This document shows, in pieces, positions 1-64,000 of a stretch of DNA of 64,000 nt (positions within the stretch are counted from its first letter, which is position 1; each line of letters begins with the position of its first letter). The position numbers and the translations under genes are program-made. A model generated the notes under the pieces. The model made no database searches and had not been told where the DNA came from. It saw only the letters and a program-made list of their open reading frames with translations. The stretch comes from Balneolales bacterium ANBcel1 (GTDB lineage Bacteria; Bacteroidota; Rhodothermia; Balneolales; Natronogracilivirgulaceae): the NCBI GenBank assembly GCA_029688905.1, contig JARULB010000002.1:310001-374000 (forward strand). The letters are read 5' to 3'.

Positions 1-963
1 ATCTATACCAATACTCTTGCCATTGATGCCGGTGCTTTTCTGAAAACGCGGCTCGGCAATCATCCACCTCATATCTGGCACGCCAGGGAACTGGCCGGAC
101 ATCCGGATTTCGGTTTTTTTGATTCCGGCACAAAAAAGGCCCTGTCTGCTGTAGCCCGATCCACCGATCTGCTGGTATGCAACTCCCGCTATCTCAGGAA
201 ATACCTCGAGATGCTTTTTGCAGATCAGGGGATCCGCCCTCCTCCCGCTGAAGTTGTCCATAATGGCTTCAGTTTCCCGAATTCACGGCCCATTTCCCGA
301 AAATCCGGGAAGGAAAATACATTCAGGATTGTCATGGCCGGAAGTATTTCTCCGCTCAAGAATTACGCCGAGGGTATTCGGGCGGTTCGGCTGCTCGCCG
401 ATGAGGGAATCCCTGTATCACTGGATATTTATGGAGACGGAAACAAAAAAGATAATCGAACGCTGAATAGCGTCATACAGAGTCTTGGGGGGGAGTCTTA
501 TGTGGCCCTGAAGGGGTATCGCAGCGACCTGAAGCCCGTTTTCTCAAACGCGGACCTGCTTCTTGTAACTTCCAGGCTGGAATCGTTCGGGCGTGTGGCT
601 GTTGAAGCGATGGGCCACGGCTGTCCTGTTGTCTCAACTGGTTCCGGCGGACTCCCGGAGATTGTTAAGAACCGGGAAACCGGACTGCTCTACTCATCGG
701 GCAATGAGGCTGAGCTGGCAAACGCAATCAGGGAACTGTACCGGGATCCCGAACTTCGTAACACACTGACCGATAACGCATTCGAATTTGTTAAAACCCA
801 CTTTTCGATGAGCCGCTACATTTCCGACATGCATCGATTGATCCGGACGCTGACTCCCGAAGAAATGCCACCCGCAGATACCGAACCCCCGGCATCCGGT
901 TCCGACAAATCCATAACGCTGACCCAGGCGATGCGCTATACAGAAAACGGATTTGACCGATGA
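1..963 (+). CDS. Glycosyltransferase family 4 (group 1), 5' end cut off by window
   Basis: The reading frame is open from base 1, so the N-terminus lies outside the window; 320 residues are visible. It would transfer a sugar from a nucleotide-sugar donor with retention of configuration. Visible family marks are HARELAGHP near the start, VVHNGF before the C-terminal Rossmann domain, GSISPLKNYAEGI at the start of that domain, and the donor-site EX7E motif in ESFGRVAVEAMGHGCPVV (glutamates about residues 194 and 202), followed by the GLPEIV loop. Its stop overlaps the start of the next glycosyltransferase in ATGA, implying translational coupling. The pair probably belongs to a surface polysaccharide or LPS assembly cluster that continues upstream. 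Donor and acceptor cannot be read from the sequence. Confidence 0.9.
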   Translation: MYTNTLAIDAGAFLKTRLGNHPPHIWHARELAGHPDFGFFDSGTKKALSAVARSTDLLVCNSRYLRKYLEMLFADQGIRPPPAEVVHNGFSFPNSRPISRKSGKENTFRIVMAGSISPLKNYAEGIRAVRLLADEGIPVSLDIYGDGNKKDNRTLNSVIQSLGGESYVALKGYRSDLKPVFSNADLLLVTSRLESFGRVAVEAMGHGCPVVSTGSGGLPEIVKNRETGLLYSSGNEAELANAIRELYRDPELRNTLTDNAFEFVKTHFSMSRYISDMHRLIRTLTPEEMPPADTEPPASGSDKSITLTQAMRYTENGFDR

Positions 964-2003
964 CTTCCTCTTCCTCCGACTCCCTCCGACCAACCCCCAG
1001 AGTTGCTATTCTGTTATCGGTACACAACGGAGAAAAATTCCTTGAAGAGCTGCTTTATAGCATTGAACAGCAAAGCTATAGGTTCTGGGATCTGTGGATC
1101 AGGGATGATGGATCCGGCGACAGCTCCCTCGCCCTGGCCGACTCCTTCCGGAAACGTCTCCGGGACGGTGGAAGTCCCAACAGAGTAATGATTGATTCCG
1201 GAAATAACCTTGGGGTCGTCGGGAGCTTTCTGGACCTGGCGGCATCTGCAGGTGACCGGTACGACGCATATGCATTTTGTGATCAGGACGATATCTGGCT
1301 TCCGGACAAGCTTGAACGGGCGGTTGACCACTATATAGCGTATCTGGATGAGTCGCGGGCCAGCGCAACCCCGAAACCATGGCTGTATCACAGCCGACAG
1401 TTTCTTGTCGGCCAGGATGGTAAAAAACGCGGTATGAGTCCAATTCCCCGTCATATGGGGCTGGAAAATGCTATTGTCCAGAATCAGGTTGTCGGATGCA
1501 CAATGGTGATCGATTCCCGACTGCGACACCTGCTGCTTGAGAGCTCCAAAGCGGTTTGCCGGCACGACGAAGCAGCGAACTCCGTTTCAACGGCCGGCCC
1601 TGTAATCATGCATGACTGGTGGTGCTATCTGCTGGCTTCCTGCCATGGAGTCATTTGCTATGATGAAACGCCGACACTGTTATTCCGGCGTCACGAATCC
1701 AGTACAACGCCGGTCTCAACCTCACAAATAGGTGAGTTATGGAACAGATCTGCCGCATTGGGCAGGCGGGGATACCGCCTTCACCATATTCTGGAGCAGG
1801 CGGACGCGTTTTACCGGTACTTTGTCCGACACGATAGCTATCCACTGGACCCGCCATCATCCCGCATTCTGCAATCCTTCACTCGTCTGCGGAACGCAGG
1901 TTTTGGAGATCGCCTCAAGTTCGCCGTCAGCTCTCCCCACAGGCGAGATTCGCTGCCTGAGACATGGCTGCTCCGGTTCCTGGTGCTGATCAACCGGTTG
2001 TGA
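960..2003 (+). CDS. Glycosyltransferase family 2 (rhamnosyltransferase-like)
   Basis: A 347-residue GT-A fold inverting glycosyltransferase. The N-terminus shows VAILLSVHNGEKFLEELLYSI, the IRDDGSGD loop (about residues 48-54) and CDQDDIWLPDKLE (about 107-119), where QDD is the metal/nucleotide-binding DXD-type element. The CDQDDIW form is common in O-antigen and capsule rhamnosyltransferases, so a deoxyhexose donor is possible but unproven. There is no membrane segment. It starts four bases inside the upstream GT4 gene, so both are on one transcript. About 175 bases without a gene follow before the convergent small gene. Confidence 0.88.
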   Translation: MTSSSSDSLRPTPRVAILLSVHNGEKFLEELLYSIEQQSYRFWDLWIRDDGSGDSSLALADSFRKRLRDGGSPNRVMIDSGNNLGVVGSFLDLAASAGDRYDAYAFCDQDDIWLPDKLERAVDHYIAYLDESRASATPKPWLYHSRQFLVGQDGKKRGMSPIPRHMGLENAIVQNQVVGCTMVIDSRLRHLLLESSKAVCRHDEAANSVSTAGPVIMHDWWCYLLASCHGVICYDETPTLLFRRHESSTTPVSTSQIGELWNRSAALGRRGYRLHHILEQADAFYRYFVRHDSYPLDPPSSRILQSFTRLRNAGFGDRLKFAVSSPHRRDSLPETWLLRFLVLINRL

Positions 2004-2179
2004 CGTCCCGATGCAATCAGCCTTTTCGGAATGCCTGAACCCGGGTACAGCATTCTTTCCAGCTTTTCAAACACAGGGACTGCCCTAGCCATCCGGTGAC
2101 GGCCATCCAATGACGAGCCTGCGGTACGGTTATTCAAAAAACTTTCCGGTCTTTTGACACACCGGAAGCCGCACTCATT

Positions 2180-2575
2180 TTAAGCAAGGGAACAAGAGAG
2201 AGACTCGACAGCAGTCTCCTCAGAGCACAACCCTTCGCGATATGCCCTGATCCAGTACGAGACTCGTTTCCTGCGATTCAGCACTCCGGGTTCACACGTA
2301 GAATACAAGCCGAGAAGCTCGTCCCGGTAGGCATTCAAATCCGCACGAATCAACTCTTTCAGCCCGTCAGGGAGTCCCTGCCATCCAAAAAGCTCAAACA
2401 CATCAGCCTGTTCTGTCTGAAGCCCGAAAATGAGTTTGAGACGCTTCGTATTACCCGGGCCATTCAGCTCCAGCCCCTTCTCATCTTCGGGCATTGCCTG
2501 CCGAACCGGAACACTGTTCGCATGTTCCATTCCCGGTATGGTTTTCATCTGGTCTAATGTAATTGCTGTATTCAT
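2180..2575 (-). CDS. Hypothetical protein, 131 aa
   Basis: A 131-residue protein that I do not recognise. It starts at an ATG (2573-2575) behind a typical AT-rich promoter region shared with the divergent antiporter gene, which supports it being real. It has no signal peptide or membrane helix. The central part (LQTEQADVFELFGWQGLPDGL) and the basic C-terminal part (RRKRVSYWIRAYREG) look like a compact helical domain. It carries two cysteines near the C-terminus plus one in the middle, without a metal-site pattern. It could be a lineage-specific regulator or a remnant; coding status is moderately supported. Confidence 0.5.
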   Translation of the reverse strand: MNTAITLDQMKTIPGMEHANSVPVRQAMPEDEKGLELNGPGNTKRLKLIFGLQTEQADVFELFGWQGLPDGLKELIRADLNAYRDELLGLYSTCEPGVLNRRKRVSYWIRAYREGLCSEETAVESLSCSLA

Positions 2576-2748
2576 GATTCACTCTGGTGTTAGTGATTGA
2601 TTCTTGTTTCCTCTTTCAATTACAAGATAATCCCGGGGAGTGACAAGATACTGTCACCCCTAAAATTACTTTTTATTTTTTTTTCACAGGGTGGTAGAAT
2701 CTCCGGTAAATCCTATCTTTACTGCGTCACAGCACACTCTTTTCCGAT
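2576..2748. promoter_or_regulatory. Divergent intergenic region with interrupted palindrome
   Basis: This AT-rich region lies between the 131-aa gene (minus) and the antiporter (plus). It holds GTGACA-AGATAC-TGTCAC at 2640-2657, flanked by GGGG and CCCC, which could be an operator or a small hairpin. TATCTTTA at 2714-2721 resembles the Bacteroidota -7 element TAnnTTTG and lies 28 bases before the antiporter ATG. Both assignments come from pattern only. Confidence 0.35.
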
Positions 2749-5295
2749 ATGAACTTTCTGGATACACTTACTTTGCCATTCAGTGACCCGGTTTTGATAT
2801 TCGCACTGGTAATGGCCATTATACTCATCGTGCCGCTGGTCGCTGCCAAGCTCAGGGTCCCTTCCATTGTCGGCCTGATCATTGCCGGGGCTCTGGTCGG
2901 TCAGGGAGCGCTCGGCCTGCTGGAACGTGACAACACCATCATATTGCTGGGGACGGTGGGGCTGCTCTACCTCATGTTTCTTGCCGGTATCTCCATCGAT
3001 CTGGATAAATTCAGCAAATACCGTGTCAGCAGCCTCTCTTTCGGAGTCATCTCTTTTGGATTGCCTATGGCCGGAAGCCTGCTGCTCGCCCCTCCGCTGC
3101 TTGGCTACTCCTGGGAAAGCACACTGCTGCTCGGATCCGTTGTGGGGTCTCATACCCTGCTGGCGTATCCGATTGCAAACCGGCTTGGCATCGGGAAGAA
3201 TACCGCCGTAACACTCAGTCTCGGCGCAACGATAGTGACCGACGCCCTGTCGCTGACCATTCTGGCCATCGTTGCGGCTACGGTGCACGGTGAGATCAAT
3301 TTGGAGTTCTGGCTGACGTTTGTCGGGTTTGTCGGGCTGTACCTCCTTATTGCCTCCCTTGGACTTCCCCGGTTGGGGCGCTGGTTTTTCCGCACCATCC
3401 GCGACCAGACCAACATCGAATACGTTTTTCTGCTTACCATTCTGTTTGTCTCCGCCTATGTCGCTCAGCTGGTTGGATTGGCCGCCATCATCGGGGCATT
3501 TATCGCGGGTCTGACCATGAACCGGCTGGTCCCGGAAAACAGCACCCTGATGAGCCGCCTGCAGTTTGTCGGCAATGTGCTCTTTATCCCGTTTTTTCTC
3601 ATATCCGTTGGGATGCTAGTGGATTTCCGGTTTTTGGTCTCCCTGGATGTCTGGCTTGTGGCACTGCTTTTCTTCGGCCTGGTAGCGGTTGGAAAGCTGT
3701 TCGCCGCCAAACTGGCGCAGTGGTATTACGGTTTTTCAGGTGATGAAGGCTGGGTGATGTTCGGCCTGACCAGTCCGCAGGCCGCCGCAACCCTTGCGGT
3801 AACCCTGATCGGTTTTGATATTGGCCTGTTCGATGAACTGGCCGTCAACGCGGTGGTGCTACTGATTCTTTCCACCTGTTTCGTCGGTCCGTATGCGGTT
3901 GACCTGTTCGGCCGCCGTGTGGTTCTTCAGGATGAGAAAGCCTCGCTCCAGGCTTCCGATGCGCCGGAACGGATTCTGATCCCGCTCTCCAACCCCGAGA
4001 CTTCCGAGTCCCTGATGGATATCGCCATGATGATCCGCGGATCAAAAAGCACCGAGCCTCTTTTCCCGCTCACTGTGGCCAGGGAGTCGCGTCATGTCGA
4101 AGCCTCGGTAGCTTCCAGTGAAAAACTGCTCAGCCATGCGGTTGTGCATGCGGCAGCGGCGGATATCCCTGTAATCCCGGTTACGCGAGTTGACCTCAAC
4201 ATTGCTTCCGGAATCATTCGTGCCACCAAAGAACTCCGTATATCCGATATTGTCATCGGGTGGAACGGAGTTATTACAGCCCGGCAGCGGATTTTCGGGT
4301 CTGTGCTGGACCAGCTCCTGGAAGAATCCGACGAGACCATCCTTGTCTCCAAGATAGATCAGCCGATCAACATCACCCAGCGGGTGTTGCTGGCCGTACC
4401 GCCCATGGCCCAGTATGAATCCGGGTTCGGCAACAGCTTCATGACCATAAAGAAGCTTATCAACCAACTGGGAGCCAGACTGGTGGTTCTGGCAACCGAC
4501 AGCAACCTGAGCCTGCTCAAGCCTTTTATCGAGAAGCAGGAGCCCACGCTGACCGCCGAGTATATCACTGTCCGGAACTGGAGCTCCATCCCCATCATCT
4601 TTAAAGAGAAGTTCAAAGCCGAAGACCTGCTGGTCCTGTTCAGCTCGCGCCGGGGATCTATTGCCTGGCAGCCTTCGTTTGAGCGGTTCCCCAGGCAAAT
4701 TATTCGCAGCATAAACCCGGATAACCTGATTATTGTCTACCCCGCCGAAGTGGAGGATCACCAGAAGCCGACCGCTGTCCTGCGGTTTGATGAATCTCCG
4801 CTTCTACCCGATATCTCGGCCAATCAAATCTACATTGCTGATGAGAAGGAGTCCGGCCACGAGTCCGCTATTGAAGGGCTTGTCACCGCTCTGTTCCCGG
4901 ATCGGGCGGATGTGGCTACCGAAGTTATGCAGCAGCTTAAATCGGTGGACCCGGACAACCTGCCCGGCGACCTCCCCGGTGTGATGCTCAACCATCTCAG
5001 TAGCCACTATGTCAATCAGCCTCAGCTCCTTCTGGCCATAAATAGCTCCGGCTTTCGCGTGAAAAAATTCGGAGAGCCGGTCAAGGTGATGTTCATCCTG
5101 CTGAGCCCCACACATATGAGCCTGCAGCGGAACCTGCTGATCATGAACCGGCTCGGGCGCCTTATCGGCAGCCCGGACATCAAGAACCGGCTGGCCGCAT
5201 GCAAGAATATCGACGAGATCAAAAAGGTGCTATCGGCCAAACTAACCATTATGCCGGCCGACGGAAATCAGGCCGGGGCGATTTCCGAGAAATGA
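2749..5295 (+). CDS. CPA2-family cation:proton antiporter with cytosolic regulatory domain
   Basis: 848 residues. The first ~390 residues form about 12 hydrophobic helices of the Na+/H+ exchanger fold (for example LRVPSIVGLIIAGALVGQG, and FIAGLTMNRLVPEN in the core). This part should exchange K+ or Na+ for protons across the inner membrane. The remaining ~450 residues are soluble and contain segments such as ERILIPLSNPETSESLMDIA that resemble tandem universal-stress-protein folds, as in related antiporters where this region senses nucleotides. No TrkA-N Rossmann signature is evident. It is convergent with folD, with 25 bases between stops. Ion specificity is not readable; a role in pH or salt homeostasis is inferred. 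Confidence 0.88.
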   Translation: MNFLDTLTLPFSDPVLIFALVMAIILIVPLVAAKLRVPSIVGLIIAGALVGQGALGLLERDNTIILLGTVGLLYLMFLAGISIDLDKFSKYRVSSLSFGVISFGLPMAGSLLLAPPLLGYSWESTLLLGSVVGSHTLLAYPIANRLGIGKNTAVTLSLGATIVTDALSLTILAIVAATVHGEINLEFWLTFVGFVGLYLLIASLGLPRLGRWFFRTIRDQTNIEYVFLLTILFVSAYVAQLVGLAAIIGAFIAGLTMNRLVPENSTLMSRLQFVGNVLFIPFFLISVGMLVDFRFLVSLDVWLVALLFFGLVAVGKLFAAKLAQWYYGFSGDEGWVMFGLTSPQAAATLAVTLIGFDIGLFDELAVNAVVLLILSTCFVGPYAVDLFGRRVVLQDEKASLQASDAPERILIPLSNPETSESLMDIAMMIRGSKSTEPLFPLTVARESRHVEASVASSEKLLSHAVVHAAAADIPVIPVTRVDLNIASGIIRATKELRISDIVIGWNGVITARQRIFGSVLDQLLEESDETILVSKIDQPINITQRVLLAVPPMAQYESGFGNSFMTIKKLINQLGARLVVLATDSNLSLLKPFIEKQEPTLTAEYITVRNWSSIPIIFKEKFKAEDLLVLFSSRRGSIAWQPSFERFPRQIIRSINPDNLIIVYPAEVEDHQKPTAVLRFDESPLLPDISANQIYIADEKESGHESAIEGLVTALFPDRADVATEVMQQLKSVDPDNLPGDLPGVMLNHLSSHYVNQPQLLLAINSSGFRVKKFGEPVKVMFILLSPTHMSLQRNLLIMNRLGRLIGSPDIKNRLAACKNIDEIKKVLSAKLTIMPADGNQAGAISEK

Positions 5296-5320
5296 TCGAT
5301 GCCAAAACCGGCAGCTGCTA

Positions 5321-6220
5321 TCAATAGTCGTGCTGCGGGTAGATGGATTTTTTCGCAGCCAGCAGGGTGTTTTTCATCAGCATGGCGACGGTCATCGGCC
5401 CGACACCACCCGGAACCGGTGTGATCAGGCTCGCTTTTTGAGCGACACTCTCAAAATCACAATCTCCAACCAGCCGGTACCCCTTCTCCGAACCGGCATC
5501 GGAAACCCGGTTGATGCCCACATCAATAACCACCACTCCTTCCTTGACCATCTGCCCGGTAATAAGTCCGGGGGAACCCACAGCGACGATGAGGATATCC
5601 GCCTGAATGATGTGTTGCGTAAGATCGCGCGTATATTTATGGCAGAGCGTGGTAGTAGCCTTGCCGCTGTTGTTTTCGCGGGAGAGCATGATGGCCATGG
5701 GCGATCCGACGATATTGCTGGCCCCTACCACGACAGCGTGCCTGCCCTTGGTCATGACACTGTAGTAACGGAACAGCTCAAGTATGCCTGCGGGTGTGCA
5801 TGACCGGAATGTGGGCTGACCCACAGCCAGGCGGCCGACATTCATGGGGTGAAAACCGTCCACATCCTTGCGGTAGTCGATGGTTTCAATAATCCGGGAA
5901 GAGTGCAGGTGTCCTGGAAGCGGAAGCTGCAGCAGTATGCCGTCGATGGCATTATCCCGGTTGTAATCCCCGATGGCTTCTTTCAGCTCCCGGACCGACA
6001 TGGTATCGGGAAAGTTTACCGTCTCCGATTCGATTCCCACCTCTTTGCAGGCCCTGGTTTTAGCTCCCACATATGTACGTGAAGCGGGATCATCTCCGAT
6101 CATGATTGCCTGCAGCTTCGGCGGACGGTTTCCGCGTTTCACCCATTCCTGAACATCCTCCTTCACCTGTTGCCGGATTATCCCGGCGACCTTTGTACCG
6201 TCAATAATATTTCTGTTCAT
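5321..6220 (-). CDS. folD: Bifunctional methylenetetrahydrofolate dehydrogenase / methenyl-THF cyclohydrolase
   Basis: 299 residues, full family length. It converts 5,10-methylene-THF to 10-formyl-THF with NADP+. The substrate site TYVGAKTRACKEVGI supplies Tyr50 and the catalytic Lys54; DGILLQLPLPGH and KDVDGFHPMNVGRL form the folate pocket; CTPAGI and VVVGASNIVGSPMA form the dinucleotide site; DVGINRV and TPVPGGVGPMT close the domain. The usual GRSNIVG is GASNIVG here: the arginine that contacts the NADP 2'-phosphate in many FolDs is alanine, so cofactor preference might be altered. The gene stands alone about 100 bases downstream of ptsN on the same strand. Confidence 0.96.
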   Translation of the reverse strand: MNRNIIDGTKVAGIIRQQVKEDVQEWVKRGNRPPKLQAIMIGDDPASRTYVGAKTRACKEVGIESETVNFPDTMSVRELKEAIGDYNRDNAIDGILLQLPLPGHLHSSRIIETIDYRKDVDGFHPMNVGRLAVGQPTFRSCTPAGILELFRYYSVMTKGRHAVVVGASNIVGSPMAIMLSRENNSGKATTTLCHKYTRDLTQHIIQADILIVAVGSPGLITGQMVKEGVVVIDVGINRVSDAGSEKGYRLVGDCDFESVAQKASLITPVPGGVGPMTVAMLMKNTLLAAKKSIYPQHDY

Positions 6221-6322
6221 GAAGCCGGCGATCCTTCATTTTTATTAAGAGATATCCGAGGTTATTAAGTATCGTCCTTTTGCCGCCCTTAATAGCAGGC
6301 TTTCGCGGGATGTCTTGCTCTG

Positions 6323-6793
6323 TTAAACGCGGACGAAGTGCTGCTCCTCCGAGCGAAACAGCTCGATTATGGTTTCGGCATCGTCGCTGCCAAGCAGTTT
6401 TTCACGAAAAGCCGTACTGTTAAGCAGGCGCGAAATACGGCTGAGCATTTTTATGTGTATGCTGTTCTGCGATTCAGGTCCCACCAGCAAAAAGAGAATG
6501 TGAACAGGCTGACTGTCGATGGCATCATAGTCGATTGGATCCCTCAACTTCGCGAAAGCGGCGTACGTGGTGTCGATCTGCGATGACTTTCCGTGGGGAA
6601 TCGCCAGCCCTTTGCCCACTCCGGTCGACATGATATTTTCGCGTTCCATTACCGCTTTTCGCACCGACGAAAGGGTATTCTCATCCAACCGGGATGACAA
6701 GGATTCAACCAGTTTGTCAATGGCCTCGATTTTTGAAGAGACGGCCAAATCCGGCATTACATTCGTATTGTCAAGGAGATCGCTGATTTTCAT
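6323..6793 (-). CDS. ptsN: PTS IIA-like nitrogen-regulatory protein (PtsN type)
   Basis: 156 residues, the size of EIIA-Ntr. The phosphorylatable histidine is His67 in GKGLAIPHGKS, and PVHILFLLVGPESQNSIHIKMLSRI is the conserved core of the fructose/mannitol IIA fold. Such proteins signal phosphate, potassium or nitrogen state rather than carry sugar. No rpoN, hpf, EI or HPr gene lies beside it, unlike in proteobacteria, so its partner cannot be told here. folD follows in the same direction. Confidence 0.88.
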   Translation of the reverse strand: MKISDLLDNTNVMPDLAVSSKIEAIDKLVESLSSRLDENTLSSVRKAVMERENIMSTGVGKGLAIPHGKSSQIDTTYAAFAKLRDPIDYDAIDSQPVHILFLLVGPESQNSIHIKMLSRISRLLNSTAFREKLLGSDDAETIIELFRSEEQHFVRV

Positions 6794-7209
6794 GTTTCAA
6801 ATACTTGATTCAAGACGACTTGTGAGGCTTGCATCCTGGGTGTTAGAAAACGGAGTTTCCGGACTTCTTCGTAATATCGCGGCGACAGCAGGCCTGCACA
6901 GCTGCCATTTTTGTACTATTAGCACGTGCTTGTTTACAATGATCCGGGCATATCCTGAAATATACTGATCGTTCTACTTTCTTCACAAAAGATATTGGCA
7001 CTCTTTGTATTTACCTTATGATGCCGTCCGTTTAATTGAAGACGCTCACTGGAAAAAAAACACATTCCACCGTACCTTGAAGATTGTACAGACCTGTTCA
7101 TGGCCTCAGCTAACGCAAGCGCCGCCTTGCAGGCATCATGAGCTCCTTCTCAACAGGCCTTTCGCGGTTACACCCGACCAACCAGAATCCGTTCGCTTTC
7201 GCATAATCT
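6794..7209. other. 416-base region without a recognisable gene
   Basis: This lies between the divergent ptsN and ccmB genes. I see no ATP-binding-cassette motif that would mark a ccmA or its remains, and no tRNA. Its first part is presumably the ptsN promoter and its last part the ccmB promoter; TTTGTATTTACC near 7000-7011 is promoter-like. Short open frames here show no protein-like composition. Confidence 0.4.
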
Positions 7210-7878
7210 ATGTCATTTCTGCATCAATCATTCGCTGTTTTTCTGAAGGATTTCCGTCAGGAATGGCGCTCGCGCTTCGGACTGAGTACGGTTCTGGCAT
7301 TTATCGTATCATCGCTGTTTGTCGTTCTGTTTTCTCTGCGAGCCGATCAGCTGGCGACCTCCGTTCAAAGCGGGCTGCTCTGGATCATCATCCTGTTCGC
7401 TTCCCTGACAGCCCTGGCCAGGGTATTCGTCTCGGAGAGCGAACGCGGGACACTTGACCTGCTCCGTATGAATGCCCCTTCTTCTGCAGTGTATGCGGGA
7501 AAGCTCGTATACAACTTTCTTTTTACCCTGATCATCACCGTGGTTACGGTAACCCTTTTTGTGTTTATGGTGAATCTCACCGTCGCCAACCCAGGCCTGA
7601 TGGCACTTGTTCTGATACTCGGAGCTTCCGGACTTGCCGGCGCAACCACCCTGCTGGGCGCTCTGGTATCCCAGGCTCCCAGTAAGGGATCCGTATTTCC
7701 CGTTCTGGCTCTCCCGCTTCTGGTCCCGTTGATTCTGTTACTGGTAAGGCTCACACATACGGCACTCGCCCAAACCGGCGACATGGCCCCCTGGAACGAT
7801 CTTGCCGCCCTGCTGGGCTTTTCCGGTGTTACCATTTCAGCATCGCTGGTACTTTTCGACAATCTTTGGGAGGACTGA
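7210..7878 (+). CDS. ccmB: Heme exporter permease CcmB
   Basis: 222 residues, six hydrophobic segments. The N-terminal FLKDFRQEWRSRFGLSTVLAF and the ESERGTLDLLRMNAPSSAVYAGK loop are characteristic of CcmB. It is the membrane subunit of the CcmABCD system that moves heme or manages CcmE during cytochrome c maturation. The ATPase partner CcmA is not upstream, where it often sits, and ccmC/ccmE are not in the window, so the system is either split over the genome or ccmB is co-opted. It is followed 51 bases later by holB on the same strand. Confidence 0.9.
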   Translation: MSFLHQSFAVFLKDFRQEWRSRFGLSTVLAFIVSSLFVVLFSLRADQLATSVQSGLLWIIILFASLTALARVFVSESERGTLDLLRMNAPSSAVYAGKLVYNFLFTLIITVVTVTLFVFMVNLTVANPGLMALVLILGASGLAGATTLLGALVSQAPSKGSVFPVLALPLLVPLILLLVRLTHTALAQTGDMAPWNDLAALLGFSGVTISASLVLFDNLWED

Positions 7879-7929
7879 GGCCGTTACAATACCTCTAACC
7901 GAACTCATCCACCATGTAATGATAATTCA

Positions 7930-9138
7930 ATGACCCATCCATCCCCTTCAGAATCCGGCCTGCTTGGAGAGCGGCGACTCATAGGTCAGCACAGCATTCG
8001 TTCCAAAATGCTCCGCATGGTCTCGGATGACCGGTTAAGCCACGCCTATCTGCTCACCGGCCAGCCAGGAACCGGAAAGAAACCCCTGGCACTCGCTTTT
8101 GCGGAAGCGGTTAACGGCGTTGAAAACCTTGGAACACCTCCTTCCGGAGAGCGGTCGGCAAGGCGCTCCTGGTATTTCCACCCGGATATTCACGTGTTCC
8201 TGCCGCTGCCGGGCAACGTCTCTACCGATGAGTTGCGGGCACGGCTCGAACTTCTGGCCGCCGATCCCTACGAAATCGTGGACTTTTCCACGAGGCCGGC
8301 ACTGACCGGTCAGGATTCCGGGAAAAACCGCCAGGCGTTTTACTCGAAAGAGTACTTCAACACGCATGTGCGACGGGCCGCCAGTCTGAAACCGGGCGAA
8401 GGCCGCCGCAATATCATCATCATATCCAATGTTGAGAAAATGCGCACCGATGTGGTGAACTCCTTTCTCAAACTGCTCGAAGAGCCGGGAAAAAATGTGA
8501 TGTTCATCCTCACCACCGACAACGTCAATTCCCTGCTCCCGACCGTCATTTCCCGGTGTCAGCTGCTGCCCTGCCAGCCGCTCGCCACAGAGGAGGTTTT
8601 TGAGGCGCTGCGAACCTATGACGGTCTGCCCGAAGACCAGGCCCGTTTCCTAGCCAGGATCTCCGGCGGAAACTACAGTTTCACCCGATTTTACGACCTG
8701 GAAACGCTGCAGCAAAATCGCGAGGACATCATTCGCTATCTGCGGCTCTCATACACGGTGGATGTGGGTGGAATTCTCGAAATGAGCCAGAAATGGCATG
8801 CCGAGTACAACAAGGAGGGGCAGCTTGCGATCATCAGCATGATTGAAACCTTTTTGAGGGATATTGCCCTGTACTCCGCCGGTGTGGATGAATCCATGAT
8901 TACCAACAGCGACCGTATTGAGGTCATTCGAAACTTCTGCAACACCCTTCGGGATGCCCGGATTGAAGCAATGATCCGAACCCTGGAGGAAGCACGCACC
9001 CTGCTGGCCCAAAATGTGCAGGCGAGGCTGCTCTTCACCGTTATCGCCAACCGGTTTGCCGCCTGGATGAGGGGGCTCGAGGCACCCGTTCCCTCCGATG
9101 AACCCTGGAAGCATATGCCGGCATATGCAGAGCAGTGA
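7930..9138 (+). CDS. holB: DNA polymerase III delta' subunit (clamp loader)
   Basis: 402 residues. It is an AAA+ protein of the clamp loader that opens the beta clamp with gamma/tau and delta. The start shows LIGQHSIRSKML and a P-loop-like GQPGTGKK (residues 44-51), in which the Ser/Thr after Lys is lysine, so ATP binding is probably lost, as is usual for delta'. The sensor region FLKLLEEPGKNVMFILTT and the SRCQLLPC motif with the arginine finger are present. The four-cysteine zinc site typical of proteobacterial delta' is missing; the corresponding region reads GVENLGTPPSGERSARR. About 130 bases separate it from dapF. Confidence 0.9.
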   Translation: MTHPSPSESGLLGERRLIGQHSIRSKMLRMVSDDRLSHAYLLTGQPGTGKKPLALAFAEAVNGVENLGTPPSGERSARRSWYFHPDIHVFLPLPGNVSTDELRARLELLAADPYEIVDFSTRPALTGQDSGKNRQAFYSKEYFNTHVRRAASLKPGEGRRNIIIISNVEKMRTDVVNSFLKLLEEPGKNVMFILTTDNVNSLLPTVISRCQLLPCQPLATEEVFEALRTYDGLPEDQARFLARISGGNYSFTRFYDLETLQQNREDIIRYLRLSYTVDVGGILEMSQKWHAEYNKEGQLAIISMIETFLRDIALYSAGVDESMITNSDRIEVIRNFCNTLRDARIEAMIRTLEEARTLLAQNVQARLLFTVIANRFAAWMRGLEAPVPSDEPWKHMPAYAEQ

Positions 9139-9268
9139 TCCATCGCCGGACGCGAAGCTACTCCGGACAAGAATGGCGGATTAGGGTCATGAAGATTAAA
9201 AGATACTGGCTGTTTATAAGATACGTTTCTAATGTGGTTACAATTCTAGTTACGAACCAAATCCCGAC

Positions 9269-10129
9269 ATGGAATTCCCATTTGTAAAAATGCACGGCGC
9301 CGGAAATGATTTTGTTGTAGTAGACGGCAGGTCCGGCGAATATCCCTTTGAGGAGATCAGAAAGATCACCCCCCATCTGTGCAACCGGCGTACCGGTATC
9401 GGGGCTGACGGCCTCCTCATGCTCGGTGCCTCCGCGAAGCAGGATTACGCCATGCATTATCTGAATGCAGACGGCTCGCCGGCCGGCATGTGCGGTAACG
9501 GTGCCCGTTGCCTGGCATTGTTTGCTTTCATGCAGGGCCTTGAAAGAAAACTGACGTTTGAGGTGGGTGAGACCGTTTATCGCGCGGTCGTCCACAAACA
9601 GTACGTCTCCATCCACTTTCCCGTTCACCCGGAACCGGAAGAGCTCACCATCGACGACAATCTTTGGCTCAATATCAACACCGGTACAGAACATGTGGTA
9701 TCGATTGATGACCGTTACGCAACGGCATCCGACGAGACCTTTCGCCAGATCGGCCGGCGTATCCGAAACCGAAGCGACCTGTTTCCCTCCGGCACCAATG
9801 TCAATTTCGCCCATGTCATTGATGAAAACCGGCTCAGCCTGACCACCTACGAGCGCGGTGTTGAAGACCTGACCCTTGCCTGCGGCACCGGAGCCATTGC
9901 CACCGCTATCGGATGGCATTACCGCAAGGTGCACCTGGGAGATCCAGGCGACCCGGCGGGATGTACGGAAGGCCACAGGGAACACTACATCCAGGTGGAT
10001 TGCCCCGGCGGACCGCTTGAAGTATCCTTCGACACCTACTGTGAGAAAAACGACGATATCTGCAACTACACAAAAATCGCATTGCATGGCCCTGCTGTTG
10101 CCGTTTATGAAGGACGATTTCCGGCTTGA
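9269..10129 (+). CDS. dapF: Diaminopimelate epimerase
   Basis: 286 residues. It interconverts LL- and meso-diaminopimelate, for lysine and peptidoglycan synthesis. Both catalytic cysteines are visible: Cys75 in ADGSPAGMCGNGARC and Cys205 in DLTLACGTGAIA. The N-terminal KMHGAGNDFVVVDGR is the family signature. Its 3' end overlaps the next gene by 23 bases, suggesting coupled translation with the T9SS plug protein. Confidence 0.96.
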   Translation: MEFPFVKMHGAGNDFVVVDGRSGEYPFEEIRKITPHLCNRRTGIGADGLLMLGASAKQDYAMHYLNADGSPAGMCGNGARCLALFAFMQGLERKLTFEVGETVYRAVVHKQYVSIHFPVHPEPEELTIDDNLWLNINTGTEHVVSIDDRYATASDETFRQIGRRIRNRSDLFPSGTNVNFAHVIDENRLSLTTYERGVEDLTLACGTGAIATAIGWHYRKVHLGDPGDPAGCTEGHREHYIQVDCPGGPLEVSFDTYCEKNDDICNYTKIALHGPAVAVYEGRFPA

Positions 10130-11420
10130 TTTTCGATTGATCCGCTATCCGGTTTTGATTCTGTCTTTTGCGCTGATTCACGGCTGTGGTATTGAGAGCA
10201 CCCGCCAGTATACTGCCCCACCGGCCGAAGAGATGCTGGAGAACTCGCCGATGGTCAAAGGTCAGGTCGCGCCACCCGAGCATATCCGAAGCATACAGCT
10301 CTATCGCAATGATCAAAAAGCCTCCATACCTGCATTCAAGCTGGGTGGAGATGACCGCATTACGCTGCGGTTTGATGAACTGGGCTCCTCTCCCCGGCTG
10401 TTCCGGGTGAGGGTCAGGCACAGGAACTCCGACTGGTCCGACAGCCGGCTGGCGCCCGGCTTTTTCCTATCAGGCCATCGGGAGGATTTGATTTCACGAG
10501 GGCAGCCCGCCAATGTGCAGCGGCCCGATTATGTCCATTACACCTATCGGTTCCCGAATGACGAGATGCAGTTGACCATGAGCGGCAACTATTTGCTCCA
10601 GGTATTGGACTACGAAACCTCCCAAATTGTTTTTTCCATGCCCTTTTTTGTCTACGAAGAGGAAGGCGATATACAGATTGATCTGGAGCGGGTCTTCGGC
10701 ATGAATGCGAGGTACCGGCTACATCACCAGCCGTTTTCCCGTTACCGCTACCCCTCCTCCGTGATCTCTCCGTTTTCGGATCTGAGTACCTGGTATGTGC
10801 AAAACCGGTTTTGGGGTCGGGCGAGAAAAGCGGATGTGCAGGATATCTCGGAAGCCGGGGTGTACGCAACCCATTTGTCACGTCCTCAATCCTTTATCGG
10901 GGTATACGAATTTCGACCCCTGAATCTGAGACGTTACGATGATCCCCGGCCCGGTGTTATCGACATCCGTTCGGAAACCACTCCTCCGCAGGTCACTCTG
11001 CGGCGGGATGTGGTTAATCTGGATGTGACCCCGGCCACCAGGGCTCCTGCGATACACGGTCGGCCGCGAGACGACCGGAACGCGCGTTATGTGGATGTGC
11101 GATTTGAGCTGGAAATTCCGGAGCGTGAGGCCACAGATCTGCCGATCTACATCTACGGACCGTTCAACAACTGGATGATCAGCGATCAAAATCGTATGGA
11201 GTACCGGGCTTCCACCAATTCCTACACCGGCCGGGCGATCATCAAGGAAGGTGAATACGACTACAAATATGCCGTTGTGGAAGACCGGCGCATTGATGAT
11301 CTGCGGCTTGATGACATGTTTGCATCCACACGGCAGGAGTACACGGTCCTGGTTTATTTCCGGGATCCTGTCTTGCAGGCCGAACGGCTCATGAACATGA
11401 ATAGCAGTTTTTCCTACTGA
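10107..11420 (+). CDS. Type IX secretion system plug protein (DUF5103 family) lipoprotein
   Basis: 437 residues from the ATG at 10107, inside the end of dapF; an ATG at 10086 is an alternative. The N-terminus has positive charges, a hydrophobic stretch and a lipobox-like ALIHGC, so it is probably an OM lipoprotein. The body matches the DUF5103 family: LYRNDQKASIPAFKLG, then YVHYTYRFPNDEMQLTMSGN, LQVLDYETSQIVFSMPFFV, and a C-terminal IYGPFNNWMISDQNRMEY immunoglobulin-like module. In the solved T9SS translocon (SprA) a member of this family plugs one side of the pore. No other T9SS core gene lies nearby, but two T9SS cargo proteins are in this window. Confidence 0.8.
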   Translation: MKDDFRLDFRLIRYPVLILSFALIHGCGIESTRQYTAPPAEEMLENSPMVKGQVAPPEHIRSIQLYRNDQKASIPAFKLGGDDRITLRFDELGSSPRLFRVRVRHRNSDWSDSRLAPGFFLSGHREDLISRGQPANVQRPDYVHYTYRFPNDEMQLTMSGNYLLQVLDYETSQIVFSMPFFVYEEEGDIQIDLERVFGMNARYRLHHQPFSRYRYPSSVISPFSDLSTWYVQNRFWGRARKADVQDISEAGVYATHLSRPQSFIGVYEFRPLNLRRYDDPRPGVIDIRSETTPPQVTLRRDVVNLDVTPATRAPAIHGRPRDDRNARYVDVRFELEIPEREATDLPIYIYGPFNNWMISDQNRMEYRASTNSYTGRAIIKEGEYDYKYAVVEDRRIDDLRLDDMFASTRQEYTVLVYFRDPVLQAERLMNMNSSFSY

Positions 11421-11430
11421 AACATACGCC

Positions 11431-14400
11431 TTAGAAGTCGAGCCCGATGCTGAAGTAGTGAACGCGTCTTCCAAAGCCCTCTCCGTCTTCCAGATCGTAC
11501 GGCCAGGCGATATCATACCGGAAAGGCAGTCCCAGCAGCACGGTTCGCAATCCAAAACCGGCTCCTCCAAGCAGCCCGTCTCGGGTGCTACCGTCCCAGA
11601 CGGCGCCGGCGTCAATGAAAGCCGCACCCTGGATGTTGTAGAGCGGGAGGATGGGGATGGGACCCGGCAGCATTGCAGCGATAAGCGGGAATCGGAACTC
11701 GGCATTGAACAGGGTGAATCGGTTTCCTATCGCCGAGTTAAAGTAGTGGCCTCGCATGGGCAAAGCCGGTAGCGTCAGGAACAGATCTTCCAGGCGATCC
11801 GATTGCAGGGAAGCTTCCGCCCAACGGAAGTTGATCCAGTTCTGGATACCACCCATGTAGAAGTTTTGGGAATCGGGTCCGAATGAGGCGGCGCCCGACC
11901 CGCGGAAAGCAAACACATAGTTTGCGCCAAGATGAAAATAGCGCCGGTAGTCACCCAGTACCGACACAAAACCGATCATATTGGAGGTGATCGGCGGACT
12001 GGCATTCATGCTCAGGGCGTACCTCGACCCGGAGCGCGGTGACAGAAAACCGGGCAACGTCAGATCACGCGTAAACGTGACCTCAGGATTGATGAAAAAC
12101 GTGTCGTCGGATTCCGATATCCCGCGGTAAACCAGGCTCAGGTCCCTGGAGATATTGTTGAAGCTCACTCCGTAGTCGATTCTGGTAAACTTGTTGAGCG
12201 GGTATTGGAAATGGAGTCCGGCCCCGTAATAACGGAATCGAACCTGTTCAATATCGAGCCTTCCGGTAGCCGGGTCTCCGACGAGTATCCGGAAATTGCG
12301 CGCCGTATGGAAATAGCGGACCATATAGTTGGTCCGGTTCGCAAAATAGCCGTAGCTCACCTGATAGTCGCTGTTGCGCAGGTCGAACTGAAGATTGGTT
12401 ACCAGGGTTATCCGGTGGTCGCCCAGCAGGTCGGAAAACTGAAAAGCCGCCATGGCATAGGTTCCGTAATAGGTCCCGACAGAACCCTGTCCATAGGTAA
12501 TATCCGGTGAAAAAGTGAGCCGGTATCTACGCGGGATGAACCGGCCGTCCTCGGTGCGGGTTTCAAACTGCCGCTCGGCTTCTTCCGTATGGCGAGTGCG
12601 GATCAGGTCATCCACATCATCACCAAACACATAATTTCTGAAGTCGATGACACCTTCATCCCGCTCCTCTTCCTCTTCCTCTTCTTCCCGCCGCTGTTCT
12701 TCCTGCATCTGCCGCTGCCGCTCCTGCTCCTCGCGAATCATTTCTGCGATGGAAGAGGTCTGCTGCGCGATCAGTGAGACATCTATACGTTCCAGGTCGT
12801 CGGGAAACATGGAGAAGGCGAGTCCGAGTGCAGGCACCCGCTGGTCACTGCTCTCGCTGAGCCTGCGCTCCGCCCAGTGATTGTTTCTGAGCGGCTGGGT
12901 TTTTCGACGTTCGAAGGGGTCCGAAAGGGTAAAAACGTGTACAAACCCGCGGTTGTAGGAGTTAATCGCAAGCAACCTGCCGTCTGCGCTTATGGACATC
13001 TGCATGACCCCGGTGATCAGATCTGTCAGCGGATAGCTTGTGCGGGAATCCAGATCCATCTCATAGACATTGGGGATACCGTTCTGGTCGGAGATATAGA
13101 TGAGGCGCCCGTCTCTCGTCATGATCGGCCGGTATTCGTTCCAGTTGGGCGTACTGGTAAGGCGTGTTGCCTGGCTGGAGCCAAGACGAAGCATGTAAAT
13201 ATCGCTTTGTCCCAGGTTGGGGTTCAGCAGTACATTCGATTGGGTTCTGAAGGTATTGACTCGCGTATAGGGTCCGCGGTCGGAGGCGAACAAAATCGCC
13301 TGGGAATCGGCTGTCCAGGAGGGGTCCCAGTCACTGAAAACGTCATCGGTACCGCTGATGAAATCGTCATTCTCAAGATCATAAATATAGATATTGGTAA
13401 ACGGGCCACGGTTTCCCTGAAATGCGATTTTGGTGCCGTCCGGTGACCATGACACCGAACCGATGGCATCCAGTTCGGGAAACAGGATTTTTTGAACATT
13501 ACCGGTGCGATACTCCACGATGGCCAGGTCGACCGATCCCCCGGAACGTGTCGAAAGCGTGATGTACCGGCCGTCGGGCGACCAGGAGAGATTGGGCCTG
13601 AGAATATTCAGCTCTTCAAAATCCACATTGTCTTCGCCTTTGATCAGCGTTTTGACTCTGCTGCCATCCCGTGCATTCAGCACCACCACATCAAAAAAAC
13701 CACGCGCATTGGTGATAATCGCCACCCGTTCTCCGTCCGGGGAAACTGCCGGACTGGTATTGTATGCCCTGCGGAAGTCGCCGGTCGTAAGCAGGCGGCC
13801 TATGTCTCGTAAATCTTCCCTGACCTCAACTTCCGGGAAGTATCGGCGTCGGTGCCAATCCTGAAACCGCTCATTCAGCTCCGACATATCCAACCCGAGC
13901 GAACTGCGCAATCCTCCGGGTACGCTGCGAGTCTGCCTCACCCCTTGCAGAATTTCCCCGATTTTCTCCCGTCCGTACTCTTCCACGATAAAGTTCCAGA
14001 ATGCCTGGCCTCCGCGATAGGCCATAAAGCCTCTCATTTGCACAATCGGGGGCAGGTTGTTGTTGATAACCGCATCCCGGATGTACATGTCGGTATCGGT
14101 ATCCCAACCCTGTGACACATATTCGGCAAGCCCCTCTTCAAACCAGAGCGGGATATTGAGCTGAATATTGTTCTGGATGATGGACTGGATGGTTCCGCCG
14201 TAAAACATGTCATTGAATACGGCATGAACCAGTTCGTGGTGCAGGACCTGACGGTAATCACCATAATGTCCCATGAAGGGAATGGTGATCCGGTTCTTGA
14301 TTTTGTCGGTCACCCCGCCGATTCCCTGGGCATCCACCGGCAGCGGTACCACGTTGGTTTGGGTAAAATCGGTATGGGAATCGTAGATGATGACCGCGAT

Positions 14401-14712
14401 CCGGTCGTTCAACTCGTGGCGAAAATCGTTTCTGAGCTGCGTATACGATGCCTCAAGCGCTTTGGCCGTAAATTCTGCCAGGTAGTAGTTTTTTGAGTCG
14501 TAGTAGTACACATCGAAGTGCTCCGACTGGATAAAGCGCCAGTCAAATTGTGAATACTGGACCCGGTTTTTGCCGAATCCGAAGTACTGGGCATTGAGGT
14601 CGGAGGTGACCGTCAGGGTAGCCAGCAGCATAATCATAAGGATCCAGCCCGATCGTTTCCGTGCCTGTGTGCTGCCAAGGCCGGCCGATAACCGTACTTT
14701 GTTGAGTTTCAT
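11431..14712 (-). CDS. Fusion of peptidase-MA-like metalloprotease, TolB-type beta-propeller and Omp85-like barrel
   Basis: About 1093 residues from the ATG at 14712; the frame extends to 14745. A long basic N-terminus and a hydrophobic stretch ending in SDLNAQ make a signal peptide. Residues ~50-260 are a gluzincin domain with HELVH (159-163) and the downstream WFEEGLAEY, so both zinc histidines and a glutamate are present. Residues ~310-600 contain repeated blades such as WSPDGRYITLSTRSGGS and ISDQNGIPNVYEMDLDS (PD40/TolB type). A charged Glu/Arg-rich linker follows (about 650-690). The last ~370 residues are amphipathic strands ending in YFSIGLDF, a BamA/TamA-like OM barrel terminus. The likely place is the OM with the protease and propeller in the periplasm. 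Substrate unknown. It is convergent with the plug gene, 10 bases apart. Confidence 0.82.
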   Translation of the reverse strand: MKLNKVRLSAGLGSTQARKRSGWILMIMLLATLTVTSDLNAQYFGFGKNRVQYSQFDWRFIQSEHFDVYYYDSKNYYLAEFTAKALEASYTQLRNDFRHELNDRIAVIIYDSHTDFTQTNVVPLPVDAQGIGGVTDKIKNRITIPFMGHYGDYRQVLHHELVHAVFNDMFYGGTIQSIIQNNIQLNIPLWFEEGLAEYVSQGWDTDTDMYIRDAVINNNLPPIVQMRGFMAYRGGQAFWNFIVEEYGREKIGEILQGVRQTRSVPGGLRSSLGLDMSELNERFQDWHRRRYFPEVEVREDLRDIGRLLTTGDFRRAYNTSPAVSPDGERVAIITNARGFFDVVVLNARDGSRVKTLIKGEDNVDFEELNILRPNLSWSPDGRYITLSTRSGGSVDLAIVEYRTGNVQKILFPELDAIGSVSWSPDGTKIAFQGNRGPFTNIYIYDLENDDFISGTDDVFSDWDPSWTADSQAILFASDRGPYTRVNTFRTQSNVLLNPNLGQSDIYMLRLGSSQATRLTSTPNWNEYRPIMTRDGRLIYISDQNGIPNVYEMDLDSRTSYPLTDLITGVMQMSISADGRLLAINSYNRGFVHVFTLSDPFERRKTQPLRNNHWAERRLSESSDQRVPALGLAFSMFPDDLERIDVSLIAQQTSSIAEMIREEQERQRQMQEEQRREEEEEEEERDEGVIDFRNYVFGDDVDDLIRTRHTEEAERQFETRTEDGRFIPRRYRLTFSPDITYGQGSVGTYYGTYAMAAFQFSDLLGDHRITLVTNLQFDLRNSDYQVSYGYFANRTNYMVRYFHTARNFRILVGDPATGRLDIEQVRFRYYGAGLHFQYPLNKFTRIDYGVSFNNISRDLSLVYRGISESDDTFFINPEVTFTRDLTLPGFLSPRSGSRYALSMNASPPITSNMIGFVSVLGDYRRYFHLGANYVFAFRGSGAASFGPDSQNFYMGGIQNWINFRWAEASLQSDRLEDLFLTLPALPMRGHYFNSAIGNRFTLFNAEFRFPLIAAMLPGPIPILPLYNIQGAAFIDAGAVWDGSTRDGLLGGAGFGLRTVLLGLPFRYDIAWPYDLEDGEGFGRRVHYFSIGLDF

Positions 14713-14816
14713 CATGACCCGATACATCATATCGTAATTACACATTATTCACGGTGCCATTATATGGCGCATGTCTGTCTGTTTTACTGCCTCCGGCGCT
14801 TTTCGCCATCTGCCCG

Positions 14817-16988
14817 TCAGGCCGGAACAAAATCTATTTGGCGCTGTTCGATGTCCGTCCGGACCACCCGGGCCTTGATGGCATCACCAAGGCGGAAGAT
14901 CCTGCCTTTGTTACGTCCTCTGAGTTGATGCCTGCTTTGATCATAAACATAGTAATCGTCATCAAGTTCCCGCACAGCGATCATCCCTTCACAAAAGCTT
15001 TCATTCAATACAACAAACAAGCCTTTTTCGGTAACCCCGCTGATCACGCCTTCAAATTCGTCACCGATGTGACCCGACATGAATTCCACCTGTTTCAGTT
15101 TGATGGAATCCCGCTCCGCGACAACTGCGTCCTTTTCTTTCTGGCTGCAGTGATCGCCCAGGCCGAGCAGCTCCTGAAAACCGTATCCCGGAATTCCTGC
15201 CGCATACTGCTTGAGCAAACGGTGAACGATTAAATCCGGATAACGTCGAATAGGGCTGGTAAAGTGTGTGTATTCCTTAAACCCGAGTCCGTAGTGGCCG
15301 ATATTTTTCGGGCTGTAAACAGCCTTTGCCATGGAGCGAAGGATGAGCTCGTGGATGGCGTATTTGAGGCTGGTCTGATTGGCTTGTTCGATCAGGCGAT
15401 TAAGCTGTCCGGAGGTCACCTTGCCGTCTTTCACGGAAAACTCTATCCCCAGGGGCCTTACGTTTTCAACGATATTTTTGAGTTTTTCCGGGTCCGGGCG
15501 ATCATGGATGCGATAGAGGAACGGATGGTTGTTCTTACCGAAGCGATCGTCCCGGTCCTGCTCCGCCTTCTCCTTGCCGCCCTTCTTCTTTTTGGAGCGG
15601 ATATACCTGATATGCATCGCCACGGTTTTGTTGGCCAGCAGCATGCACTCCTCCACCAACCGGTGAGCCAGAAGCCGGTCCTTGACAAACACGCCGAGCG
15701 GCTTGCCGTTTTCATCCAGCCGGAAGCGGGGTTCCGGCGTATCAAGATCAATCGAACCCTGCCGAAACCGTTTTTCAGTAAGCATGGACGTCATTTTGGC
15801 AAGCGTTTGGATAGCCTGCTGATGCGGCCCCTTCCTGCCGTCAATAATCTCCTGAACCTCTTCGTAGGTAAACCTCCGGGATGAGTTGATGACCGTCTCT
15901 TCGATGGTGTAGTTGACTACGTTTCCGTCCGGTGTAACCTCCATAAAACAGCTGAAGGCCAGTTTGTCCTCATTCGGGCGCAAACTACACACGCCGTTGC
16001 TCAGACTTTCGGGAAGCATGGGAATGACCCGGTCAACCAGATAGACACTGGTAGCGCGTTCCCGCGCTTCATCATCCAGAACATTCCCTTGCTGGACGTA
16101 GTAACTCACATCGGCGATATGCACTCCCAGATAGTAGTTTCCGGAATCGAGCACATCGATACTCAGCGCGTCATCAAAATCTTTGGCATCATGAGGATCG
16201 ATGGTAAACACTTCCAGCGACCTGATGTCCTTGCGCCGTTTGTATTCCCTGTCCGGTATGGCGGTGGCCACATTGTCCGCGAACGACTCCACAGCCGGCG
16301 GAAACGCGGCTTGAAGCTCATTTTCGGCCAGAATGGAGAGTATGGCAGCATCGTTGGTTCCTTTTCTGCCGAGGATTTCAAGCACTTCGGCTTCGGGAAG
16401 CGACCGGGGGTGGATCCAGTCGACCAGCCGGAAGGTCACTTTGTCGTTGGTTTTGGCACCATGGGCATGGTCCGGGTGCACGAAAAACTCTGTCCCCGCC
16501 GACTTTTCATCCGGTTCAATCAGCCAGGCGTTTTTCGCATGCTCCCGGAATGTGCCGACAAAGAACTTTTTGCCTCTTTCCAGCACTTCGACAACCTTGC
16601 CTTCGGTCCGGTCGCTGCGCGATTTATTGAGGATGGAAACCTTAACCAGGTCTTTGTTCAGGGCCGTATGGGTGAATTTGGAAGGAATACGGATATCGTC
16701 CTCCCGCCCCTCTACCCGGACATACCCGCTGCCGTGCCGGGTCATGGAAAAAATACCTTCAACGGTATTGCCGCCGCGCTTGTCGTCACTCAGTTTGACT
16801 TTTCCTTTTTTCTCGGTAATCAGGTTTCGTTTCTGCAGTCTTTCAATGGCCTTCTGAAACCGCTGTGCTCCTTTATTTCTGGGAAGCTTGAACGCCCCCA
16901 TCAGCGCAACGGTGGGCATCCATGTATCGGGATGCCTTTCAAGCATTTCAAGTATAAGGTCTTCCAGGTGAATTTTCTTTTTTTTCAT
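14817..16988 (-). CDS. rnr: Ribonuclease R (RNase II/R exoribonuclease)
   Basis: 723 residues. A processive 3'-5' exoribonuclease that degrades structured RNA. The N-terminus is a winged-helix domain (residues ~5-65), then cold-shock-like OB domains, then the RNB catalytic domain with FTIDPHDAKDFDDALSID (Asp264, 270, 272, 273), and DRVIPMLPESLSNGVCSLRP. The C-terminal S1 domain (FEGVISGVTEKGLFVVLNES) ends close to the protein end without the long basic tail of E. coli RNase R. It lies 18 bases downstream of tamB on the same strand, probably in one transcript. Confidence 0.95.
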   Translation of the reverse strand: MKKKKIHLEDLILEMLERHPDTWMPTVALMGAFKLPRNKGAQRFQKAIERLQKRNLITEKKGKVKLSDDKRGGNTVEGIFSMTRHGSGYVRVEGREDDIRIPSKFTHTALNKDLVKVSILNKSRSDRTEGKVVEVLERGKKFFVGTFREHAKNAWLIEPDEKSAGTEFFVHPDHAHGAKTNDKVTFRLVDWIHPRSLPEAEVLEILGRKGTNDAAILSILAENELQAAFPPAVESFADNVATAIPDREYKRRKDIRSLEVFTIDPHDAKDFDDALSIDVLDSGNYYLGVHIADVSYYVQQGNVLDDEARERATSVYLVDRVIPMLPESLSNGVCSLRPNEDKLAFSCFMEVTPDGNVVNYTIEETVINSSRRFTYEEVQEIIDGRKGPHQQAIQTLAKMTSMLTEKRFRQGSIDLDTPEPRFRLDENGKPLGVFVKDRLLAHRLVEECMLLANKTVAMHIRYIRSKKKKGGKEKAEQDRDDRFGKNNHPFLYRIHDRPDPEKLKNIVENVRPLGIEFSVKDGKVTSGQLNRLIEQANQTSLKYAIHELILRSMAKAVYSPKNIGHYGLGFKEYTHFTSPIRRYPDLIVHRLLKQYAAGIPGYGFQELLGLGDHCSQKEKDAVVAERDSIKLKQVEFMSGHIGDEFEGVISGVTEKGLFVVLNESFCEGMIAVRELDDDYYVYDQSRHQLRGRNKGRIFRLGDAIKARVVRTDIEQRQIDFVPA

Positions 16989-17006
16989 CTCGTGATATTT
17001 GGTGAT

Positions 17007-20000
17007 TTACTCTTCATCTTCATCGTCATCTCTGTCCAGCAGACCGAAGACGGTTGTTACGTTGCGCCACATTCTCTGTCCGAACTCCTTCCAGGAGTTG
17101 AACCGGAACTGTGCTTCCAGTCCCACGCCATTCACGTTCTCCACTTCTGCCTGGGTTCCCAGAATGGACATGAGCATCGGGTCCTTCCGGTGGAACACCT
17201 CGACCGAGAGGTTGGGGTTGATCCGGTAGGTTGCGCCCAGGTCGCCGATATTGGTCTCTTCGCCGCCAACTTCGCCTTCCCTGCGGAGCACCAGCCGATC
17301 GTCAAACAGGCGAAGCGCAATTCCAAGATCGGCCTGGTCAAATCCGAAGAGATTCAAATCCACATCCAGATTCACCAGGTTGTCGCTCAACAGTGCATTG
17401 ATCTGTGAGGAAAGCAGCTGGCTGATGCCGACCTGTCCGGCACGGGCCTGGAGTGTGCTGCCGAACTCCTGGGTCTGGGTGTCGCCAACCAGGGCTCCGG
17501 AAATAAAGCTTCCGGTAAACAGCAGGCTGGTGGCCTGGATCAGTTTTTGCTCTTCGCTGTTCAAAACGTTCAGTACTGCGGCATTTTGTGTGGCATCGAT
17601 GGCATTCGGAAACTCAAAATAGAAATCGTTCGCTATATTGTCGATGGGACCGGTAATTTCCAGCAGCAATTCCACCGGAATTCGGTTGATCTGTTCTGTC
17701 GCATCACCTCCGACCAGCGGCGCGATGTTGGGCCGGGCCCGATAGACGGCGGTAATGTTCAAAAGGGCATTGGCCGGATCCCCCTCCCAGCGAATACTCC
17801 CCCCCTCGCGCAGAGTGAACCGGCGAGTAAGGATATCTCCACCAACAAACAGGTAGTCTCCGTCGGTGACATCAAAATTCCCGAATATCTGCAGGTTTTC
17901 GTCTTCGAGGGTGATACGGACCCTGCCCTCTCCCCTGGCATTGACAATCTCGCCGGTTACAGGATCGAAAATCAGCTGGACGGTCGAATTGGGCGCGGCA
18001 ACAAACTGCAGATCCATTCGGAACACTTCCATGAAAGTGCGGTCGATCTGGCGCAGCACTTCGGGGTCGGCCAAAACATGACGCCGCAAGTCGACATCAT
18101 CGAAATCCTTGACAAAGCGGATAAAACGCCCGCGCTCATCGCCTATACCCTGCTCCGAAAGCGGTATGGCCAGCCGGGAGCGGGAGGTGGTGCGAATCGG
18201 CTCGGTAGTCCGGACAAAAGGCGAGATATTGGATCCGGTAATCGTGACCACGCCCGTACCGGCAACACTTCCGTAAAACGGCACTTCGGGACCGTCAGAG
18301 TTGTTCAGGAACAGAAACTGATCCATCCGGAGCTCCAGGTCCATGAATTTTTCCGCCTGGAAATCATTGAAATCGTATCTGCCAGTGAGGATTCCTGTCC
18401 CACCGTTCCTGTCGCTCCCGGTGATACGGTGGATTTCAACCCCATCTTCCCTGTTTACCGATACGGTTCCGTTAAGCACGTATTCTGTCTCAAAAAACAC
18501 CGGTTCGACAACGACGTCTTCCACTTCAAATTCACCGTCGAAATAGATGTAGTCGTAATTCCCGGATATAAACCCGGTTCCATGGCCGGGCCCTTCAATG
18601 GATTCAAATACGCTGTCCATGATGTAGGTAAGCACCCAGGAGTCAATCTGCCGCGCATCGACATCGAAGTAATAGAGCGTATCTGCACTTTGAGCTGCAT
18701 CGGGAGGCTTGAACCATCCCCTTGCTGATATGTCCTGTCCTCTCTGGTTGTTGCTCTCAAGATATCCTGAATACGTTTCAGGATGGGTGTAGACTCTCAG
18801 ATCCGTATCGAAGCGGTTCAGCCCTGCGTTGTATTCGCTTCGCAAAGTGATGTCGCCGATTACACGGCCGTCAAACAGCAGACCGCTGGCATCCAGGTCT
18901 CCGTGCAGCACCGGATTTTGAAAAAGGCTGCGGGTCACCAGATCGGCATTGAGAGTTCCTTCAAAGGAAACCCTGCCGTCAATCATGCGCGATATCCGAT
19001 CGAGATTGACATCGGCAAAATGATACGCCACCGAATCATCTTCCTGGTTGCTGAAAACTCCGTTGACGAAAATCTGATCCGTTCCACTTACAAGATGAAA
19101 ACCCTCGACGTGCAGGCGGCCTTCTTTTTCGTATTTGAGCCGCGGTGTATTCTCTGCATTCCAGAGGTACCGCCTGTTGCCGACAACCAGCCGGTCGATG
19201 GATGCCTGCAAGTCCTTTTCGGCAAGGCGCGCCGTCACGTCCGCCTCCAGTAGTACTTCATTGGCAAAATTTGCAATTCGGCTGCTACTTGATAGTGAAT
19301 CGTCCGAGATATCAATCGCCCAGGAAAGCGTGTCCAAACGGTGATGCTGGTAGCTGAGATGATCGGCACTCATATCCATCACAATGGTCTGACGCTCCCG
19401 CAGCCTTTTGCTGTGCCGGAAGCCGGCCCTCAGATCCAGTGCCGATCCGGTTATGGAAATATCCTTCCAGGCCGTTCGGGGATCACGCCATTGCGCAGAC
19501 AGGTCAAACCGTTCTCTGTCAGCAAGCAGATGCACATCAAGCTGAGCCCGCGACTCAAGAGTGTTTTCTCCGGTCAGGTAGGCTTTGAGCAGCTCCAGGT
19601 CCTTGACCTCCAGGACAATTTCCAGATCCAGGCGTCCGAATTCACCGTTGTCCGGCATCAGATTCGGGGCCGCAGTCAGGGTATCCGTTTCGGCAAACAG
19701 GTATTCTTCCTCCACTCTGTGGGCAAAGAAGCCCCCCCAGTGCTCATAGAGGGGATACAATGAAGATATGGCAACCTGGCCCTCAACAAAAAGATCAAGA
19801 ATACTGCTTGTCAGGCGGAGTGACCGCCTGCTCTCTTCGGGATGGTTAAGATCAAGATAGAGCTGATGCGCATTGAGTTCATTTCCGTTAATCGCAGACG
19901 GCATCACATCCACAACAATACGTCCGTGCCAGGAATCCGGGCTCAGTCCGTGCCAGTTGATATCGTACTCCATCTCCAGTTCGGTTTGCGGCAGCTTCCC

Positions 20001-21617
20001 GTTCTGAAAAACCTTTTGAAGATCGATGTCGGACGACTGGCCGGAAATGACAAATGCGGGGTCTGTCCCGGAAAAGTCGACGGATCCCTGACCGTCCAGA
20101 CGGCTGCTCTCCCTGATGTAGACAAATTCATGTTCCAGCAACCGGTTGGCTAGTTCTCCTTTATATTGAAGCTCCGGCACATGGAACGTATCGATGTAGG
20201 AGTCTTCCAGCAGCAGCTCCAGATTCATCCCGAAATCATCGGAAATCAGGCTTTCGAACGTCAGTGTGGCATCGAGGTTAAGCCGGGTGGATACCGGAAC
20301 GCCTCTGAAAAGCTGCCTTGCATCGATCCTTTCGCCCTGAACCGTCAATTCGGAGGAAAAGGATGCGTCGAGTCCGATGTTTCCCTGTGTAGTGAGGAGG
20401 CCTGACGGCAGTGCCCATTCAAGTTCCAGGTCCAGGGCATTCGCGGTGCCCTGCATCCATCCTGTGCCGCCAACCGATGCCATTTCGTCCGATAGTACAT
20501 CCCCGAAACCGGGAACCAGCAACTGCAGCGTAGCTTTATCAAAGTCAAATGACTGGAGATCCAGGGAATAGGTCAGGGTGGATCGCTGCAGGTAGTTTTG
20601 CAGCATTGCGTCAAATGACACCGTGTTGCTCCCGCTGCTGATACTGACATCAGACAGGCTCAGCTGATCACGATGACCCGAAGCTTCCAGAGCAAGTTCA
20701 ATTCCATCAAAAGCGCTAAGCCGGTCAATGTCCACAAGGCTGAGCAGTCCGGGTGAGAGCCATGCATCCTGAAGAACGACCTGGTAATAGGATTCCCTGA
20801 ACTGAGATCCGAGGCCACCGGCATAGAAATCAATCCCGGTGAACTCACTGTTCCAGTCCAGATGTGAATCTCCCAGGCGCATCTGCATCGCATTCATCTC
20901 GAAATAGTGGCTGTCGTTGTAGATTTGTCCGGACAGCGAAAAATCGAGGTCATCAAACTCCCTGAGCTGAAGCGTCAGATAGGTGATATCCAGATAACGC
21001 TGCTCCATGGTGAGCTCCACGAACAGCTCGGTGTTGATGTCGCCAAGGGTAACGGATTCCGCAGGCATATCGAATCCGGGAAGCTCGGGCGGGTCCACAA
21101 AATGAAGGGTTCCCTCGCGAACCTGGACAAACGGAGCGAAAATATCGATGGCCTCGATGGAGGAGCCACCGGTATCGTAGGTACCGGACTGGCGCTCCTT
21201 GCGTACCTGAAATGCTTTTTTGATCGTCAGGTCACCGGCCTCACCCGACCGTCTCAGGTAAATATTGGGCCGGTCCAGGGCAATGTCGTTGATGGTGATG
21301 TGGTTCCTCAGCAGGCCGATCAGATCGACACTGATGCGCAGGGATTCGAATTCGGCAACCGTTTCCTCTTCATATTCAAGAGTAACCGACTTCAGTTCCA
21401 GATGCAGCGGCAGGACTCCTCCTATCTGACCGATGGCAAGTTCTCCTTCATACGTTTCATTGAACCAGTTTTCAAAGCGAACGGTCAGGTAATCCTTGAC
21501 GGGGTCTGTCTGCAGGGCCAGAAACAGGACTCCTGCAAATAGCAGCAGTGTCGCCAGTACCACCAGCACGCTGCTCCAGAAAATCCGCCAGACAATATAT
21601 AGGAAGCGATAAATCAA
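17007..21617 (-). CDS. tamB: TamB-like translocation and assembly module protein (AsmA/TamB superfamily)
   Basis: 1536 residues. One N-terminal helix (YIVWRIFWSSVLVVLATLLLF) anchors a long beta-taco that should span the periplasm. The C-terminal ~350 residues carry the TamB/DUF490 domain: ISRDEN-type start FVRTTEPIRTTSRSRLAIPL, QIFGNFDVTDGDYLFVGG, RRFTLREGGSIRWEGDP, and a C-terminus with DRDDDEDEE. Members bridge to an Omp85 partner or move phospholipids to the OM; the barrel protein encoded just downstream is a possible partner. The start is a TTG, as no ATG or GTG is available close upstream. rnr follows after 18 bases. Confidence 0.88.
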   Translation of the reverse strand: MIYRFLYIVWRIFWSSVLVVLATLLLFAGVLFLALQTDPVKDYLTVRFENWFNETYEGELAIGQIGGVLPLHLELKSVTLEYEEETVAEFESLRISVDLIGLLRNHITINDIALDRPNIYLRRSGEAGDLTIKKAFQVRKERQSGTYDTGGSSIEAIDIFAPFVQVREGTLHFVDPPELPGFDMPAESVTLGDINTELFVELTMEQRYLDITYLTLQLREFDDLDFSLSGQIYNDSHYFEMNAMQMRLGDSHLDWNSEFTGIDFYAGGLGSQFRESYYQVVLQDAWLSPGLLSLVDIDRLSAFDGIELALEASGHRDQLSLSDVSISSGSNTVSFDAMLQNYLQRSTLTYSLDLQSFDFDKATLQLLVPGFGDVLSDEMASVGGTGWMQGTANALDLELEWALPSGLLTTQGNIGLDASFSSELTVQGERIDARQLFRGVPVSTRLNLDATLTFESLISDDFGMNLELLLEDSYIDTFHVPELQYKGELANRLLEHEFVYIRESSRLDGQGSVDFSGTDPAFVISGQSSDIDLQKVFQNGKLPQTELEMEYDINWHGLSPDSWHGRIVVDVMPSAINGNELNAHQLYLDLNHPEESRRSLRLTSSILDLFVEGQVAISSLYPLYEHWGGFFAHRVEEEYLFAETDTLTAAPNLMPDNGEFGRLDLEIVLEVKDLELLKAYLTGENTLESRAQLDVHLLADRERFDLSAQWRDPRTAWKDISITGSALDLRAGFRHSKRLRERQTIVMDMSADHLSYQHHRLDTLSWAIDISDDSLSSSSRIANFANEVLLEADVTARLAEKDLQASIDRLVVGNRRYLWNAENTPRLKYEKEGRLHVEGFHLVSGTDQIFVNGVFSNQEDDSVAYHFADVNLDRISRMIDGRVSFEGTLNADLVTRSLFQNPVLHGDLDASGLLFDGRVIGDITLRSEYNAGLNRFDTDLRVYTHPETYSGYLESNNQRGQDISARGWFKPPDAAQSADTLYYFDVDARQIDSWVLTYIMDSVFESIEGPGHGTGFISGNYDYIYFDGEFEVEDVVVEPVFFETEYVLNGTVSVNREDGVEIHRITGSDRNGGTGILTGRYDFNDFQAEKFMDLELRMDQFLFLNNSDGPEVPFYGSVAGTGVVTITGSNISPFVRTTEPIRTTSRSRLAIPLSEQGIGDERGRFIRFVKDFDDVDLRRHVLADPEVLRQIDRTFMEVFRMDLQFVAAPNSTVQLIFDPVTGEIVNARGEGRVRITLEDENLQIFGNFDVTDGDYLFVGGDILTRRFTLREGGSIRWEGDPANALLNITAVYRARPNIAPLVGGDATEQINRIPVELLLEITGPIDNIANDFYFEFPNAIDATQNAAVLNVLNSEEQKLIQATSLLFTGSFISGALVGDTQTQEFGSTLQARAGQVGISQLLSSQINALLSDNLVNLDVDLNLFGFDQADLGIALRLFDDRLVLRREGEVGGEETNIGDLGATYRINPNLSVEVFHRKDPMLMSILGTQAEVENVNGVGLEAQFRFNSWKEFGQRMWRNVTTVFGLLDRDDDEDEE

Positions 21618-21699
21618 CGATGGGTTTCCGCTATGGTTATGTCGGTTATGTTGCGAAGTAACGGTATTGTGAAATTACGAGAAACCAGCTCCTAATTCG

Positions 21700-22812
21700 T
21701 CATGGTGCCTCCAGAACACGAAATACATGTTCCCAGGCTTCATAAAGAATGGCAGGATCCTCAATGCGTTCCAGTTTGGGTCTGCCCGGTTCTTCAAGCA
21801 GAACCAGCTGGATTGAGCTGTCCCTGTTTTTCTTGTCATGGTGCATCAGGGCGACAAGCTTGTCTATCTGGCTTTCAAATCGGTTCAGTTTAAGGTTGTA
21901 CCAGGTTCTGAGGGATAGCAGCGGCTCGTTGTCAACCCGGCCACCCCGAGTGCCGGATACATATAACGCCGCAATCATACCTGCATATACGGCTTCTCCA
22001 TGATTAATATTGCGATAGCCGTCCAGGGTTTCAAGCGCATGGGCAAAGGTATGGCCGAAATTCAGCCAGGCCCTTTTTCCCGCTTCCCTGGCATCCTCCT
22101 GAACGATTCCGGATTTGATCATCACCGAACTGTGAACCACCTCCCACAGCAGCTGCGGTTCCCTGGTTGCGGGATTCGCAAGAGCGGCTCCCTGCTCAAG
22201 GAGTTTGCTGTCGCGGATATATCCGTACTTCAGCACCTCGCTGATGCCGCAAAGCCATTCCCGCTCGGGGAGAGTATCCAGAAACTCCGTGTCGAAAAGG
22301 ACCGCTTCGGGATGATAGAAGGCCCCGATGGTGTTTTTTCCAAAGTCATGGTTGATGCCCGTTTTCCCGCCGACAGCACTGTCGACCATGGCGAGCAGTG
22401 TAGTCGGGACCTGATACAGAGGCAAGCCTCGCAGCAGGGAAGCTGCAGCAAACCCGGCCAGGTCGCCGGTCACCCCGCCGCCAACAGCCACAAGCGGCGT
22501 ATTTCTTCTCACCTGTCCGGATAAGGCAAAATCAATGATGCCCTTCCAGGAAGCAATGCTCTTGGATCCCTCTCCGGGTGGAAGCTCGAAATACCGGCAT
22601 ATGCCTGGAGGAAAAGCCGACTCCACACGAGCGCGATGAGCGGCCAGTACATTCCGGTCGACGACAACGATCGGACCGGCGTCCACACCGTTCGGATCAC
22701 TCGTTTCGGCCAGGGCCGGCAGTGCCTTCTGCCGGAGCTCCTGCAGCGGCTGAAACAGGAAAAAGCGGCACTCTGTTTCGTCAGCTGTTTTCAGCGATGG
22801 CAGCTGGTGCAT
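21700..22812 (-). CDS. aroB: 3-dehydroquinate synthase
   Basis: 370 residues. The second step of the shikimate pathway (DAHP to 3-dehydroquinate, NAD+ and divalent-metal dependent). Motifs: LPPGEGSKS, PLVAVGGGVTGDLAGFAA, YQVPTTLLAMVDSAVGGKTG, the metal-site glutamate in GISEVLKYGYI and the histidines in NFGHTFAHALE and NHGEAV. The start lies 32 bases inside the 3' end of aroK, so the two are translated together. Confidence 0.96.
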   Translation of the reverse strand: MHQLPSLKTADETECRFFLFQPLQELRQKALPALAETSDPNGVDAGPIVVVDRNVLAAHRARVESAFPPGICRYFELPPGEGSKSIASWKGIIDFALSGQVRRNTPLVAVGGGVTGDLAGFAAASLLRGLPLYQVPTTLLAMVDSAVGGKTGINHDFGKNTIGAFYHPEAVLFDTEFLDTLPEREWLCGISEVLKYGYIRDSKLLEQGAALANPATREPQLLWEVVHSSVMIKSGIVQEDAREAGKRAWLNFGHTFAHALETLDGYRNINHGEAVYAGMIAALYVSGTRGGRVDNEPLLSLRTWYNLKLNRFESQIDKLVALMHHDKKNRDSSIQLVLLEEPGRPKLERIEDPAILYEAWEHVFRVLEAP

Positions 22813-23350
22813 ATTTTCTCAATAGCGTTAACGTTTCATTGGCTGTTTGGGATACGGGCCAGTTTCCCCGGACGGTGACCGCAACATCCGCCGTTTCATA
22901 TGCGGGTTCCCGCTCGCTGAGCAGAGTACGGATTCTGATACGCAGTTCAGGGTCGTCCAGTAATCGGCCGTTCCCGTCACGCAAAAGGGGGCGGCGGGTA
23001 TCCCTTTTGAGACGTTCCAGCAATATATCTTCCGGCACCTTCAGATAGACCATTATTGCCCGTTCCTGAATCAATTTTCGGGATGGTTCAAGCTGCAGGG
23101 CGCCCCCACCCAGGGAGAGCACAAGCCGGTCCAGCACGAGCATCTGTTGCAGCGTTTCATGTTCAAGCTGCCGGAAAACGGATTCTCCTTGCGTGCGAAA
23201 AATCTCCTGAATCGGCACCCCTTCCCGGTCTTCAATTGCTTGATCCAGGTCACGGAACTTCCAGCCCAGCCTCTTGGCGAGCTTTTTTCCGACCGCACTT
23301 TTCCCCGATCCCATGAAACCGGTGAGCACAATAATGGATTTCTGGTTCAT
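22781..23350 (-). CDS. aroK: Shikimate kinase
   Basis: 189 residues from the ATG at 23350 (a GTG two codons upstream is possible). It phosphorylates shikimate at O3 with ATP. The Walker A is GFMGSGKS (residues 11-18); DLDQAIE supplies the shikimate-binding aspartates; the FRQLE arginine, LSLGGGAL and the lid RDTRRPLL are all present. It overlaps aroB by 32 bases in a two-gene aromatic amino acid operon. Confidence 0.95.
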   Translation of the reverse strand: MNQKSIIVLTGFMGSGKSAVGKKLAKRLGWKFRDLDQAIEDREGVPIQEIFRTQGESVFRQLEHETLQQMLVLDRLVLSLGGGALQLEPSRKLIQERAIMVYLKVPEDILLERLKRDTRRPLLRDGNGRLLDDPELRIRIRTLLSEREPAYETADVAVTVRGNWPVSQTANETLTLLRKYAPAAIAENS

Positions 23351-23432
23351 GACCACAAAATTACAAAAAAATGATACGCTTTCTCACCGTGAATTGGGGC
23401 TGATTCTGAATCGTATTGAGCTGCCGGCGGGA

Positions 23433-25040
23433 TTATTCGCGTTCCGGTTTTACAGGCTCGACCATTTCCACCCGCTCACCGGTTACCGTTACCTCACCGG
23501 GCCTGGCCCCTTTTGGCTTGCGGACATGCTTGCGTTTGGCCATCATTACCGGTACCAGTGACGAGCCCGATTGTTTGGAATAGGCCGCCGCACAGGCCGC
23601 AGCACCGAGAAGCAGACTGCGGTCGGGCCAGTCCGCCGCTCCCCGGTTCCGGACAATAACGTGGGAACCGGCCGTTCCCCTGGCATGCATCCAGATATCT
23701 TCCTTGTGGGCACGTTTGAGCAGCTCATCGTTGCTCTTTGCACTTTTCCCAATCCAGACCTCATATCCCTGAATGGTCATTTCACGAAAAGGTCTCGCCT
23801 CCTGTTTTTCACCGGAAGAAGCCAGGCCAAACTTCTGCAGCTGCTCTCCCCGCCTCTTTACCCATTTCTCCAGCTCGGACGGATGTTCAATTCTTTCCAG
23901 TTCCTCCGCCATCCTGGAAAGGTCATCTTGCTGGGCAGCCACCATTTTTCTGTTTTTGGCGGACAGGGAGGCCTCCCGCCGCAACGCCGCGGATTTGTCA
24001 TAATACCGGTTTGACGCGTCGATCAGCGTTTCACCCGGCCGTACCGGGATGGCGATCTTCTGCTCCGGGTTATCCCATCCGGATACTGTCACGTGGTCAG
24101 CGGTTACCGGATTCCCGGGATCGGGCTGGCTCATCAGCATATGTCCGTATTGCTGGAAGGTATCAGACTTCTGCACCAGTTCCGGCGCCCTGCGGTATTG
24201 TTCCTCCTGTTTTTTCAGACTGCCGATTTTTTTCTGAAGCATTTTCAGCAATACATTTTTCCTTGGCAAAAGCCGGTACTTCCGGTTTTCGGAGAGGAAC
24301 AGAAAACGCACCGCATCGTTGACCGAGTCGAAGGTGTGTTCGGGAGGATGTGACAGATAGCGGCGGGGCAGCAGACTCAGGTTGCCTTCTGCCGTTACAG
24401 AAACCTCCTCCGGATTCAGCAGATGGTGCCTTAGCTCATGAATTTTGCGAGTCAACGCCTCCGGCGACAGTTCGTCAAGCCGGCATGTATCCGTCAGATC
24501 CGGAATCAATCCGCGCGGGAACTGTCTGTCTACGGCAATAACGCGTTTCCTGATCGGGAGCGATGCAAGGTCTTCATCTTCCCGAACATCCCCGTGCCGA
24601 AGCGGCTGGTGCGGCTCGGGGGCGGGATTTCCCCTGTTCCCTGCAGAATCCTTGAATGATGCAAGTATAACCCCCTCATGAACCAGGAACACATTGGGCC
24701 GGCTGCTGAACGGCTTGAAAAGGAGTTCCAGGGATGCGCCTTCAAAACCTGTCCGTATCAGCCGGTCGGCCTGGGAAACAAGCTCAAATTCCAGAACCTT
24801 GAGCCCGTAAATCTCGGGGAAAAAAGATGCGGTATTATGTGAAGGTTTCCCGGTTCTGCCATCCAGAAACAGGGCCGTTCCGGGCGAAGAAGCCGAAAAG
24901 GTCAGTTTACCGGCCCCCTCGTGATCAAAATAGATATCCAGCTGATCTTTTCGGTAAGATGACACATCCCTTACGATCATTCCGGAAATTTTGTATCTTA
25001 GCTCTTCGACCAGATATTGTAATGTGTAAAAATTATTCAT
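23433..25040 (-). CDS. rqcH: NFACT family ribosome quality control protein (RqcH/Rqc2-like)
   Basis: 535 residues. It binds the 50S-peptidyl-tRNA complex after ribosome splitting and, in characterised homologues, recruits tRNA-Ala to add C-terminal alanine tails. NFACT-N covers residues ~1-200, helix-hairpin and coiled-coil segments follow (LLKMLQKKIGSLKKQEEQYR and the region near SRMAEELERIEHPSELEKW), and NFACT-R lies in the last 120 residues with GKSAKSNDELLKRAHKEDIW and ARGTAGSHVIVR. It ends in a lysine/arginine-rich KRKHVRKPKGARPG segment. It starts 47 bases from a divergent unknown gene, with a palindrome between them. Confidence 0.9.
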   Translation of the reverse strand: MNNFYTLQYLVEELRYKISGMIVRDVSSYRKDQLDIYFDHEGAGKLTFSASSPGTALFLDGRTGKPSHNTASFFPEIYGLKVLEFELVSQADRLIRTGFEGASLELLFKPFSSRPNVFLVHEGVILASFKDSAGNRGNPAPEPHQPLRHGDVREDEDLASLPIRKRVIAVDRQFPRGLIPDLTDTCRLDELSPEALTRKIHELRHHLLNPEEVSVTAEGNLSLLPRRYLSHPPEHTFDSVNDAVRFLFLSENRKYRLLPRKNVLLKMLQKKIGSLKKQEEQYRRAPELVQKSDTFQQYGHMLMSQPDPGNPVTADHVTVSGWDNPEQKIAIPVRPGETLIDASNRYYDKSAALRREASLSAKNRKMVAAQQDDLSRMAEELERIEHPSELEKWVKRRGEQLQKFGLASSGEKQEARPFREMTIQGYEVWIGKSAKSNDELLKRAHKEDIWMHARGTAGSHVIVRNRGAADWPDRSLLLGAAACAAAYSKQSGSSLVPVMMAKRKHVRKPKGARPGEVTVTGERVEMVEPVKPERE

Positions 25041-25057
25041 ACTGTTTTTAAAAGGTA

Positions 25058-25069
25058 AGAAGCGCTTCT
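25058..25069. promoter_or_regulatory. 12-bp perfect palindrome AGAAGCGCTTCT between divergent genes
   Basis: The site lies in the 47-base gap between rqcH (minus, starts 25040) and the 215-aa unknown gene (plus, starts 25088), 18-20 bases from each start. The GCGC-centred perfect symmetry resembles LacI-type or other dimeric repressor sites. It could control one or both genes; it may also be chance. Confidence 0.35.
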
Positions 25070-25087
25070 CAAGCTTAAAGTATAACT

Positions 25088-25735
25088 ATGAATTACCCCA
25101 TATTCAGCTTGATTGTAAATCAAATCGAAAACCGGTTCTCAGAGAGAGGAATCAATGTTGAGCAGTTTCGCGTATGGAATGAAAACAAGATCAACGCGAC
25201 CGGACTGGAAATCGTGATGAATCTTTCCACACGTTCAGATCATATCAGAAAAATGGCGGTCAACCTGGACTGGGACAAGTTCCGGGAAGCGGGCCTGGCA
25301 AAACAACTACCCGGTATGGAAAAACACCCGCTGCTGAATGATGAGGCGTTCTCGGGTAAAAAACTCTCCCCGTATATCGATGTTGAAACCGTGTGGCATT
25401 TCAATGAGGAAAAGCTGTACAGCAAACTCGACTCAACCGTTGGAAACCGTCGCATAGAAGCGGCCAGTCACTGGATGGAGCATATCAACAGGGAGTTGAA
25501 AAAAGTGCTCTCTGAGGATAACCTGATTACCCGCTGGCATGTGGAAATCGAGGGTGACCTGAACGGCCGCTTTGTGACAGACATGAGCCTGATCTCCTAC
25601 AGGCAAATTCATCTCGAGGACTTCAAATCACTGAATGAAGTCCATCGCCATGTGGCTCAAAACCTGCAGAACATTCTCCTTCGTACGGATGAAGTCCTCA
25701 AAATAGCTTCCAGAACACTGGAATTGGCGGCCTGA
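25088..25735 (+). CDS. Conserved-looking protein of unknown function, 215 aa
   Basis: 215 residues that I cannot assign to a family. No signal peptide or membrane segment. The composition is that of a cytosolic alpha/beta protein, with strands such as TGLEIVMNLST and WHVEIEGDLNGR and a helical C-terminus (NEVHRHVAQNLQNILLRTDEVLKIASRTLEL) that might be a coiled coil. It is divergent from rqcH, sharing a 47-base promoter gap with a 12-bp palindrome. Its start (ATG at 25088) is the first in the frame. A short GC-rich inverted repeat overlaps the end of the gene (about 25729-25750) but lacks a T-run. Confidence 0.7.
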   Translation: MNYPIFSLIVNQIENRFSERGINVEQFRVWNENKINATGLEIVMNLSTRSDHIRKMAVNLDWDKFREAGLAKQLPGMEKHPLLNDEAFSGKKLSPYIDVETVWHFNEEKLYSKLDSTVGNRRIEAASHWMEHINRELKKVLSEDNLITRWHVEIEGDLNGRFVTDMSLISYRQIHLEDFKSLNEVHRHVAQNLQNILLRTDEVLKIASRTLELAA

Positions 25736-25898
25736 CAGGCCTGCCGCGGCTTAGCCGATGCTACGGGTCGGGTACTTGCGCTACGGAACAGAAGTGCAGT
25801 AATCGTCATCTCGTCTCAACAAGATCTAATAACTGCTTTTACTGAATTCAATCCCACAGTAATAATGTTTCCACGTCCGGCTGATGCTTCAAAAGGAA

Positions 25899-25928
25899 AC
25901 AGGCGGGCATGCGAACACACCCGCCTGT
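25899..25928 (-). terminator. Rho-independent terminator of the COX24-like gene
   Basis: A perfect 9-bp stem (ACAGGCGGG 25899-25907 with CCCGCCTGT 25920-25928), 12-base loop. Read on the minus strand it is followed by TTCCTTTT. It lies about 40 bases after the stop of the 29-codon gene. Confidence 0.75.
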
Positions 25929-25967
25929 CGTATCGAAATAGTAAGTGATAAAAAAAGCTGTCCGGTG

Positions 25968-26057
25968 CTATTTCTTCTTGTGCCGGTTTTTTCTCAGTCT
26001 CTTCTTTCTTTTATGCTTAGAAATTTTTGCTCTTTTTCGTTTTTTTCCGCTTGGCAT
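25968..26057 (-). CDS. AURKAIP1/COX24-domain mini ribosomal protein, 29 aa
   Basis: A 29-codon gene (ATG at 26055-26057, TAG at 25968-25970) whose product starts MPSGKKRKRAKISKHKR and ends KKRLRKNRHKKK. This is nearly the textbook form of the bacterial COX24_C/AURKAIP1 proteins of Bacteroidota, which are related to mitochondrial small-subunit protein mS38 and to the mini ribosomal protein called bS22 in mycobacteria. More than half of the residues are Lys or Arg, as expected for rRNA binding. It lies 24 bases downstream of the TPR gene on the same strand and has its own strong terminator after it. It is too short for usual gene-length cutoffs. Confidence 0.9.
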   Translation of the reverse strand: MPSGKKRKRAKISKHKRKKRLRKNRHKKK

Positions 26058-26081
26058 GCTTTTCGATGTTAAATGTTCGTA

Positions 26082-26804
26082 TTAGTGAAAAAGTTCGTGA
26101 TGATAACGGTCAAGATAGCCCTGCACCACCTGTTCCCATTCCGAATTCTCAGCGAGACTTAGTGTCTTGTCAAAATAGGCGACACTCTCGTCCGTATTGC
26201 CCGTCTGATGCAGTAATACGGCCATATTGAAATGGGCTCTGATGCTTCCGGGATCTGTTTCCAACGCCTTGTCAAGCGCCTCATACGCTTTTTCCGGCAT
26301 TAGCAGGCTCAAATAAACAGCCGCCAGGTCTGTTCTCAGGCCCGGATCTTCCGGCCCGGCTTCAAGAGCTTTAATATACAGCGATTCCGCCTTTTGTGCG
26401 AGACTTTTTATTGCGGTGTCCCCCTCCTCTTTTCCTGCCGCTTCGAAGTAAAGGCCGGCAGCCAGTATGTAATCCTCACGATCCTCTGTAAGGCGCGCCC
26501 TTCGGGCGGCATACTCTGCGGCGCTGTCCGGGAGTCCGGCATCGGTGTATATGCGAATCAGCTCACCGTAATAGGGAAGACGGGTTCGGCTTCGCTGCAG
26601 GGTGTCAAGCACGGAATGAATGTAGCCAACCCTCTGTTCGTCAATTGAAGGCGGACTTGGTTCCGCCACATTGCCCCGAATTTCGCCGGAATCGGCCTTA
26701 TATGTTTCGCTGTCACCGGGGCTTCGGCTGTCCCAGTATATTACGAAGGCAAGTGCTGTAATGGTCACGCCAAGAACGACCAGAATAAACCAGCGATTAA
26801 ACAT
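26082..26804 (-). CDS. Membrane-anchored TPR protein
   Basis: 240 residues. An N-terminal helix (FILVVLGVTITALAFVIYW) anchors it in the inner membrane; the rest is periplasmic or cytoplasmic TPR repeats, visible as YYGELIRIYTDAGLPDSAAEY, LRTDLAAVYLSLLMPEKAYE and AHFNMAVLLHQTGNTDESVAY. Such proteins are scaffolds; the partner is unknown. It sits between hup and the mini ribosomal protein gene, all on the minus strand, but the hup terminator separates it from hup. Confidence 0.8.
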   Translation of the reverse strand: MFNRWFILVVLGVTITALAFVIYWDSRSPGDSETYKADSGEIRGNVAEPSPPSIDEQRVGYIHSVLDTLQRSRTRLPYYGELIRIYTDAGLPDSAAEYAARRARLTEDREDYILAAGLYFEAAGKEEGDTAIKSLAQKAESLYIKALEAGPEDPGLRTDLAAVYLSLLMPEKAYEALDKALETDPGSIRAHFNMAVLLHQTGNTDESVAYFDKTLSLAENSEWEQVVQGYLDRYHHELFH

Positions 26805-26948
26805 GTAAATAGAGTGATTATGAGCTGTTGCTTCGGATTTGACTCAATCCTACGATGTGCGGATCGCGATTGTTGACGGTGCCACATTTCGCCATTGCAC
26901 AATCGCAATAACGGATACCGTTGCACCAAACCGGACTGTTCATAATGC

Positions 26949-26994
26949 AAAAAAAAATATCCGGCGCTACTGCAAGAGCATGTACCGGATATTT
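26949..26994 (-). terminator. Rho-independent terminator of the HU gene
   Basis: A perfect 10-bp stem (AAATATCCGG 26955-26964 with CCGGATATTT 26985-26994) and 20-base loop. On the minus strand it is followed by a run of T residues (26949-26957). It lies about 45 bases after the HU stop codon and also shields the TPR gene. Confidence 0.85.
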
Positions 26995-27036
26995 ATGAAA
27001 TATACGATTCTCAGGTGAATATATACTACAGCCAGA

Positions 27037-27324
27037 TTACGAGTTCCACTGGCTGTTCACCCCCTGCTTAAACTCCTTGGAGACTTTGAGTACGGGAACA
27101 TGCTGCTCTGGCACCGTAACTTCCTCGTTGGTCTTCGGGTTTCGGGCAATTCTTTTGGCTCTTTTGACCACCTTGAAAGTACCGAAGCCTCTGAGTTCTA
27201 TTTTCTCACCTTTTTTCAGCGATTCAATCACTGTATTCAGAAAACCATTTACTACGGCTTCTGTTTCAATTTTGGTGATTCCTGTGTTTGAGGCGATGAT
27301 TTCAACGATGTCTGCCTTTGTCAT
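27037..27324 (-). CDS. hup: HU/IHF-family DNA-binding protein
   Basis: 95 residues from the ATG at 27324 (MTKADIVEIIAS), the family's usual start; the frame runs 12 codons further upstream. A nucleoid protein that bends DNA as a dimer. GEKIELRGFGTFKVVKRAKRIARNP contains the conserved beta-arm, with RNPKT at the DNA-inserting tip. The C-terminus (PVLKVSKEFKQGVN) is standard. It is followed by a strong terminator and faces a 290-base intergenic region divergent from the AGCS symporter. Confidence 0.93.
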   Translation of the reverse strand: MTKADIVEIIASNTGITKIETEAVVNGFLNTVIESLKKGEKIELRGFGTFKVVKRAKRIARNPKTNEEVTVPEQHVPVLKVSKEFKQGVNSQWNS

Positions 27325-27615
27325 AGCTATCTGATTTTTGTTGTGGAATATGCTTCGCAACTTCTTTATGTAGAAGTAATTACGACTATACTAACAAAAT
27401 TTGGCGCACAGGGTTCCCGGAAAAGGTCGATTCTTGCAAAAAAAACATGAATATGAGTTCGGCTTTTTTCATGTAAGGCAAAAAATACCTATCATTTCCG
27501 GGTAGTTGTCCTGTCGAACGGGTTGCGCAGATTGTCCGGTTGAACCTCGTCATAAACCGTTCTTCGCCTTGTTTTCGCTGATCAACCCATCTCCCGAAAT
27601 TCATAATCCACACGT
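27325..27615. promoter_or_regulatory. Divergent promoter region of hup and the AGCS symporter
   Basis: A 291-base AT-rich gap containing the promoters of both genes. It shows an ACATGAA...TTCATGT inverted repeat around 27444-27473. I could not define exact -33/-7 elements. Confidence 0.4.
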
Positions 27616-29253
27616 ATGGAGTTGTTTGAAACAGTTATAAACACCCTCGAAAAACTTGTCTGGAATACCCCCGAAACAATGCCGCTCATGGTGATCGCGC
27701 TGTTGAGTTTCGGGTTGTTCATAACACTTCGCCTCGGATTCATCCAGGTCAGGAAGTTCAGACATGGTCTGCAGGTTCTCTCGGGAAAGTATCATGACAA
27801 ACGGGATGACGGTGACGTCAATCACTTCCAGGCACTGAGTACGGCACTGTCCGCTACCGTAGGTATCGGCAATATCGCGGGTGTGGCGCTCGCCATCCAC
27901 TTCGGCGGACCCGGTGCACTTTTCTGGATGTGGCTGACAGCCATTTTCGGAATGGCCATCAAGTACAGCGAATGTACCCTGGGCACAATATATCGCCGGA
28001 AAAATGCCGATGGATCCGTTTCCGGCGGCCCCATGTATTACATCGAGCGAGGCCTCGGGAAAAGATGGAAATGGCTTGCTGTGGCATTCGCCTCCTTCGC
28101 GGTCATATGCTCATTCCTCACCGGTAACGGTGTACAGGCAAACTCGGTGGCCGATGCCATGCAAAGCACCTTCGGCATTCCAAAAGTACTTACCGGCCTG
28201 GCTACCGCTACCGCTGTGGGACTGGTCATTATCGGAGGTATCAAGCGAATCGGTATTGTTACGGCCCGCCTGGTTCCCGTTATGGCCGCTTTCTACCTCA
28301 TCGGCGCGATGATCATCCTGATCATTCACCACACCGAGCTCCTTCCCTCGCTCGCGCTCATCTTTACTTCCGCATTCTCCCCCGAAGCCGGAGCCTTCGG
28401 AATCGGTGGCGGCGCGTTCATGGTCACTTTCGTCTGGGGTATCCGCCGCGGACTCTTCTCCAATGAAGCCGGACAGGGATCCGCGCCCATCGCTCATGCA
28501 GCATCCAAAACCGATCAGCCGGTAAGAGTAGGCGTTGTGGCGCTGATGGAACCTTTCATCGACACCATTATCATCTGTACGATGACCGGCCTGGTCATCA
28601 TCACCACTGCATCCTGGGATACCCACCACCCGGCCAACCTGAACCTCAACCACCAGGAACTTGCTTTCGTCGTTCAGCAGGATACCGGGGAATCCGACAG
28701 CCAAACCATCCATATCGAGCAGGGACTTCCCGTCGACGGGGAGATCCTCTATTACGGATATCCTGTTGATACCCTCTTTACCGATGCCGAAAGAGCTTTC
28801 CCATTTACAGGCTCTCTGGTCATTGGAGTCGACGGCGCCCTTGCCTTCGACCGTGATGATGAGCCGCACACCCATCTGCATACCGGGGTCATCCAGAACG
28901 GCGCTCCGCTTACCGCCGCAGCCTTTGAGCGGGGTTTGTCCCCCTTGTTCCCTGGCGGACGATACCTGGTCACCATCTGCGTTTTGTTGTTCGCCATATC
29001 CACATCCATCAGCTGGAGCTACTACGGCGACCGATCCATCCAGTACCTGTTCGGTGACCGATCTATTTTTTATTATCGCATCGTCTATGTGCTCATGCAT
29101 TTCACCGGCGCCATCGTTTCACTGGGCCTGGTCTGGACCTTCGGCGACATCATGCTCGGACTGATGACCCTGCCCAACCTCATCGCACTTTTTGCGCTTT
29201 CGGGCGTTGTATATAAAGCCACCCAAAAATATTTCGACAACCCGGATATTTAA
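27616..29253 (+). CDS. Sodium:alanine/glycine symporter (AGCS family)
   Basis: 545 residues. Inner-membrane, sodium-driven uptake of alanine or glycine. The AGCS signature is clear: LSATVGIGNIAGVALAIHFGGPGALFWMW, then RRGLFSNEAGQGSAPIAHAA. Family members are usually about 450-480 residues; the excess is a hydrophilic stretch of roughly 75 residues (about 355-430, DTGESDSQTIHIEQGLPVDG...) placed between IICTMTGLVIITTASWDT and PLTAAAFERGL, that is, in a loop near the eighth helix. upp follows after 16 bases. Confidence 0.92.
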   Translation: MELFETVINTLEKLVWNTPETMPLMVIALLSFGLFITLRLGFIQVRKFRHGLQVLSGKYHDKRDDGDVNHFQALSTALSATVGIGNIAGVALAIHFGGPGALFWMWLTAIFGMAIKYSECTLGTIYRRKNADGSVSGGPMYYIERGLGKRWKWLAVAFASFAVICSFLTGNGVQANSVADAMQSTFGIPKVLTGLATATAVGLVIIGGIKRIGIVTARLVPVMAAFYLIGAMIILIIHHTELLPSLALIFTSAFSPEAGAFGIGGGAFMVTFVWGIRRGLFSNEAGQGSAPIAHAASKTDQPVRVGVVALMEPFIDTIIICTMTGLVIITTASWDTHHPANLNLNHQELAFVVQQDTGESDSQTIHIEQGLPVDGEILYYGYPVDTLFTDAERAFPFTGSLVIGVDGALAFDRDDEPHTHLHTGVIQNGAPLTAAAFERGLSPLFPGGRYLVTICVLLFAISTSISWSYYGDRSIQYLFGDRSIFYYRIVYVLMHFTGAIVSLGLVWTFGDIMLGLMTLPNLIALFALSGVVYKATQKYFDNPDI

Positions 29254-29269
29254 TTCAGAGCTATTTTCC

Positions 29270-29905
29270 ATGATTTCTCCCGATTCCGTTACCATTGTGG
29301 ACCATCCCGTGGTCGCGCGCGACCTCACCATCCTGCGCAACAGAGAAACCCCGCCCCCCGTTTTCAGGGCCGCACTGAGTAGAATTGCTATTATACTGGC
29401 CTATAATTCTTTAAAAGGCCTCCCCTTAAAAAAAGTTGAAGTAGAAACACCGATTCAGCTCACTGAAGGCTATGAACTGGACACGGAGATTGTCGTGGTG
29501 TCCATCCTTCGTGCCGGCCTCGGCCTGGTGGATGCCGTCACGCAGTTTATCCCGGAAGCCAAGATCGGCCATCTTGGGATGTACCGTGACGAGATTACCC
29601 ATCAGCCGATCGACTATTATTCGAAACTCCCCAGAAATATCGAAAACAGCCATGTCCTGCTGGTAGATCCCATGCTGGCCACTGGCGGAAGTGCCGTCGA
29701 CTCGGTGACCTTCCTCAAGAAGAAGGGGGCAACAAATATCCGCTTCATGTGCCTGATTTCCGCCCCTGAGGGCATTCGCCGCCTTCAGGAATCTCATCCC
29801 GATATCTCCATCATCACAGCCGCTGTCGATGAACGGCTGAATGAGGATGCCTTTATCGTACCCGGCCTGGGCGATGCCGGCGACCGCATTTTTGGAACAG
29901 TATAG
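29270..29905 (+). CDS. upp: Uracil phosphoribosyltransferase
   Basis: 211 residues from the ATG at 29270; longer frames would run into the symporter gene. It salvages uracil to UMP with PRPP. The PRPP loop is VLLVDPMLATGGSAVD and the uracil-binding end is DERLNEDAFIVPGLGDAGDRIFGT. ILRAGLGLVDA also matches. It begins 16 bases after the AGCS stop and is followed after 13 bases by lptC. Confidence 0.95.
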   Translation: MISPDSVTIVDHPVVARDLTILRNRETPPPVFRAALSRIAIILAYNSLKGLPLKKVEVETPIQLTEGYELDTEIVVVSILRAGLGLVDAVTQFIPEAKIGHLGMYRDEITHQPIDYYSKLPRNIENSHVLLVDPMLATGGSAVDSVTFLKKKGATNIRFMCLISAPEGIRRLQESHPDISIITAAVDERLNEDAFIVPGLGDAGDRIFGTV

Positions 29906-29918
29906 CAATCACCCTGCC

Positions 29919-30485
29919 GTGCGAATACCGCTTGTCTTACTTTCGGTTTTGACCCTGGCGATGTTGCCGGGTGCATGCACCGACCTCTCCGATTATGACC
30001 GTGACCGGGTTTCCGACGCGGTATCCGATTCGCTGGTTTCCGTAACCGAATCCTGGAATATCAGTATGGATCTCATCGAAGACGGCTTGCGCACCGTGCG
30101 AGTTACAGCACCCTATGCCGCAACATTTTCCCGCGACGGAGAGACCGAGACGGAGCTCGAAGGCGAGGTTCATGTCGCTGTATTTGACACCGCCGGAACC
30201 GTCACCACCACGGTCCACAGCAAAGCCGCGCGGTATATCGGCTCACGGTCTGAATTTCATTTTCTGAGCGATGTGATCGTTAATACGGATGACGACCGCA
30301 CTCTCTACACCGATTACCTGGAATGGTCGCAACGGAACCGGTCCATCCACACTCCGGAGTTTGTCATCATTGTGACTCCATCCGACAGCATTACCGGCTA
30401 TGGCCTTGAAGGGACCGACGACCTTGCAAGCTATGTGCTCACCGAGGTCACCGGCGAATTCGACCTGGAACAAAGTCAACCCTGA
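29919..30485 (+). CDS. lptC: LptC-like LPS export lipoprotein
   Basis: 188 residues from a GTG at 29919 just after upp; upstream in-frame starts lie inside upp. The N-terminus is a short hydrophobic signal with LPGAC as a possible lipobox. The body (TETELEGEVHVAVFDTAG..., AARYIGSRSEFHFLSDVIVNTDDDRTLYTD) has the beta-jellyroll pattern of LptC, whose role is to pass LPS from LptB2FG to the LptA bridge. The next gene is an OstA-like protein, which supports the call. It lies 11 bases before that gene. Confidence 0.75.
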   Translation: MRIPLVLLSVLTLAMLPGACTDLSDYDRDRVSDAVSDSLVSVTESWNISMDLIEDGLRTVRVTAPYAATFSRDGETETELEGEVHVAVFDTAGTVTTTVHSKAARYIGSRSEFHFLSDVIVNTDDDRTLYTDYLEWSQRNRSIHTPEFVIIVTPSDSITGYGLEGTDDLASYVLTEVTGEFDLEQSQP

Positions 30486-30496
30486 GCATTCCGGCC

Positions 30497-31912
30497 ATGA
30501 ATACACGTTGCCTGTCCATTTACCAGTTGATGCTGCTTCCCGTTGTCATTCTGGCTCTGGCACCGATCTGGGCCTGCGAAACCGCCGAAGCCCAGAACCG
30601 GGTGCGCATCCTGCAATCCGACCGCCTGGAGGGAGTTGCCACCGAGGAGGGCCGGGTCAGGAAACTGATCGGCAACGTTCGGCTGGAGACCGACGATTTC
30701 TCCATCGTGTGCGACAGCGCCTGGCAATACCTTGACATCGACGAACTGGTGGCGTACGGAAATATTGAGATTGAATCGGACAGACAGCGCATTTGGGCCG
30801 AAAAGGCAACGTACGATCTGATTTCCGAAGTCACACTTTTTCAGGGAAGCGTTGTCATGCAGTCCGAAAGCGCCCTTTTGTTCAGTGAGGAGGTGTTCTA
30901 CAGCTTCGCTACCGAAATTGCCCTGTTCCCGGAATTTCTTCGGCTGGAGGACGAGCGCGGCGTACTCCTCGCCGATTCCGGCTACTATTATAATGCCCTG
31001 GACAGCGCCGTTTTCCGCGGACATGTGCAACTGGCCGACACCCTTCAGTATATGGAAGCCGACAGCCTGTTTACCAACCGCAGGGATGACTACAACGAGC
31101 TGCACGGGCGCGTTTTCCTGAACGATGAAGAATACCGCACCAGCATCACAGGCGCACTGGTCATTTCCGATTCCACCGGTTACCGCCGTGTGGACGGTAA
31201 CAGCCGCATGCGAAGAATCAACGAGGCCGGCACCGACACCACTTTCCTGTGGAGCGAATGGCTGGAAGTCCATCAGCGGGATACCATCAACACCTTTACC
31301 GCATACGATCGGGTGCATATCTGGGCGGAATCGTACAGCAGCCTCTCCGATACGGCACATTACAACGATGCCACCGAACTGTTCACGCTGAATGGAAGTC
31401 CGCGACTTTGGTATGACGAAATCCAGATCACCGGTCCGCGCATCAAAATTCAAATGGAGGAAGACAGTGTGCGGTATCTGGAATCGTTCAGAAGGCCCTT
31501 CGTAGTGCAAAACGACACCGGCATCAACCGGCTGAACCAGACCACCGGAGACACCCTGTTTATTCGTTTTGAGGCCGGCGTGGTCTCCTTCATGGAGGTC
31601 TATCCAAACGCGAATGTCATCTATTTCATCAAGGAGGGCGATGAGGCCGACGGTGCCATAGAACTGACTGCCGAATTCATAAAAATTCTGTTTGACGATG
31701 GCGAGCTGGAGGATGTGATCGCGCGAACCAACGTGGACGGCACCTACCACCCCGAATCCCCTGATGTCGAACATCGCCGGCTCGACGGCTTTGTCTGGGA
31801 ACCGGAACGGCGGCCGGAACGCCCCGAGGATGTATGGATACCCAGGCTGCCGCCCATTCCCGACGACAGGCCTTTCGATCTGCCGGAGCGTTTCCGCCCG
31901 TGGAACCAGTAA
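30497..31912 (+). CDS. OstA/LptA-like LPS transport protein
   Basis: 471 residues with a signal peptide (LMLLPVVILALAPIWACETAEA). It carries repeated OstA-type strands: VRKLIGNVRLETDDFSIVCDSA, DELVAYGNIEIESDRQRIWA, and SVVMQSESALLF, DSAVFRGHVQLADTLQY. This is a long beta-jellyroll suited to the periplasmic LPS bridge or the N-terminal part of LptD. E. coli LptA has only ~185 residues; Bacteroidota-type OstA-like proteins are larger. The C-terminus is proline-rich (RPERPEDVWIPRLPPIP). Follows lptC in one operon with upp. Confidence 0.8.
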   Translation: MNTRCLSIYQLMLLPVVILALAPIWACETAEAQNRVRILQSDRLEGVATEEGRVRKLIGNVRLETDDFSIVCDSAWQYLDIDELVAYGNIEIESDRQRIWAEKATYDLISEVTLFQGSVVMQSESALLFSEEVFYSFATEIALFPEFLRLEDERGVLLADSGYYYNALDSAVFRGHVQLADTLQYMEADSLFTNRRDDYNELHGRVFLNDEEYRTSITGALVISDSTGYRRVDGNSRMRRINEAGTDTTFLWSEWLEVHQRDTINTFTAYDRVHIWAESYSSLSDTAHYNDATELFTLNGSPRLWYDEIQITGPRIKIQMEEDSVRYLESFRRPFVVQNDTGINRLNQTTGDTLFIRFEAGVVSFMEVYPNANVIYFIKEGDEADGAIELTAEFIKILFDDGELEDVIARTNVDGTYHPESPDVEHRRLDGFVWEPERRPERPEDVWIPRLPPIPDDRPFDLPERFRPWNQ

Positions 31913-32048
31913 AGCGGGCAAGCTGGACAGGACCGTCCCATCGCAGGGCCGCCTGATACCGGGTCAGCGGGTACATCGGCCATCCACCCGAATGAAACGG
32001 GTTACGGGGAAGCCGCCGTACCAAGCGCAAAAAAACGCCTGAAACAGC

Positions 32049-32118
32049 ACGGGCCCTCTTCTGCGGTTTTGGATCCACGTTCGCGTTCGCCGAAACCAAA
32101 ACACAGAAAAGAGCCCGT
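32049..32118. repeat. Long imperfect inverted repeat between convergent genes
   Basis: The left arm, 32049-32072 (ACGGGCCCTCTTCTGC then GGTTTTGG), pairs with the right arm, 32096-32118 (CCAAAACACAG then AAAAGAGCCCGT), with few mismatches and a 23-base loop. It lies between the stops of the OstA-like gene and the EF-G2 gene. No T-run follows directly in either direction; the nearest is a TTTTTTT on the minus strand about 12 bases further. A bidirectional terminator or a remnant repeat is possible. Confidence 0.6.
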
Positions 32119-32129
32119 AAGAGTCAGTG

Positions 32130-34259
32130 TCAGGAGTCTTCCTCCATTTCGGCCGTCTCCTTCATGACACGCTCCTGAATATCGTGCGGAACCGGCGCAT
32201 AGCCATGGAATGTGCGCATGTGCGTTGCGCGTCCCTGTGTCATGGACCGCAAATGGGTCGCATAGCGATACAGTTCGGCAAGCGGTACAATGGCCTTGAC
32301 TTTCTGGAAGGTGCCTTCCGAGTCCATGCCCTGAACCTGGCCGCGTCGCGTGGAAAGGTCGCTCATCACATCCCCCATATACTCTGCGGGAACCGTCACT
32401 TCCACTTCGTAAATCGGCTCCAGGAGCTGCGGTTTGGCTTCGAGGAACCCTTTGCGGAACGCCATAAGGGAGGCGGTTTTAAAAGCGGCCTCGTTGGAGT
32501 CCACCGTATGCATGGAACCGTCGAATACCGATACCCGGATATCCCGTGCGCGGCAACCGGAAAGCGGTCCGTTTTCCATCTTGTCCATAACCCCTTTCAA
32601 AATGGCGGGCATGAAACGGGCGTCGATAACCCCTCCGACGATACAGTTCTGGAATATCAGCTTGCCGCCCCACTCCAGTTCAATCTCCTGGGTATCCCTG
32701 ACGGAAACATCGGGCGTAGGCGGCATTCCCTCTTCATAGGGCTCCAGATAGAGGAACACCTCCCCGTACTGGCCGGCGCCCCCCGATTGCTTCTTATGCC
32801 GGTATTGAGTTTTGACCCCCTTGGTGATGGTTTCACGATAGGGAATGGCCGGCTCGTAAAACTCGGGATGCAGCTTGAACCGCGTTTCCAGAATATTCTT
32901 CACAACGTTCAGATGCTCTTCGCCCTGCCCACTCAAAATAATTTGCTTCAGCTCCATGCTGTTCTCAACATGCAGTGATGGGTCTTCCCGTTGAATCTGG
33001 TTGAGCGCCGATCCGATTTTCTCCTCTTCCCCTTTTTCCCTGGAGCGGACGGCCATCCGTTCGGTGGGCTCGGGATAGGTGATTTTCGAAACTCCGATAT
33101 CCAGGCTTTTGTCGCGGAGGGTATCGCCCACACCGGCGTCTTTGAGTTTCACAACGGCTGCGATATCGCCGGCATGCACCTCGGAGATATCCACACGTTT
33201 GCCGCCTTGTGTCAGAAACAGGTTACCCAGCCGGTTGGATGAGCCTTTGGTATGGTTGATCAGGTCGTCTCCGGTCTTGAGTGTTCCGCCATACGCCTTG
33301 AAAAAGGTAAGATCGCCAACATGCTCTTCGGAAACCGTCTTAAACAGGAAAGCCATGCTTTTCTGGTCGGGATCGACGGTAAGCTCTTCTCCCTTGTCGT
33401 CGGTATCCGGATTGGCTTCCAGCGGGTTGGGTATTACGTTGTCGATAAAGCCCATCACCCTTCCGGATCCCATATTGCGCTCGGCCGAAAGGCAGAACAT
33501 CGGGAAGATCTGCCGGTTCAGCATCGCTTTTTTGAGGCCTTCCACCATCTCATCCTCGTCGAGGTGCCCCTTCTCAAAATAGAGATCCATGAGGGTCTCG
33601 TCGTTTTCGGCGATGGTTTCCACCAGGTCGTTGTGTTGCAGCTCCGCCTGGCTTTTCTGGGTTTCCGGCACCGGCAGCTTGTCCGGGCGTCCTCCCTCCT
33701 CTGAAAACTCGTACATCTGCATCTTGAGCACATCTATGATGTTGGAAAACCCCTCGCCTTCTTCATAGGGATACTGCACGGGAACCACTTCCCTGCCGAA
33801 ACGCTCTTTGCACAAATCCACGACACCCTGGTAATCCGAGTTGGCGTGATCCACCTTGTTGACGATCAGAAAGGCCGGTTTATTCATTTTGGCTACGATA
33901 TTCCAGAGCACTTCCGTACCGACTTCAACTCCGTGTTCCGCGTCCAGTACAAAAACGGCGGCATCAGCCACTTTAAGCGCATTGACCACTTCCCCGACAT
34001 AGTCGGCCGTACCCGGCGTATCGATAACATTAATTTTAGTACCCCGCCAGTCGAGATGCATAAACGAGCTGTAGACGGACTTCTGCTTCTCTTTTTCGAT
34101 GGGATGATAATCCGAAACCGTGTTGGATTCTTCCACACTTCCCCTGCGCTTGGTCATGCCGGATTCGAACAGCATGGTTTCGGCAAGTGTGGTTTTACCC
34201 GAACCGGAATGTCCGAGCAGTACAATGTTTCTGATCTTCCTGGGCTGATACACATTCAT
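32130..34259 (-). CDS. EF-G-like translational GTPase (EF-G2 type)
   Basis: 709 residues with all five EF-G domains. The G1 motif is GHSGSGKTT (residues 16-24), not GHIDAGKTT as in the housekeeping EF-G; DTPGTADYV is G3 and NKVDHANSD is G4. C-terminal domains are recognised from RHKKQSGGAGQYGEVFLYLEP and MPAILKGVMDKMENGPLSGC. These marks place it with EF-G paralogues (EF-G2, elongation factor G-like) rather than the main translocase; their roles range from ribosome recycling to unknown. A GGAG lies upstream of the ATG (ACGGAGTAACGCTCATG). The gene stands alone. Confidence 0.9.
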   Translation of the reverse strand: MNVYQPRKIRNIVLLGHSGSGKTTLAETMLFESGMTKRRGSVEESNTVSDYHPIEKEKQKSVYSSFMHLDWRGTKINVIDTPGTADYVGEVVNALKVADAAVFVLDAEHGVEVGTEVLWNIVAKMNKPAFLIVNKVDHANSDYQGVVDLCKERFGREVVPVQYPYEEGEGFSNIIDVLKMQMYEFSEEGGRPDKLPVPETQKSQAELQHNDLVETIAENDETLMDLYFEKGHLDEDEMVEGLKKAMLNRQIFPMFCLSAERNMGSGRVMGFIDNVIPNPLEANPDTDDKGEELTVDPDQKSMAFLFKTVSEEHVGDLTFFKAYGGTLKTGDDLINHTKGSSNRLGNLFLTQGGKRVDISEVHAGDIAAVVKLKDAGVGDTLRDKSLDIGVSKITYPEPTERMAVRSREKGEEEKIGSALNQIQREDPSLHVENSMELKQIILSGQGEEHLNVVKNILETRFKLHPEFYEPAIPYRETITKGVKTQYRHKKQSGGAGQYGEVFLYLEPYEEGMPPTPDVSVRDTQEIELEWGGKLIFQNCIVGGVIDARFMPAILKGVMDKMENGPLSGCRARDIRVSVFDGSMHTVDSNEAAFKTASLMAFRKGFLEAKPQLLEPIYEVEVTVPAEYMGDVMSDLSTRRGQVQGMDSEGTFQKVKAIVPLAELYRYATHLRSMTQGRATHMRTFHGYAPVPHDIQERVMKETAEMEEDS

Positions 34260-34526
34260 GAGCGTTACTCCGTTTCTTAAAGACTGTCAGTTCAACTTTT
34301 TGCCTGAATTAGTAATAACTTCGTTGTAATATGGCGCTGTTAAAATGTTTAAATGATACTGCCGCACCGCGACGTTCAGAAATACAAAGCCTCTGTTTTG
34401 TCCGATGGCTCCATCTGCCGGAGCATAGCGGAATTACATGAACCTGTAAAAGGGCTTTTGCAAGCGACGTAGGTCAAAGTAACTTTTTGGAAACCTTTTG
34501 GCAATAACCATGACGCACCATTTGCA

Positions 34527-35531
34527 ATGAAACGCATCCTGATACTTCATACCGGCGGAACCATTACCATGCAACTGCATGATAATACAATAGATGCCAC
34601 GGATTCCAGTCAGCCGTTCAATCTGGCTTTTTTTGAAGAACAAATTCCGGGGTTGCAGGAAATTGCCCGAATTGCCTCTGAAACCCTTTTTCTTGAGGAC
34701 AGCTCCAACATGCTGCCTTCGCACTGGGCAAACATCGCCGGGGTGATTGATGATAATTACGCGCGATATGACGGATTTGTCATCCTCCACGGCACCGATA
34801 CCATGGCCTATACCGCCTCGGCCCTCTCCTTCTGCTTTGAAAACCTCGAGAAGCCGATCGTGTTAACCGGAAGTCAGGTTCCCCTGGGCAACCGCCGAAC
34901 CGACGCGAGGCGCAACCTTATCAATTCGGTTGAACTTGCCACCCTCAATATTCCGGAAGTATGCATCTGTTTCAATGATCGGGTGTATCGGGGCAATCGC
35001 GCAACCAAGATCAGTATCGGGGACTTTGACGCGTTTTCTTCTCCGAATCATCCGGTTCTGGCGGAATTTGGTCTCAAGCTCTCGATTCATACCAGCTACC
35101 GGCCCGGCTCCGGCCCCTTTGCAACTTCCGCCCGGTTTGATCCCGGCATCCGGCTGGTCAAACTGTTCCCCGGAATGGAGGGCTCATGGATGTTTCCGGA
35201 AACTGCCGATGCCTGCCGGGGCGTTGTTGTGGAAGCCTATGGCAGCGGTAACATCCCCTACGGGAGGCAACAGAGCATCATGCCGGCCCTGAAACGCTAT
35301 ATCGACAGCGGCGGCGTGGCCGTGATCACCTCCCAGGCCCTGCACGATGAAGTGGACCTGAACAAATACGAAGGCGGCCGGATGGCATTGAAATACGGCG
35401 CCGTCTCCGGAGGCGATATGACGACCGAGGCATGCGTCTCCAAATTGATGTATCTTCTGGCTCACCATAGCGATGTTCAATCCGTGAAGGAACGGTTCCG
35501 GATGAATCTTGCCGGAGAGCGAAGCACATGA
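34527..35531 (+). CDS. ansA: Type I (cytosolic) L-asparaginase
   Basis: 334 residues. It hydrolyses asparagine to aspartate and ammonia. Both threonines are visible: HTGGTIT (Thr12 is the nucleophile) and HGTDTMAYTASAL (the second Thr-Asp pair with the downstream lysine region VLTGSQVPLG). There is no signal peptide, so it is the cytosolic type. Upstream (34479-34502) a TTTTTGG/CTTTTGG direct repeat sits where a promoter would be. Confidence 0.93.
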   Translation: MKRILILHTGGTITMQLHDNTIDATDSSQPFNLAFFEEQIPGLQEIARIASETLFLEDSSNMLPSHWANIAGVIDDNYARYDGFVILHGTDTMAYTASALSFCFENLEKPIVLTGSQVPLGNRRTDARRNLINSVELATLNIPEVCICFNDRVYRGNRATKISIGDFDAFSSPNHPVLAEFGLKLSIHTSYRPGSGPFATSARFDPGIRLVKLFPGMEGSWMFPETADACRGVVVEAYGSGNIPYGRQQSIMPALKRYIDSGGVAVITSQALHDEVDLNKYEGGRMALKYGAVSGGDMTTEACVSKLMYLLAHHSDVQSVKERFRMNLAGERST

Positions 35532-35630
35532 GTCTGCCCCGTATACTTCCTGAACCGTGTGGTTACATACACCGGTGCCAAACGGATACTATTTACCGAC
35601 CGGCACCCTTAAATCCCAAATCCGCTGTCC

Positions 35631-36344
35631 ATGTTTTTTGTTTTCGACATTGAATCCATTCCCGACATCCCTTTCCTGAGATCCCTTCTGGAGAACCCGC
35701 CCGACGATGACCAGGAGCTTCTCGAACTGGCAGCTGAAGAGTTCGGCCGGGGCAAATCCGGCTTCCTGCCGCCCATGTATCACCACATGGTCTCCTGGGT
35801 CGGCCTCTGGGTCACCTCCTCCGGTGAACCGAAACAGAAAGTGGCCTGGAGCGGCAAAAATGAGCGCGAAGGCCTTGTAGCCCTCATCAACACGCTGCGA
35901 ACCTACAAGGACTTCGGACTCATCCACCATAATGGCAAAGGGTTTGACCTGCCGCTGATCACCTACAGAGCCATGAAACACGGGCTGCAACTCCCTTCCC
36001 GCTTGAGCAATCATGATATCCGCTATCGCTTCAGCAAGCACAACCTCGACCTGATGGATGAGTTCAGTAATTTCGGAGCCAGCAGCTACCCCAAACTGAA
36101 ACATATCGGAACCCTGATCGGTATGCCCGTCAAAGTAACGGGGCAAGGCGATGAAGTCCTGGAAATGTACCGCAACGACCAGCTGGACCGCATCGAGCAC
36201 TATTGCTATGAAGATGTCATGGCAACCTACCTGATCTGGCTCCACCTTCAGTTCACCAACGGCATCCTGCAGGAAACCGACTTCAACAACCTTAAATCAA
36301 GAGCGCTTTCCAAGTTGCGGGAAATCCAGGAAAACACACCGTGA
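35631..36344 (+). CDS. PolB-like predicted 3'-5' exonuclease (DnaQ fold)
   Basis: 237 residues. Exo I is FVFDIES (Asp6, Glu8), Exo II is LIHHNGKGFDLPLI, and Exo III is HYCYEDVMATYLIWL, with the aspartate of the YxxxD pattern. This order fits the stand-alone DNA_pol_B_exo2 family of predicted proofreading-type nucleases. It is cytosolic, with no polymerase domain. Its cellular role is undefined; DNA or RNA maintenance is likely from fold alone. It lies 99 bases after the asparaginase stop. Confidence 0.85.
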   Translation: MFFVFDIESIPDIPFLRSLLENPPDDDQELLELAAEEFGRGKSGFLPPMYHHMVSWVGLWVTSSGEPKQKVAWSGKNEREGLVALINTLRTYKDFGLIHHNGKGFDLPLITYRAMKHGLQLPSRLSNHDIRYRFSKHNLDLMDEFSNFGASSYPKLKHIGTLIGMPVKVTGQGDEVLEMYRNDQLDRIEHYCYEDVMATYLIWLHLQFTNGILQETDFNNLKSRALSKLREIQENTP

Positions 36345-36462
36345 ACCCGGCCTGAAAACCGCTGTCACAGGTCCGCGCTCCTGCCGCAATCCAAAGGGAA
36401 CAGACCTGGAAAGTGTCTTGCACCCACAGCATAACAGTTATCATATAACAACACTTATTCAT

Positions 36463-39072
36463 ATGCCAGTTAATAAATTAGCAATATTTGCCACCCTCTT
36501 GCTTATTCTGTTTTCAACCCGGGATGTTTCGGCACGTGACACGGTTCATGTGGTGGATGAGTGGCTGATTGCCGGCCCGGCCCGGTATCACAGTCCGGCT
36601 TATTCCGATGTTCCGGGCATGGACGGCGAAGCCTGGAGTGTCCGGCAGCTGCTTGCATCAGACCTTCACAAATACAGCGCCTGGCAACCGGTCGAGGGAG
36701 GCACTATCGACTGGACCCGTGACCGGTCGCTTCAATGGAAACATGTGCTTACCGAAGACGGAACGGCGGTTGTACTGCCGGCTGGCGACACTGACCGACA
36801 TTCGGTATACTGGGCATCGGTTAATATTTGCGCAGACAGATGGCTGAAAGCCGATCTCACACTTGAAAGCAGGGCCATGCTGCGCGTTTTCCTGAATGGT
36901 GAAGAGATAGCCTCCAAAACATCCCCAGAAGATGATGAATCGTCGCCCGGCGCGTTATCCCATTCGCTGAAGCTTTCAAAAGGAACCCATCAGTTGCTGG
37001 TTAAAGTCGTGATACCGGCGAGAAGCGGTATGGCGTCCGCGACCCTGGAAGCTTCCCTGGATGCCGGTGCACATTCAGGCGCCCTGTCACACTCCATCAC
37101 ACCGGAACGTACCCTGGCGCTGCGCGATCTCTCAAACTCGCCCCGGCCTGCCGGCATCTCGGTAAGTCCGGACGGTGAACTCGCCTCGGTCCACATTCGC
37201 CGCTCCCTCCCCCCCGACGGCACCACCGAGTCGTGGATCGACATCAGGAGGGTTTCCGACGGCAGCATCTACAAACGGCTTGCGGGCGGTATGTCCGTGA
37301 CCGGTATGCAGTGGGTTCCCGACGGCCGGCGTTTCAGCTACACCGAGAGCGGACGAAACGGAACCACCCTGTGGATGGTGGACCTGGAGACCGGCGAGAA
37401 GTCAGCGCTCCTGAAGGGAGTGGATAACTTTGCGGGCTATCAGTGGGCCCCGGATGCCTCCATGGTCATTTACAGCGTAACCGAAGAGTACGATCCCCGT
37501 GTGGATGGAGTCCTTCGCTACCACGGGCTCCAGGACCGCCGGCCCGGCTACCATGACCGCACCTATCTCCACCAGCTCAATGTCCCCGAAGGAACCACCC
37601 GCAGGCTCACCGCGGGGCGCCTCTCGACAACTCTCGGCGACATCCACCCGGACGGAACGAGCATTCTGTTTCAACGCTACCATGAGGTCTATGATGAACG
37701 GCCCTATGGCAAAACCGAGCATGTGCTCCTGAACCTGCGCTCGATGGAAACCGAAACCCTGTTCAAGCGTCCCTTTACCGGGGCCGGACGCTTCTCGCCT
37801 TTCGGCGATCAGATCCTTTTCACCGGCGGACCCGGAAGTTTCGGTGAAGCCGGCATCAACATCCCGGATACCCTGGTGGCCAACGAATACGACACCCAGG
37901 CCTACCTCTACGACATGGCCGACGGCACCATCACCTCCATAACGAGGGATTTCGATCCCAATATCATCGATGCTGCCTGGGACGACAGCGGCCGGTATCT
38001 CTATCTTGTGGTCGGAGAAGCTTCCTTCCGCAACCTGTACCGGTACGATACCACGCGCGGCGAGTTTCGTAAATACGGAGGCGGTCCGGATGTGATCCAG
38101 TCCTTCTCGCTCGCCCGCAACAAAGCCGTAGCGGCATTTACCGGTTCCGGAGCATCCGATCCGCCCAAAGCCTGGACGATCGACCTGACCCGGCGCAACC
38201 CGGTCGCATCCGTACTATATGATCCGGGAGCCGACGCTTACCGCCACATCCGGTTCGGGGATATCCGTCCATGGACCTTCACCAACCGGTTCGGGGAGGA
38301 GATCGACGGACACGTCTACTACCCGCCCGATTTTGACGCCTCCGAAACCTATCCGGTCATTGTCTACTATTACGGTGGTACAAGTCCGGTTGACAGAGCT
38401 TTCGGGGGGCGCTATCCAAAAGAGCTGTACGCATCCAAAGGCTATCTTGTCTATGTGCTTCAACCGAGCGGAGCCACCGGTTTCGGCCAGGAGTTCTCCG
38501 CCCGTCACGTAAATGATTGGGGAGAAATCGCGGGCCAGGAAATCATTGCCGGTGTTGGCGACTTTCTGGATGCTCATGAATACGCGGACCGGGAACGTGT
38601 CGGAGCCATCGGCGCCTCCTACGGCGGGTTTATGACCATGTACCTGCTTACCCAAACCGACCTGTTCGCGGCAGCCGTCTCCCACGCCGGCATCAGCAAC
38701 CTTGCGTCCTACTGGGGTGAGGGGTTCTGGGGATATCAGTACAGCGGCGTGGCAACAGCCGACAGCTACCCATGGAACCGGCAGGATATCTATGTTGAAC
38801 GCAGTCCGGTATTCCTGGCTGATCAAATCCATACCCCGCTTATGCTGGTCACGGGTATGTCCGACACCAATGTCCCGCCGGGTGAAAGCCTTCAAATGTT
38901 CACAGCCCTGAAGCTGCTCGGACGGGAAGTCGCTTTTGTCGCCATTGAAGAGCAGGATCACCACATCCTCGATTACAAAAAATACATCCACTGGAAAAGC
39001 GCCATCCTTGCCTGGTTTGACAAGTGGCTCAAGGAGGAATCTGAATGGTGGGAGGTTGAGATCAACCGATAA
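36463..39072 (+). CDS. S9 family (prolyl oligopeptidase) secreted peptidase with N-terminal beta-sandwich
   Basis: 869 residues from the ATG at 36463, preferred to the TTG at 36418 because it gives a normal signal peptide (LAIFATLLLILFSTRDVSA). Residues ~25-220 look like a beta-sandwich module not usual in S9 enzymes (WASVNICADRWLKADLTLES...VFLNGEEIA). A propeller covers ~240-620. The catalytic alpha/beta-hydrolase domain shows the serine in GASYGGFMTMYLL, the aspartate in MSDTNVPPGES and the histidine in EEQDHHILD. The inferred role is digestion of peptides in the periplasm or outside. It stands alone. Confidence 0.9.
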   Translation: MPVNKLAIFATLLLILFSTRDVSARDTVHVVDEWLIAGPARYHSPAYSDVPGMDGEAWSVRQLLASDLHKYSAWQPVEGGTIDWTRDRSLQWKHVLTEDGTAVVLPAGDTDRHSVYWASVNICADRWLKADLTLESRAMLRVFLNGEEIASKTSPEDDESSPGALSHSLKLSKGTHQLLVKVVIPARSGMASATLEASLDAGAHSGALSHSITPERTLALRDLSNSPRPAGISVSPDGELASVHIRRSLPPDGTTESWIDIRRVSDGSIYKRLAGGMSVTGMQWVPDGRRFSYTESGRNGTTLWMVDLETGEKSALLKGVDNFAGYQWAPDASMVIYSVTEEYDPRVDGVLRYHGLQDRRPGYHDRTYLHQLNVPEGTTRRLTAGRLSTTLGDIHPDGTSILFQRYHEVYDERPYGKTEHVLLNLRSMETETLFKRPFTGAGRFSPFGDQILFTGGPGSFGEAGINIPDTLVANEYDTQAYLYDMADGTITSITRDFDPNIIDAAWDDSGRYLYLVVGEASFRNLYRYDTTRGEFRKYGGGPDVIQSFSLARNKAVAAFTGSGASDPPKAWTIDLTRRNPVASVLYDPGADAYRHIRFGDIRPWTFTNRFGEEIDGHVYYPPDFDASETYPVIVYYYGGTSPVDRAFGGRYPKELYASKGYLVYVLQPSGATGFGQEFSARHVNDWGEIAGQEIIAGVGDFLDAHEYADRERVGAIGASYGGFMTMYLLTQTDLFAAAVSHAGISNLASYWGEGFWGYQYSGVATADSYPWNRQDIYVERSPVFLADQIHTPLMLVTGMSDTNVPPGESLQMFTALKLLGREVAFVAIEEQDHHILDYKKYIHWKSAILAWFDKWLKEESEWWEVEINR

Positions 39073-39254
39073 TGGAGTATATTACCAGATAATTGTTGCG
39101 GTTTTTTTTATTACCGGATTTATCCATTTTGTTCGTACAATGGTACCATGATGGGCGGCTATTGGGTTGGAGACGCAGCCACGCCATCACCAGGAAATGA
39201 TGTCATCAGTTTAAGCGTGACCGATTCTACCGGAAACTTCAAACCCTGTGAGTT

Positions 39255-40442
39255 ATGAAAAAATTGCTATTGTCTGTAACACTTTTCACACTGGTATTCA
39301 TCAATTACTCCGAAGCGCAGCAGGCAGCACCATCCAGCTGGAGTATCGACCTGCTGGGAGGAACCACCTTCGGCCATTTCACCTATGCATCGGAAATCAC
39401 GCCACATGCAGGGATTCAATTTCGCTATTCTCTGAACCCTGTGGTCTCTCTATATGGAGCCGCAGGTGCAGGTCAGATTGAATACAAGCATGACGACAGA
39501 TATACCATCAGCTACGAAAACGACTATTTCCACTACGGACTGGGTATGCGAATGAATATGCTGCGCATGCTTGCCGGCCCCAACGCCCTCACCAACCGGG
39601 TCGGTGTGTACAGCCTGGCCGGACTCGGAATTATGTACAGCGATGTTGAGGCCACCGGAGAGGTAGTGCCCGGCTTTCCGGGTCAAAGCTACACCGGCAA
39701 TACACTGCTTTACAAACTGGGCGGCGGAATCACTCTGAAACTCGGCCGGCGCCTGGACTTTTTTGCACAGGCCGAGTGGAATATCGCCAACAGCGATCTG
39801 CTTGACGGATTTGAGTCGCCTGCCGGTCAGCCCGTAAGCGGAATCATGTCGAGCAACGACTCCTTTATCAACACCAGTGCCGGATTCAGTTTTAAACTCG
39901 GCAGCAGCAAAGCCCAACACGCCGACTGGTACGATCGTGACCACCGTGTGGATCCCCTGGCCATTCAGCTGCAGGAGACCATTCAGCACCTGGAAACCGA
40001 AGTTGAACTTACCGGAACCTCGACCGGGAACGCCCTTGAACGGATTCAGAATCTGCAGCGGGCTCTCGATGACATGACGCACCTTGTCGAATCCATTCAT
40101 TCCGACCAGCTGTTGTCCCAGCATAATCGAATCGAGAATCTCAAGGTGCGGCTTGACATGATGGAAGAAGAACTGGCCGATATCGCTTCAGAAGAAAAGG
40201 TAGATGAGACGGTCGAGCGATTTTTCGTTGTCGGGGGAGCCTTCCGGATTCTGGACAATGCCGAAACACTGTACAAACAATTACAGGACAAAGGATATAC
40301 GGATGCCGGCATCATTCGCGATCGAAGCCGGAATTTCTATCTGGTCGTTTTCAGTGGATACACCTCTCAGCAGGAAGCCAACAGAGCGCTGGAGCGCATC
40401 CGCAGAGAAGCCGATCCGAAAGCCTGGATTTACCGTCTGTAA
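39255..40442 (+). CDS. Outer-membrane beta-barrel protein with coiled coil and C-terminal SPOR domain
   Basis: 395 residues. A signal peptide (LLLSVTLFTLVFINYSEAQ) is followed by an OmpW/OprF-like barrel of ~210 residues with alternating strands (GAAGAGQIEYKHDDRY, GVYSLAGLGIMYSDV, FFAQAEWNIANSDLLDG). Residues ~235-315 are a helical coiled-coil stretch (LQETIQHLETEVELTG, MTHLVESIHSDQLLSQ). The last ~75 residues are a SPOR domain (ERFFVVGGAFRILDNAETLY, FYLVVFSGYTSQQEANRAL). SPOR domains bind denuded peptidoglycan, so this may tie the OM to septal wall, taking the place that OmpA-type domains have elsewhere. Confidence 0.85.
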   Translation: MKKLLLSVTLFTLVFINYSEAQQAAPSSWSIDLLGGTTFGHFTYASEITPHAGIQFRYSLNPVVSLYGAAGAGQIEYKHDDRYTISYENDYFHYGLGMRMNMLRMLAGPNALTNRVGVYSLAGLGIMYSDVEATGEVVPGFPGQSYTGNTLLYKLGGGITLKLGRRLDFFAQAEWNIANSDLLDGFESPAGQPVSGIMSSNDSFINTSAGFSFKLGSSKAQHADWYDRDHRVDPLAIQLQETIQHLETEVELTGTSTGNALERIQNLQRALDDMTHLVESIHSDQLLSQHNRIENLKVRLDMMEEELADIASEEKVDETVERFFVVGGAFRILDNAETLYKQLQDKGYTDAGIIRDRSRNFYLVVFSGYTSQQEANRALERIRREADPKAWIYRL

Positions 40443-40487
40443 TTCGACGTCTCGCCAGGGGATCAACCGACGTATTGCCGATACGGA

Positions 40488-41534
40488 TCAGGGCTCGTCT
40501 TCTCCATACAGGAGGCGGGCCAGATCTTCGGCAGCAACATGCTCCGGCAGCAATGCCCTGTTTTGATGCAGCGCCGATGCAATTTCTCCGGGCTCATATC
40601 TGATGCCTGACAGTATTTTCCCAATTTGGGATAACCTGTTCTCCTGTTGGCTGTCCATTGTAAAGGTCACTTCCGTGATGTTACCCTTGTTGACCTGCAG
40701 ATGGACCGTATACGGACCGGCGGCTGTCCGGCCGTTGCGAGACACCTGAAACTTTGGTGACCGGCCTCTGTTCCATTCCCAGCTCAGGTATTTCGTTTCA
40801 CGGATTTCATGGATTTCCCGGAGGTCGGATTCGCTCAACCCGTACCGGCGGATGGAGATGCCATCCATCACCAGGCCCTCCAGCAGCCTTTGGCGGAAGG
40901 TGTGGATGTCCATTGGGGCGGGCAGAAATTCCGTGATGTTCGCCACATTGCTGCGAACCGACTTGTGACTTCGGGAGGTGATATTGCGCATGCGGCCGGT
41001 CAGGGTTCGATCCACCTCTACGAGGTCAGCGTTAAAAAGCAGCGTTCCGTGGCTGACCATGCGCCCCCTTGAGGAAAACTGGGCATTGCCGGATATTTTT
41101 CTGCCACCGGCAAGGATGTCGTTCCGGTCATTCATTTCCGCCGGCACCCCGAGCGAGCGCAATACCTTCACCAGCGGCTCATTAAAGAACCGGAAGTTAT
41201 GGAGCCGCGATTGTTCGTATTTAGTGATGAAGCTGAAATTCAGGTTCCCGGGATCGTGATAAACGGCGCCGCCGCCGGAGAGTCGCCGCAGCACCTGCAC
41301 CCCCGTCTTACGGACATAAAAATCATCCACCTCCTCCAGGATGTTTTGATTTCGCCCGACAATCACCGAGGGGCTGTTCCGGTAGAGCAGCAGGTAGTCC
41401 CTGTCCTGTCTCAAATTGCGCAACGCATACTCTTCCAGTGCCAAATTAAACGCCGGATCCGTCCGGTCTTCGTTATCAATCCAGACAAAGGCGTCCAGGC
41501 TTTTCGGAGCGTTATTATATTCGGTTTTACACAT
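40488..41534 (-). CDS. lplA: Lipoate-protein ligase
   Basis: 348 residues. It activates lipoate with ATP and attaches it to lipoyl domains of dehydrogenase complexes. RRLSGGGAVYHDPGNLNFSF is the lipoate-binding signature; GGRKISGNAQFSSRGRMVSHGT holds the catalytic lysine of the KxSGNAQ motif. The C-terminal accessory domain (from ~245 on) is present, as in full-length LplA. It is convergent with the SPOR protein gene. Confidence 0.93.
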   Translation of the reverse strand: MCKTEYNNAPKSLDAFVWIDNEDRTDPAFNLALEEYALRNLRQDRDYLLLYRNSPSVIVGRNQNILEEVDDFYVRKTGVQVLRRLSGGGAVYHDPGNLNFSFITKYEQSRLHNFRFFNEPLVKVLRSLGVPAEMNDRNDILAGGRKISGNAQFSSRGRMVSHGTLLFNADLVEVDRTLTGRMRNITSRSHKSVRSNVANITEFLPAPMDIHTFRQRLLEGLVMDGISIRRYGLSESDLREIHEIRETKYLSWEWNRGRSPKFQVSRNGRTAAGPYTVHLQVNKGNITEVTFTMDSQQENRLSQIGKILSGIRYEPGEIASALHQNRALLPEHVAAEDLARLLYGEDEP

Positions 41535-41615
41535 GAGCGGCTATGGGGAATCCCGGGTTGCGGAAGGGATCAAAGATAATGAAATTCCATTTCACAGATC
41601 ACTATATTCAATTCT

Positions 41616-41792
41616 ATGTTTGGATCAAAAGAGAAGACCAGAGAATGCCCTTCCTGTGCACTGGAAGCCCCGGTGGATGCGGAGACCTGTCCGTTTTGCG
41701 GGTATGAGTTCCCACAGCAGCAGAAGGGTACCACCATCATGGCCTGGTTGTTTGTCGCGCTGATCGTCCTCTGGGTTATCACCCGCCTGTAG
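41616..41792 (+). CDS. Small zinc-ribbon membrane protein, 58 aa
   Basis: 58 residues (ATG 41616, TAG 41790-41792). The N-terminal half holds a CPSCALEAPVDAETCPFCGY zinc ribbon of the CxxC-x10-CxxC type. The C-terminal half is one hydrophobic helix (TTIMAWLFVALIVLWVIT) ending RL, so it is a tail-anchored membrane protein with the ribbon in the cytoplasm. Its 3' end overlaps the convergent M20 peptidase gene by 14 bases. Similar two-part mini proteins are common in bacteria; no function is known to me. Confidence 0.78.
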   Translation: MFGSKEKTRECPSCALEAPVDAETCPFCGYEFPQQQKGTTIMAWLFVALIVLWVITRL

Positions 41793-43278
41793 CAAAGGAG
41801 TTGCTCTCGGTGGTATTTTGAATCAGGCGGATGTAGAAGGCGATCATCTCCCCGAAATTCTGAATGGCGACACGCTCGTCGGTTCCGTGGATCCTGCTGC
41901 GGTCGTCGGGCCGCGCCCTGATGGGCCGAAACCGCAACAGGTTGTCTGTGACCTCGACGAAATGGCGGGAATCGGTGGCGGCAAGAAACATGGAGGGCGC
42001 TACCGGAACATTGGGAAATATCTCATGGATGGTGTGTTTGAGAGCCAGATAGGGTTCGCTCTGCGATGAGGAGATGGGGGAAGGTTCCCTGGCCCCTTCC
42101 ATAACCCGAATCCGGATATGTTCATTTCTTATGGTTTCCCGCACATAGTCAACCACCTCCTGTACACTGTCGTCGGGATGGATCCGGAAATTGACGACGG
42201 CGCTCGCGGTTTGTGGCAATACATTTTCCTTTACCCCGGCATGGAACATGGTCGGCGCGGTGGTCGTTCTGAGTGCCGCATTGGTATGCGGGATGTATCC
42301 CAGCTGGTTCTCAATCATCCCGCCAAAAAGCCAGATATTGGACAGGGCAACGCGGTACAGAAAGGGAAGGTCGGGGGCTACCGGCTCAAACGTCTCCCTG
42401 AGCAAACCCGCAAAGCGCCCTTGCATCGGATTCTCCTTGAGTTTGTTGATGGCGGCGCTCAACGCTCCTATAGCCGTTTCCCTGGGCGGCATCGAAGAGT
42501 GTCCGCCTTCCTTGCGGATAGTCAGTTCCACACTGACATATCCTTTCTCAGCCACTCCGATCATGGCAATCGGATGATTCAGCCCCTCCATAATCTCTTC
42601 GGCGATCGGCATTCCCTCATCGGTTAAAAAAGCGATCTCCACACCACGCTCCAGCATCAGGTTAGCCACGTTCCGCGCACCCTGGCGACCGCCGATCTCT
42701 TCGTCGTGGTTCAGCGCGAGATAGATGGTACGGGTCGGTTCATATCCTCTGGAAATGAGATATTCAAATGCCTCGAGGTAGGAAAACGCTCCGCTTTTAT
42801 CGTCGATAGCTCCTCGTCCCCAGATAAATCCACCGTCGATAACACCATCGTAGGGCGGATGCGTCCAGTCGTCTTCGGTACCGGGCTCAACGGGCACAAC
42901 ATCGTAATGCCCCTGGAACATGGCGGCCGGCAGATCGGTGTCGCTGCCCTCCCAGCGGTATAGCAGGGTGTAGCCGCTGACCCGCTCCATCTCGAAAGCA
43001 TCATGCACACCGGGGTAGTTCTCGCGGATGAAATCAATAAAACCGTCAAACTCGGCCCGATACAAAAAAGAGAGTTCCTGGGTGGATATCGTCCGGAACC
43101 GGATTCCGGCCGAAAGCCTTTCCACGGCTCCCTCCAGATCGATGTCGTTGAAAACCACCTGCTCGGTATCCGGAATATCATGGCTCAGCTGATAAGCGCG
43201 GAAAAGTACAATTCCGGTTACAGCGACCAGGATCAGCAGTACTGTCAGCAGCGTCTTTTTCACAATTGAGATCAGCAT
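41779..43278 (-). CDS. Membrane-anchored M20 family metallopeptidase
   Basis: 499 residues. An N-terminal helix (LLTVLLILVAVTGIVLF) anchors the enzyme. The dimetal site is complete: histidine and aspartate in AMFQGHYDVVPVEPG, aspartate in GRGAIDDKSG, and glutamates in NHDEEIGGRQ. The similar architecture with an N-terminal anchor is known from carboxypeptidase S and PM20D1 of the M20 family. It probably cleaves short peptides or N-acyl amino acids. It is convergent with and overlaps the small zinc-ribbon gene by 14 bases. Confidence 0.9.
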   Translation of the reverse strand: MLISIVKKTLLTVLLILVAVTGIVLFRAYQLSHDIPDTEQVVFNDIDLEGAVERLSAGIRFRTISTQELSFLYRAEFDGFIDFIRENYPGVHDAFEMERVSGYTLLYRWEGSDTDLPAAMFQGHYDVVPVEPGTEDDWTHPPYDGVIDGGFIWGRGAIDDKSGAFSYLEAFEYLISRGYEPTRTIYLALNHDEEIGGRQGARNVANLMLERGVEIAFLTDEGMPIAEEIMEGLNHPIAMIGVAEKGYVSVELTIRKEGGHSSMPPRETAIGALSAAINKLKENPMQGRFAGLLRETFEPVAPDLPFLYRVALSNIWLFGGMIENQLGYIPHTNAALRTTTAPTMFHAGVKENVLPQTASAVVNFRIHPDDSVQEVVDYVRETIRNEHIRIRVMEGAREPSPISSSQSEPYLALKHTIHEIFPNVPVAPSMFLAATDSRHFVEVTDNLLRFRPIRARPDDRSRIHGTDERVAIQNFGEMIAFYIRLIQNTTESNSFATGG

Positions 43279-43432
43279 GCGTCAGATTGTTTTGATGATC
43301 GTTCGGAATTTCCTCCGCAATCTTGTATGAACAGGTCCGGTCTGCGTTTTTGCCTGTCCATAAACAAAGTCTTCAGAAAAAGAACAACACGATTCCGACC
43401 TGCCGGCTGATCTCTACGGGGCGGGCGGATCA

Positions 43433-45643
43433 TCAGGATTTATCGGCATCATCCGGAGTCGTATCCTTGCCGGACCGGGCGTTGCCGGTATCAGATTCAT
43501 CTTTCTTATCGGTGCTGTGCCCGCTCTTGTTCTCTGCAGCTGTGCCTTTCCTGTTGTTGCCTGAGGTACCGTCGGTCAGGTTTTCAGATACATCATCACC
43601 GGACGAATCGGGAGTGCTCTTTTTCGAGGCGTCGGAAGAAGTGGTTTCAGAAGTTTTTGCCGCCTCATCGTTTTTTTTGCGATTGTTTGACCCGTTCTGA
43701 CCTCCGATGCTACCGGCAACAGTCGTTTTCTTCGGGGTTCTCGGTTTTTTTCCGACCAGCTTGAGAATTTCGTTGCCCATCACCTCCTCTTTCTCAAGAA
43801 GGAGCTCGGCGAGTCCGTCGAAAGCCTTTTTGTGCTTCTTTAAAACTTCTTCGGCGCGGTTGTAGGCTTCCTCAAGGATGGCATTAACCGCCTTGTCGGC
43901 TTCGCGAGCGGTTTCATCGCTGTATTCCCGTTGTGTTCCCATCTGCTCTCCGAGAAACACCTCTTCCCGCTGACCACCAAGCGCGGTATAGCGGAACATA
44001 TCGCTCATGCCCCAGTCCAGCACCATTTTTCGGGCCAGCTTGGTCACCTGCTTGAGATCGTTTTCTGCTCCGCTGGTAGCGGTATTAAAAATCATCCGCT
44101 CAGCGGCCCGTCCGCCCATTATAACGGCAAGGCGGTCCAGCAAATGCTCTTTGCGGTAGAGATACTGGTCGCGTTCGGGAAGCTGCTGTGTGACTCCCAT
44201 GGCCTGGCCTCTGGGAATAATCGTAACCTTGTGCACTGGATCGGTATTGTCGAGCACAGCGGCAACAATGGCGTGTCCGGCCTCGTGGTAAGCCAGCATT
44301 CTGCGCTCCTCTTCATCGAGGACCACTCCTTTGCGTTCGAGGCCCATGAGGATCTTGTCCCGCGCCAGGTCGATGTCACGCTGGCTGATTTTATCCCGAT
44401 CCTCCCTTGCGGTCATCATGGCCGCCTCATTCAGAAGATTTTCCAGGTCGGCACCGGTAAATCCGGGGGTACCCCGAGAGACGTTCTCAAAATCGACGTC
44501 ATCGGCCAACGGCTTGTTGCGAGCGTGAATTTCCAGGATCTTGACCCGGTCCTCCTGCGATGGCAGGCCGACTTCCACCCTTCTGTTGAAACGTCCGGGC
44601 CGGAGCAGCGCCTTATCCAGGATATCAGGACGGTTGGTAGCCGCCATCACGATAACACTTTCATTGGCTTCAAATCCGTCCATTTCGGAGAGCAGCTGGT
44701 TCAGGGTCTGTTCCCGTTCGTCATGTCCGCCACCGAGACCTGCGCCACGGCGCCGGCCGATGGAGTCCAGCTCGTCAATAAAGATAATCGCAGGCGCGGC
44801 CTCCTTTGCATTCTTAAACATCTCCCGTACCCGCTTTGCACCGACACCGACCAGCATTTCCATGAAGTCTGATCCGGTGATGCTGTAAAACGGCACCCCG
44901 GCCTCTCCGGCTACGGCCCTGGCCATGAGCGTTTTTCCTGTACCCGGTGCCCCGTAAAGCAACACACCCTTCGGAACTTTCACACCCAGTTTTTCAAACT
45001 TTGACGGATCTTTCAGATAGGACACGATCTCCTGAAGCTCCCGCTTTGCTTCATCCCCGCCGGCAACGTCATCAAAGGTCGTTCTTTTACCGTCACCGGG
45101 CTTGTGGAGCTTGGCCTGACTCTTGCCAATCGAAAACATGCCCTGCCCCTGGGAATTCATACGGCGGTACCAGGTGATCGCGATGATAAGAATCAGCAGG
45201 AACGGCAGCGTCATGAACACAAAATAGAGCCAGGTATTATCCCTTTCGGGGATGGTAGTTACCTCGACGTTACTCTCCTCAAGAAGGTCCATAAGCCGGT
45301 CATCGCCAAAGGACGGGATATGAGTCACAAACTCAGTATATGAAATGGTGTCACCGTCTGCTGTGGTCCTGATAACGGCATCTCGTAACCGGCCCTCCAC
45401 ACGGTCTCCCTGAATCGTCACCTCGCTGACATTTTCGAGCTTGAGCTGGTTTCGGAAGGTGCTGTAGTTAATCTGATCCGGCGAAAATTGTCCGCCGTAA
45501 TAGGAATACAGAATCCAGACACCCAGGATGGCCGCGATCAAAAAGTAGAACACCATGATTCGGGACGGGCCGGGCACCTGCTGTGACGGCTTGTTGGCTG
45601 CTCTTTTTCCGGAATATTCGTTTTTTTTCTGTTCTTTGGACAC
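43433..45643 (-). CDS. ftsH: ATP-dependent zinc metalloprotease FtsH
   Basis: 736 residues from the GTG at 45643; ATG at 45709 or GTG at 45757 would add 22 or 38 residues. Two helices (about residues 28-50 and 137-159) flank a periplasmic domain. The AAA domain has Walker A GAPGTGKT (231-238), Walker [12 protein letters not shown] and the second region [18 protein letters not shown]. The protease has HEAGH (453-457) and the aspartate in [10 protein letters not shown]. The last ~95 residues are a low-complexity tail rich in Ser, Thr, Lys and Asp ([16 protein letters not shown]), longer than in most FtsH proteins. Confidence 0.95.
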
Positions 45644-45940
45644 GTAACAATAGGTTTTTCGGGGTAGATACAAACTGTTAATATACGCAGAACCGGACTC
45701 AAAAGACATTCTCCGGTAACGGTTTCCACCAGACAACGGCCATTCAGGCCGCTTCACTTATCCTTTCCGGTTCACCGGTTGCCGAACCAATGGTGAAGCA
45801 CACTTCGTTTGCTGCGCATCAAAAACCGTGCAGATAAATGGATGTGCATCTATAACGCTCTAATGGAACGATAGGTTTCGCAAGATTATTGAGAATTGGT
45901 GCCTGACTTTTTTCTCCGGATTGTGTAATTTGTAAATCTT
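45644..45940. other. 297-base intergenic region between ftsH and tRNA-Leu
   Basis: It contains the ftsH promoter (minus) and the tRNA promoter (plus). GTAATTTGTAAATC just before the tRNA resembles the Bacteroidota -7 element. No conserved RNA or protein is visible; apparent open frames here run antisense through the tRNA. Confidence 0.4.
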
Positions 45941-46022
45941 GCCAGAGTGGCGGAACTGGTAGACGCGCACGACTCAAACTCGTGTGGCCTCGGCCGTGTG
46001 GGTTCGAGTCCCACCTCTGGTA
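45941..46022 (+). tRNA. tRNA-Leu (anticodon CAA)
   Basis: An 82-base class II tRNA. The acceptor stem GCCAGAG pairs with CTCTGGT (G1-T72 wobble) with discriminator A73; the D-arm has GGTAGACGC; the anticodon stem CACGA/TCGTG encloses the loop CTCAAAC, giving anticodon CAA for UUG; a long variable arm (TGGCCTCGGCCGT) and the T arm GTGGG-TTCGAGT-CCCAC follow. CCA is not encoded. It is followed by its own terminator. Confidence 0.93.
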
Positions 46023-46029
46023 CGCTTCC

Positions 46030-46074
46030 AAAGGGATAACATGCTTTGCAGCAGTGTGTTATCCCTTTTTTTTT
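46030..46074 (+). terminator. Rho-independent terminator of tRNA-Leu
   Basis: A 12-bp perfect stem (AAAGGGATAACA 46030-46041 with TGTTATCCCTTT 46057-46068), 15-base loop, then a run of nine T residues to 46074. Confidence 0.9.
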
Positions 46075-46199
46075 GACATTTTCTCCCTCCTGAACCCCGG
46101 CCTTTCTGCAAACCCGGCTGCCTGCTTTCCGGTCGGCCTGCACTTCATTTCAAGTGTGCAACCGATCCTACGGGCACCTTCTCGCGGATGCTCCCTGCC

Positions 46200-46718
46200 T
46201 CAGCCGTGCCTTCCGAAATCATCTTTCAGTCGAACAATATCGTTTTCGTCGGAGGGGTTTTTCGGATCGGTGTGGCGCCAGATCTCGGCGATTACGCCCC
46301 ACTCTCCCGTCCCGATCAGTCGGTGTCTCTGCCCCTGCTCAATTTCAATGACCATACCGGGTCCGGTCTCATCTGCCTCCTTTTCCTCATCCGTATCGCT
46401 TATGGCAATAACGGCACTGCCTCCAATCACCTTCCAAATCTCCGATCGCCGGTGGTGGTACTGCCACGACAACCGCTTCCCCGGAGCGACCATCAATATC
46501 TTCGGGCTAAGTTTCTTAAACCCTCTGAAATCATCCATTCCCAGATGTGGGAAAAAAGTCCGAATAAACAGGTCGGCCTGTGACTCAACGATGACATAGT
46601 ACCCGCCCCAGGGACGGGTATCGTCATAGGTATCGATACGCAGCCCAAGATCGTCCAGAACCCCCTGAACCCGTGAAAACACCTCCGGCCTTTTTGTATC
46701 GGCTGGAATGTCTATCAT
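46200..46718 (-). CDS. Mannose-6-phosphate isomerase type II-like cupin
   Basis: 172 residues from the ATG at 46718 (a TTG at 46748 would add ten residues). It resembles the C-terminal cupin domain of the type II PMI/GDP-mannose pyrophosphorylase: RPWGGYYVIVES, APGKRLSWQYHHRRSEIWKV with metal-binding histidines, and GQRHRLIGTGEWGVIAEIW. Stand-alone cupins of this kind are predicted to interconvert mannose-6-P and fructose-6-P, but are sometimes annotated as phosphoheptose isomerases. Its position 93 bases after the phosphomannomutase gene supports a mannose role. Confidence 0.78.
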   Translation of the reverse strand: MIDIPADTKRPEVFSRVQGVLDDLGLRIDTYDDTRPWGGYYVIVESQADLFIRTFFPHLGMDDFRGFKKLSPKILMVAPGKRLSWQYHHRRSEIWKVIGGSAVIAISDTDEEKEADETGPGMVIEIEQGQRHRLIGTGEWGVIAEIWRHTDPKNPSDENDIVRLKDDFGRHG

Positions 46719-46841
46719 ATTATCTTTCAATTCTCTAACCTCCTTCAATGAACAAATGTTCTATTGTTTTTATGTATGCTTAATCCCGGCAATTAGTGCT
46801 GCTGCAATACCGTGCCGGCACATCCGATGCACTTGAACGGA

Positions 46842-48224
46842 CTACTCGGGACCGTTCCGGATCTTTTCTTCGAGCTCGTCTTTTTTCTGCTCCATAAGCA
46901 GGCGATCGCCTCTGGATTCCACATTCAGCCGCAGCAGCGGCTCGGTGTTTGATACCCGCAGACTGAATCGCCAGTCGGGAAACGTGACACTGAGTCCGTC
47001 GGGTGACGTCACTTCCCCTCCCTGCCGTTCGTACTTCTCCGCGATTTGCTTCACCAGCTTGCCCGCGTCTCCGTCGATCCGGTAGTTGAGCTCTCCGCTG
47101 ACCGGATAACGGTGAAAGGCTTCATCCACCAGCGCCGAAAGCTTCTTGCCGGACTGGCTCATCAGCTCGAGCATCAACAGAAACGGCAGGATACCCGAGT
47201 CGCAGTACCAGAAATCCCGGAAATAGTGGTGCGCGGACATCTCACCTCCGTAAGCCGCCGCCTCCTTTCGCATAAGCTCCTTGATGAAGGTATGGCCTGT
47301 CTTACTCTGAACGGGCTGTCCACCCAGCTTCTCAACGGTTTCAATGGTGTTCCAGGTCAGCCTGGGGTCATGCACTATCTTCGCGCCCGGGTATTTTTCC
47401 AGCATCTGCGCGGCCATCAGTCCGACGATATAGTAGCCCTCAACAAAGCGGCCGTTTTCGTCAAAAAAGAAACAGCGGTCAAAGTCGCCGTCAAAGGCAA
47501 CTCCGAGATCCGCCTTATTGGCAAGCACTGCATCGGCAGTATCCTGGCGGTTTTCCGGGAGAAGCGGGTTCGGCACCCCGTTGGGAAACCGGCCGTCGGG
47601 TTCAGAAAACATGGGAATCAGTGTACAGGGCAGTTTGTCGGCCAGCCGGCCGATCAGCGGGCCGGCGGCTCCGTTGCCCGAATTGACCACCACTTTCAGC
47701 CCTGAATCCAATTCCTGTGTCAGCATGTCACAAACATGGGAGAGGAATTCATCCGAGATATCCTTCCACTCACAGGCGCCCCTGCGCGACGAGCCCTTTC
47801 CGTCCACATGGTGAAACGGGCCCTCTTCGGCAATAAGAGTTTTGATATCATTGAGTCCATTTTCGGCTCCGACCGGACGTGCTCCCTCTACCACCATTTT
47901 GCATCCGTTGTATTCCATGGGATTATGGCTGGCGGTGATCATCAGGCCGCCATCCAGCCCATACGTTCCGGTAGCGAAATAGACCATTTCTGATCCACAG
48001 AGTCCAAGATCAAGCACATCCACCCCGGAATCGCAAAGGCCGTCGGAAAGCGCGTTTCTCAATTCTTCGCTGGAGAGGCGGGAATCACCGCCAATGACGA
48101 CTTTCCGCGGGGAAAACCGGGTCGCGAAGGCTTTTCCGAGTGTGTACATGAAGCGGGCATTGATCTGGTCGGGATAGATTCCCCGGATGTCATAGATCTT
48201 GAATGCTGAAACGTCGACAGGCAT
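46842..48224 (-). CDS. Phosphomannomutase/phosphoglucomutase
   Basis: 460 residues, full length. It shifts phosphate between C6 and C1 of mannose or glucose. The phosphoserine loop is TASHNP (Ser99); the Mg2+ loop is DGDFDR; the sugar-specificity loop is GGEMSAHHYF; the phosphate-binding C-terminal loop is RVSNTEPLLRL. The GEMSAHHYF form is that of dual-specific PMM/PGM (AlgC/ManB type). It leads to mannose-1-P for GDP-mannose. It lies between the ROK regulator and the cupin isomerase in the glycan island, all on the minus strand. Confidence 0.92.
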   Translation of the reverse strand: MPVDVSAFKIYDIRGIYPDQINARFMYTLGKAFATRFSPRKVVIGGDSRLSSEELRNALSDGLCDSGVDVLDLGLCGSEMVYFATGTYGLDGGLMITASHNPMEYNGCKMVVEGARPVGAENGLNDIKTLIAEEGPFHHVDGKGSSRRGACEWKDISDEFLSHVCDMLTQELDSGLKVVVNSGNGAAGPLIGRLADKLPCTLIPMFSEPDGRFPNGVPNPLLPENRQDTADAVLANKADLGVAFDGDFDRCFFFDENGRFVEGYYIVGLMAAQMLEKYPGAKIVHDPRLTWNTIETVEKLGGQPVQSKTGHTFIKELMRKEAAAYGGEMSAHHYFRDFWYCDSGILPFLLMLELMSQSGKKLSALVDEAFHRYPVSGELNYRIDGDAGKLVKQIAEKYERQGGEVTSPDGLSVTFPDWRFSLRVSNTEPLLRLNVESRGDRLLMEQKKDELEEKIRNGPE

Positions 48225-48300
48225 GTGTTACAGGGTTTTTCCGGGTCTGGGTTTTAATGAATATTCTGCCGGCGGATCGGCATCAAATTTCACACTCCGG

Positions 48301-49539
48301 TTATTTGCCGTACGAACGAGCGAAGGTATCCGATGCAGGCCGATGCTGTTTCATCAACAGCTTCGGCAGCGGGGCGAAAGAGGTATAGAGGGGAAGTGTC
48401 GCTACACCCAGAGCGGCTGCGTCGATGCCGGCCGATGCGATTTGAAACTCCGGACGTGTGGTTTTACGGTCGATGCGATGTGGCGGAAGGGACTCTTCCA
48501 GCTTGTTCAACAGGGATTTCAGCATCGGATCCGGCAAGCGACCGCCAAAAAAAATCACTTCCGGGTCAATCAGATATTCGATGGCGAGGATCAACGGCGT
48601 CAGAAAGCGCGTGCCGTCATCCAGCCACTCCAGCAGCACCGGGTTGTCCTTGTCGAAATAGTTCCGAAGTTCATCCAGTGTGTTGATCGGATAGCCCGCC
48701 TCACGCAGCTTCTTCTGCAGCATGGGCATATTGAAAAAACCGCCCAGATGGTCGTGTTCGTACCCGCCGTTTTCATCCATGAAAATGGGTGTGGGAAAAT
48801 ATCCGAGCTCCCCGGCATTGCCGGTGTGACCGGAATAGAGCTGCCCGTTGATGACCAGGCCGCCGCCAAGTCCGGCACCAAAATAGGTATAAAAGAACGA
48901 CCGGATGTGCTTCGCGTTGCCGTACCAGTGTTCTCCCATGGCTGCCGCCGAAGCGTTGTTTTCCAGTACCACCGGTAGTCCCAGCCGTTCCTCCAGCCGT
49001 TTCACCACAGGGACGTTTTCCCATCCCGGCAGGGCTTCCGGATTGGCGAGATTCACAAGACCTTTGTCGCTGGAAGAGGCCATGGGTCCGGGAAGCACCA
49101 CTCCGACACCCCACACTCTGTCCCGTTCAACTCCTTCCGCCTCAATGAGATCATTGGTAGTATCGCACATTCTGTCGATGGCCTCGTCCGGAGATGGAAA
49201 GAGCAGGTCGATATTTGTGCGCTGGCAAATCTGACCGTTCAGGTTGAGCATGACCGCGGTCATGTGATCCCGGTCAAAATCAATGCCTATGGAATAAGCG
49301 GCGGTTTCATTCAACTTCAGCATAATGGAGGGTGCTCCCCGCCCGTCCTGGCACCGGGAATCCTCGAGCACCAGATCCGCCTGCATCAGTTTTTTTGTGA
49401 TGTTGGTTACCGTTTGAGCGGTCAGCTGGGTACGCCTGGCGATATCAACACGCGAAAGGGGTCCATACAGCCGGATCGTCTCCAGAACAATGCGGTTATT
49501 GAATGAATTCGCATACTGTAAATTGGTGCCAACCAACAT
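48301..49539 (-). CDS. ROK family transcriptional regulator
   Basis: 412 residues. An N-terminal winged helix (LSRVDIARRTQLTAQTVTNITKKLMQ, about residues 30-58) precedes a ROK sugar-binding fold. The phosphotransfer Asp of ROK kinases is Asn (LENNASAAAMGE) and the ATP-loop DxG is FDRDH, so it should sense sugar but not phosphorylate it. The sugar-binding GHTGNAGELGY is kept, but the CxCGxxGC zinc site that normally follows is replaced by DENGGYEHDHLGG. A GAGG precedes the ATG. It is the only regulator in the island and the leading candidate for binding its palindromes. Confidence 0.9.
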   Translation of the reverse strand: MLVGTNLQYANSFNNRIVLETIRLYGPLSRVDIARRTQLTAQTVTNITKKLMQADLVLEDSRCQDGRGAPSIMLKLNETAAYSIGIDFDRDHMTAVMLNLNGQICQRTNIDLLFPSPDEAIDRMCDTTNDLIEAEGVERDRVWGVGVVLPGPMASSSDKGLVNLANPEALPGWENVPVVKRLEERLGLPVVLENNASAAAMGEHWYGNAKHIRSFFYTYFGAGLGGGLVINGQLYSGHTGNAGELGYFPTPIFMDENGGYEHDHLGGFFNMPMLQKKLREAGYPINTLDELRNYFDKDNPVLLEWLDDGTRFLTPLILAIEYLIDPEVIFFGGRLPDPMLKSLLNKLEESLPPHRIDRKTTRPEFQIASAGIDAAALGVATLPLYTSFAPLPKLLMKQHRPASDTFARSYGK

Positions 49540-49550
49540 TTGTTGTTACC

Positions 49551-49561
49551 TCATTAAATGA
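49551..49561. promoter_or_regulatory. Small inverted repeat TCATT-A-AATGA before the ROK gene
   Basis: An 11-base inverted repeat with a single central base, 12 bases upstream of the ROK start codon. It could be an autoregulatory site, but it differs from the AATCAA-N-TTGATT sites of the divergent region and may be chance. Confidence 0.25.
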
Positions 49562-49729
49562 TAAATACACCCGGCCGGGCCGGTATTGTGATGAATACGG
49601 TTCGAAGATAGCAATATCTTATACTCATACCACTCCACCAGGTGCAGTAAATGCGCAATCACATTCCCTGCCAAGTGGTTAATATACAAAAAAATAAAGA
49701 CACAGAACGGTGATGCGAGGCCCTGTACG

Positions 49730-51145
49730 TCACGGCTCCACACCCTTCTCTTCCCTTCGGTTTTCAAGTTCGGTGGTGATTTCAGCCATCCGGGTTTCGT
49801 CCAGTCTGTAGAAAAAGATGAACAGCGCGGAGACCAGCGCACCGGCGGCCGGAATCCAGCTCATCAGGGTACGAATACCCATGAGGGCGGTATCGGTCTG
49901 CGCCACTCCTGCCTGGTAACCGAATACGGCAAGCATGTAACCGAGCATGGCCGATCCGAGTGTCCATCCAAACTTCTGCGAGGTGGTATAGGAGGAGAAG
50001 ATAAGTCCGGTCGCCCTTCTGCCCTGCTTCCACTCGTTGTAATCGGCGGCGTCGGCGTACATGGATATCAACAGCGGCAGAATCAGACCGGCGTTAAAAC
50101 TGATGATGATCTGCAGTGCGAACATAAGCCAGATCTGGTTACTCCCGAGAAAGAAGAAAAATATGCTCGCAACAGCTGCGATGGCCATGGATGCCATGTA
50201 GGCACGTCTTTTGCCAATCCATCCGGCAAACGTAACGGCGAACAGAACACCGAAAAGGTTGGCAGCCTGACCGATTACCATGAAAAAGGAGCTGAAGGGA
50301 TAGGCCATATCCAGCCATGCGATGTTGATCACCCCCTCTGTTTCCACATAGTAGCGGAAATAGTAGATGATGGTTCCGTCCCGAACGGCGTTGAAAATAA
50401 GTGTAAAAATTCCGGCGCCTACCAGCAGCCACCACTGATTGTTGGCGATCAGATCTTTGAGATCCAGCTTCAGGTTGGTCTGCTGCGACTTCAGCGGCAG
50501 TACCCGCTCTTTTGTGGTGAAGAAGGAGATATAGACGAAAATTACGAACAGCACACCGATTACAACCATGGCCATCTGCCAGCCAAAGGCCTCGGCACCC
50601 GCACCCGTGCTCAACCCCGAGAAGAAGATGGCAAGAGGCTCAACAATGGCCAGTACCAGAAGGCTGCCAGCAAAGGCAAACAGAAAGCGGTAGCTGCCCA
50701 GCTTCGTTCGTTCTTTCGGGTTGGGAGACATGACCCCGAGCAGCGCACCGTAAGGGACATTCACCACGGTGTAGGCCATCATCATAAACAGGTAGGTGAT
50801 GTAGGCATAAACCAGTTTGCCGGTATAGCCGAAGTCGGGTGTAGTAAAGGTAAGCACTCCAATTACAGCAAACGGTATGGCGAACCAGAGCAGATAGGGC
50901 CGGAACTTTCCGTATTTGGTGCTGGTCCGGTCGGCGATGACTCCCATGATGGGATCGTTGGCCGTATCCCAGATGCGGGTGACCAGCAAAAGCGTACCGG
51001 CAGCGGCGGCGGTGATGCCGAAAATATCGGTGTAAAAATAGACCAGGTACATGGTGAAGATCTTCCAGTACATGGAACAGGCGGCATCGCCGAAACCATA
51101 CCCGACCTTCTCCTTCAGACTAAGTTTATGCGTTTTTGGATCCAT
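49730..51145 (-). CDS. GPH-family (MelB-like) sugar:cation symporter
   Basis: 471 residues, about 12 helices. Galactoside-pentoside-hexuronide symporters take up di- and oligosaccharides with Na+ or H+. The N-terminal LSLKEKVGYGFGDAACSMYWKI and NDPIMGVIADRTSTKYGKFRPYL are hallmarks. In the homologous mannan locus of Bacteroides fragilis a symporter of this type is encoded beside mannobiose 2-epimerase. It starts 18 bases after the GH9 stop, so it is on the same transcript. Specificity for mannobiose or cellobiose is inferred from the neighbours. Confidence 0.9.
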   Translation of the reverse strand: MDPKTHKLSLKEKVGYGFGDAACSMYWKIFTMYLVYFYTDIFGITAAAAGTLLLVTRIWDTANDPIMGVIADRTSTKYGKFRPYLLWFAIPFAVIGVLTFTTPDFGYTGKLVYAYITYLFMMMAYTVVNVPYGALLGVMSPNPKERTKLGSYRFLFAFAGSLLVLAIVEPLAIFFSGLSTGAGAEAFGWQMAMVVIGVLFVIFVYISFFTTKERVLPLKSQQTNLKLDLKDLIANNQWWLLVGAGIFTLIFNAVRDGTIIYYFRYYVETEGVINIAWLDMAYPFSSFFMVIGQAANLFGVLFAVTFAGWIGKRRAYMASMAIAAVASIFFFFLGSNQIWLMFALQIIISFNAGLILPLLISMYADAADYNEWKQGRRATGLIFSSYTTSQKFGWTLGSAMLGYMLAVFGYQAGVAQTDTALMGIRTLMSWIPAAGALVSALFIFFYRLDETRMAEITTELENRREEKGVEP

Positions 51146-51163
51146 GGTTTGAATTGATGATTC

Positions 51164-54100
51164 CTATTTAACCAGCATCATCTGCCGGGATTGAACGAAG
51201 CTGCCGGATGTAATCCGGTAGAGATAAACGCCCGATGCCAATCGGGATGCATCAAAGAGTATTTTGTGGCTGCCGGCGGGCATAACGCCGTCCATCAGAA
51301 CGGCAACTCTACGGCCAAGCATATCATAAACGACCAACTGCACGTGTTCCTGTACAGGCAGGTCGAAACCGATCACCGTAACCGGGTTAAACGGATTGGG
51401 ATAGTTCTGCTCCAGGGAGTAAACTTCCGGCACCCCGGCTTCGTCTCCGGTTGAGGTCACTTCCTGCCCCTCACCTCTTACCGCCAGATAGGCAATATCG
51501 ATACTTCCATCCTGCGCTTGCAGAAGTATGCTGTTCTCGCCGCGGTTCAACATGACCCCCGAAAAGTCCCGGTAGTGCCACTCCCCCTGAGTACCGCTCA
51601 GCCGCTCCCTGAGTTCCAACCTGGGTGGATACCTCACTCTCAATGTTGCCGCCGTGTTACCCGGCAGCCGGTACCCAATCCGGATATCATAAGCTCTGCG
51701 CTCACCCGCCAGAATCCGATCCCAGAGAAGTGACCCGTTGTCTCCGGTTCGAACAAAAACCCCGTCGCGAGCCGTATCATCGGGCAGCAGTTCGGCCCCA
51801 CCGGACAGGCTCGCCGAAGCCACCTCATACCAGCGTGTATCCGGAACCTCCACAACCGTTAATTCGGGTGCACGGGATTGTATTTCAAAATGATCGTCCG
51901 TTACCCGAACCGATATGGTGTAGGATCCCGGTTCACCGGCAGTCCACTCGTATTCAAATGGTTCTGATGTCACATCAGCTACCGGCTCCCCGTTGATGAG
52001 GAACCAGGCTTCAGGCTGTCCGGAGTTTCCCGGTGTGATGTCTGCGACAAACCTGACCACCGTGCCGGTTTCCGCCTCCTGACCGTCTGCGGGAGCCAAC
52101 AGCGTTACCGCGGGCGGCTGCCTCTCCGACTCCAGGCCGTAAACCTCCAGCTCACTGAGCCGTAACGGCTCACCATCAACACTTTGTGGAGCGGAAACAC
52201 GGACAAACCGGCCGGATACGGGTGTTTCGCCGATATGCTCATCCGTTCCACCGCCACCATCCTGAACCTCATGGAGAGGTGTCCACCGGACGCCGTCGAA
52301 AGAGACCAGAACATCATAGCGAGAAGCGTAACCACTGTCGGCCCAGCCCAAAACCACCCGCCGGATGTCGAACGCTTTCAGTAGATCAACTTCGATCCAG
52401 GCATCACCGGCGGAATCGGCAATCCAATAGGTGTCCGCTATCCCGTCAATTACATTTTCCGGACCATTGCCCGTCCGGGAGGATGAAGCCTGGGCAGTGC
52501 CTGCCGAGGCCCGGTTGAATTTCTCCGGAGGGACCACATTGATCGTTACCCTGGCTGTATCGGCTTCGCCTCCCTCACCAGTAGCAATTAACACATATTC
52601 GGTGGTATCGGCTGGCTGGACCATCCGTGACCCTGACTGCGGTACCTGTTCACCATTCAGGGTAACGGCTTGGGCACCTGTCGCCGACCAAATCAGCTCC
52701 GCTGAATCATTCTCAATGATCAACAGAGGATGTGCCGACAACCGCGCACGCGTGCGTTGTTCCGTCTCCTGCCTGATCGCGTCAATGGCCCCGGCGACAT
52801 AGACCAGCGGGGCATTCCAGTTGATGGCTACCTCGTTGGTGGCATAGCTGCACCAGTCATCGACGTACGAAAGTGCGGGCAGATCCGAGGGGTAGTTGCA
52901 GCCGTCCTGCTGGCCCGAATGCGGACCGCCGACCACCAATCCGGGTACGGGGGCATCATGGCTGTGAGCGGCGGATGGCCGGTGATGCGGGTCCATAGGC
53001 GTGCGGCTGCCGATACCCGTTACAAAAGAGTATCCGGTAGGATTTCGTCCCAACACATAGTCCAGATTGGCCTGTGCGGCATCGAGCATGGACCCGTTGC
53101 CGGTGAGCCGGTATCCCTGCAAGAGCATCAGCGAGTGATTAAGGGCGACACTGTTGCTGCCCCATACAAAATCACCGCCGCCCCGATACCCCATACTCAT
53201 CAAGTAGGCAGAGTTGCTGTGCGCATTGAGCAGTTCATTGGCCATCTGTTCGATTCGGCCGGTAATATGGCCCACATTCGCGGCCGGTGTGAGTCTGTCG
53301 CGGTGATGGGCCAGCGATACCCAGGCCAGCGGCCTTACCTGCGGCCAGGCGGGGATAGTAATACCGTGAACATTGCCCAGGTTGCGGGCATGCCAGTAAC
53401 TGTCGTCGCCGGTGGTGATGTAGAGTTCGGCGGCGGCCCAGTCGAATTCATCGCTAACGTTCGAATCACCGTATTCGCCGGTCACAATATCGGGAGAGTG
53501 CTCCTGGTTCATGGCATCCTGACGATAGTAGAGATTCGGATGTTCCAGAGCCCATTGCCAGGCAAATTCGGCGGCAGCCAGCGCTCGTTCGGAAAAACCC
53601 CTGTCATACGGACGATAAACCCGGGAAGCCACCGCCATCACCCCGGCAAAATTGAGTGTGGCGGCCGTTGATTTCTGAACCGCGTACCGGGCGCTATTAT
53701 CCTGATGCGGCATGATGATTCCCGAGAACTGCGGCGAGGTCAATTTGTGGTACACCCCGCCGTCGTGCGGGTCTTGCATGGTGATCATCCAATCCAGGTT
53801 CCACCGGAGCTCATCCAGGATATCCGGAACTCCCGACCCGCTTTCCGGAATATTTACCGTCAGCTCCTCAAAATAGTTCGGGAAATGCTCATAGGCCGCC
53901 AGCATTGTGTAGGTGGTGATTCCCGAATTGACGATATATTTGTTAAAATCGCCGGCGTCGTACCATCCTTTGGAGGAGGAAAAGGTATAGCCCACCGGGC
54001 GATGTTCGGTTGCCGCCGAGGAGTGGATCATCGCATTGTCGTCGGGATGCCCCATGGGGCGAGCCCAGGGTCCGGCGTACGGCTCGGTAATCTCCGTGGA

Positions 54101-54520
54101 TGCCCGGTTGAAATAGTAGGCCTTGAGTGCGGACCTGGAAACCTCCGTCAAGACCTCTTCACTGATCTCAAACGGATGGGATTCACCCAGATCAGGGTGC
54201 TCAATCCGATAGGTTCCGGGGGTACTCAAGTCGGTAAAAAGCGCATGGAGTACTGTTTCGTCGGAGTGCTCCCAGTAAAGCCCGTCCCCGCCAAGTAATG
54301 CTCCCGTAAATACCGTGTCACCGCTCTCTACATCAACAATTTGGTATTGCGATGTCGTCAGAACCGAACCGTTGACCGGCACAACAGCCAGTTTATCTGC
54401 ATCAGGGTGATACCCCGCCTGATTCACCTTGAAGGGGCGGTAGGCCTCGGCGGATGTCCAGGCTGCGGATAAAAGAATTGCGGCCAGCAACATGGAAGCA
54501 ATTTGAAATAGCAGGCGCAT
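51164..54520 (-). CDS. Modular GH9 endoglucanase-like enzyme with T9SS sorting domain
   Basis: 1118 residues from the ATG at 54520. The signal peptide ends TSAEA. Domains in order: CelD_N Ig-like (~25-120, FKVNQAGYHP); GH9 (~130-600), with the DAGD pair in GWYDAGDFNKY (Asp188, Asp191) and the C-terminal NEVAINWNAPLVYVAGAI with the acid glutamate; an Ig-like piece (~610-680); a discoidin/CBM32-like domain (~690-800, VIDGIADTYWIADSAGDAWI); another Ig-like domain (~810-890); a CBM6/35-like domain (~890-1010); then the type A sorting domain (LEQNYPNPFNPVTVIGFDLP to the final QMMLVK). GH9 enzymes cleave beta-1,4-glucan, some glucomannan or xyloglucan. It should be exported and anchored at the surface or released. 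Confidence 0.92.
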   Translation of the reverse strand: MRLLFQIASMLLAAILLSAAWTSAEAYRPFKVNQAGYHPDADKLAVVPVNGSVLTTSQYQIVDVESGDTVFTGALLGGDGLYWEHSDETVLHALFTDLSTPGTYRIEHPDLGESHPFEISEEVLTEVSRSALKAYYFNRASTEITEPYAGPWARPMGHPDDNAMIHSSAATEHRPVGYTFSSSKGWYDAGDFNKYIVNSGITTYTMLAAYEHFPNYFEELTVNIPESGSGVPDILDELRWNLDWMITMQDPHDGGVYHKLTSPQFSGIIMPHQDNSARYAVQKSTAATLNFAGVMAVASRVYRPYDRGFSERALAAAEFAWQWALEHPNLYYRQDAMNQEHSPDIVTGEYGDSNVSDEFDWAAAELYITTGDDSYWHARNLGNVHGITIPAWPQVRPLAWVSLAHHRDRLTPAANVGHITGRIEQMANELLNAHSNSAYLMSMGYRGGGDFVWGSNSVALNHSLMLLQGYRLTGNGSMLDAAQANLDYVLGRNPTGYSFVTGIGSRTPMDPHHRPSAAHSHDAPVPGLVVGGPHSGQQDGCNYPSDLPALSYVDDWCSYATNEVAINWNAPLVYVAGAIDAIRQETEQRTRARLSAHPLLIIENDSAELIWSATGAQAVTLNGEQVPQSGSRMVQPADTTEYVLIATGEGGEADTARVTINVVPPEKFNRASAGTAQASSSRTGNGPENVIDGIADTYWIADSAGDAWIEVDLLKAFDIRRVVLGWADSGYASRYDVLVSFDGVRWTPLHEVQDGGGGTDEHIGETPVSGRFVRVSAPQSVDGEPLRLSELEVYGLESERQPPAVTLLAPADGQEAETGTVVRFVADITPGNSGQPEAWFLINGEPVADVTSEPFEYEWTAGEPGSYTISVRVTDDHFEIQSRAPELTVVEVPDTRWYEVASASLSGGAELLPDDTARDGVFVRTGDNGSLLWDRILAGERRAYDIRIGYRLPGNTAATLRVRYPPRLELRERLSGTQGEWHYRDFSGVMLNRGENSILLQAQDGSIDIAYLAVRGEGQEVTSTGDEAGVPEVYSLEQNYPNPFNPVTVIGFDLPVQEHVQLVVYDMLGRRVAVLMDGVMPAGSHKILFDASRLASGVYLYRITSGSFVQSRQMMLVK

Positions 54521-54622
54521 GGGCAATGGTGAATTTTTGAGATGGATACCTGGTCGGTGTGTTAAAAAAAGTCGGTAGAACTATAGTCAATAGGCAATTG
54601 AGAGTTGACTGAAATCGCCGGC

Positions 54623-55795
54623 CTAATCATACATATCCGGGAGATCGTTTTCAAACAGTACAACCGGGTGCCTGTGAAACTCCACAAAATTCTCGGCGCT
54701 GATTTGCCCGGGAAACGGCGCGTAGTAGTGGTCGCGGTTTTCCCGCTCGAAGTTGGCGTTTCTCCAGACCTGGACATAGGCGATTTGCCGGGTGAGATCG
54801 TCGGTCAGGATCGGCTCGAGCAGCTCGCGGGTCCACCAATAAGGATCCGGGATGGCCTCCTTCCCTGTTTCGGTAAGCGCGGGCAGCTTGTTGCGTTCAT
54901 TGGCGATTTCTACGGTATACCGGAGGGTGCGGATACGGTGCTCGCGCTGCCGTTCTTCCGGGGTATCGTTGGCAGGGTGACCGTAATCCCAGTAGTTGTC
55001 GATGCCTATGATGTCCACATACGCGTCACCGGGATATCCGTACATGTAGTCTTCATGAAACCGGTCGATATCCATCCGGCTGCGGTCCGGCGAAAAGGCA
55101 TAGAGCAGGTTGTCGACCTGGTGCTCATCCCGGAGATATTCCACCGTGAACCGCCACAAGGCGATGAATTCCTCTTCGGTACAAAGTCCCTTCCCCCACC
55201 AGAACCAGTCACCGTTATGCTCGTGATACGGCCGAAAAATAATCGGAATGGGAGCCAGTTCCCGGAAAAAGGCGGCGATATAGTCCAGGTCGGCCCGGTA
55301 CTGATCGTGCCGGTCACCACCAGGGATGATCTCCGACACCGCGCGGGTGGTATCGTAAAATGAACCCCCGGTTACGGGATTGGATTTGTGCCACGCATAG
55401 GTAATAACCCCGCCACGTTCAAAGCCGGAGCGTACCCAGGCAATTGATTGCCGCGTGTGTTCTGCAATATCCTCTTCCGTGAAATGACTCCGGTAAAAAT
55501 CGGCGATATCCCATCCGTAGATAGCCGGAAACGAGCCGGTCACCGATTTCACATCGGAGCGCTCCTCGCCGGAGTCAAGCTCACTGTGGTGCCAGTGATA
55601 GCCGTAGGCCAGGGTAGCCTGATGACCGAACAGGAGGTGATCATGACGCATCTCCATAAGGTTGGCGTACAGGTTGCGAGTCTGCTCATTGGCATTCGGG
55701 TCAACCAGGGTATAGGTCCCGGTGCCGACACGTTCAGAGCATGATGCCAAAAGCATCACAATTAAGGTGATAAACAGTGGTTCTATGATTCGCAT
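54623..55795 (-). CDS. GH26 beta-mannanase lipoprotein
   Basis: 390 residues. A lipobox LLASC (Cys19) makes it an envelope lipoprotein. The GH26 fold has the acid/base Glu192 in IFRPYHEHNGDWFWWG and the nucleophile Glu309 in ALTETGKEA; the HTRQSIAWVRSGFERGGVIT and GSFPAIYGWDIADF stretches are typical of mannanases. It cuts beta-1,4-mannan or glucomannan internally or releases mannobiose. It starts 74 bases after the epimerase stop and is followed by GH9 after about 100 bases. Confidence 0.93.
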   Translation of the reverse strand: MRIIEPLFITLIVMLLASCSERVGTGTYTLVDPNANEQTRNLYANLMEMRHDHLLFGHQATLAYGYHWHHSELDSGEERSDVKSVTGSFPAIYGWDIADFYRSHFTEEDIAEHTRQSIAWVRSGFERGGVITYAWHKSNPVTGGSFYDTTRAVSEIIPGGDRHDQYRADLDYIAAFFRELAPIPIIFRPYHEHNGDWFWWGKGLCTEEEFIALWRFTVEYLRDEHQVDNLLYAFSPDRSRMDIDRFHEDYMYGYPGDAYVDIIGIDNYWDYGHPANDTPEERQREHRIRTLRYTVEIANERNKLPALTETGKEAIPDPYWWTRELLEPILTDDLTRQIAYVQVWRNANFERENRDHYYAPFPGQISAENFVEFHRHPVVLFENDLPDMYD

Positions 55796-55869
55796 GTAGA
55801 CAGATAGCTGCTCTTATGTGACTGTTTCCGATGATTTGCGTTGCGGGAAGACAGCGCAGACATCCGGTA

Positions 55870-57135
55870 TCAAGGGAGTTCCACGGGCAAATGTTTTTTG
55901 GAGTGGAGGATGGTAAACGGCGTATTCCCTGCGGTATCCATGGCCAGTGCCGTATACAGCAGGCAGGTACGAGATGTGTGATAGGGGCATTTCCAGGGGC
56001 CGGCCTTATGGTCTGAGAGATCGGGTTTACCTGCAGCATCCAAACGGAAATACCATTCTCCGTTTTCGCGGTCGACAAAATGTTTCTTTGTGAAATCCCA
56101 AACCCTTTCCGCTTCGGAGATATATTTCTCATCTGCGCTCAGCAGATACGCGTAAAGATATCCGGTAAGCGCTTCGGCCTGTGCCCACCACTGTTTGCCG
56201 GCATCCGCCACATCTCCCCTTTCACCCGTGTCGCAGATTCCACCCGGTGCGGGATCGCTTCCCTCGGTTATGGTGATGTCGGCCAGGTCAAACAGAATCT
56301 TGCTGCATGACTCCAGCTGATCGTTGTTACCGATTTCAGCCGCGGCATCGTATAACAGCCAGGCCGCCTCAATATCGTGCCCATAGGAGTAGCGCGGAGA
56401 GACGGGGTTCAGGTTCTCATCAAAATAGGAGAGAATGTGCCGGCTGTCGGCGTCATACATGGAATCGATGTGGATAGCAATCAGTTCCGCCAGGCGATCT
56501 TTCAGGAGATCATCCGGCCGGGCGCGATACAGATGCGTAAATGCCTCCAGTAGATGCAGATGGGTGTTGAATGTCCGGGCGGCATGGATGTCATTCGAGC
56601 CCAGCCGGGTATCGTCCATCGGCTGCCAGTCATTTGAAAAAGCCTCGTGGTAACCGGTTCCGTCATCCCTGTACGCATGCTTTTCGATCAGATCGAACAG
56701 GGAATCGGCCAGGGCAAGAGCCTGATCATCCCGGCAGGCCAGATAATACTCGGCCAGTCCGTATATCGCGAACGCCTGGGTATAAATATGTTTGCGGTTG
56801 TCCCGAACGGTGCCGTCTCCGGCAACCGACCAGAAGATACCTCCATGAACCGGATCCCAAAAATCGTTACGCACCGTAAGCAACGCGCGCCGGGCCAGGA
56901 CAAGATAGGAAGGATCCCGAAGCAGCCGGTACGCCGCGGAGAAGGTCCACAGAATCCGGGTATTCAAAACACCGGATTTGTCGGACGCAACCGGATCAGC
57001 CTGATGATCCAGCGCCCCGTGAAAACCTCCACCATGATCATCGATCATCCTGTTCATCCAGAATGGAAGAATATGCTGCTGCAACTCGTCGGAAAGTTCG
57101 TCCGACAACCGCGCCAATTTATGCTGAAGTGACAT
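55870..57135 (-). CDS. Cellobiose/mannobiose 2-epimerase (AGE family)
   Basis: 421 residues, cytosolic, an (alpha/alpha)6 barrel. It epimerises the reducing-end glucose or mannose of beta-1,4 disaccharides. The catalytic histidines are visible: His253 in SYGHDIEAAWLL and His386 in WKCPYHTSRTCLL, the same pattern as in characterised cellobiose 2-epimerases; WWAQAEALTGYLYAY is also diagnostic. In known mannan catabolism this enzyme makes 4-O-beta-mannosyl-glucose for the GH130 phosphorylase, which is not in this window. First gene of the minus-strand island, divergent from the GH5 gene. Confidence 0.92.
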   Translation of the reverse strand: MSLQHKLARLSDELSDELQQHILPFWMNRMIDDHGGGFHGALDHQADPVASDKSGVLNTRILWTFSAAYRLLRDPSYLVLARRALLTVRNDFWDPVHGGIFWSVAGDGTVRDNRKHIYTQAFAIYGLAEYYLACRDDQALALADSLFDLIEKHAYRDDGTGYHEAFSNDWQPMDDTRLGSNDIHAARTFNTHLHLLEAFTHLYRARPDDLLKDRLAELIAIHIDSMYDADSRHILSYFDENLNPVSPRYSYGHDIEAAWLLYDAAAEIGNNDQLESCSKILFDLADITITEGSDPAPGGICDTGERGDVADAGKQWWAQAEALTGYLYAYLLSADEKYISEAERVWDFTKKHFVDRENGEWYFRLDAAGKPDLSDHKAGPWKCPYHTSRTCLLYTALAMDTAGNTPFTILHSKKHLPVELP

Positions 57136-57240
57136 GGAGATAATAATTACATCAAAATATCTGTACCGGCGGTGTGATCATGTCCCGGATCGGGAACACC
57201 TCCCACCCCTCCCTGAAATTTACCTGCCGCCTATTAAATC

Positions 57241-57253
57241 AATCAATTTGATT
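57241..57253. promoter_or_regulatory. Operator candidate AATCAATTTGATT
   Basis: An inverted repeat AATCAA-T-TTGATT. It is the exact reverse complement of the copy at 57382-57394. The flanks (TTAAATC... ...TTTAAAAT) extend the symmetry. It is 105 bases before the epimerase ATG on the minus strand. A dimeric repressor is the likely ligand, possibly the ROK regulator of this island. Confidence 0.6.
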
Positions 57254-57381
57254 TAAAATATGCAAATTAAAACCGCTTTTTTAAAATTATTTTTCGGTAT
57301 TTCGCAAAAGAGACCGCCGGCATACCGTGAAGGGACTTTTCTTTTCAGAGGAACCGGAAGCAACCCGGGAAATTATTATTC

Positions 57382-57394
57382 AATCAAATTGATT
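57382..57394. promoter_or_regulatory. Operator candidate AATCAAATTGATT
   Basis: AATCAA-A-TTGATT, flanked as TTC...TAA so that TTnAATCAAnTTGATTnAA is symmetric over 19 bases. Spaced 141 bases from its partner site (start to start), which would allow looping or simply the separate control of each promoter. Confidence 0.6.
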
Positions 57395-57423
57395 TAATAC
57401 TCAAAAAGCGATAGGTTCTCTGG

Positions 57424-57433
57424 AAAGCGCTTT
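57424..57433. promoter_or_regulatory. Palindrome AAAGCGCTTT upstream of the GH5 gene
   Basis: A perfect 10-bp palindrome with GCGC centre, in GGAAAGCGCTTTTATTC, 41 bases before the GH5 ATG at 57475. LacI-family operators often have this form. No LacI gene lies in the window. Confidence 0.45.
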
Positions 57434-57474
57434 TATTCAGGATGAACTACCAACCGCAACCAAACACCACATCC

Positions 57475-58860
57475 ATGAAAATTACCCGCCTGTCCCTCAA
57501 GGTTTTTTCCCGCAGATTCAGTCGTTTATCACTGATGGCCTGTTTTCTTGTCATATCCTTCACCTCCCTTGCATGCGAGTCCGGGTCAGGCAATATGGAT
57601 GAAAGTGCGGATCAGTCCGGCACTACTCCGTTCGTAGAGGTTCGGGACGGCAACTTTTTTATTGGTGATGACCCCTACTATTTTATCGGATTCAATTACT
57701 GGTATGGCATGAACCTCGGGGCCGACCTGCAGGATGGGGATTACGAGCGTCTGGTCCGGGAACTGGATCATCTTCAGGAACTCGGAGTGGACAACCTTCG
57801 GGTTCTGGCCGCAAGCGAGGGTCCGGATGACGCGGGCTGGCGCGTGGTACCGAGCTCCCAACCGGAGCCGGGCGTTTACAATGAAGATGTAATTCGCGGT
57901 CTGGATGTACTGCTTGACGAAATGGCCAAACGTGACATGCGCGCCGTGCTGGTTCTTAACAACTTTTTCCAGTGGTCGGGCGGCATGGCTCAGTATGTGT
58001 CGTGGGTGACCGGAGAACCCTATCAGTTTCCCTTTTTGGGGGAATATACCTGGGACGAATACCAGACCTTCGCCAACCGTTTCTACGCCCTTCCCGAAGC
58101 GCGGGAACTGTTCAAGGACAAGGTTCGCCATCTGCTCACCCGAACCAATACCGTGAATGGCCGCGCCTATACGGATGACCCGACCATCATGTCGTGGCAG
58201 CTGGCCAATGAACCGCGTGAATTCGGTTATGTGGAGGAGTATGTCGATTGGGTGAAGGCCACCTCCGACCTGATTAAATCTCATGCTCCCAACCAGCTGG
58301 TGTCTCTCGGTGGTGAAGGCAAATTGCTCCGCCGCCACAATATGGACACCCGTTTTGAGCAGCTCGCACAAAGCGATGCCCTGGACTATCTCACCATCCA
58401 TCTCTGGATTGAAAACTGGAGCCTGTACGACCCGGCCGGTGATCCCGAAGGTACCTTCATGCACGCCATAGGCAAATCCATGGGATACATCGCCGACCAT
58501 GTTGCCATTGCCGAACAGGTCGGAAAACCGGTCGTGCTGGAAGAGTTCGGAGTCTCCAGAGACGGGCTGGATCACGACCCCTCCGCACCGGTAACCTACC
58601 GCGACCAGTATCTGGAAGTGATTTTTGAGGCAACCCACCACCTCGCCCAGGAGCGATCCGCTTTTGCCGGCCTGAATATCTGGACCTGGTCGGGCGAAGG
58701 CTATCCGGAAGTGCCCGGCGAATACTGGGAACCAGGCCGCACCCTCACCGGCGATCCGCCCCATGAATACCAGGGCTGGTACGGTATCTATGAACAGGAC
58801 GAGTCTACCCTGGAACTGATCCGCACCTACAACGAACGTATCAACGCACTGTTCCACTGA
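57475..58860 (+). CDS. GH5 beta-mannanase-like lipoprotein
   Basis: 461 residues from the ATG at 57475; the ATG at 57442 would add 11 residues. A basic start, a hydrophobic stretch and lipobox SLAC (Cys34) mark a lipoprotein. Acid/base Glu246 lies in MSWQLANEPREF and the nucleophile Glu357 in VVLEEFGVSRD; the FIGFNYWYGMN and VDNLRVLAASEG segments match the mannanase-type GH5 subfamily (GH5_7). It should cut beta-1,4-mannan or glucomannan. It is divergent from the minus-strand operon and is preceded by the palindromes. Confidence 0.88.
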   Translation: MKITRLSLKVFSRRFSRLSLMACFLVISFTSLACESGSGNMDESADQSGTTPFVEVRDGNFFIGDDPYYFIGFNYWYGMNLGADLQDGDYERLVRELDHLQELGVDNLRVLAASEGPDDAGWRVVPSSQPEPGVYNEDVIRGLDVLLDEMAKRDMRAVLVLNNFFQWSGGMAQYVSWVTGEPYQFPFLGEYTWDEYQTFANRFYALPEARELFKDKVRHLLTRTNTVNGRAYTDDPTIMSWQLANEPREFGYVEEYVDWVKATSDLIKSHAPNQLVSLGGEGKLLRRHNMDTRFEQLAQSDALDYLTIHLWIENWSLYDPAGDPEGTFMHAIGKSMGYIADHVAIAEQVGKPVVLEEFGVSRDGLDHDPSAPVTYRDQYLEVIFEATHHLAQERSAFAGLNIWTWSGEGYPEVPGEYWEPGRTLTGDPPHEYQGWYGIYEQDESTLELIRTYNERINALFH

Positions 58861-58910
58861 TACCTTCCTGGCAGGCCAAACCCGAACCATCTTCTGAATT
58901 CATCCCATAG

Positions 58911-58941
58911 CATTTCATATATGAAAATGTTATCGTTAACA
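58911..58941. promoter_or_regulatory. Tandem palindromes upstream of the GH2 gene
   Basis: TTTCATATATGAAA (58913-58926) is a perfect 14-bp palindrome. TGTTATCGTTAACA (58928-58941) has TGTTA/TAACA arms around a CG centre, the shape of a LacI-family operator. They are directly next to each other, about 145 bases before the GH2 ATG and 50 bases after the GH5 stop. Confidence 0.5.
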
Positions 58942-59086
58942 AATATTATGAAGTCTGCCGGATCCTGTATGCAAATGTGAGCCGCTGTCCGCTTTCAGGT
59001 TGTACCCAGGGGTCTTCCACCCTGTTACTTATGAACTTCCCTGCCGGACGGGCAGCAAAAACCGAATACATCAAACCCTCCACCCC

Positions 59087-62000
59087 ATGACACATCTTCT
59101 ACCGCGGTTTTTAATCCTTCTTCTGTCGCTTGCGGCAACGACGCTGCCTTCACTACCTGTACAGGCCCAGGAAAAGCACCCCGGACGCGTACATCTGTCA
59201 CAGCTTCCAGCATGGCAAAATCCCGAAATATTCGGAATCAACAAGGAACCCGGCCGCGCCCATGCCATGCCTTACGGCACGATCGAGGAGGCACTGGACG
59301 ACGACGGGGATTTCTACAACTCGAAGTATCACCGTTCATTGAACGGCTACTGGAAGTTCCATCTCGCCGACAATCCATTTGCCGCTTCTCCCGATTTTCA
59401 CGAACCCGGCTTCAGCGACAGTAACTGGGACCGTATTGCCGTTCCATCTTACTGGCAGACTGAAGGATATGGACAGGCTATCTACCTCAACAGCATCTAC
59501 CCTATTGATTCCATTATGGGCGGACTGTTCCCCCCCATGGTTCCCGTTGAGAATAACCCCACCGGGCTCTACCGTCACCGTTTTGATCTTCCCGCCGACT
59601 GGGACGGCCGCGAAGTGTTCATCCGCTTCGATGGTGTTCGCAGCGGCTTCTATCTCTGGATTAACGGTGAGAAAGTGGGATACAGCCAGGGAAGCATGAC
59701 CCCCGCCGAATTCAACATTACCCCGCACCTGCAGCCGGGAGAAAATTCCATCGCGGCAAAGGTAATCCGCTGGACCGACGGCAAGTGGCTGGAGGATCAG
59801 GACATGTGGCGCATGAGCGGCATCTTTCGCGATGTTCACCTCTACTCCACCCCGCAGATGTACCTGCAGGATTTCTTTGTAAACGCCGGTCTGGATACCG
59901 ATTACCGACATGGCGTCCTGGAAGTAACAACAAAAGTCCGGAATAACAGCGGCGCGGTCCGGTATCCCGCCAACGTAGAGGTCTATCTGTTTGACGGCCG
60001 CAACAACCCGGTCGGCCAGGGGCCGTTGGCCGAAGCATACACCGAAGACCCCATGCCGCCCGGCACCATGGCTGTGGCCCGGATGCGCACAACTGTCGAA
60101 AACGCGAAGCACTGGTCAGCGGAAACCCCCTATCTCTATACCGTTGTGCTTGCTCTCAGGGACAGCGACGGAGAGCTGCTGCAGACGGTGAGAACCCGAG
60201 CCGGATTCCGAACCTATGAAATCCGGGACGGGGTGTTTCTGGTGAATGGCGAAGAGGTCAGACTCAAAGGCGCAAACCTCCACGAACACGACCCGCACAA
60301 AGCCCATACCGTCGATCCCGACTGGATCCGGAAAGACTATCGCCTGATGAAACAAAGCAACATGAATGCGGTGCGCATGGCCCACTATCCCCACAGCCGT
60401 CATTACTACGAATTGGCCGACAAATACGGGCTCTATGTGATGGATGAAGCCAACGTGGAGACTCACGGCATCTCCTTCCGCCGCAATCTCATTCCCGGAA
60501 GCGATCCGATGTGGACCATGGCCACGCTCGAGCGGATGCGGCGCATGGTCGAAATCCACAAGAACTATCCGTCGGTGGCGATATGGTCACTTGGCAACGA
60601 AGCCGGTCACGGTGACAACTTCTCCAAATCGGCTGCACTGATCCGCTCCATGGATCCGAGCCGCCCGATTCACTATCAGCATATGAATGAAATCGCCGAC
60701 ATGGACAGCTACATGTACCCGCCGCCGGGCAGTGTCCGCGACATTCTGGCCACCATGCCTTCCAACCGGGCTCTGATCCTGTGCGAAATGGCCCACTCCA
60801 TGGGCAACTCCACCGGTAACATGATGGAATACATGGAACTGCTCGAAAACCACCGCAATTACATCGGTACGTTTATCTGGGACTGGGTCGATCAGGGCCT
60901 CTATGAAGAGGATGAACAGGGCAACATGTTCTGGGCCTACGGCGGCGATTACGGCGACTACCCGAACGATGGCAATTTCAATATCAACGGACTGGTGATG
61001 CCCGACCGAACTCCGCAGCCCGCCCTCAAACAGGTGAAATACGCTTACCAGCATGTGACGATTTCTGCCGCCGACCTCCGGAACGGCACTGTTTCGCTGA
61101 CCAACCGCTACTCGCACATCGCCCTCGACCGCTTCTACCTGCATTGGGAACTGAAGGAGGATGGAATCGTGCTTCAGTCAGGGCAAAAGGAGCTTTCCGG
61201 CATAGAGCCTGGAGAAAGAGTAACCGTAACGCCGGATTTTGAAAAACCGGAGCTGCGGCCCGGACGCGAGTACTGGCTGAATGTCAGTTTGCATCTCAAT
61301 GCAGACGAGGCCTGGGCCGACGCCGGTCACCGGATAGCCTGGGAGCAGTTTGCCTTGCCCTGGCCAACACCCCCGGCCCTTCGCCAGAAGCCCGGTGATA
61401 TGGCGACTCCCGCCGTAACAATGGATGGCGACAGCTTTGTATTGCAAAGCGATGATACCCGCATCCGTATTTCCAGGGAGAGCGGAGAAATGACCTCTCT
61501 GCGTCACAATGGCCGGGAGTTGCTGGTGGGACCGTTAAAGCTCAATTTCTGGAGGGCTCCGACCGACAACGACATGGCGGGATGGGGCGATGTGCTCGAT
61601 CCCTGGAAAACCGCCTTTGCAGAGCGATCCGTAGATCGTGTTGAGATTGTTTCGCAGACAGATGCCGCGATAGCGATTCTCGCGGAGGGGCGTCTGTCCG
61701 TTGGCTCATCCACCTTCCAAACCCTTTACACATTCTGGGGGAATGGGGTGATGCAGGTCGAAGCGCACATCCACCCGCTCGGTGACGTGCCCGAAGCCAT
61801 TCCCAGAATCGGCATGGAGTTGCGCATTCCGGCCGATTATCACACCATGACCTGGTACGGCCGCGGTCCCGAGGAGAACTACCAGGATCGCAACCGGGGC
61901 ATCAATATCGGGGAGTACACCGGATCTATTCCGGAACTGGTTACGCACTATGTGATGCCCCAGGAAAATGCCAACCGCACCGATGTTCGTTGGACCGGTT

Positions 62001-62350
62001 TCACCAACGATGAAGGCCAAGGTCTGCTGGCTGCCGGAATGCAGGAGCTGAACGTAAGCGCCTGGCCATACAGCCTTCAGGACCTTGAAAAGGCCACCCA
62101 TGTAAACCGGCTGCCCGTCAGAGACTTTTTCACGGTTAATATCGACTACAAACAGCAGGGTGTCGGTGGAATTAACTCATGGACCGAACTGGCCCGCGCA
62201 ATGGAGCCTTACCGGCTGCCCGCATCCCGCCCCTATTCGTATGGGTTCTATCTGATACCGCTGGATCCGTCTTCGGGTGATATGAGAGACCTGGCCCGTA
62301 CGCTGCCACCTAAATCACTCGATCAATTACCGGTACAGGGCGATCATTGA
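59087..62350 (+). CDS. Secreted LacZ-type GH2 beta-galactosidase
   Basis: 1087 residues from the ATG at 59087, chosen because it gives a proper signal peptide (FLILLLSLAATTLPSLPVQAQ); the frame runs 29 codons further upstream. Domains: jelly-roll sugar-binding (~60-230, SLNGYWKFHLADNP), Ig-like (~245-340), TIM barrel with acid/base Glu505 in WSLGNEAGHGDN and nucleophile Glu567 in LILCEMAHSMGN, and a C-terminal small-chain domain (LNFWRAPTDNDM). This is the LacZ group, so beta-galactoside cleavage is the best guess; a beta-mannosidase role is less likely. A periplasmic place is inferred. Confidence 0.92.
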   Translation: MTHLLPRFLILLLSLAATTLPSLPVQAQEKHPGRVHLSQLPAWQNPEIFGINKEPGRAHAMPYGTIEEALDDDGDFYNSKYHRSLNGYWKFHLADNPFAASPDFHEPGFSDSNWDRIAVPSYWQTEGYGQAIYLNSIYPIDSIMGGLFPPMVPVENNPTGLYRHRFDLPADWDGREVFIRFDGVRSGFYLWINGEKVGYSQGSMTPAEFNITPHLQPGENSIAAKVIRWTDGKWLEDQDMWRMSGIFRDVHLYSTPQMYLQDFFVNAGLDTDYRHGVLEVTTKVRNNSGAVRYPANVEVYLFDGRNNPVGQGPLAEAYTEDPMPPGTMAVARMRTTVENAKHWSAETPYLYTVVLALRDSDGELLQTVRTRAGFRTYEIRDGVFLVNGEEVRLKGANLHEHDPHKAHTVDPDWIRKDYRLMKQSNMNAVRMAHYPHSRHYYELADKYGLYVMDEANVETHGISFRRNLIPGSDPMWTMATLERMRRMVEIHKNYPSVAIWSLGNEAGHGDNFSKSAALIRSMDPSRPIHYQHMNEIADMDSYMYPPPGSVRDILATMPSNRALILCEMAHSMGNSTGNMMEYMELLENHRNYIGTFIWDWVDQGLYEEDEQGNMFWAYGGDYGDYPNDGNFNINGLVMPDRTPQPALKQVKYAYQHVTISAADLRNGTVSLTNRYSHIALDRFYLHWELKEDGIVLQSGQKELSGIEPGERVTVTPDFEKPELRPGREYWLNVSLHLNADEAWADAGHRIAWEQFALPWPTPPALRQKPGDMATPAVTMDGDSFVLQSDDTRIRISRESGEMTSLRHNGRELLVGPLKLNFWRAPTDNDMAGWGDVLDPWKTAFAERSVDRVEIVSQTDAAIAILAEGRLSVGSSTFQTLYTFWGNGVMQVEAHIHPLGDVPEAIPRIGMELRIPADYHTMTWYGRGPEENYQDRNRGINIGEYTGSIPELVTHYVMPQENANRTDVRWTGFTNDEGQGLLAAGMQELNVSAWPYSLQDLEKATHVNRLPVRDFFTVNIDYKQQGVGGINSWTELARAMEPYRLPASRPYSYGFYLIPLDPSSGDMRDLARTLPPKSLDQLPVQGDH

Positions 62351-62718
62351 TACTTGCACCAAAATCCATTTTTTGTGATGATACGTGCAGCGGTAAACGT
62401 CACTTTCTGGTTTTTATGGCAACGCTTCGTTTCGATTGCAGCTTGAACCGCGGCTGATTGGCAAAAATAAAGGGGAACGAGCTTGTCGCTCGTCCCCCTC
62501 ACGGGTTTGGATTCAATCGCGTGCACCGGGAAGTACACGCATCTTAACCAAGGTGCTCTCAATGATGAATATAAAAATCAAAAAATCAGGCCCGGCCCGG
62601 GTATGTAAAGGATCCATAAAGTACCGGACAATCCGGGAGACCGTCCTCTCCCCCAGTCTGACCGGCACCATCCCCCGTACATACGATACTCTCGCCCCAG
62701 AAAAGAGTTGTTAGAAAT
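62351..62718. other. 368-base region with no clear gene
   Basis: This lies between GH2 (plus) and the propeller gene (minus), which are convergent. A GC-rich hairpin (62472-62498) is the only clear structure. Short open frames (for example 62436-62714 plus and 62344-62562 minus) look non-coding. Confidence 0.4.
62463..62498 (-). terminator. Hairpin terminator downstream of the propeller gene
   Basis: GGGGAACGAGC (62472-62482) pairs with GCTCGTCCCC (62488-62497) with one bulged A. Read on the minus strand the stem is followed by TTTATTTTTGC. It lies about 220 bases after the stop of the beta-propeller gene. Confidence 0.6.
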
Positions 62719-64000
62719 TCACTTTACCAACAACATTTTCCTGTTCAGAATCGCGTGGCTGCCGCTGGTCAGGCGGTACAGATAGACTCCACTGGACCAG
62801 CCCGAGGCATCAACCGTCACCGTATGGCTGCCCGCGCCGTGATACCCGGATGCCAGGGTCTCCACACGCCGGCCCTGCAGATCAAACACCTCCAGGGTTA
62901 CCGCAGCCCCTTTTTCAAGTGAAAACCGAATTCGGGTTGCCGGGTTGAACGGGTTGGGATAGTTCTGGTCCAGCTGAATGCCGGAAGGCCGTTCAGCCAC
63001 ATATCCGGCATCCGTGGGTACATGATAGTGAAACGCGACCGGGCCGGGTCCGATCCCTGCCTGAAAGCTGTCCACTGCGGCAGCTGAAAGATCATAGCGC
63101 ACAACCTTGCCGGCAGAGGCAAAATCCGGGGCAATGGTGACATAAACCAGCGGGTCCTGCGACTGCACATCCACCGAGAACGAGTGCATTTGCCGTTCCA
63201 GCCAGGGTTCGTCATGAAGCCTCATCTGCTCAAGGTCAACGGACCGGATTCCGTCACGTTGCAGTAATGCCGTCTGAGCATCCAGAAAAATCAGTTTTCC
63301 TGGATGTCCGCCCGTCTCCATCCTTCCGGCCACTTCCAGTTCATCGGGATCGATCACCACCAGTTCGCCAAAGGTTTCGTACGTTTCGGGATCCCAGCTG
63401 CCGTCCGGGCCAACGCCGTAATTTCCAACGGCAACGGACCATATTCTGCCGGCCGGACCGACCGCCAACTGACCCGGATTGTCGCCAACCGGGATTCTCT
63501 TGACCACCTCATCACCGGTGATATCAACTACGGCCACTTCGTTTCCGGTACCCATACCACTCAGGGCCACAAACACATGGTTTCCGGACTTTACCATACC
63601 CTCCGGACCGGATCCTGCCCCCAAATCGATCACCGCAATTTCCTCGCCAAGGGCAAGGTCAATCACCGAGAGATTGTCTCCATAGAGGTTGCTTACGTAT
63701 GCTTTCTCTCCGGAAACCTGCAAAATGTGGCGCGGGCTCCCGCCATGTGCTTCATCATCAATGAAAATGGTCATGGCGGACTCGAAGGTTACGGGATCGA
63801 TCACTTCAATTTTGTGGCTGTTGTTGACCACAACGTAGAGCATCTCGTTGATCCACTGCGCATCATTGGCAACATCTCCCAGCAAACGCTGAGTATATGT
63901 ATGGAACACCTGCTGCTCCACTTCTCCCGTCTCCGGTTTGAACACGGTGAGTGTGGCGTTGTTGTTTCCCCAGGAACCTTCGTTAACGACAAAAACCTGA
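62719..64000 (-). CDS. YncE-like beta-propeller protein with T9SS sorting domain, 5' end cut off
   Basis: 427 residues are visible; the frame is open to the window end and begins VFVVNEGSWGNNNATLTVF, a start-of-propeller sequence common to YncE/DUF5074-like proteins. Blades such as KVEVIDPVTFESAMTIFID, NLSVIDLALGEEIAVIDLG and GNEVAVVDITGDEVVKRIPV follow. The C-terminal ~85 residues are a type A sorting domain (QLDQNYPNPFNPATRIRF... to KMLLVK). In Bacteroidota such proteins often sit by TonB-dependent receptor genes, possibly upstream outside the window. Function unknown; cell-surface or secreted. Confidence 0.85.
   Translation of the reverse strand, partial: QVFVVNEGSWGNNNATLTVFKPETGEVEQQVFHTYTQRLLGDVANDAQWINEMLYVVVNNSHKIEVIDPVTFESAMTIFIDDEAHGGSPRHILQVSGEKAYVSNLYGDNLSVIDLALGEEIAVIDLGAGSGPEGMVKSGNHVFVALSGMGTGNEVAVVDITGDEVVKRIPVGDNPGQLAVGPAGRIWSVAVGNYGVGPDGSWDPETYETFGELVVIDPDELEVAGRMETGGHPGKLIFLDAQTALLQRDGIRSVDLEQMRLHDEPWLERQMHSFSVDVQSQDPLVYVTIAPDFASAGKVVRYDLSAAAVDSFQAGIGPGPVAFHYHVPTDAGYVAERPSGIQLDQNYPNPFNPATRIRFSLEKGAAVTLEVFDLQGRRVETLASGYHGAGSHTVTVDASGWSSGVYLYRLTSGSHAILNRKMLLVK

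Follow-up and report, generated by a model that had tools for sequence, protein, structure and literature searches.

Candidate operators of ROK-family regulators predict a beta-mannan regulon in Balneolales

Among the closest described systems is ManR of Thermotoga, a ROK regulator of mannan and mannoside hydrolases and of uptake, as proposed for the locus described here (PMC3750489). The effector of Thermotoga ManR is reported to be mannose (PMC3750489). NagC and Mlc of Escherichia coli have the same two-domain architecture as the regulator considered here and likewise use AT-rich palindromic operators. Described ROK operators are mostly T-rich in the left arm and A-rich in the right arm (PMC4856308). 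RokB of Streptomyces coelicolor also offers a parallel, since this ROK regulator has multiple sites in the genome, two of which lie in the divergent promoter of its own gene, but the sites are of the TTTGTTC-N11-GAACAAA type and the targets are amino-acid and antibiotic genes (PMC4856308). The ManR protein of Bacteroides thetaiotaomicron controls a mannose/mannoside regulon within the same broad phylum group. However, it belongs to the GntR family and concerns alpha-mannosides, and thus only the name is common (PMC3878776).

The locus examined here is a mannan island in a 64-kb window, meaning the whole stretch of 64,000 nucleotides that was analysed. The leftward arm, on the minus strand, begins with an AGE-family epimerase of the cellobiose/mannobiose 2-epimerase type (55870..57135; PF07221, best NCBIfam match EpiA). 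This gene is followed by those for a GH26 protein of the beta-mannanase family (54623..55795; PF02156), a GH9 protein with CBM-like domains and a T9SS sorting tail (51164..54526; PF00759, PF18962), a GPH-family sugar:cation symporter (49730..51145; PF13347, TIGR00792), the regulator ROK1 (48301..49539), its conserved neighbour phosphomannomutase (PMM; 46842..48224), and a PMI-like cupin related to mannose-6-phosphate isomerase (46200..46748; PF01050). The rightward arm, on the plus strand, carries a gene for a GH5-like lipoprotein (57475..58860; weak match to PF00150) and one for a GH2 protein of the beta-galactosidase type (59000..62350; PF02836, NF052611). The GH5 reading frame also opens at 57442, and the lipoprotein-type start is at 57475. 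The original prediction described a ROK-type protein as the only regulator in the island, which agrees with the genes identified there, but elsewhere in the genome there is a second ROK paralogue.

Two predicted operators are located in the divergent promoter between these arms. O1 (AATCAATTTGATT, 57241..57253) is in the leftward-arm promoter, at a distance of 105 bp from the start of the epimerase gene (57135). O2 (57379..57397) is a 19-bp palindrome whose core, AATCAAATTGATT, occupies 57382-57394, and this core is found upstream of the GH5 gene, 80 bp from the probable lipoprotein start (57475). Both 13-mers are present where the original prediction had placed them, and the symmetry over 19 bases that it described for the second site (TTnAATCAAnTTGATTnAA, 57379-57397) is correct. 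The pair is more compact than the 340 bases once given, with a start-to-start distance of 141 bp and both sites inside 154 bp. The sites share the core AATCAA-N-TTGATT, a 13-bp odd-length palindrome. Thus, the reverse-complement relation between the 13-mers, although true except for the central A/T pair, is automatic and adds nothing. Exact matches to AATCAANTTGATT in the window are confined to O1 and O2, and the claim that two copies are improbable by chance stands, given an order-2 Markov expectation of 0.003 per 64 kb. The same model predicts 0.14 exact core copies per 3.3 Mb, where five are observed. The fuller operator consensus, which has AT-rich symmetric flanks, is about TTAATnAATCAAwTTGATTnATTAA.

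The palindrome AAAGCGCTTT (57424..57433), which had been thought to join the two operators, is instead situated some 30 bp to the right of O2 rather than between the two sites, and is lost in the congener. It has 12 copies in the genome, compared with 8 for the reversed control. These copies, often in the form AAAAGCGCTTTT, are nearly always intergenic beside unrelated genes (window copy; L208-L217), and AAAGCGCTTT is thus an element of intergenic DNA in general in this genome, possibly marking the sites of a LacI-type or global regulator. An exact copy occurs within about 150 bp of 3 of 29 operator sites, and therefore some other regulator may overlap with these operators without linking O1 and O2.

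A pattern search of the 3.32-Mb genome identified five exact copies of the core, every one in promoter or intergenic DNA. In addition to O1 and O2 at the epimerase/GH5 divergent pair, they are found between the genes for ROK2 and GH130 (C2:97123), upstream of a TonB receptor gene (C2:104558), and between dnaG and a GH94 gene (C1:431263). This distribution, exclusively at promoters of beta-mannan or beta-glucan genes, differs from the random scatter that would have spoken against the original prediction. Three AT-flanked copies with one mismatch are located directly upstream of GH5 (C4), GH26 (C5) and GH9 (C6) genes, and the remaining one-mismatch copies are inside reading frames and have unrelated flanks. 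As judged from the sequence, each credible site in the genome adjoins a beta-mannan or beta-glucan gene, and the predicted regulon for beta-mannan use comprises some eight promoters. The genome-wide tally of one-mismatch sites (18 versus 1 for the reversed control) was dropped as evidence because the control is intrinsically rare and because a genome without this helix type (G002) still has 12.

A predicted operator of the regulon lies in the space shared by dnaG and the divergently oriented GH94 phosphorylase gene (L048:9264). The primase gene could therefore feel sugar regulation.

When sites are aligned towards the adjoining gene, 10 of the 23 have a TTG that precedes the core by exactly 12 nucleotides, whereas other offsets yield 0-2. 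At the leftward promoter, the -35-like sequence TTGCAT (57260..57265, minus strand) is positioned exactly 6 nucleotides upstream of O1 and is kept in the congener. This TTG resembles a -35 element 6 nucleotides from the operator, so the core would fill the spacer between -35 and -10, a position suited to a repressor. The TTG is absent at this offset in the other 13 sites, including O2, where no clear -35 is seen.

Conservation in relatives, on which the original prediction depended, is evident in the congener (G017), where the corresponding promoter between the divergent epimerase and GH5 genes has retained both sites. O1 is exact (L087:4792) and O2 has one mismatch (L087:4909), and the two sites fall in the two best conserved blocks of this promoter. 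In other families, sites are mostly 150-400 bp from a ROK gene and adjoin GH26, GH5 or TonB genes. When gapped palindromes were counted de novo, AATCAA-1-TTGATT ranked highest, with occurrences in 11 of 15 ROK neighbourhoods, compared with 4 for the runner-up and a maximum of 2 after shuffling.

Our order-wide survey covered 129 genomes, of which 27 carry a ROK of this kind (E below 1e-90). In the ROK-bearing genomes, 12 of 32 exact sites are within 5 kb of the ROK gene (about 0.1 expected) and 16 are within 10 kb (about 0.2 expected). Exact sites in coding DNA make up 21 of 28 in ROK-less genomes but only 1 of 20 in ROK genomes (Fisher P 1e-6), where P values are descriptive because site lists and groupings were chosen during the analysis and related genomes are non-independent. 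The sole coding site in the latter group falls within a called GH26 reading frame, the start of which has probably been set too far upstream. Genomes with a ROK of this helix average 2.0 exact sites, versus 0.58 for those without ROK. The GH130 genes of several more distant ROK-bearing genomes have no site directly upstream.

The ROK encoded on a contig (L098) from a MAG labelled Parcubacteria is almost the same as that of a Balneolaceae contig (L097), and L098 is probably misbinned. Likewise, nearly identical mannan loci occur in MAGs labelled Balneolaceae and Rhodothermaceae (L099, L101), reflecting either a labelling error or transfer.

The ROK1 protein has a C-terminal ROK domain (PF00480, 124.7 bits, residues 84-382) preceded by an N-terminal winged helix-turn-helix, for which MarR-type matches to residues 18-60 fall slightly below the Pfam cut-off. 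It matches solved ROK proteins over its full length, and its N-terminus aligns with 7rhe, 1z05 and Mlc. The catalytic Asp of the kinase END motif is changed to Asn (NNAS) in all 13 clade members, whereas 7rhe and 2hoe retain END. By these domain tests, ROK1 is a ROK-family regulator and not a sugar kinase, and the presence of candidate palindromic sites at promoters is as expected for such a regulator. The region of ROK1 after GELGYF contains no Cys that could form the zinc-binding cluster seen in many members of the family. This cluster is not universal in ROK proteins, and its absence does not exclude membership. ROK1 also matches the NagC and Mlc profiles, but at 101.8 versus 650 bits and 91.6 versus 530 bits it is far below the respective equivalog cut-offs. 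Thus, by score, it is not an orthologue of either protein.

The paralogue ROK2 (G000:C2:95744) is 62% identical to ROK1 and is encoded beside the GH130 site. Both proteins carry the recognition helix TAQTVTNITKKL, and they differ in the wing, where ROK2 has GPGAP and ROK1 shares GRGAP with most outgroups. In the tree, ROK1 and ROK2 separate inside a family whose outgroups carry the motif. Both proteins may plausibly bind O1 and O2. No site occurs within 1.5 kb of the ROK1 gene, so regulation of ROK1 itself would depend on O1, at the head of a long series of co-directional genes whose gaps include one of 191 bp. The ROK2 gene of this genome (L046:9745-10956) stops at a TAG about 8 residues before the ROK1 alignment ends.

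Relatives of ROK1 with a TVQ helix are associated with another palindrome. ATTACA-N6-TGTAAT occurs once upstream of the TVQ-helix ROK gene or its PMM neighbour in 7 of 8 such loci. In these seven genomes the sequence ATTACATGTCCCTGTAAT is invariant, including its centre (L052:2785, L053:9305, L054:126, L055:3452, L056:1546, L057:10032, L061:1697), and it is likely a different operator or leader element. One genome (G009, L052) carries both ROK types side by side, each next to its own motif. We tentatively suggest that, in a PMM-linked branch arising after duplication (genera g3 and g5), the helix changed from TQLTAQTVTN to THLTVQTVTN as the operator changed from AATCAA-N-TTGATT to ATTACA-N6-TGTAAT, although the odds are somewhat against this scenario. 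If true, the G009 pair would be a natural example of regulator-operator co-evolution, and duplicated ROKs with two operator types would offer a compact test of specificity change.

The motif, its genome distribution, its conservation, its co-location with ROK genes and the -35 geometry are all read directly from the DNA. They argue with high confidence for a model in which AATCAA-N-TTGATT with AT flanks is the operator of a Balneolales ROK clade that includes ROK1 and ROK2, and in which a sugar releases repression of the regulon. Binding itself, the repressing sign of control and the identity of the effector are inferred as follows. A ROK dimer would place one winged helix on each half-site. 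At the epimerase promoter, ROK bound between -35 and -10 would block RNA polymerase, and an equivalent block would operate through O2 at the GH5 promoter. The other copies would put GH130, TonB receptor, GH94, GH5, GH26 and GH9 genes under the same switch. An entering mannan-derived sugar (mannose, mannobiose or glucosyl-mannose) would bind the ROK domain and free the operator, inducing the whole regulon. Gene content and comparison with Thermotoga ManR (PMC3750489) make mannose or a mannan disaccharide the probable effector.

Several other explanations were weighed against this model. Chance palindromes would be favoured by the AT-rich nature of the divergent intergenic stretch (GC 0.40), but only about 0.00008 exact copies are expected there against the two present. 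Together with conservation in the congener and the regulon-specific distribution in the genome, this refutes a chance origin of O1 and O2, to which we assign a negligible probability. A more serious alternative, though we consider it unlikely, is that these are real mannan operators for which ROK2 (C2:95744) is the working repressor, with ROK1 having another role or motif. The ROK2 gene is 147 bp from an exact site and sites also adjoin the orthologous genes of G009 and G017, while ROK1-clade genes beside PMM are without adjacent sites and the TVQ-helix relatives have their different conserved palindrome upstream. However, ROK1 of the window has the same TAQ helix as ROK2 and the motif-bearing outgroups and keeps the wing of those outgroups, and its gene sits in the arm read from O1. 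Moreover, in G001, where the only ROK protein found is of the ROK1 clade, a site with one mismatch and a TTG -35 is retained upstream of GH130.

The motif might instead bind an unlinked regulator of a different kind, with ROK genes merely being common residents of mannan loci. LacI-family genes are present near some loci (G018 L060, G002 L053), and six LacI-type genes exist in the genome. Yet ROK is the sole regulator identified beside the sites across several families, mostly at 150-400 bp (L097, L099-L101, L103, L151-L157), and the conserved motif changes where the ROK helix changes, making this possibility very improbable. Only marginally less improbable is a ROK that acts as an activator, or whose two sites cooperate through a DNA loop over the divergent promoter. 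DNA looping is known for NagC, and paired sites per divergent region also occur in the congener and in G018. Against this, 10 of 23 promoters have the core within the -35/-10 spacer, where it would block transcription, and many targets carry a single site. Cooperative looping was rejected on spacing, since O1 and O2 are 141 bp apart here and 117 bp apart in the congener, a 24-bp shift that does not equal whole turns.

The sugar-released repression model can be placed against the systems introduced above. In the literature searched, either 13-mer appeared in only three papers, titled for unrelated regulators and organisms, and no beta-mannan regulon of this kind was found for Balneolota. We therefore propose a concrete candidate operator and regulator pair for beta-mannan use in this phylum, one that would unite in a single pathway the dispersed genes for GH94 (beside dnaG) and for GH5, GH26 and GH9 (on other contigs). 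The predicted sites at GH26, GH5, GH130, TonB receptor and epimerase promoters resemble the targets of a ManR-like regulator. Unlike Thermotoga ManR, the system occurs in another phylum and has T9SS/TonB-type outer-membrane machinery, the epimerase, GH130 and GH94 among its predicted targets. Its compact AATCAA-N-TTGATT core also differs from the spaced T-rich and A-rich arms of NagC and Mlc operators (PMC4856308). Compared with these systems, the genomic evidence points to a new, well-supported regulon of a known ROK type.
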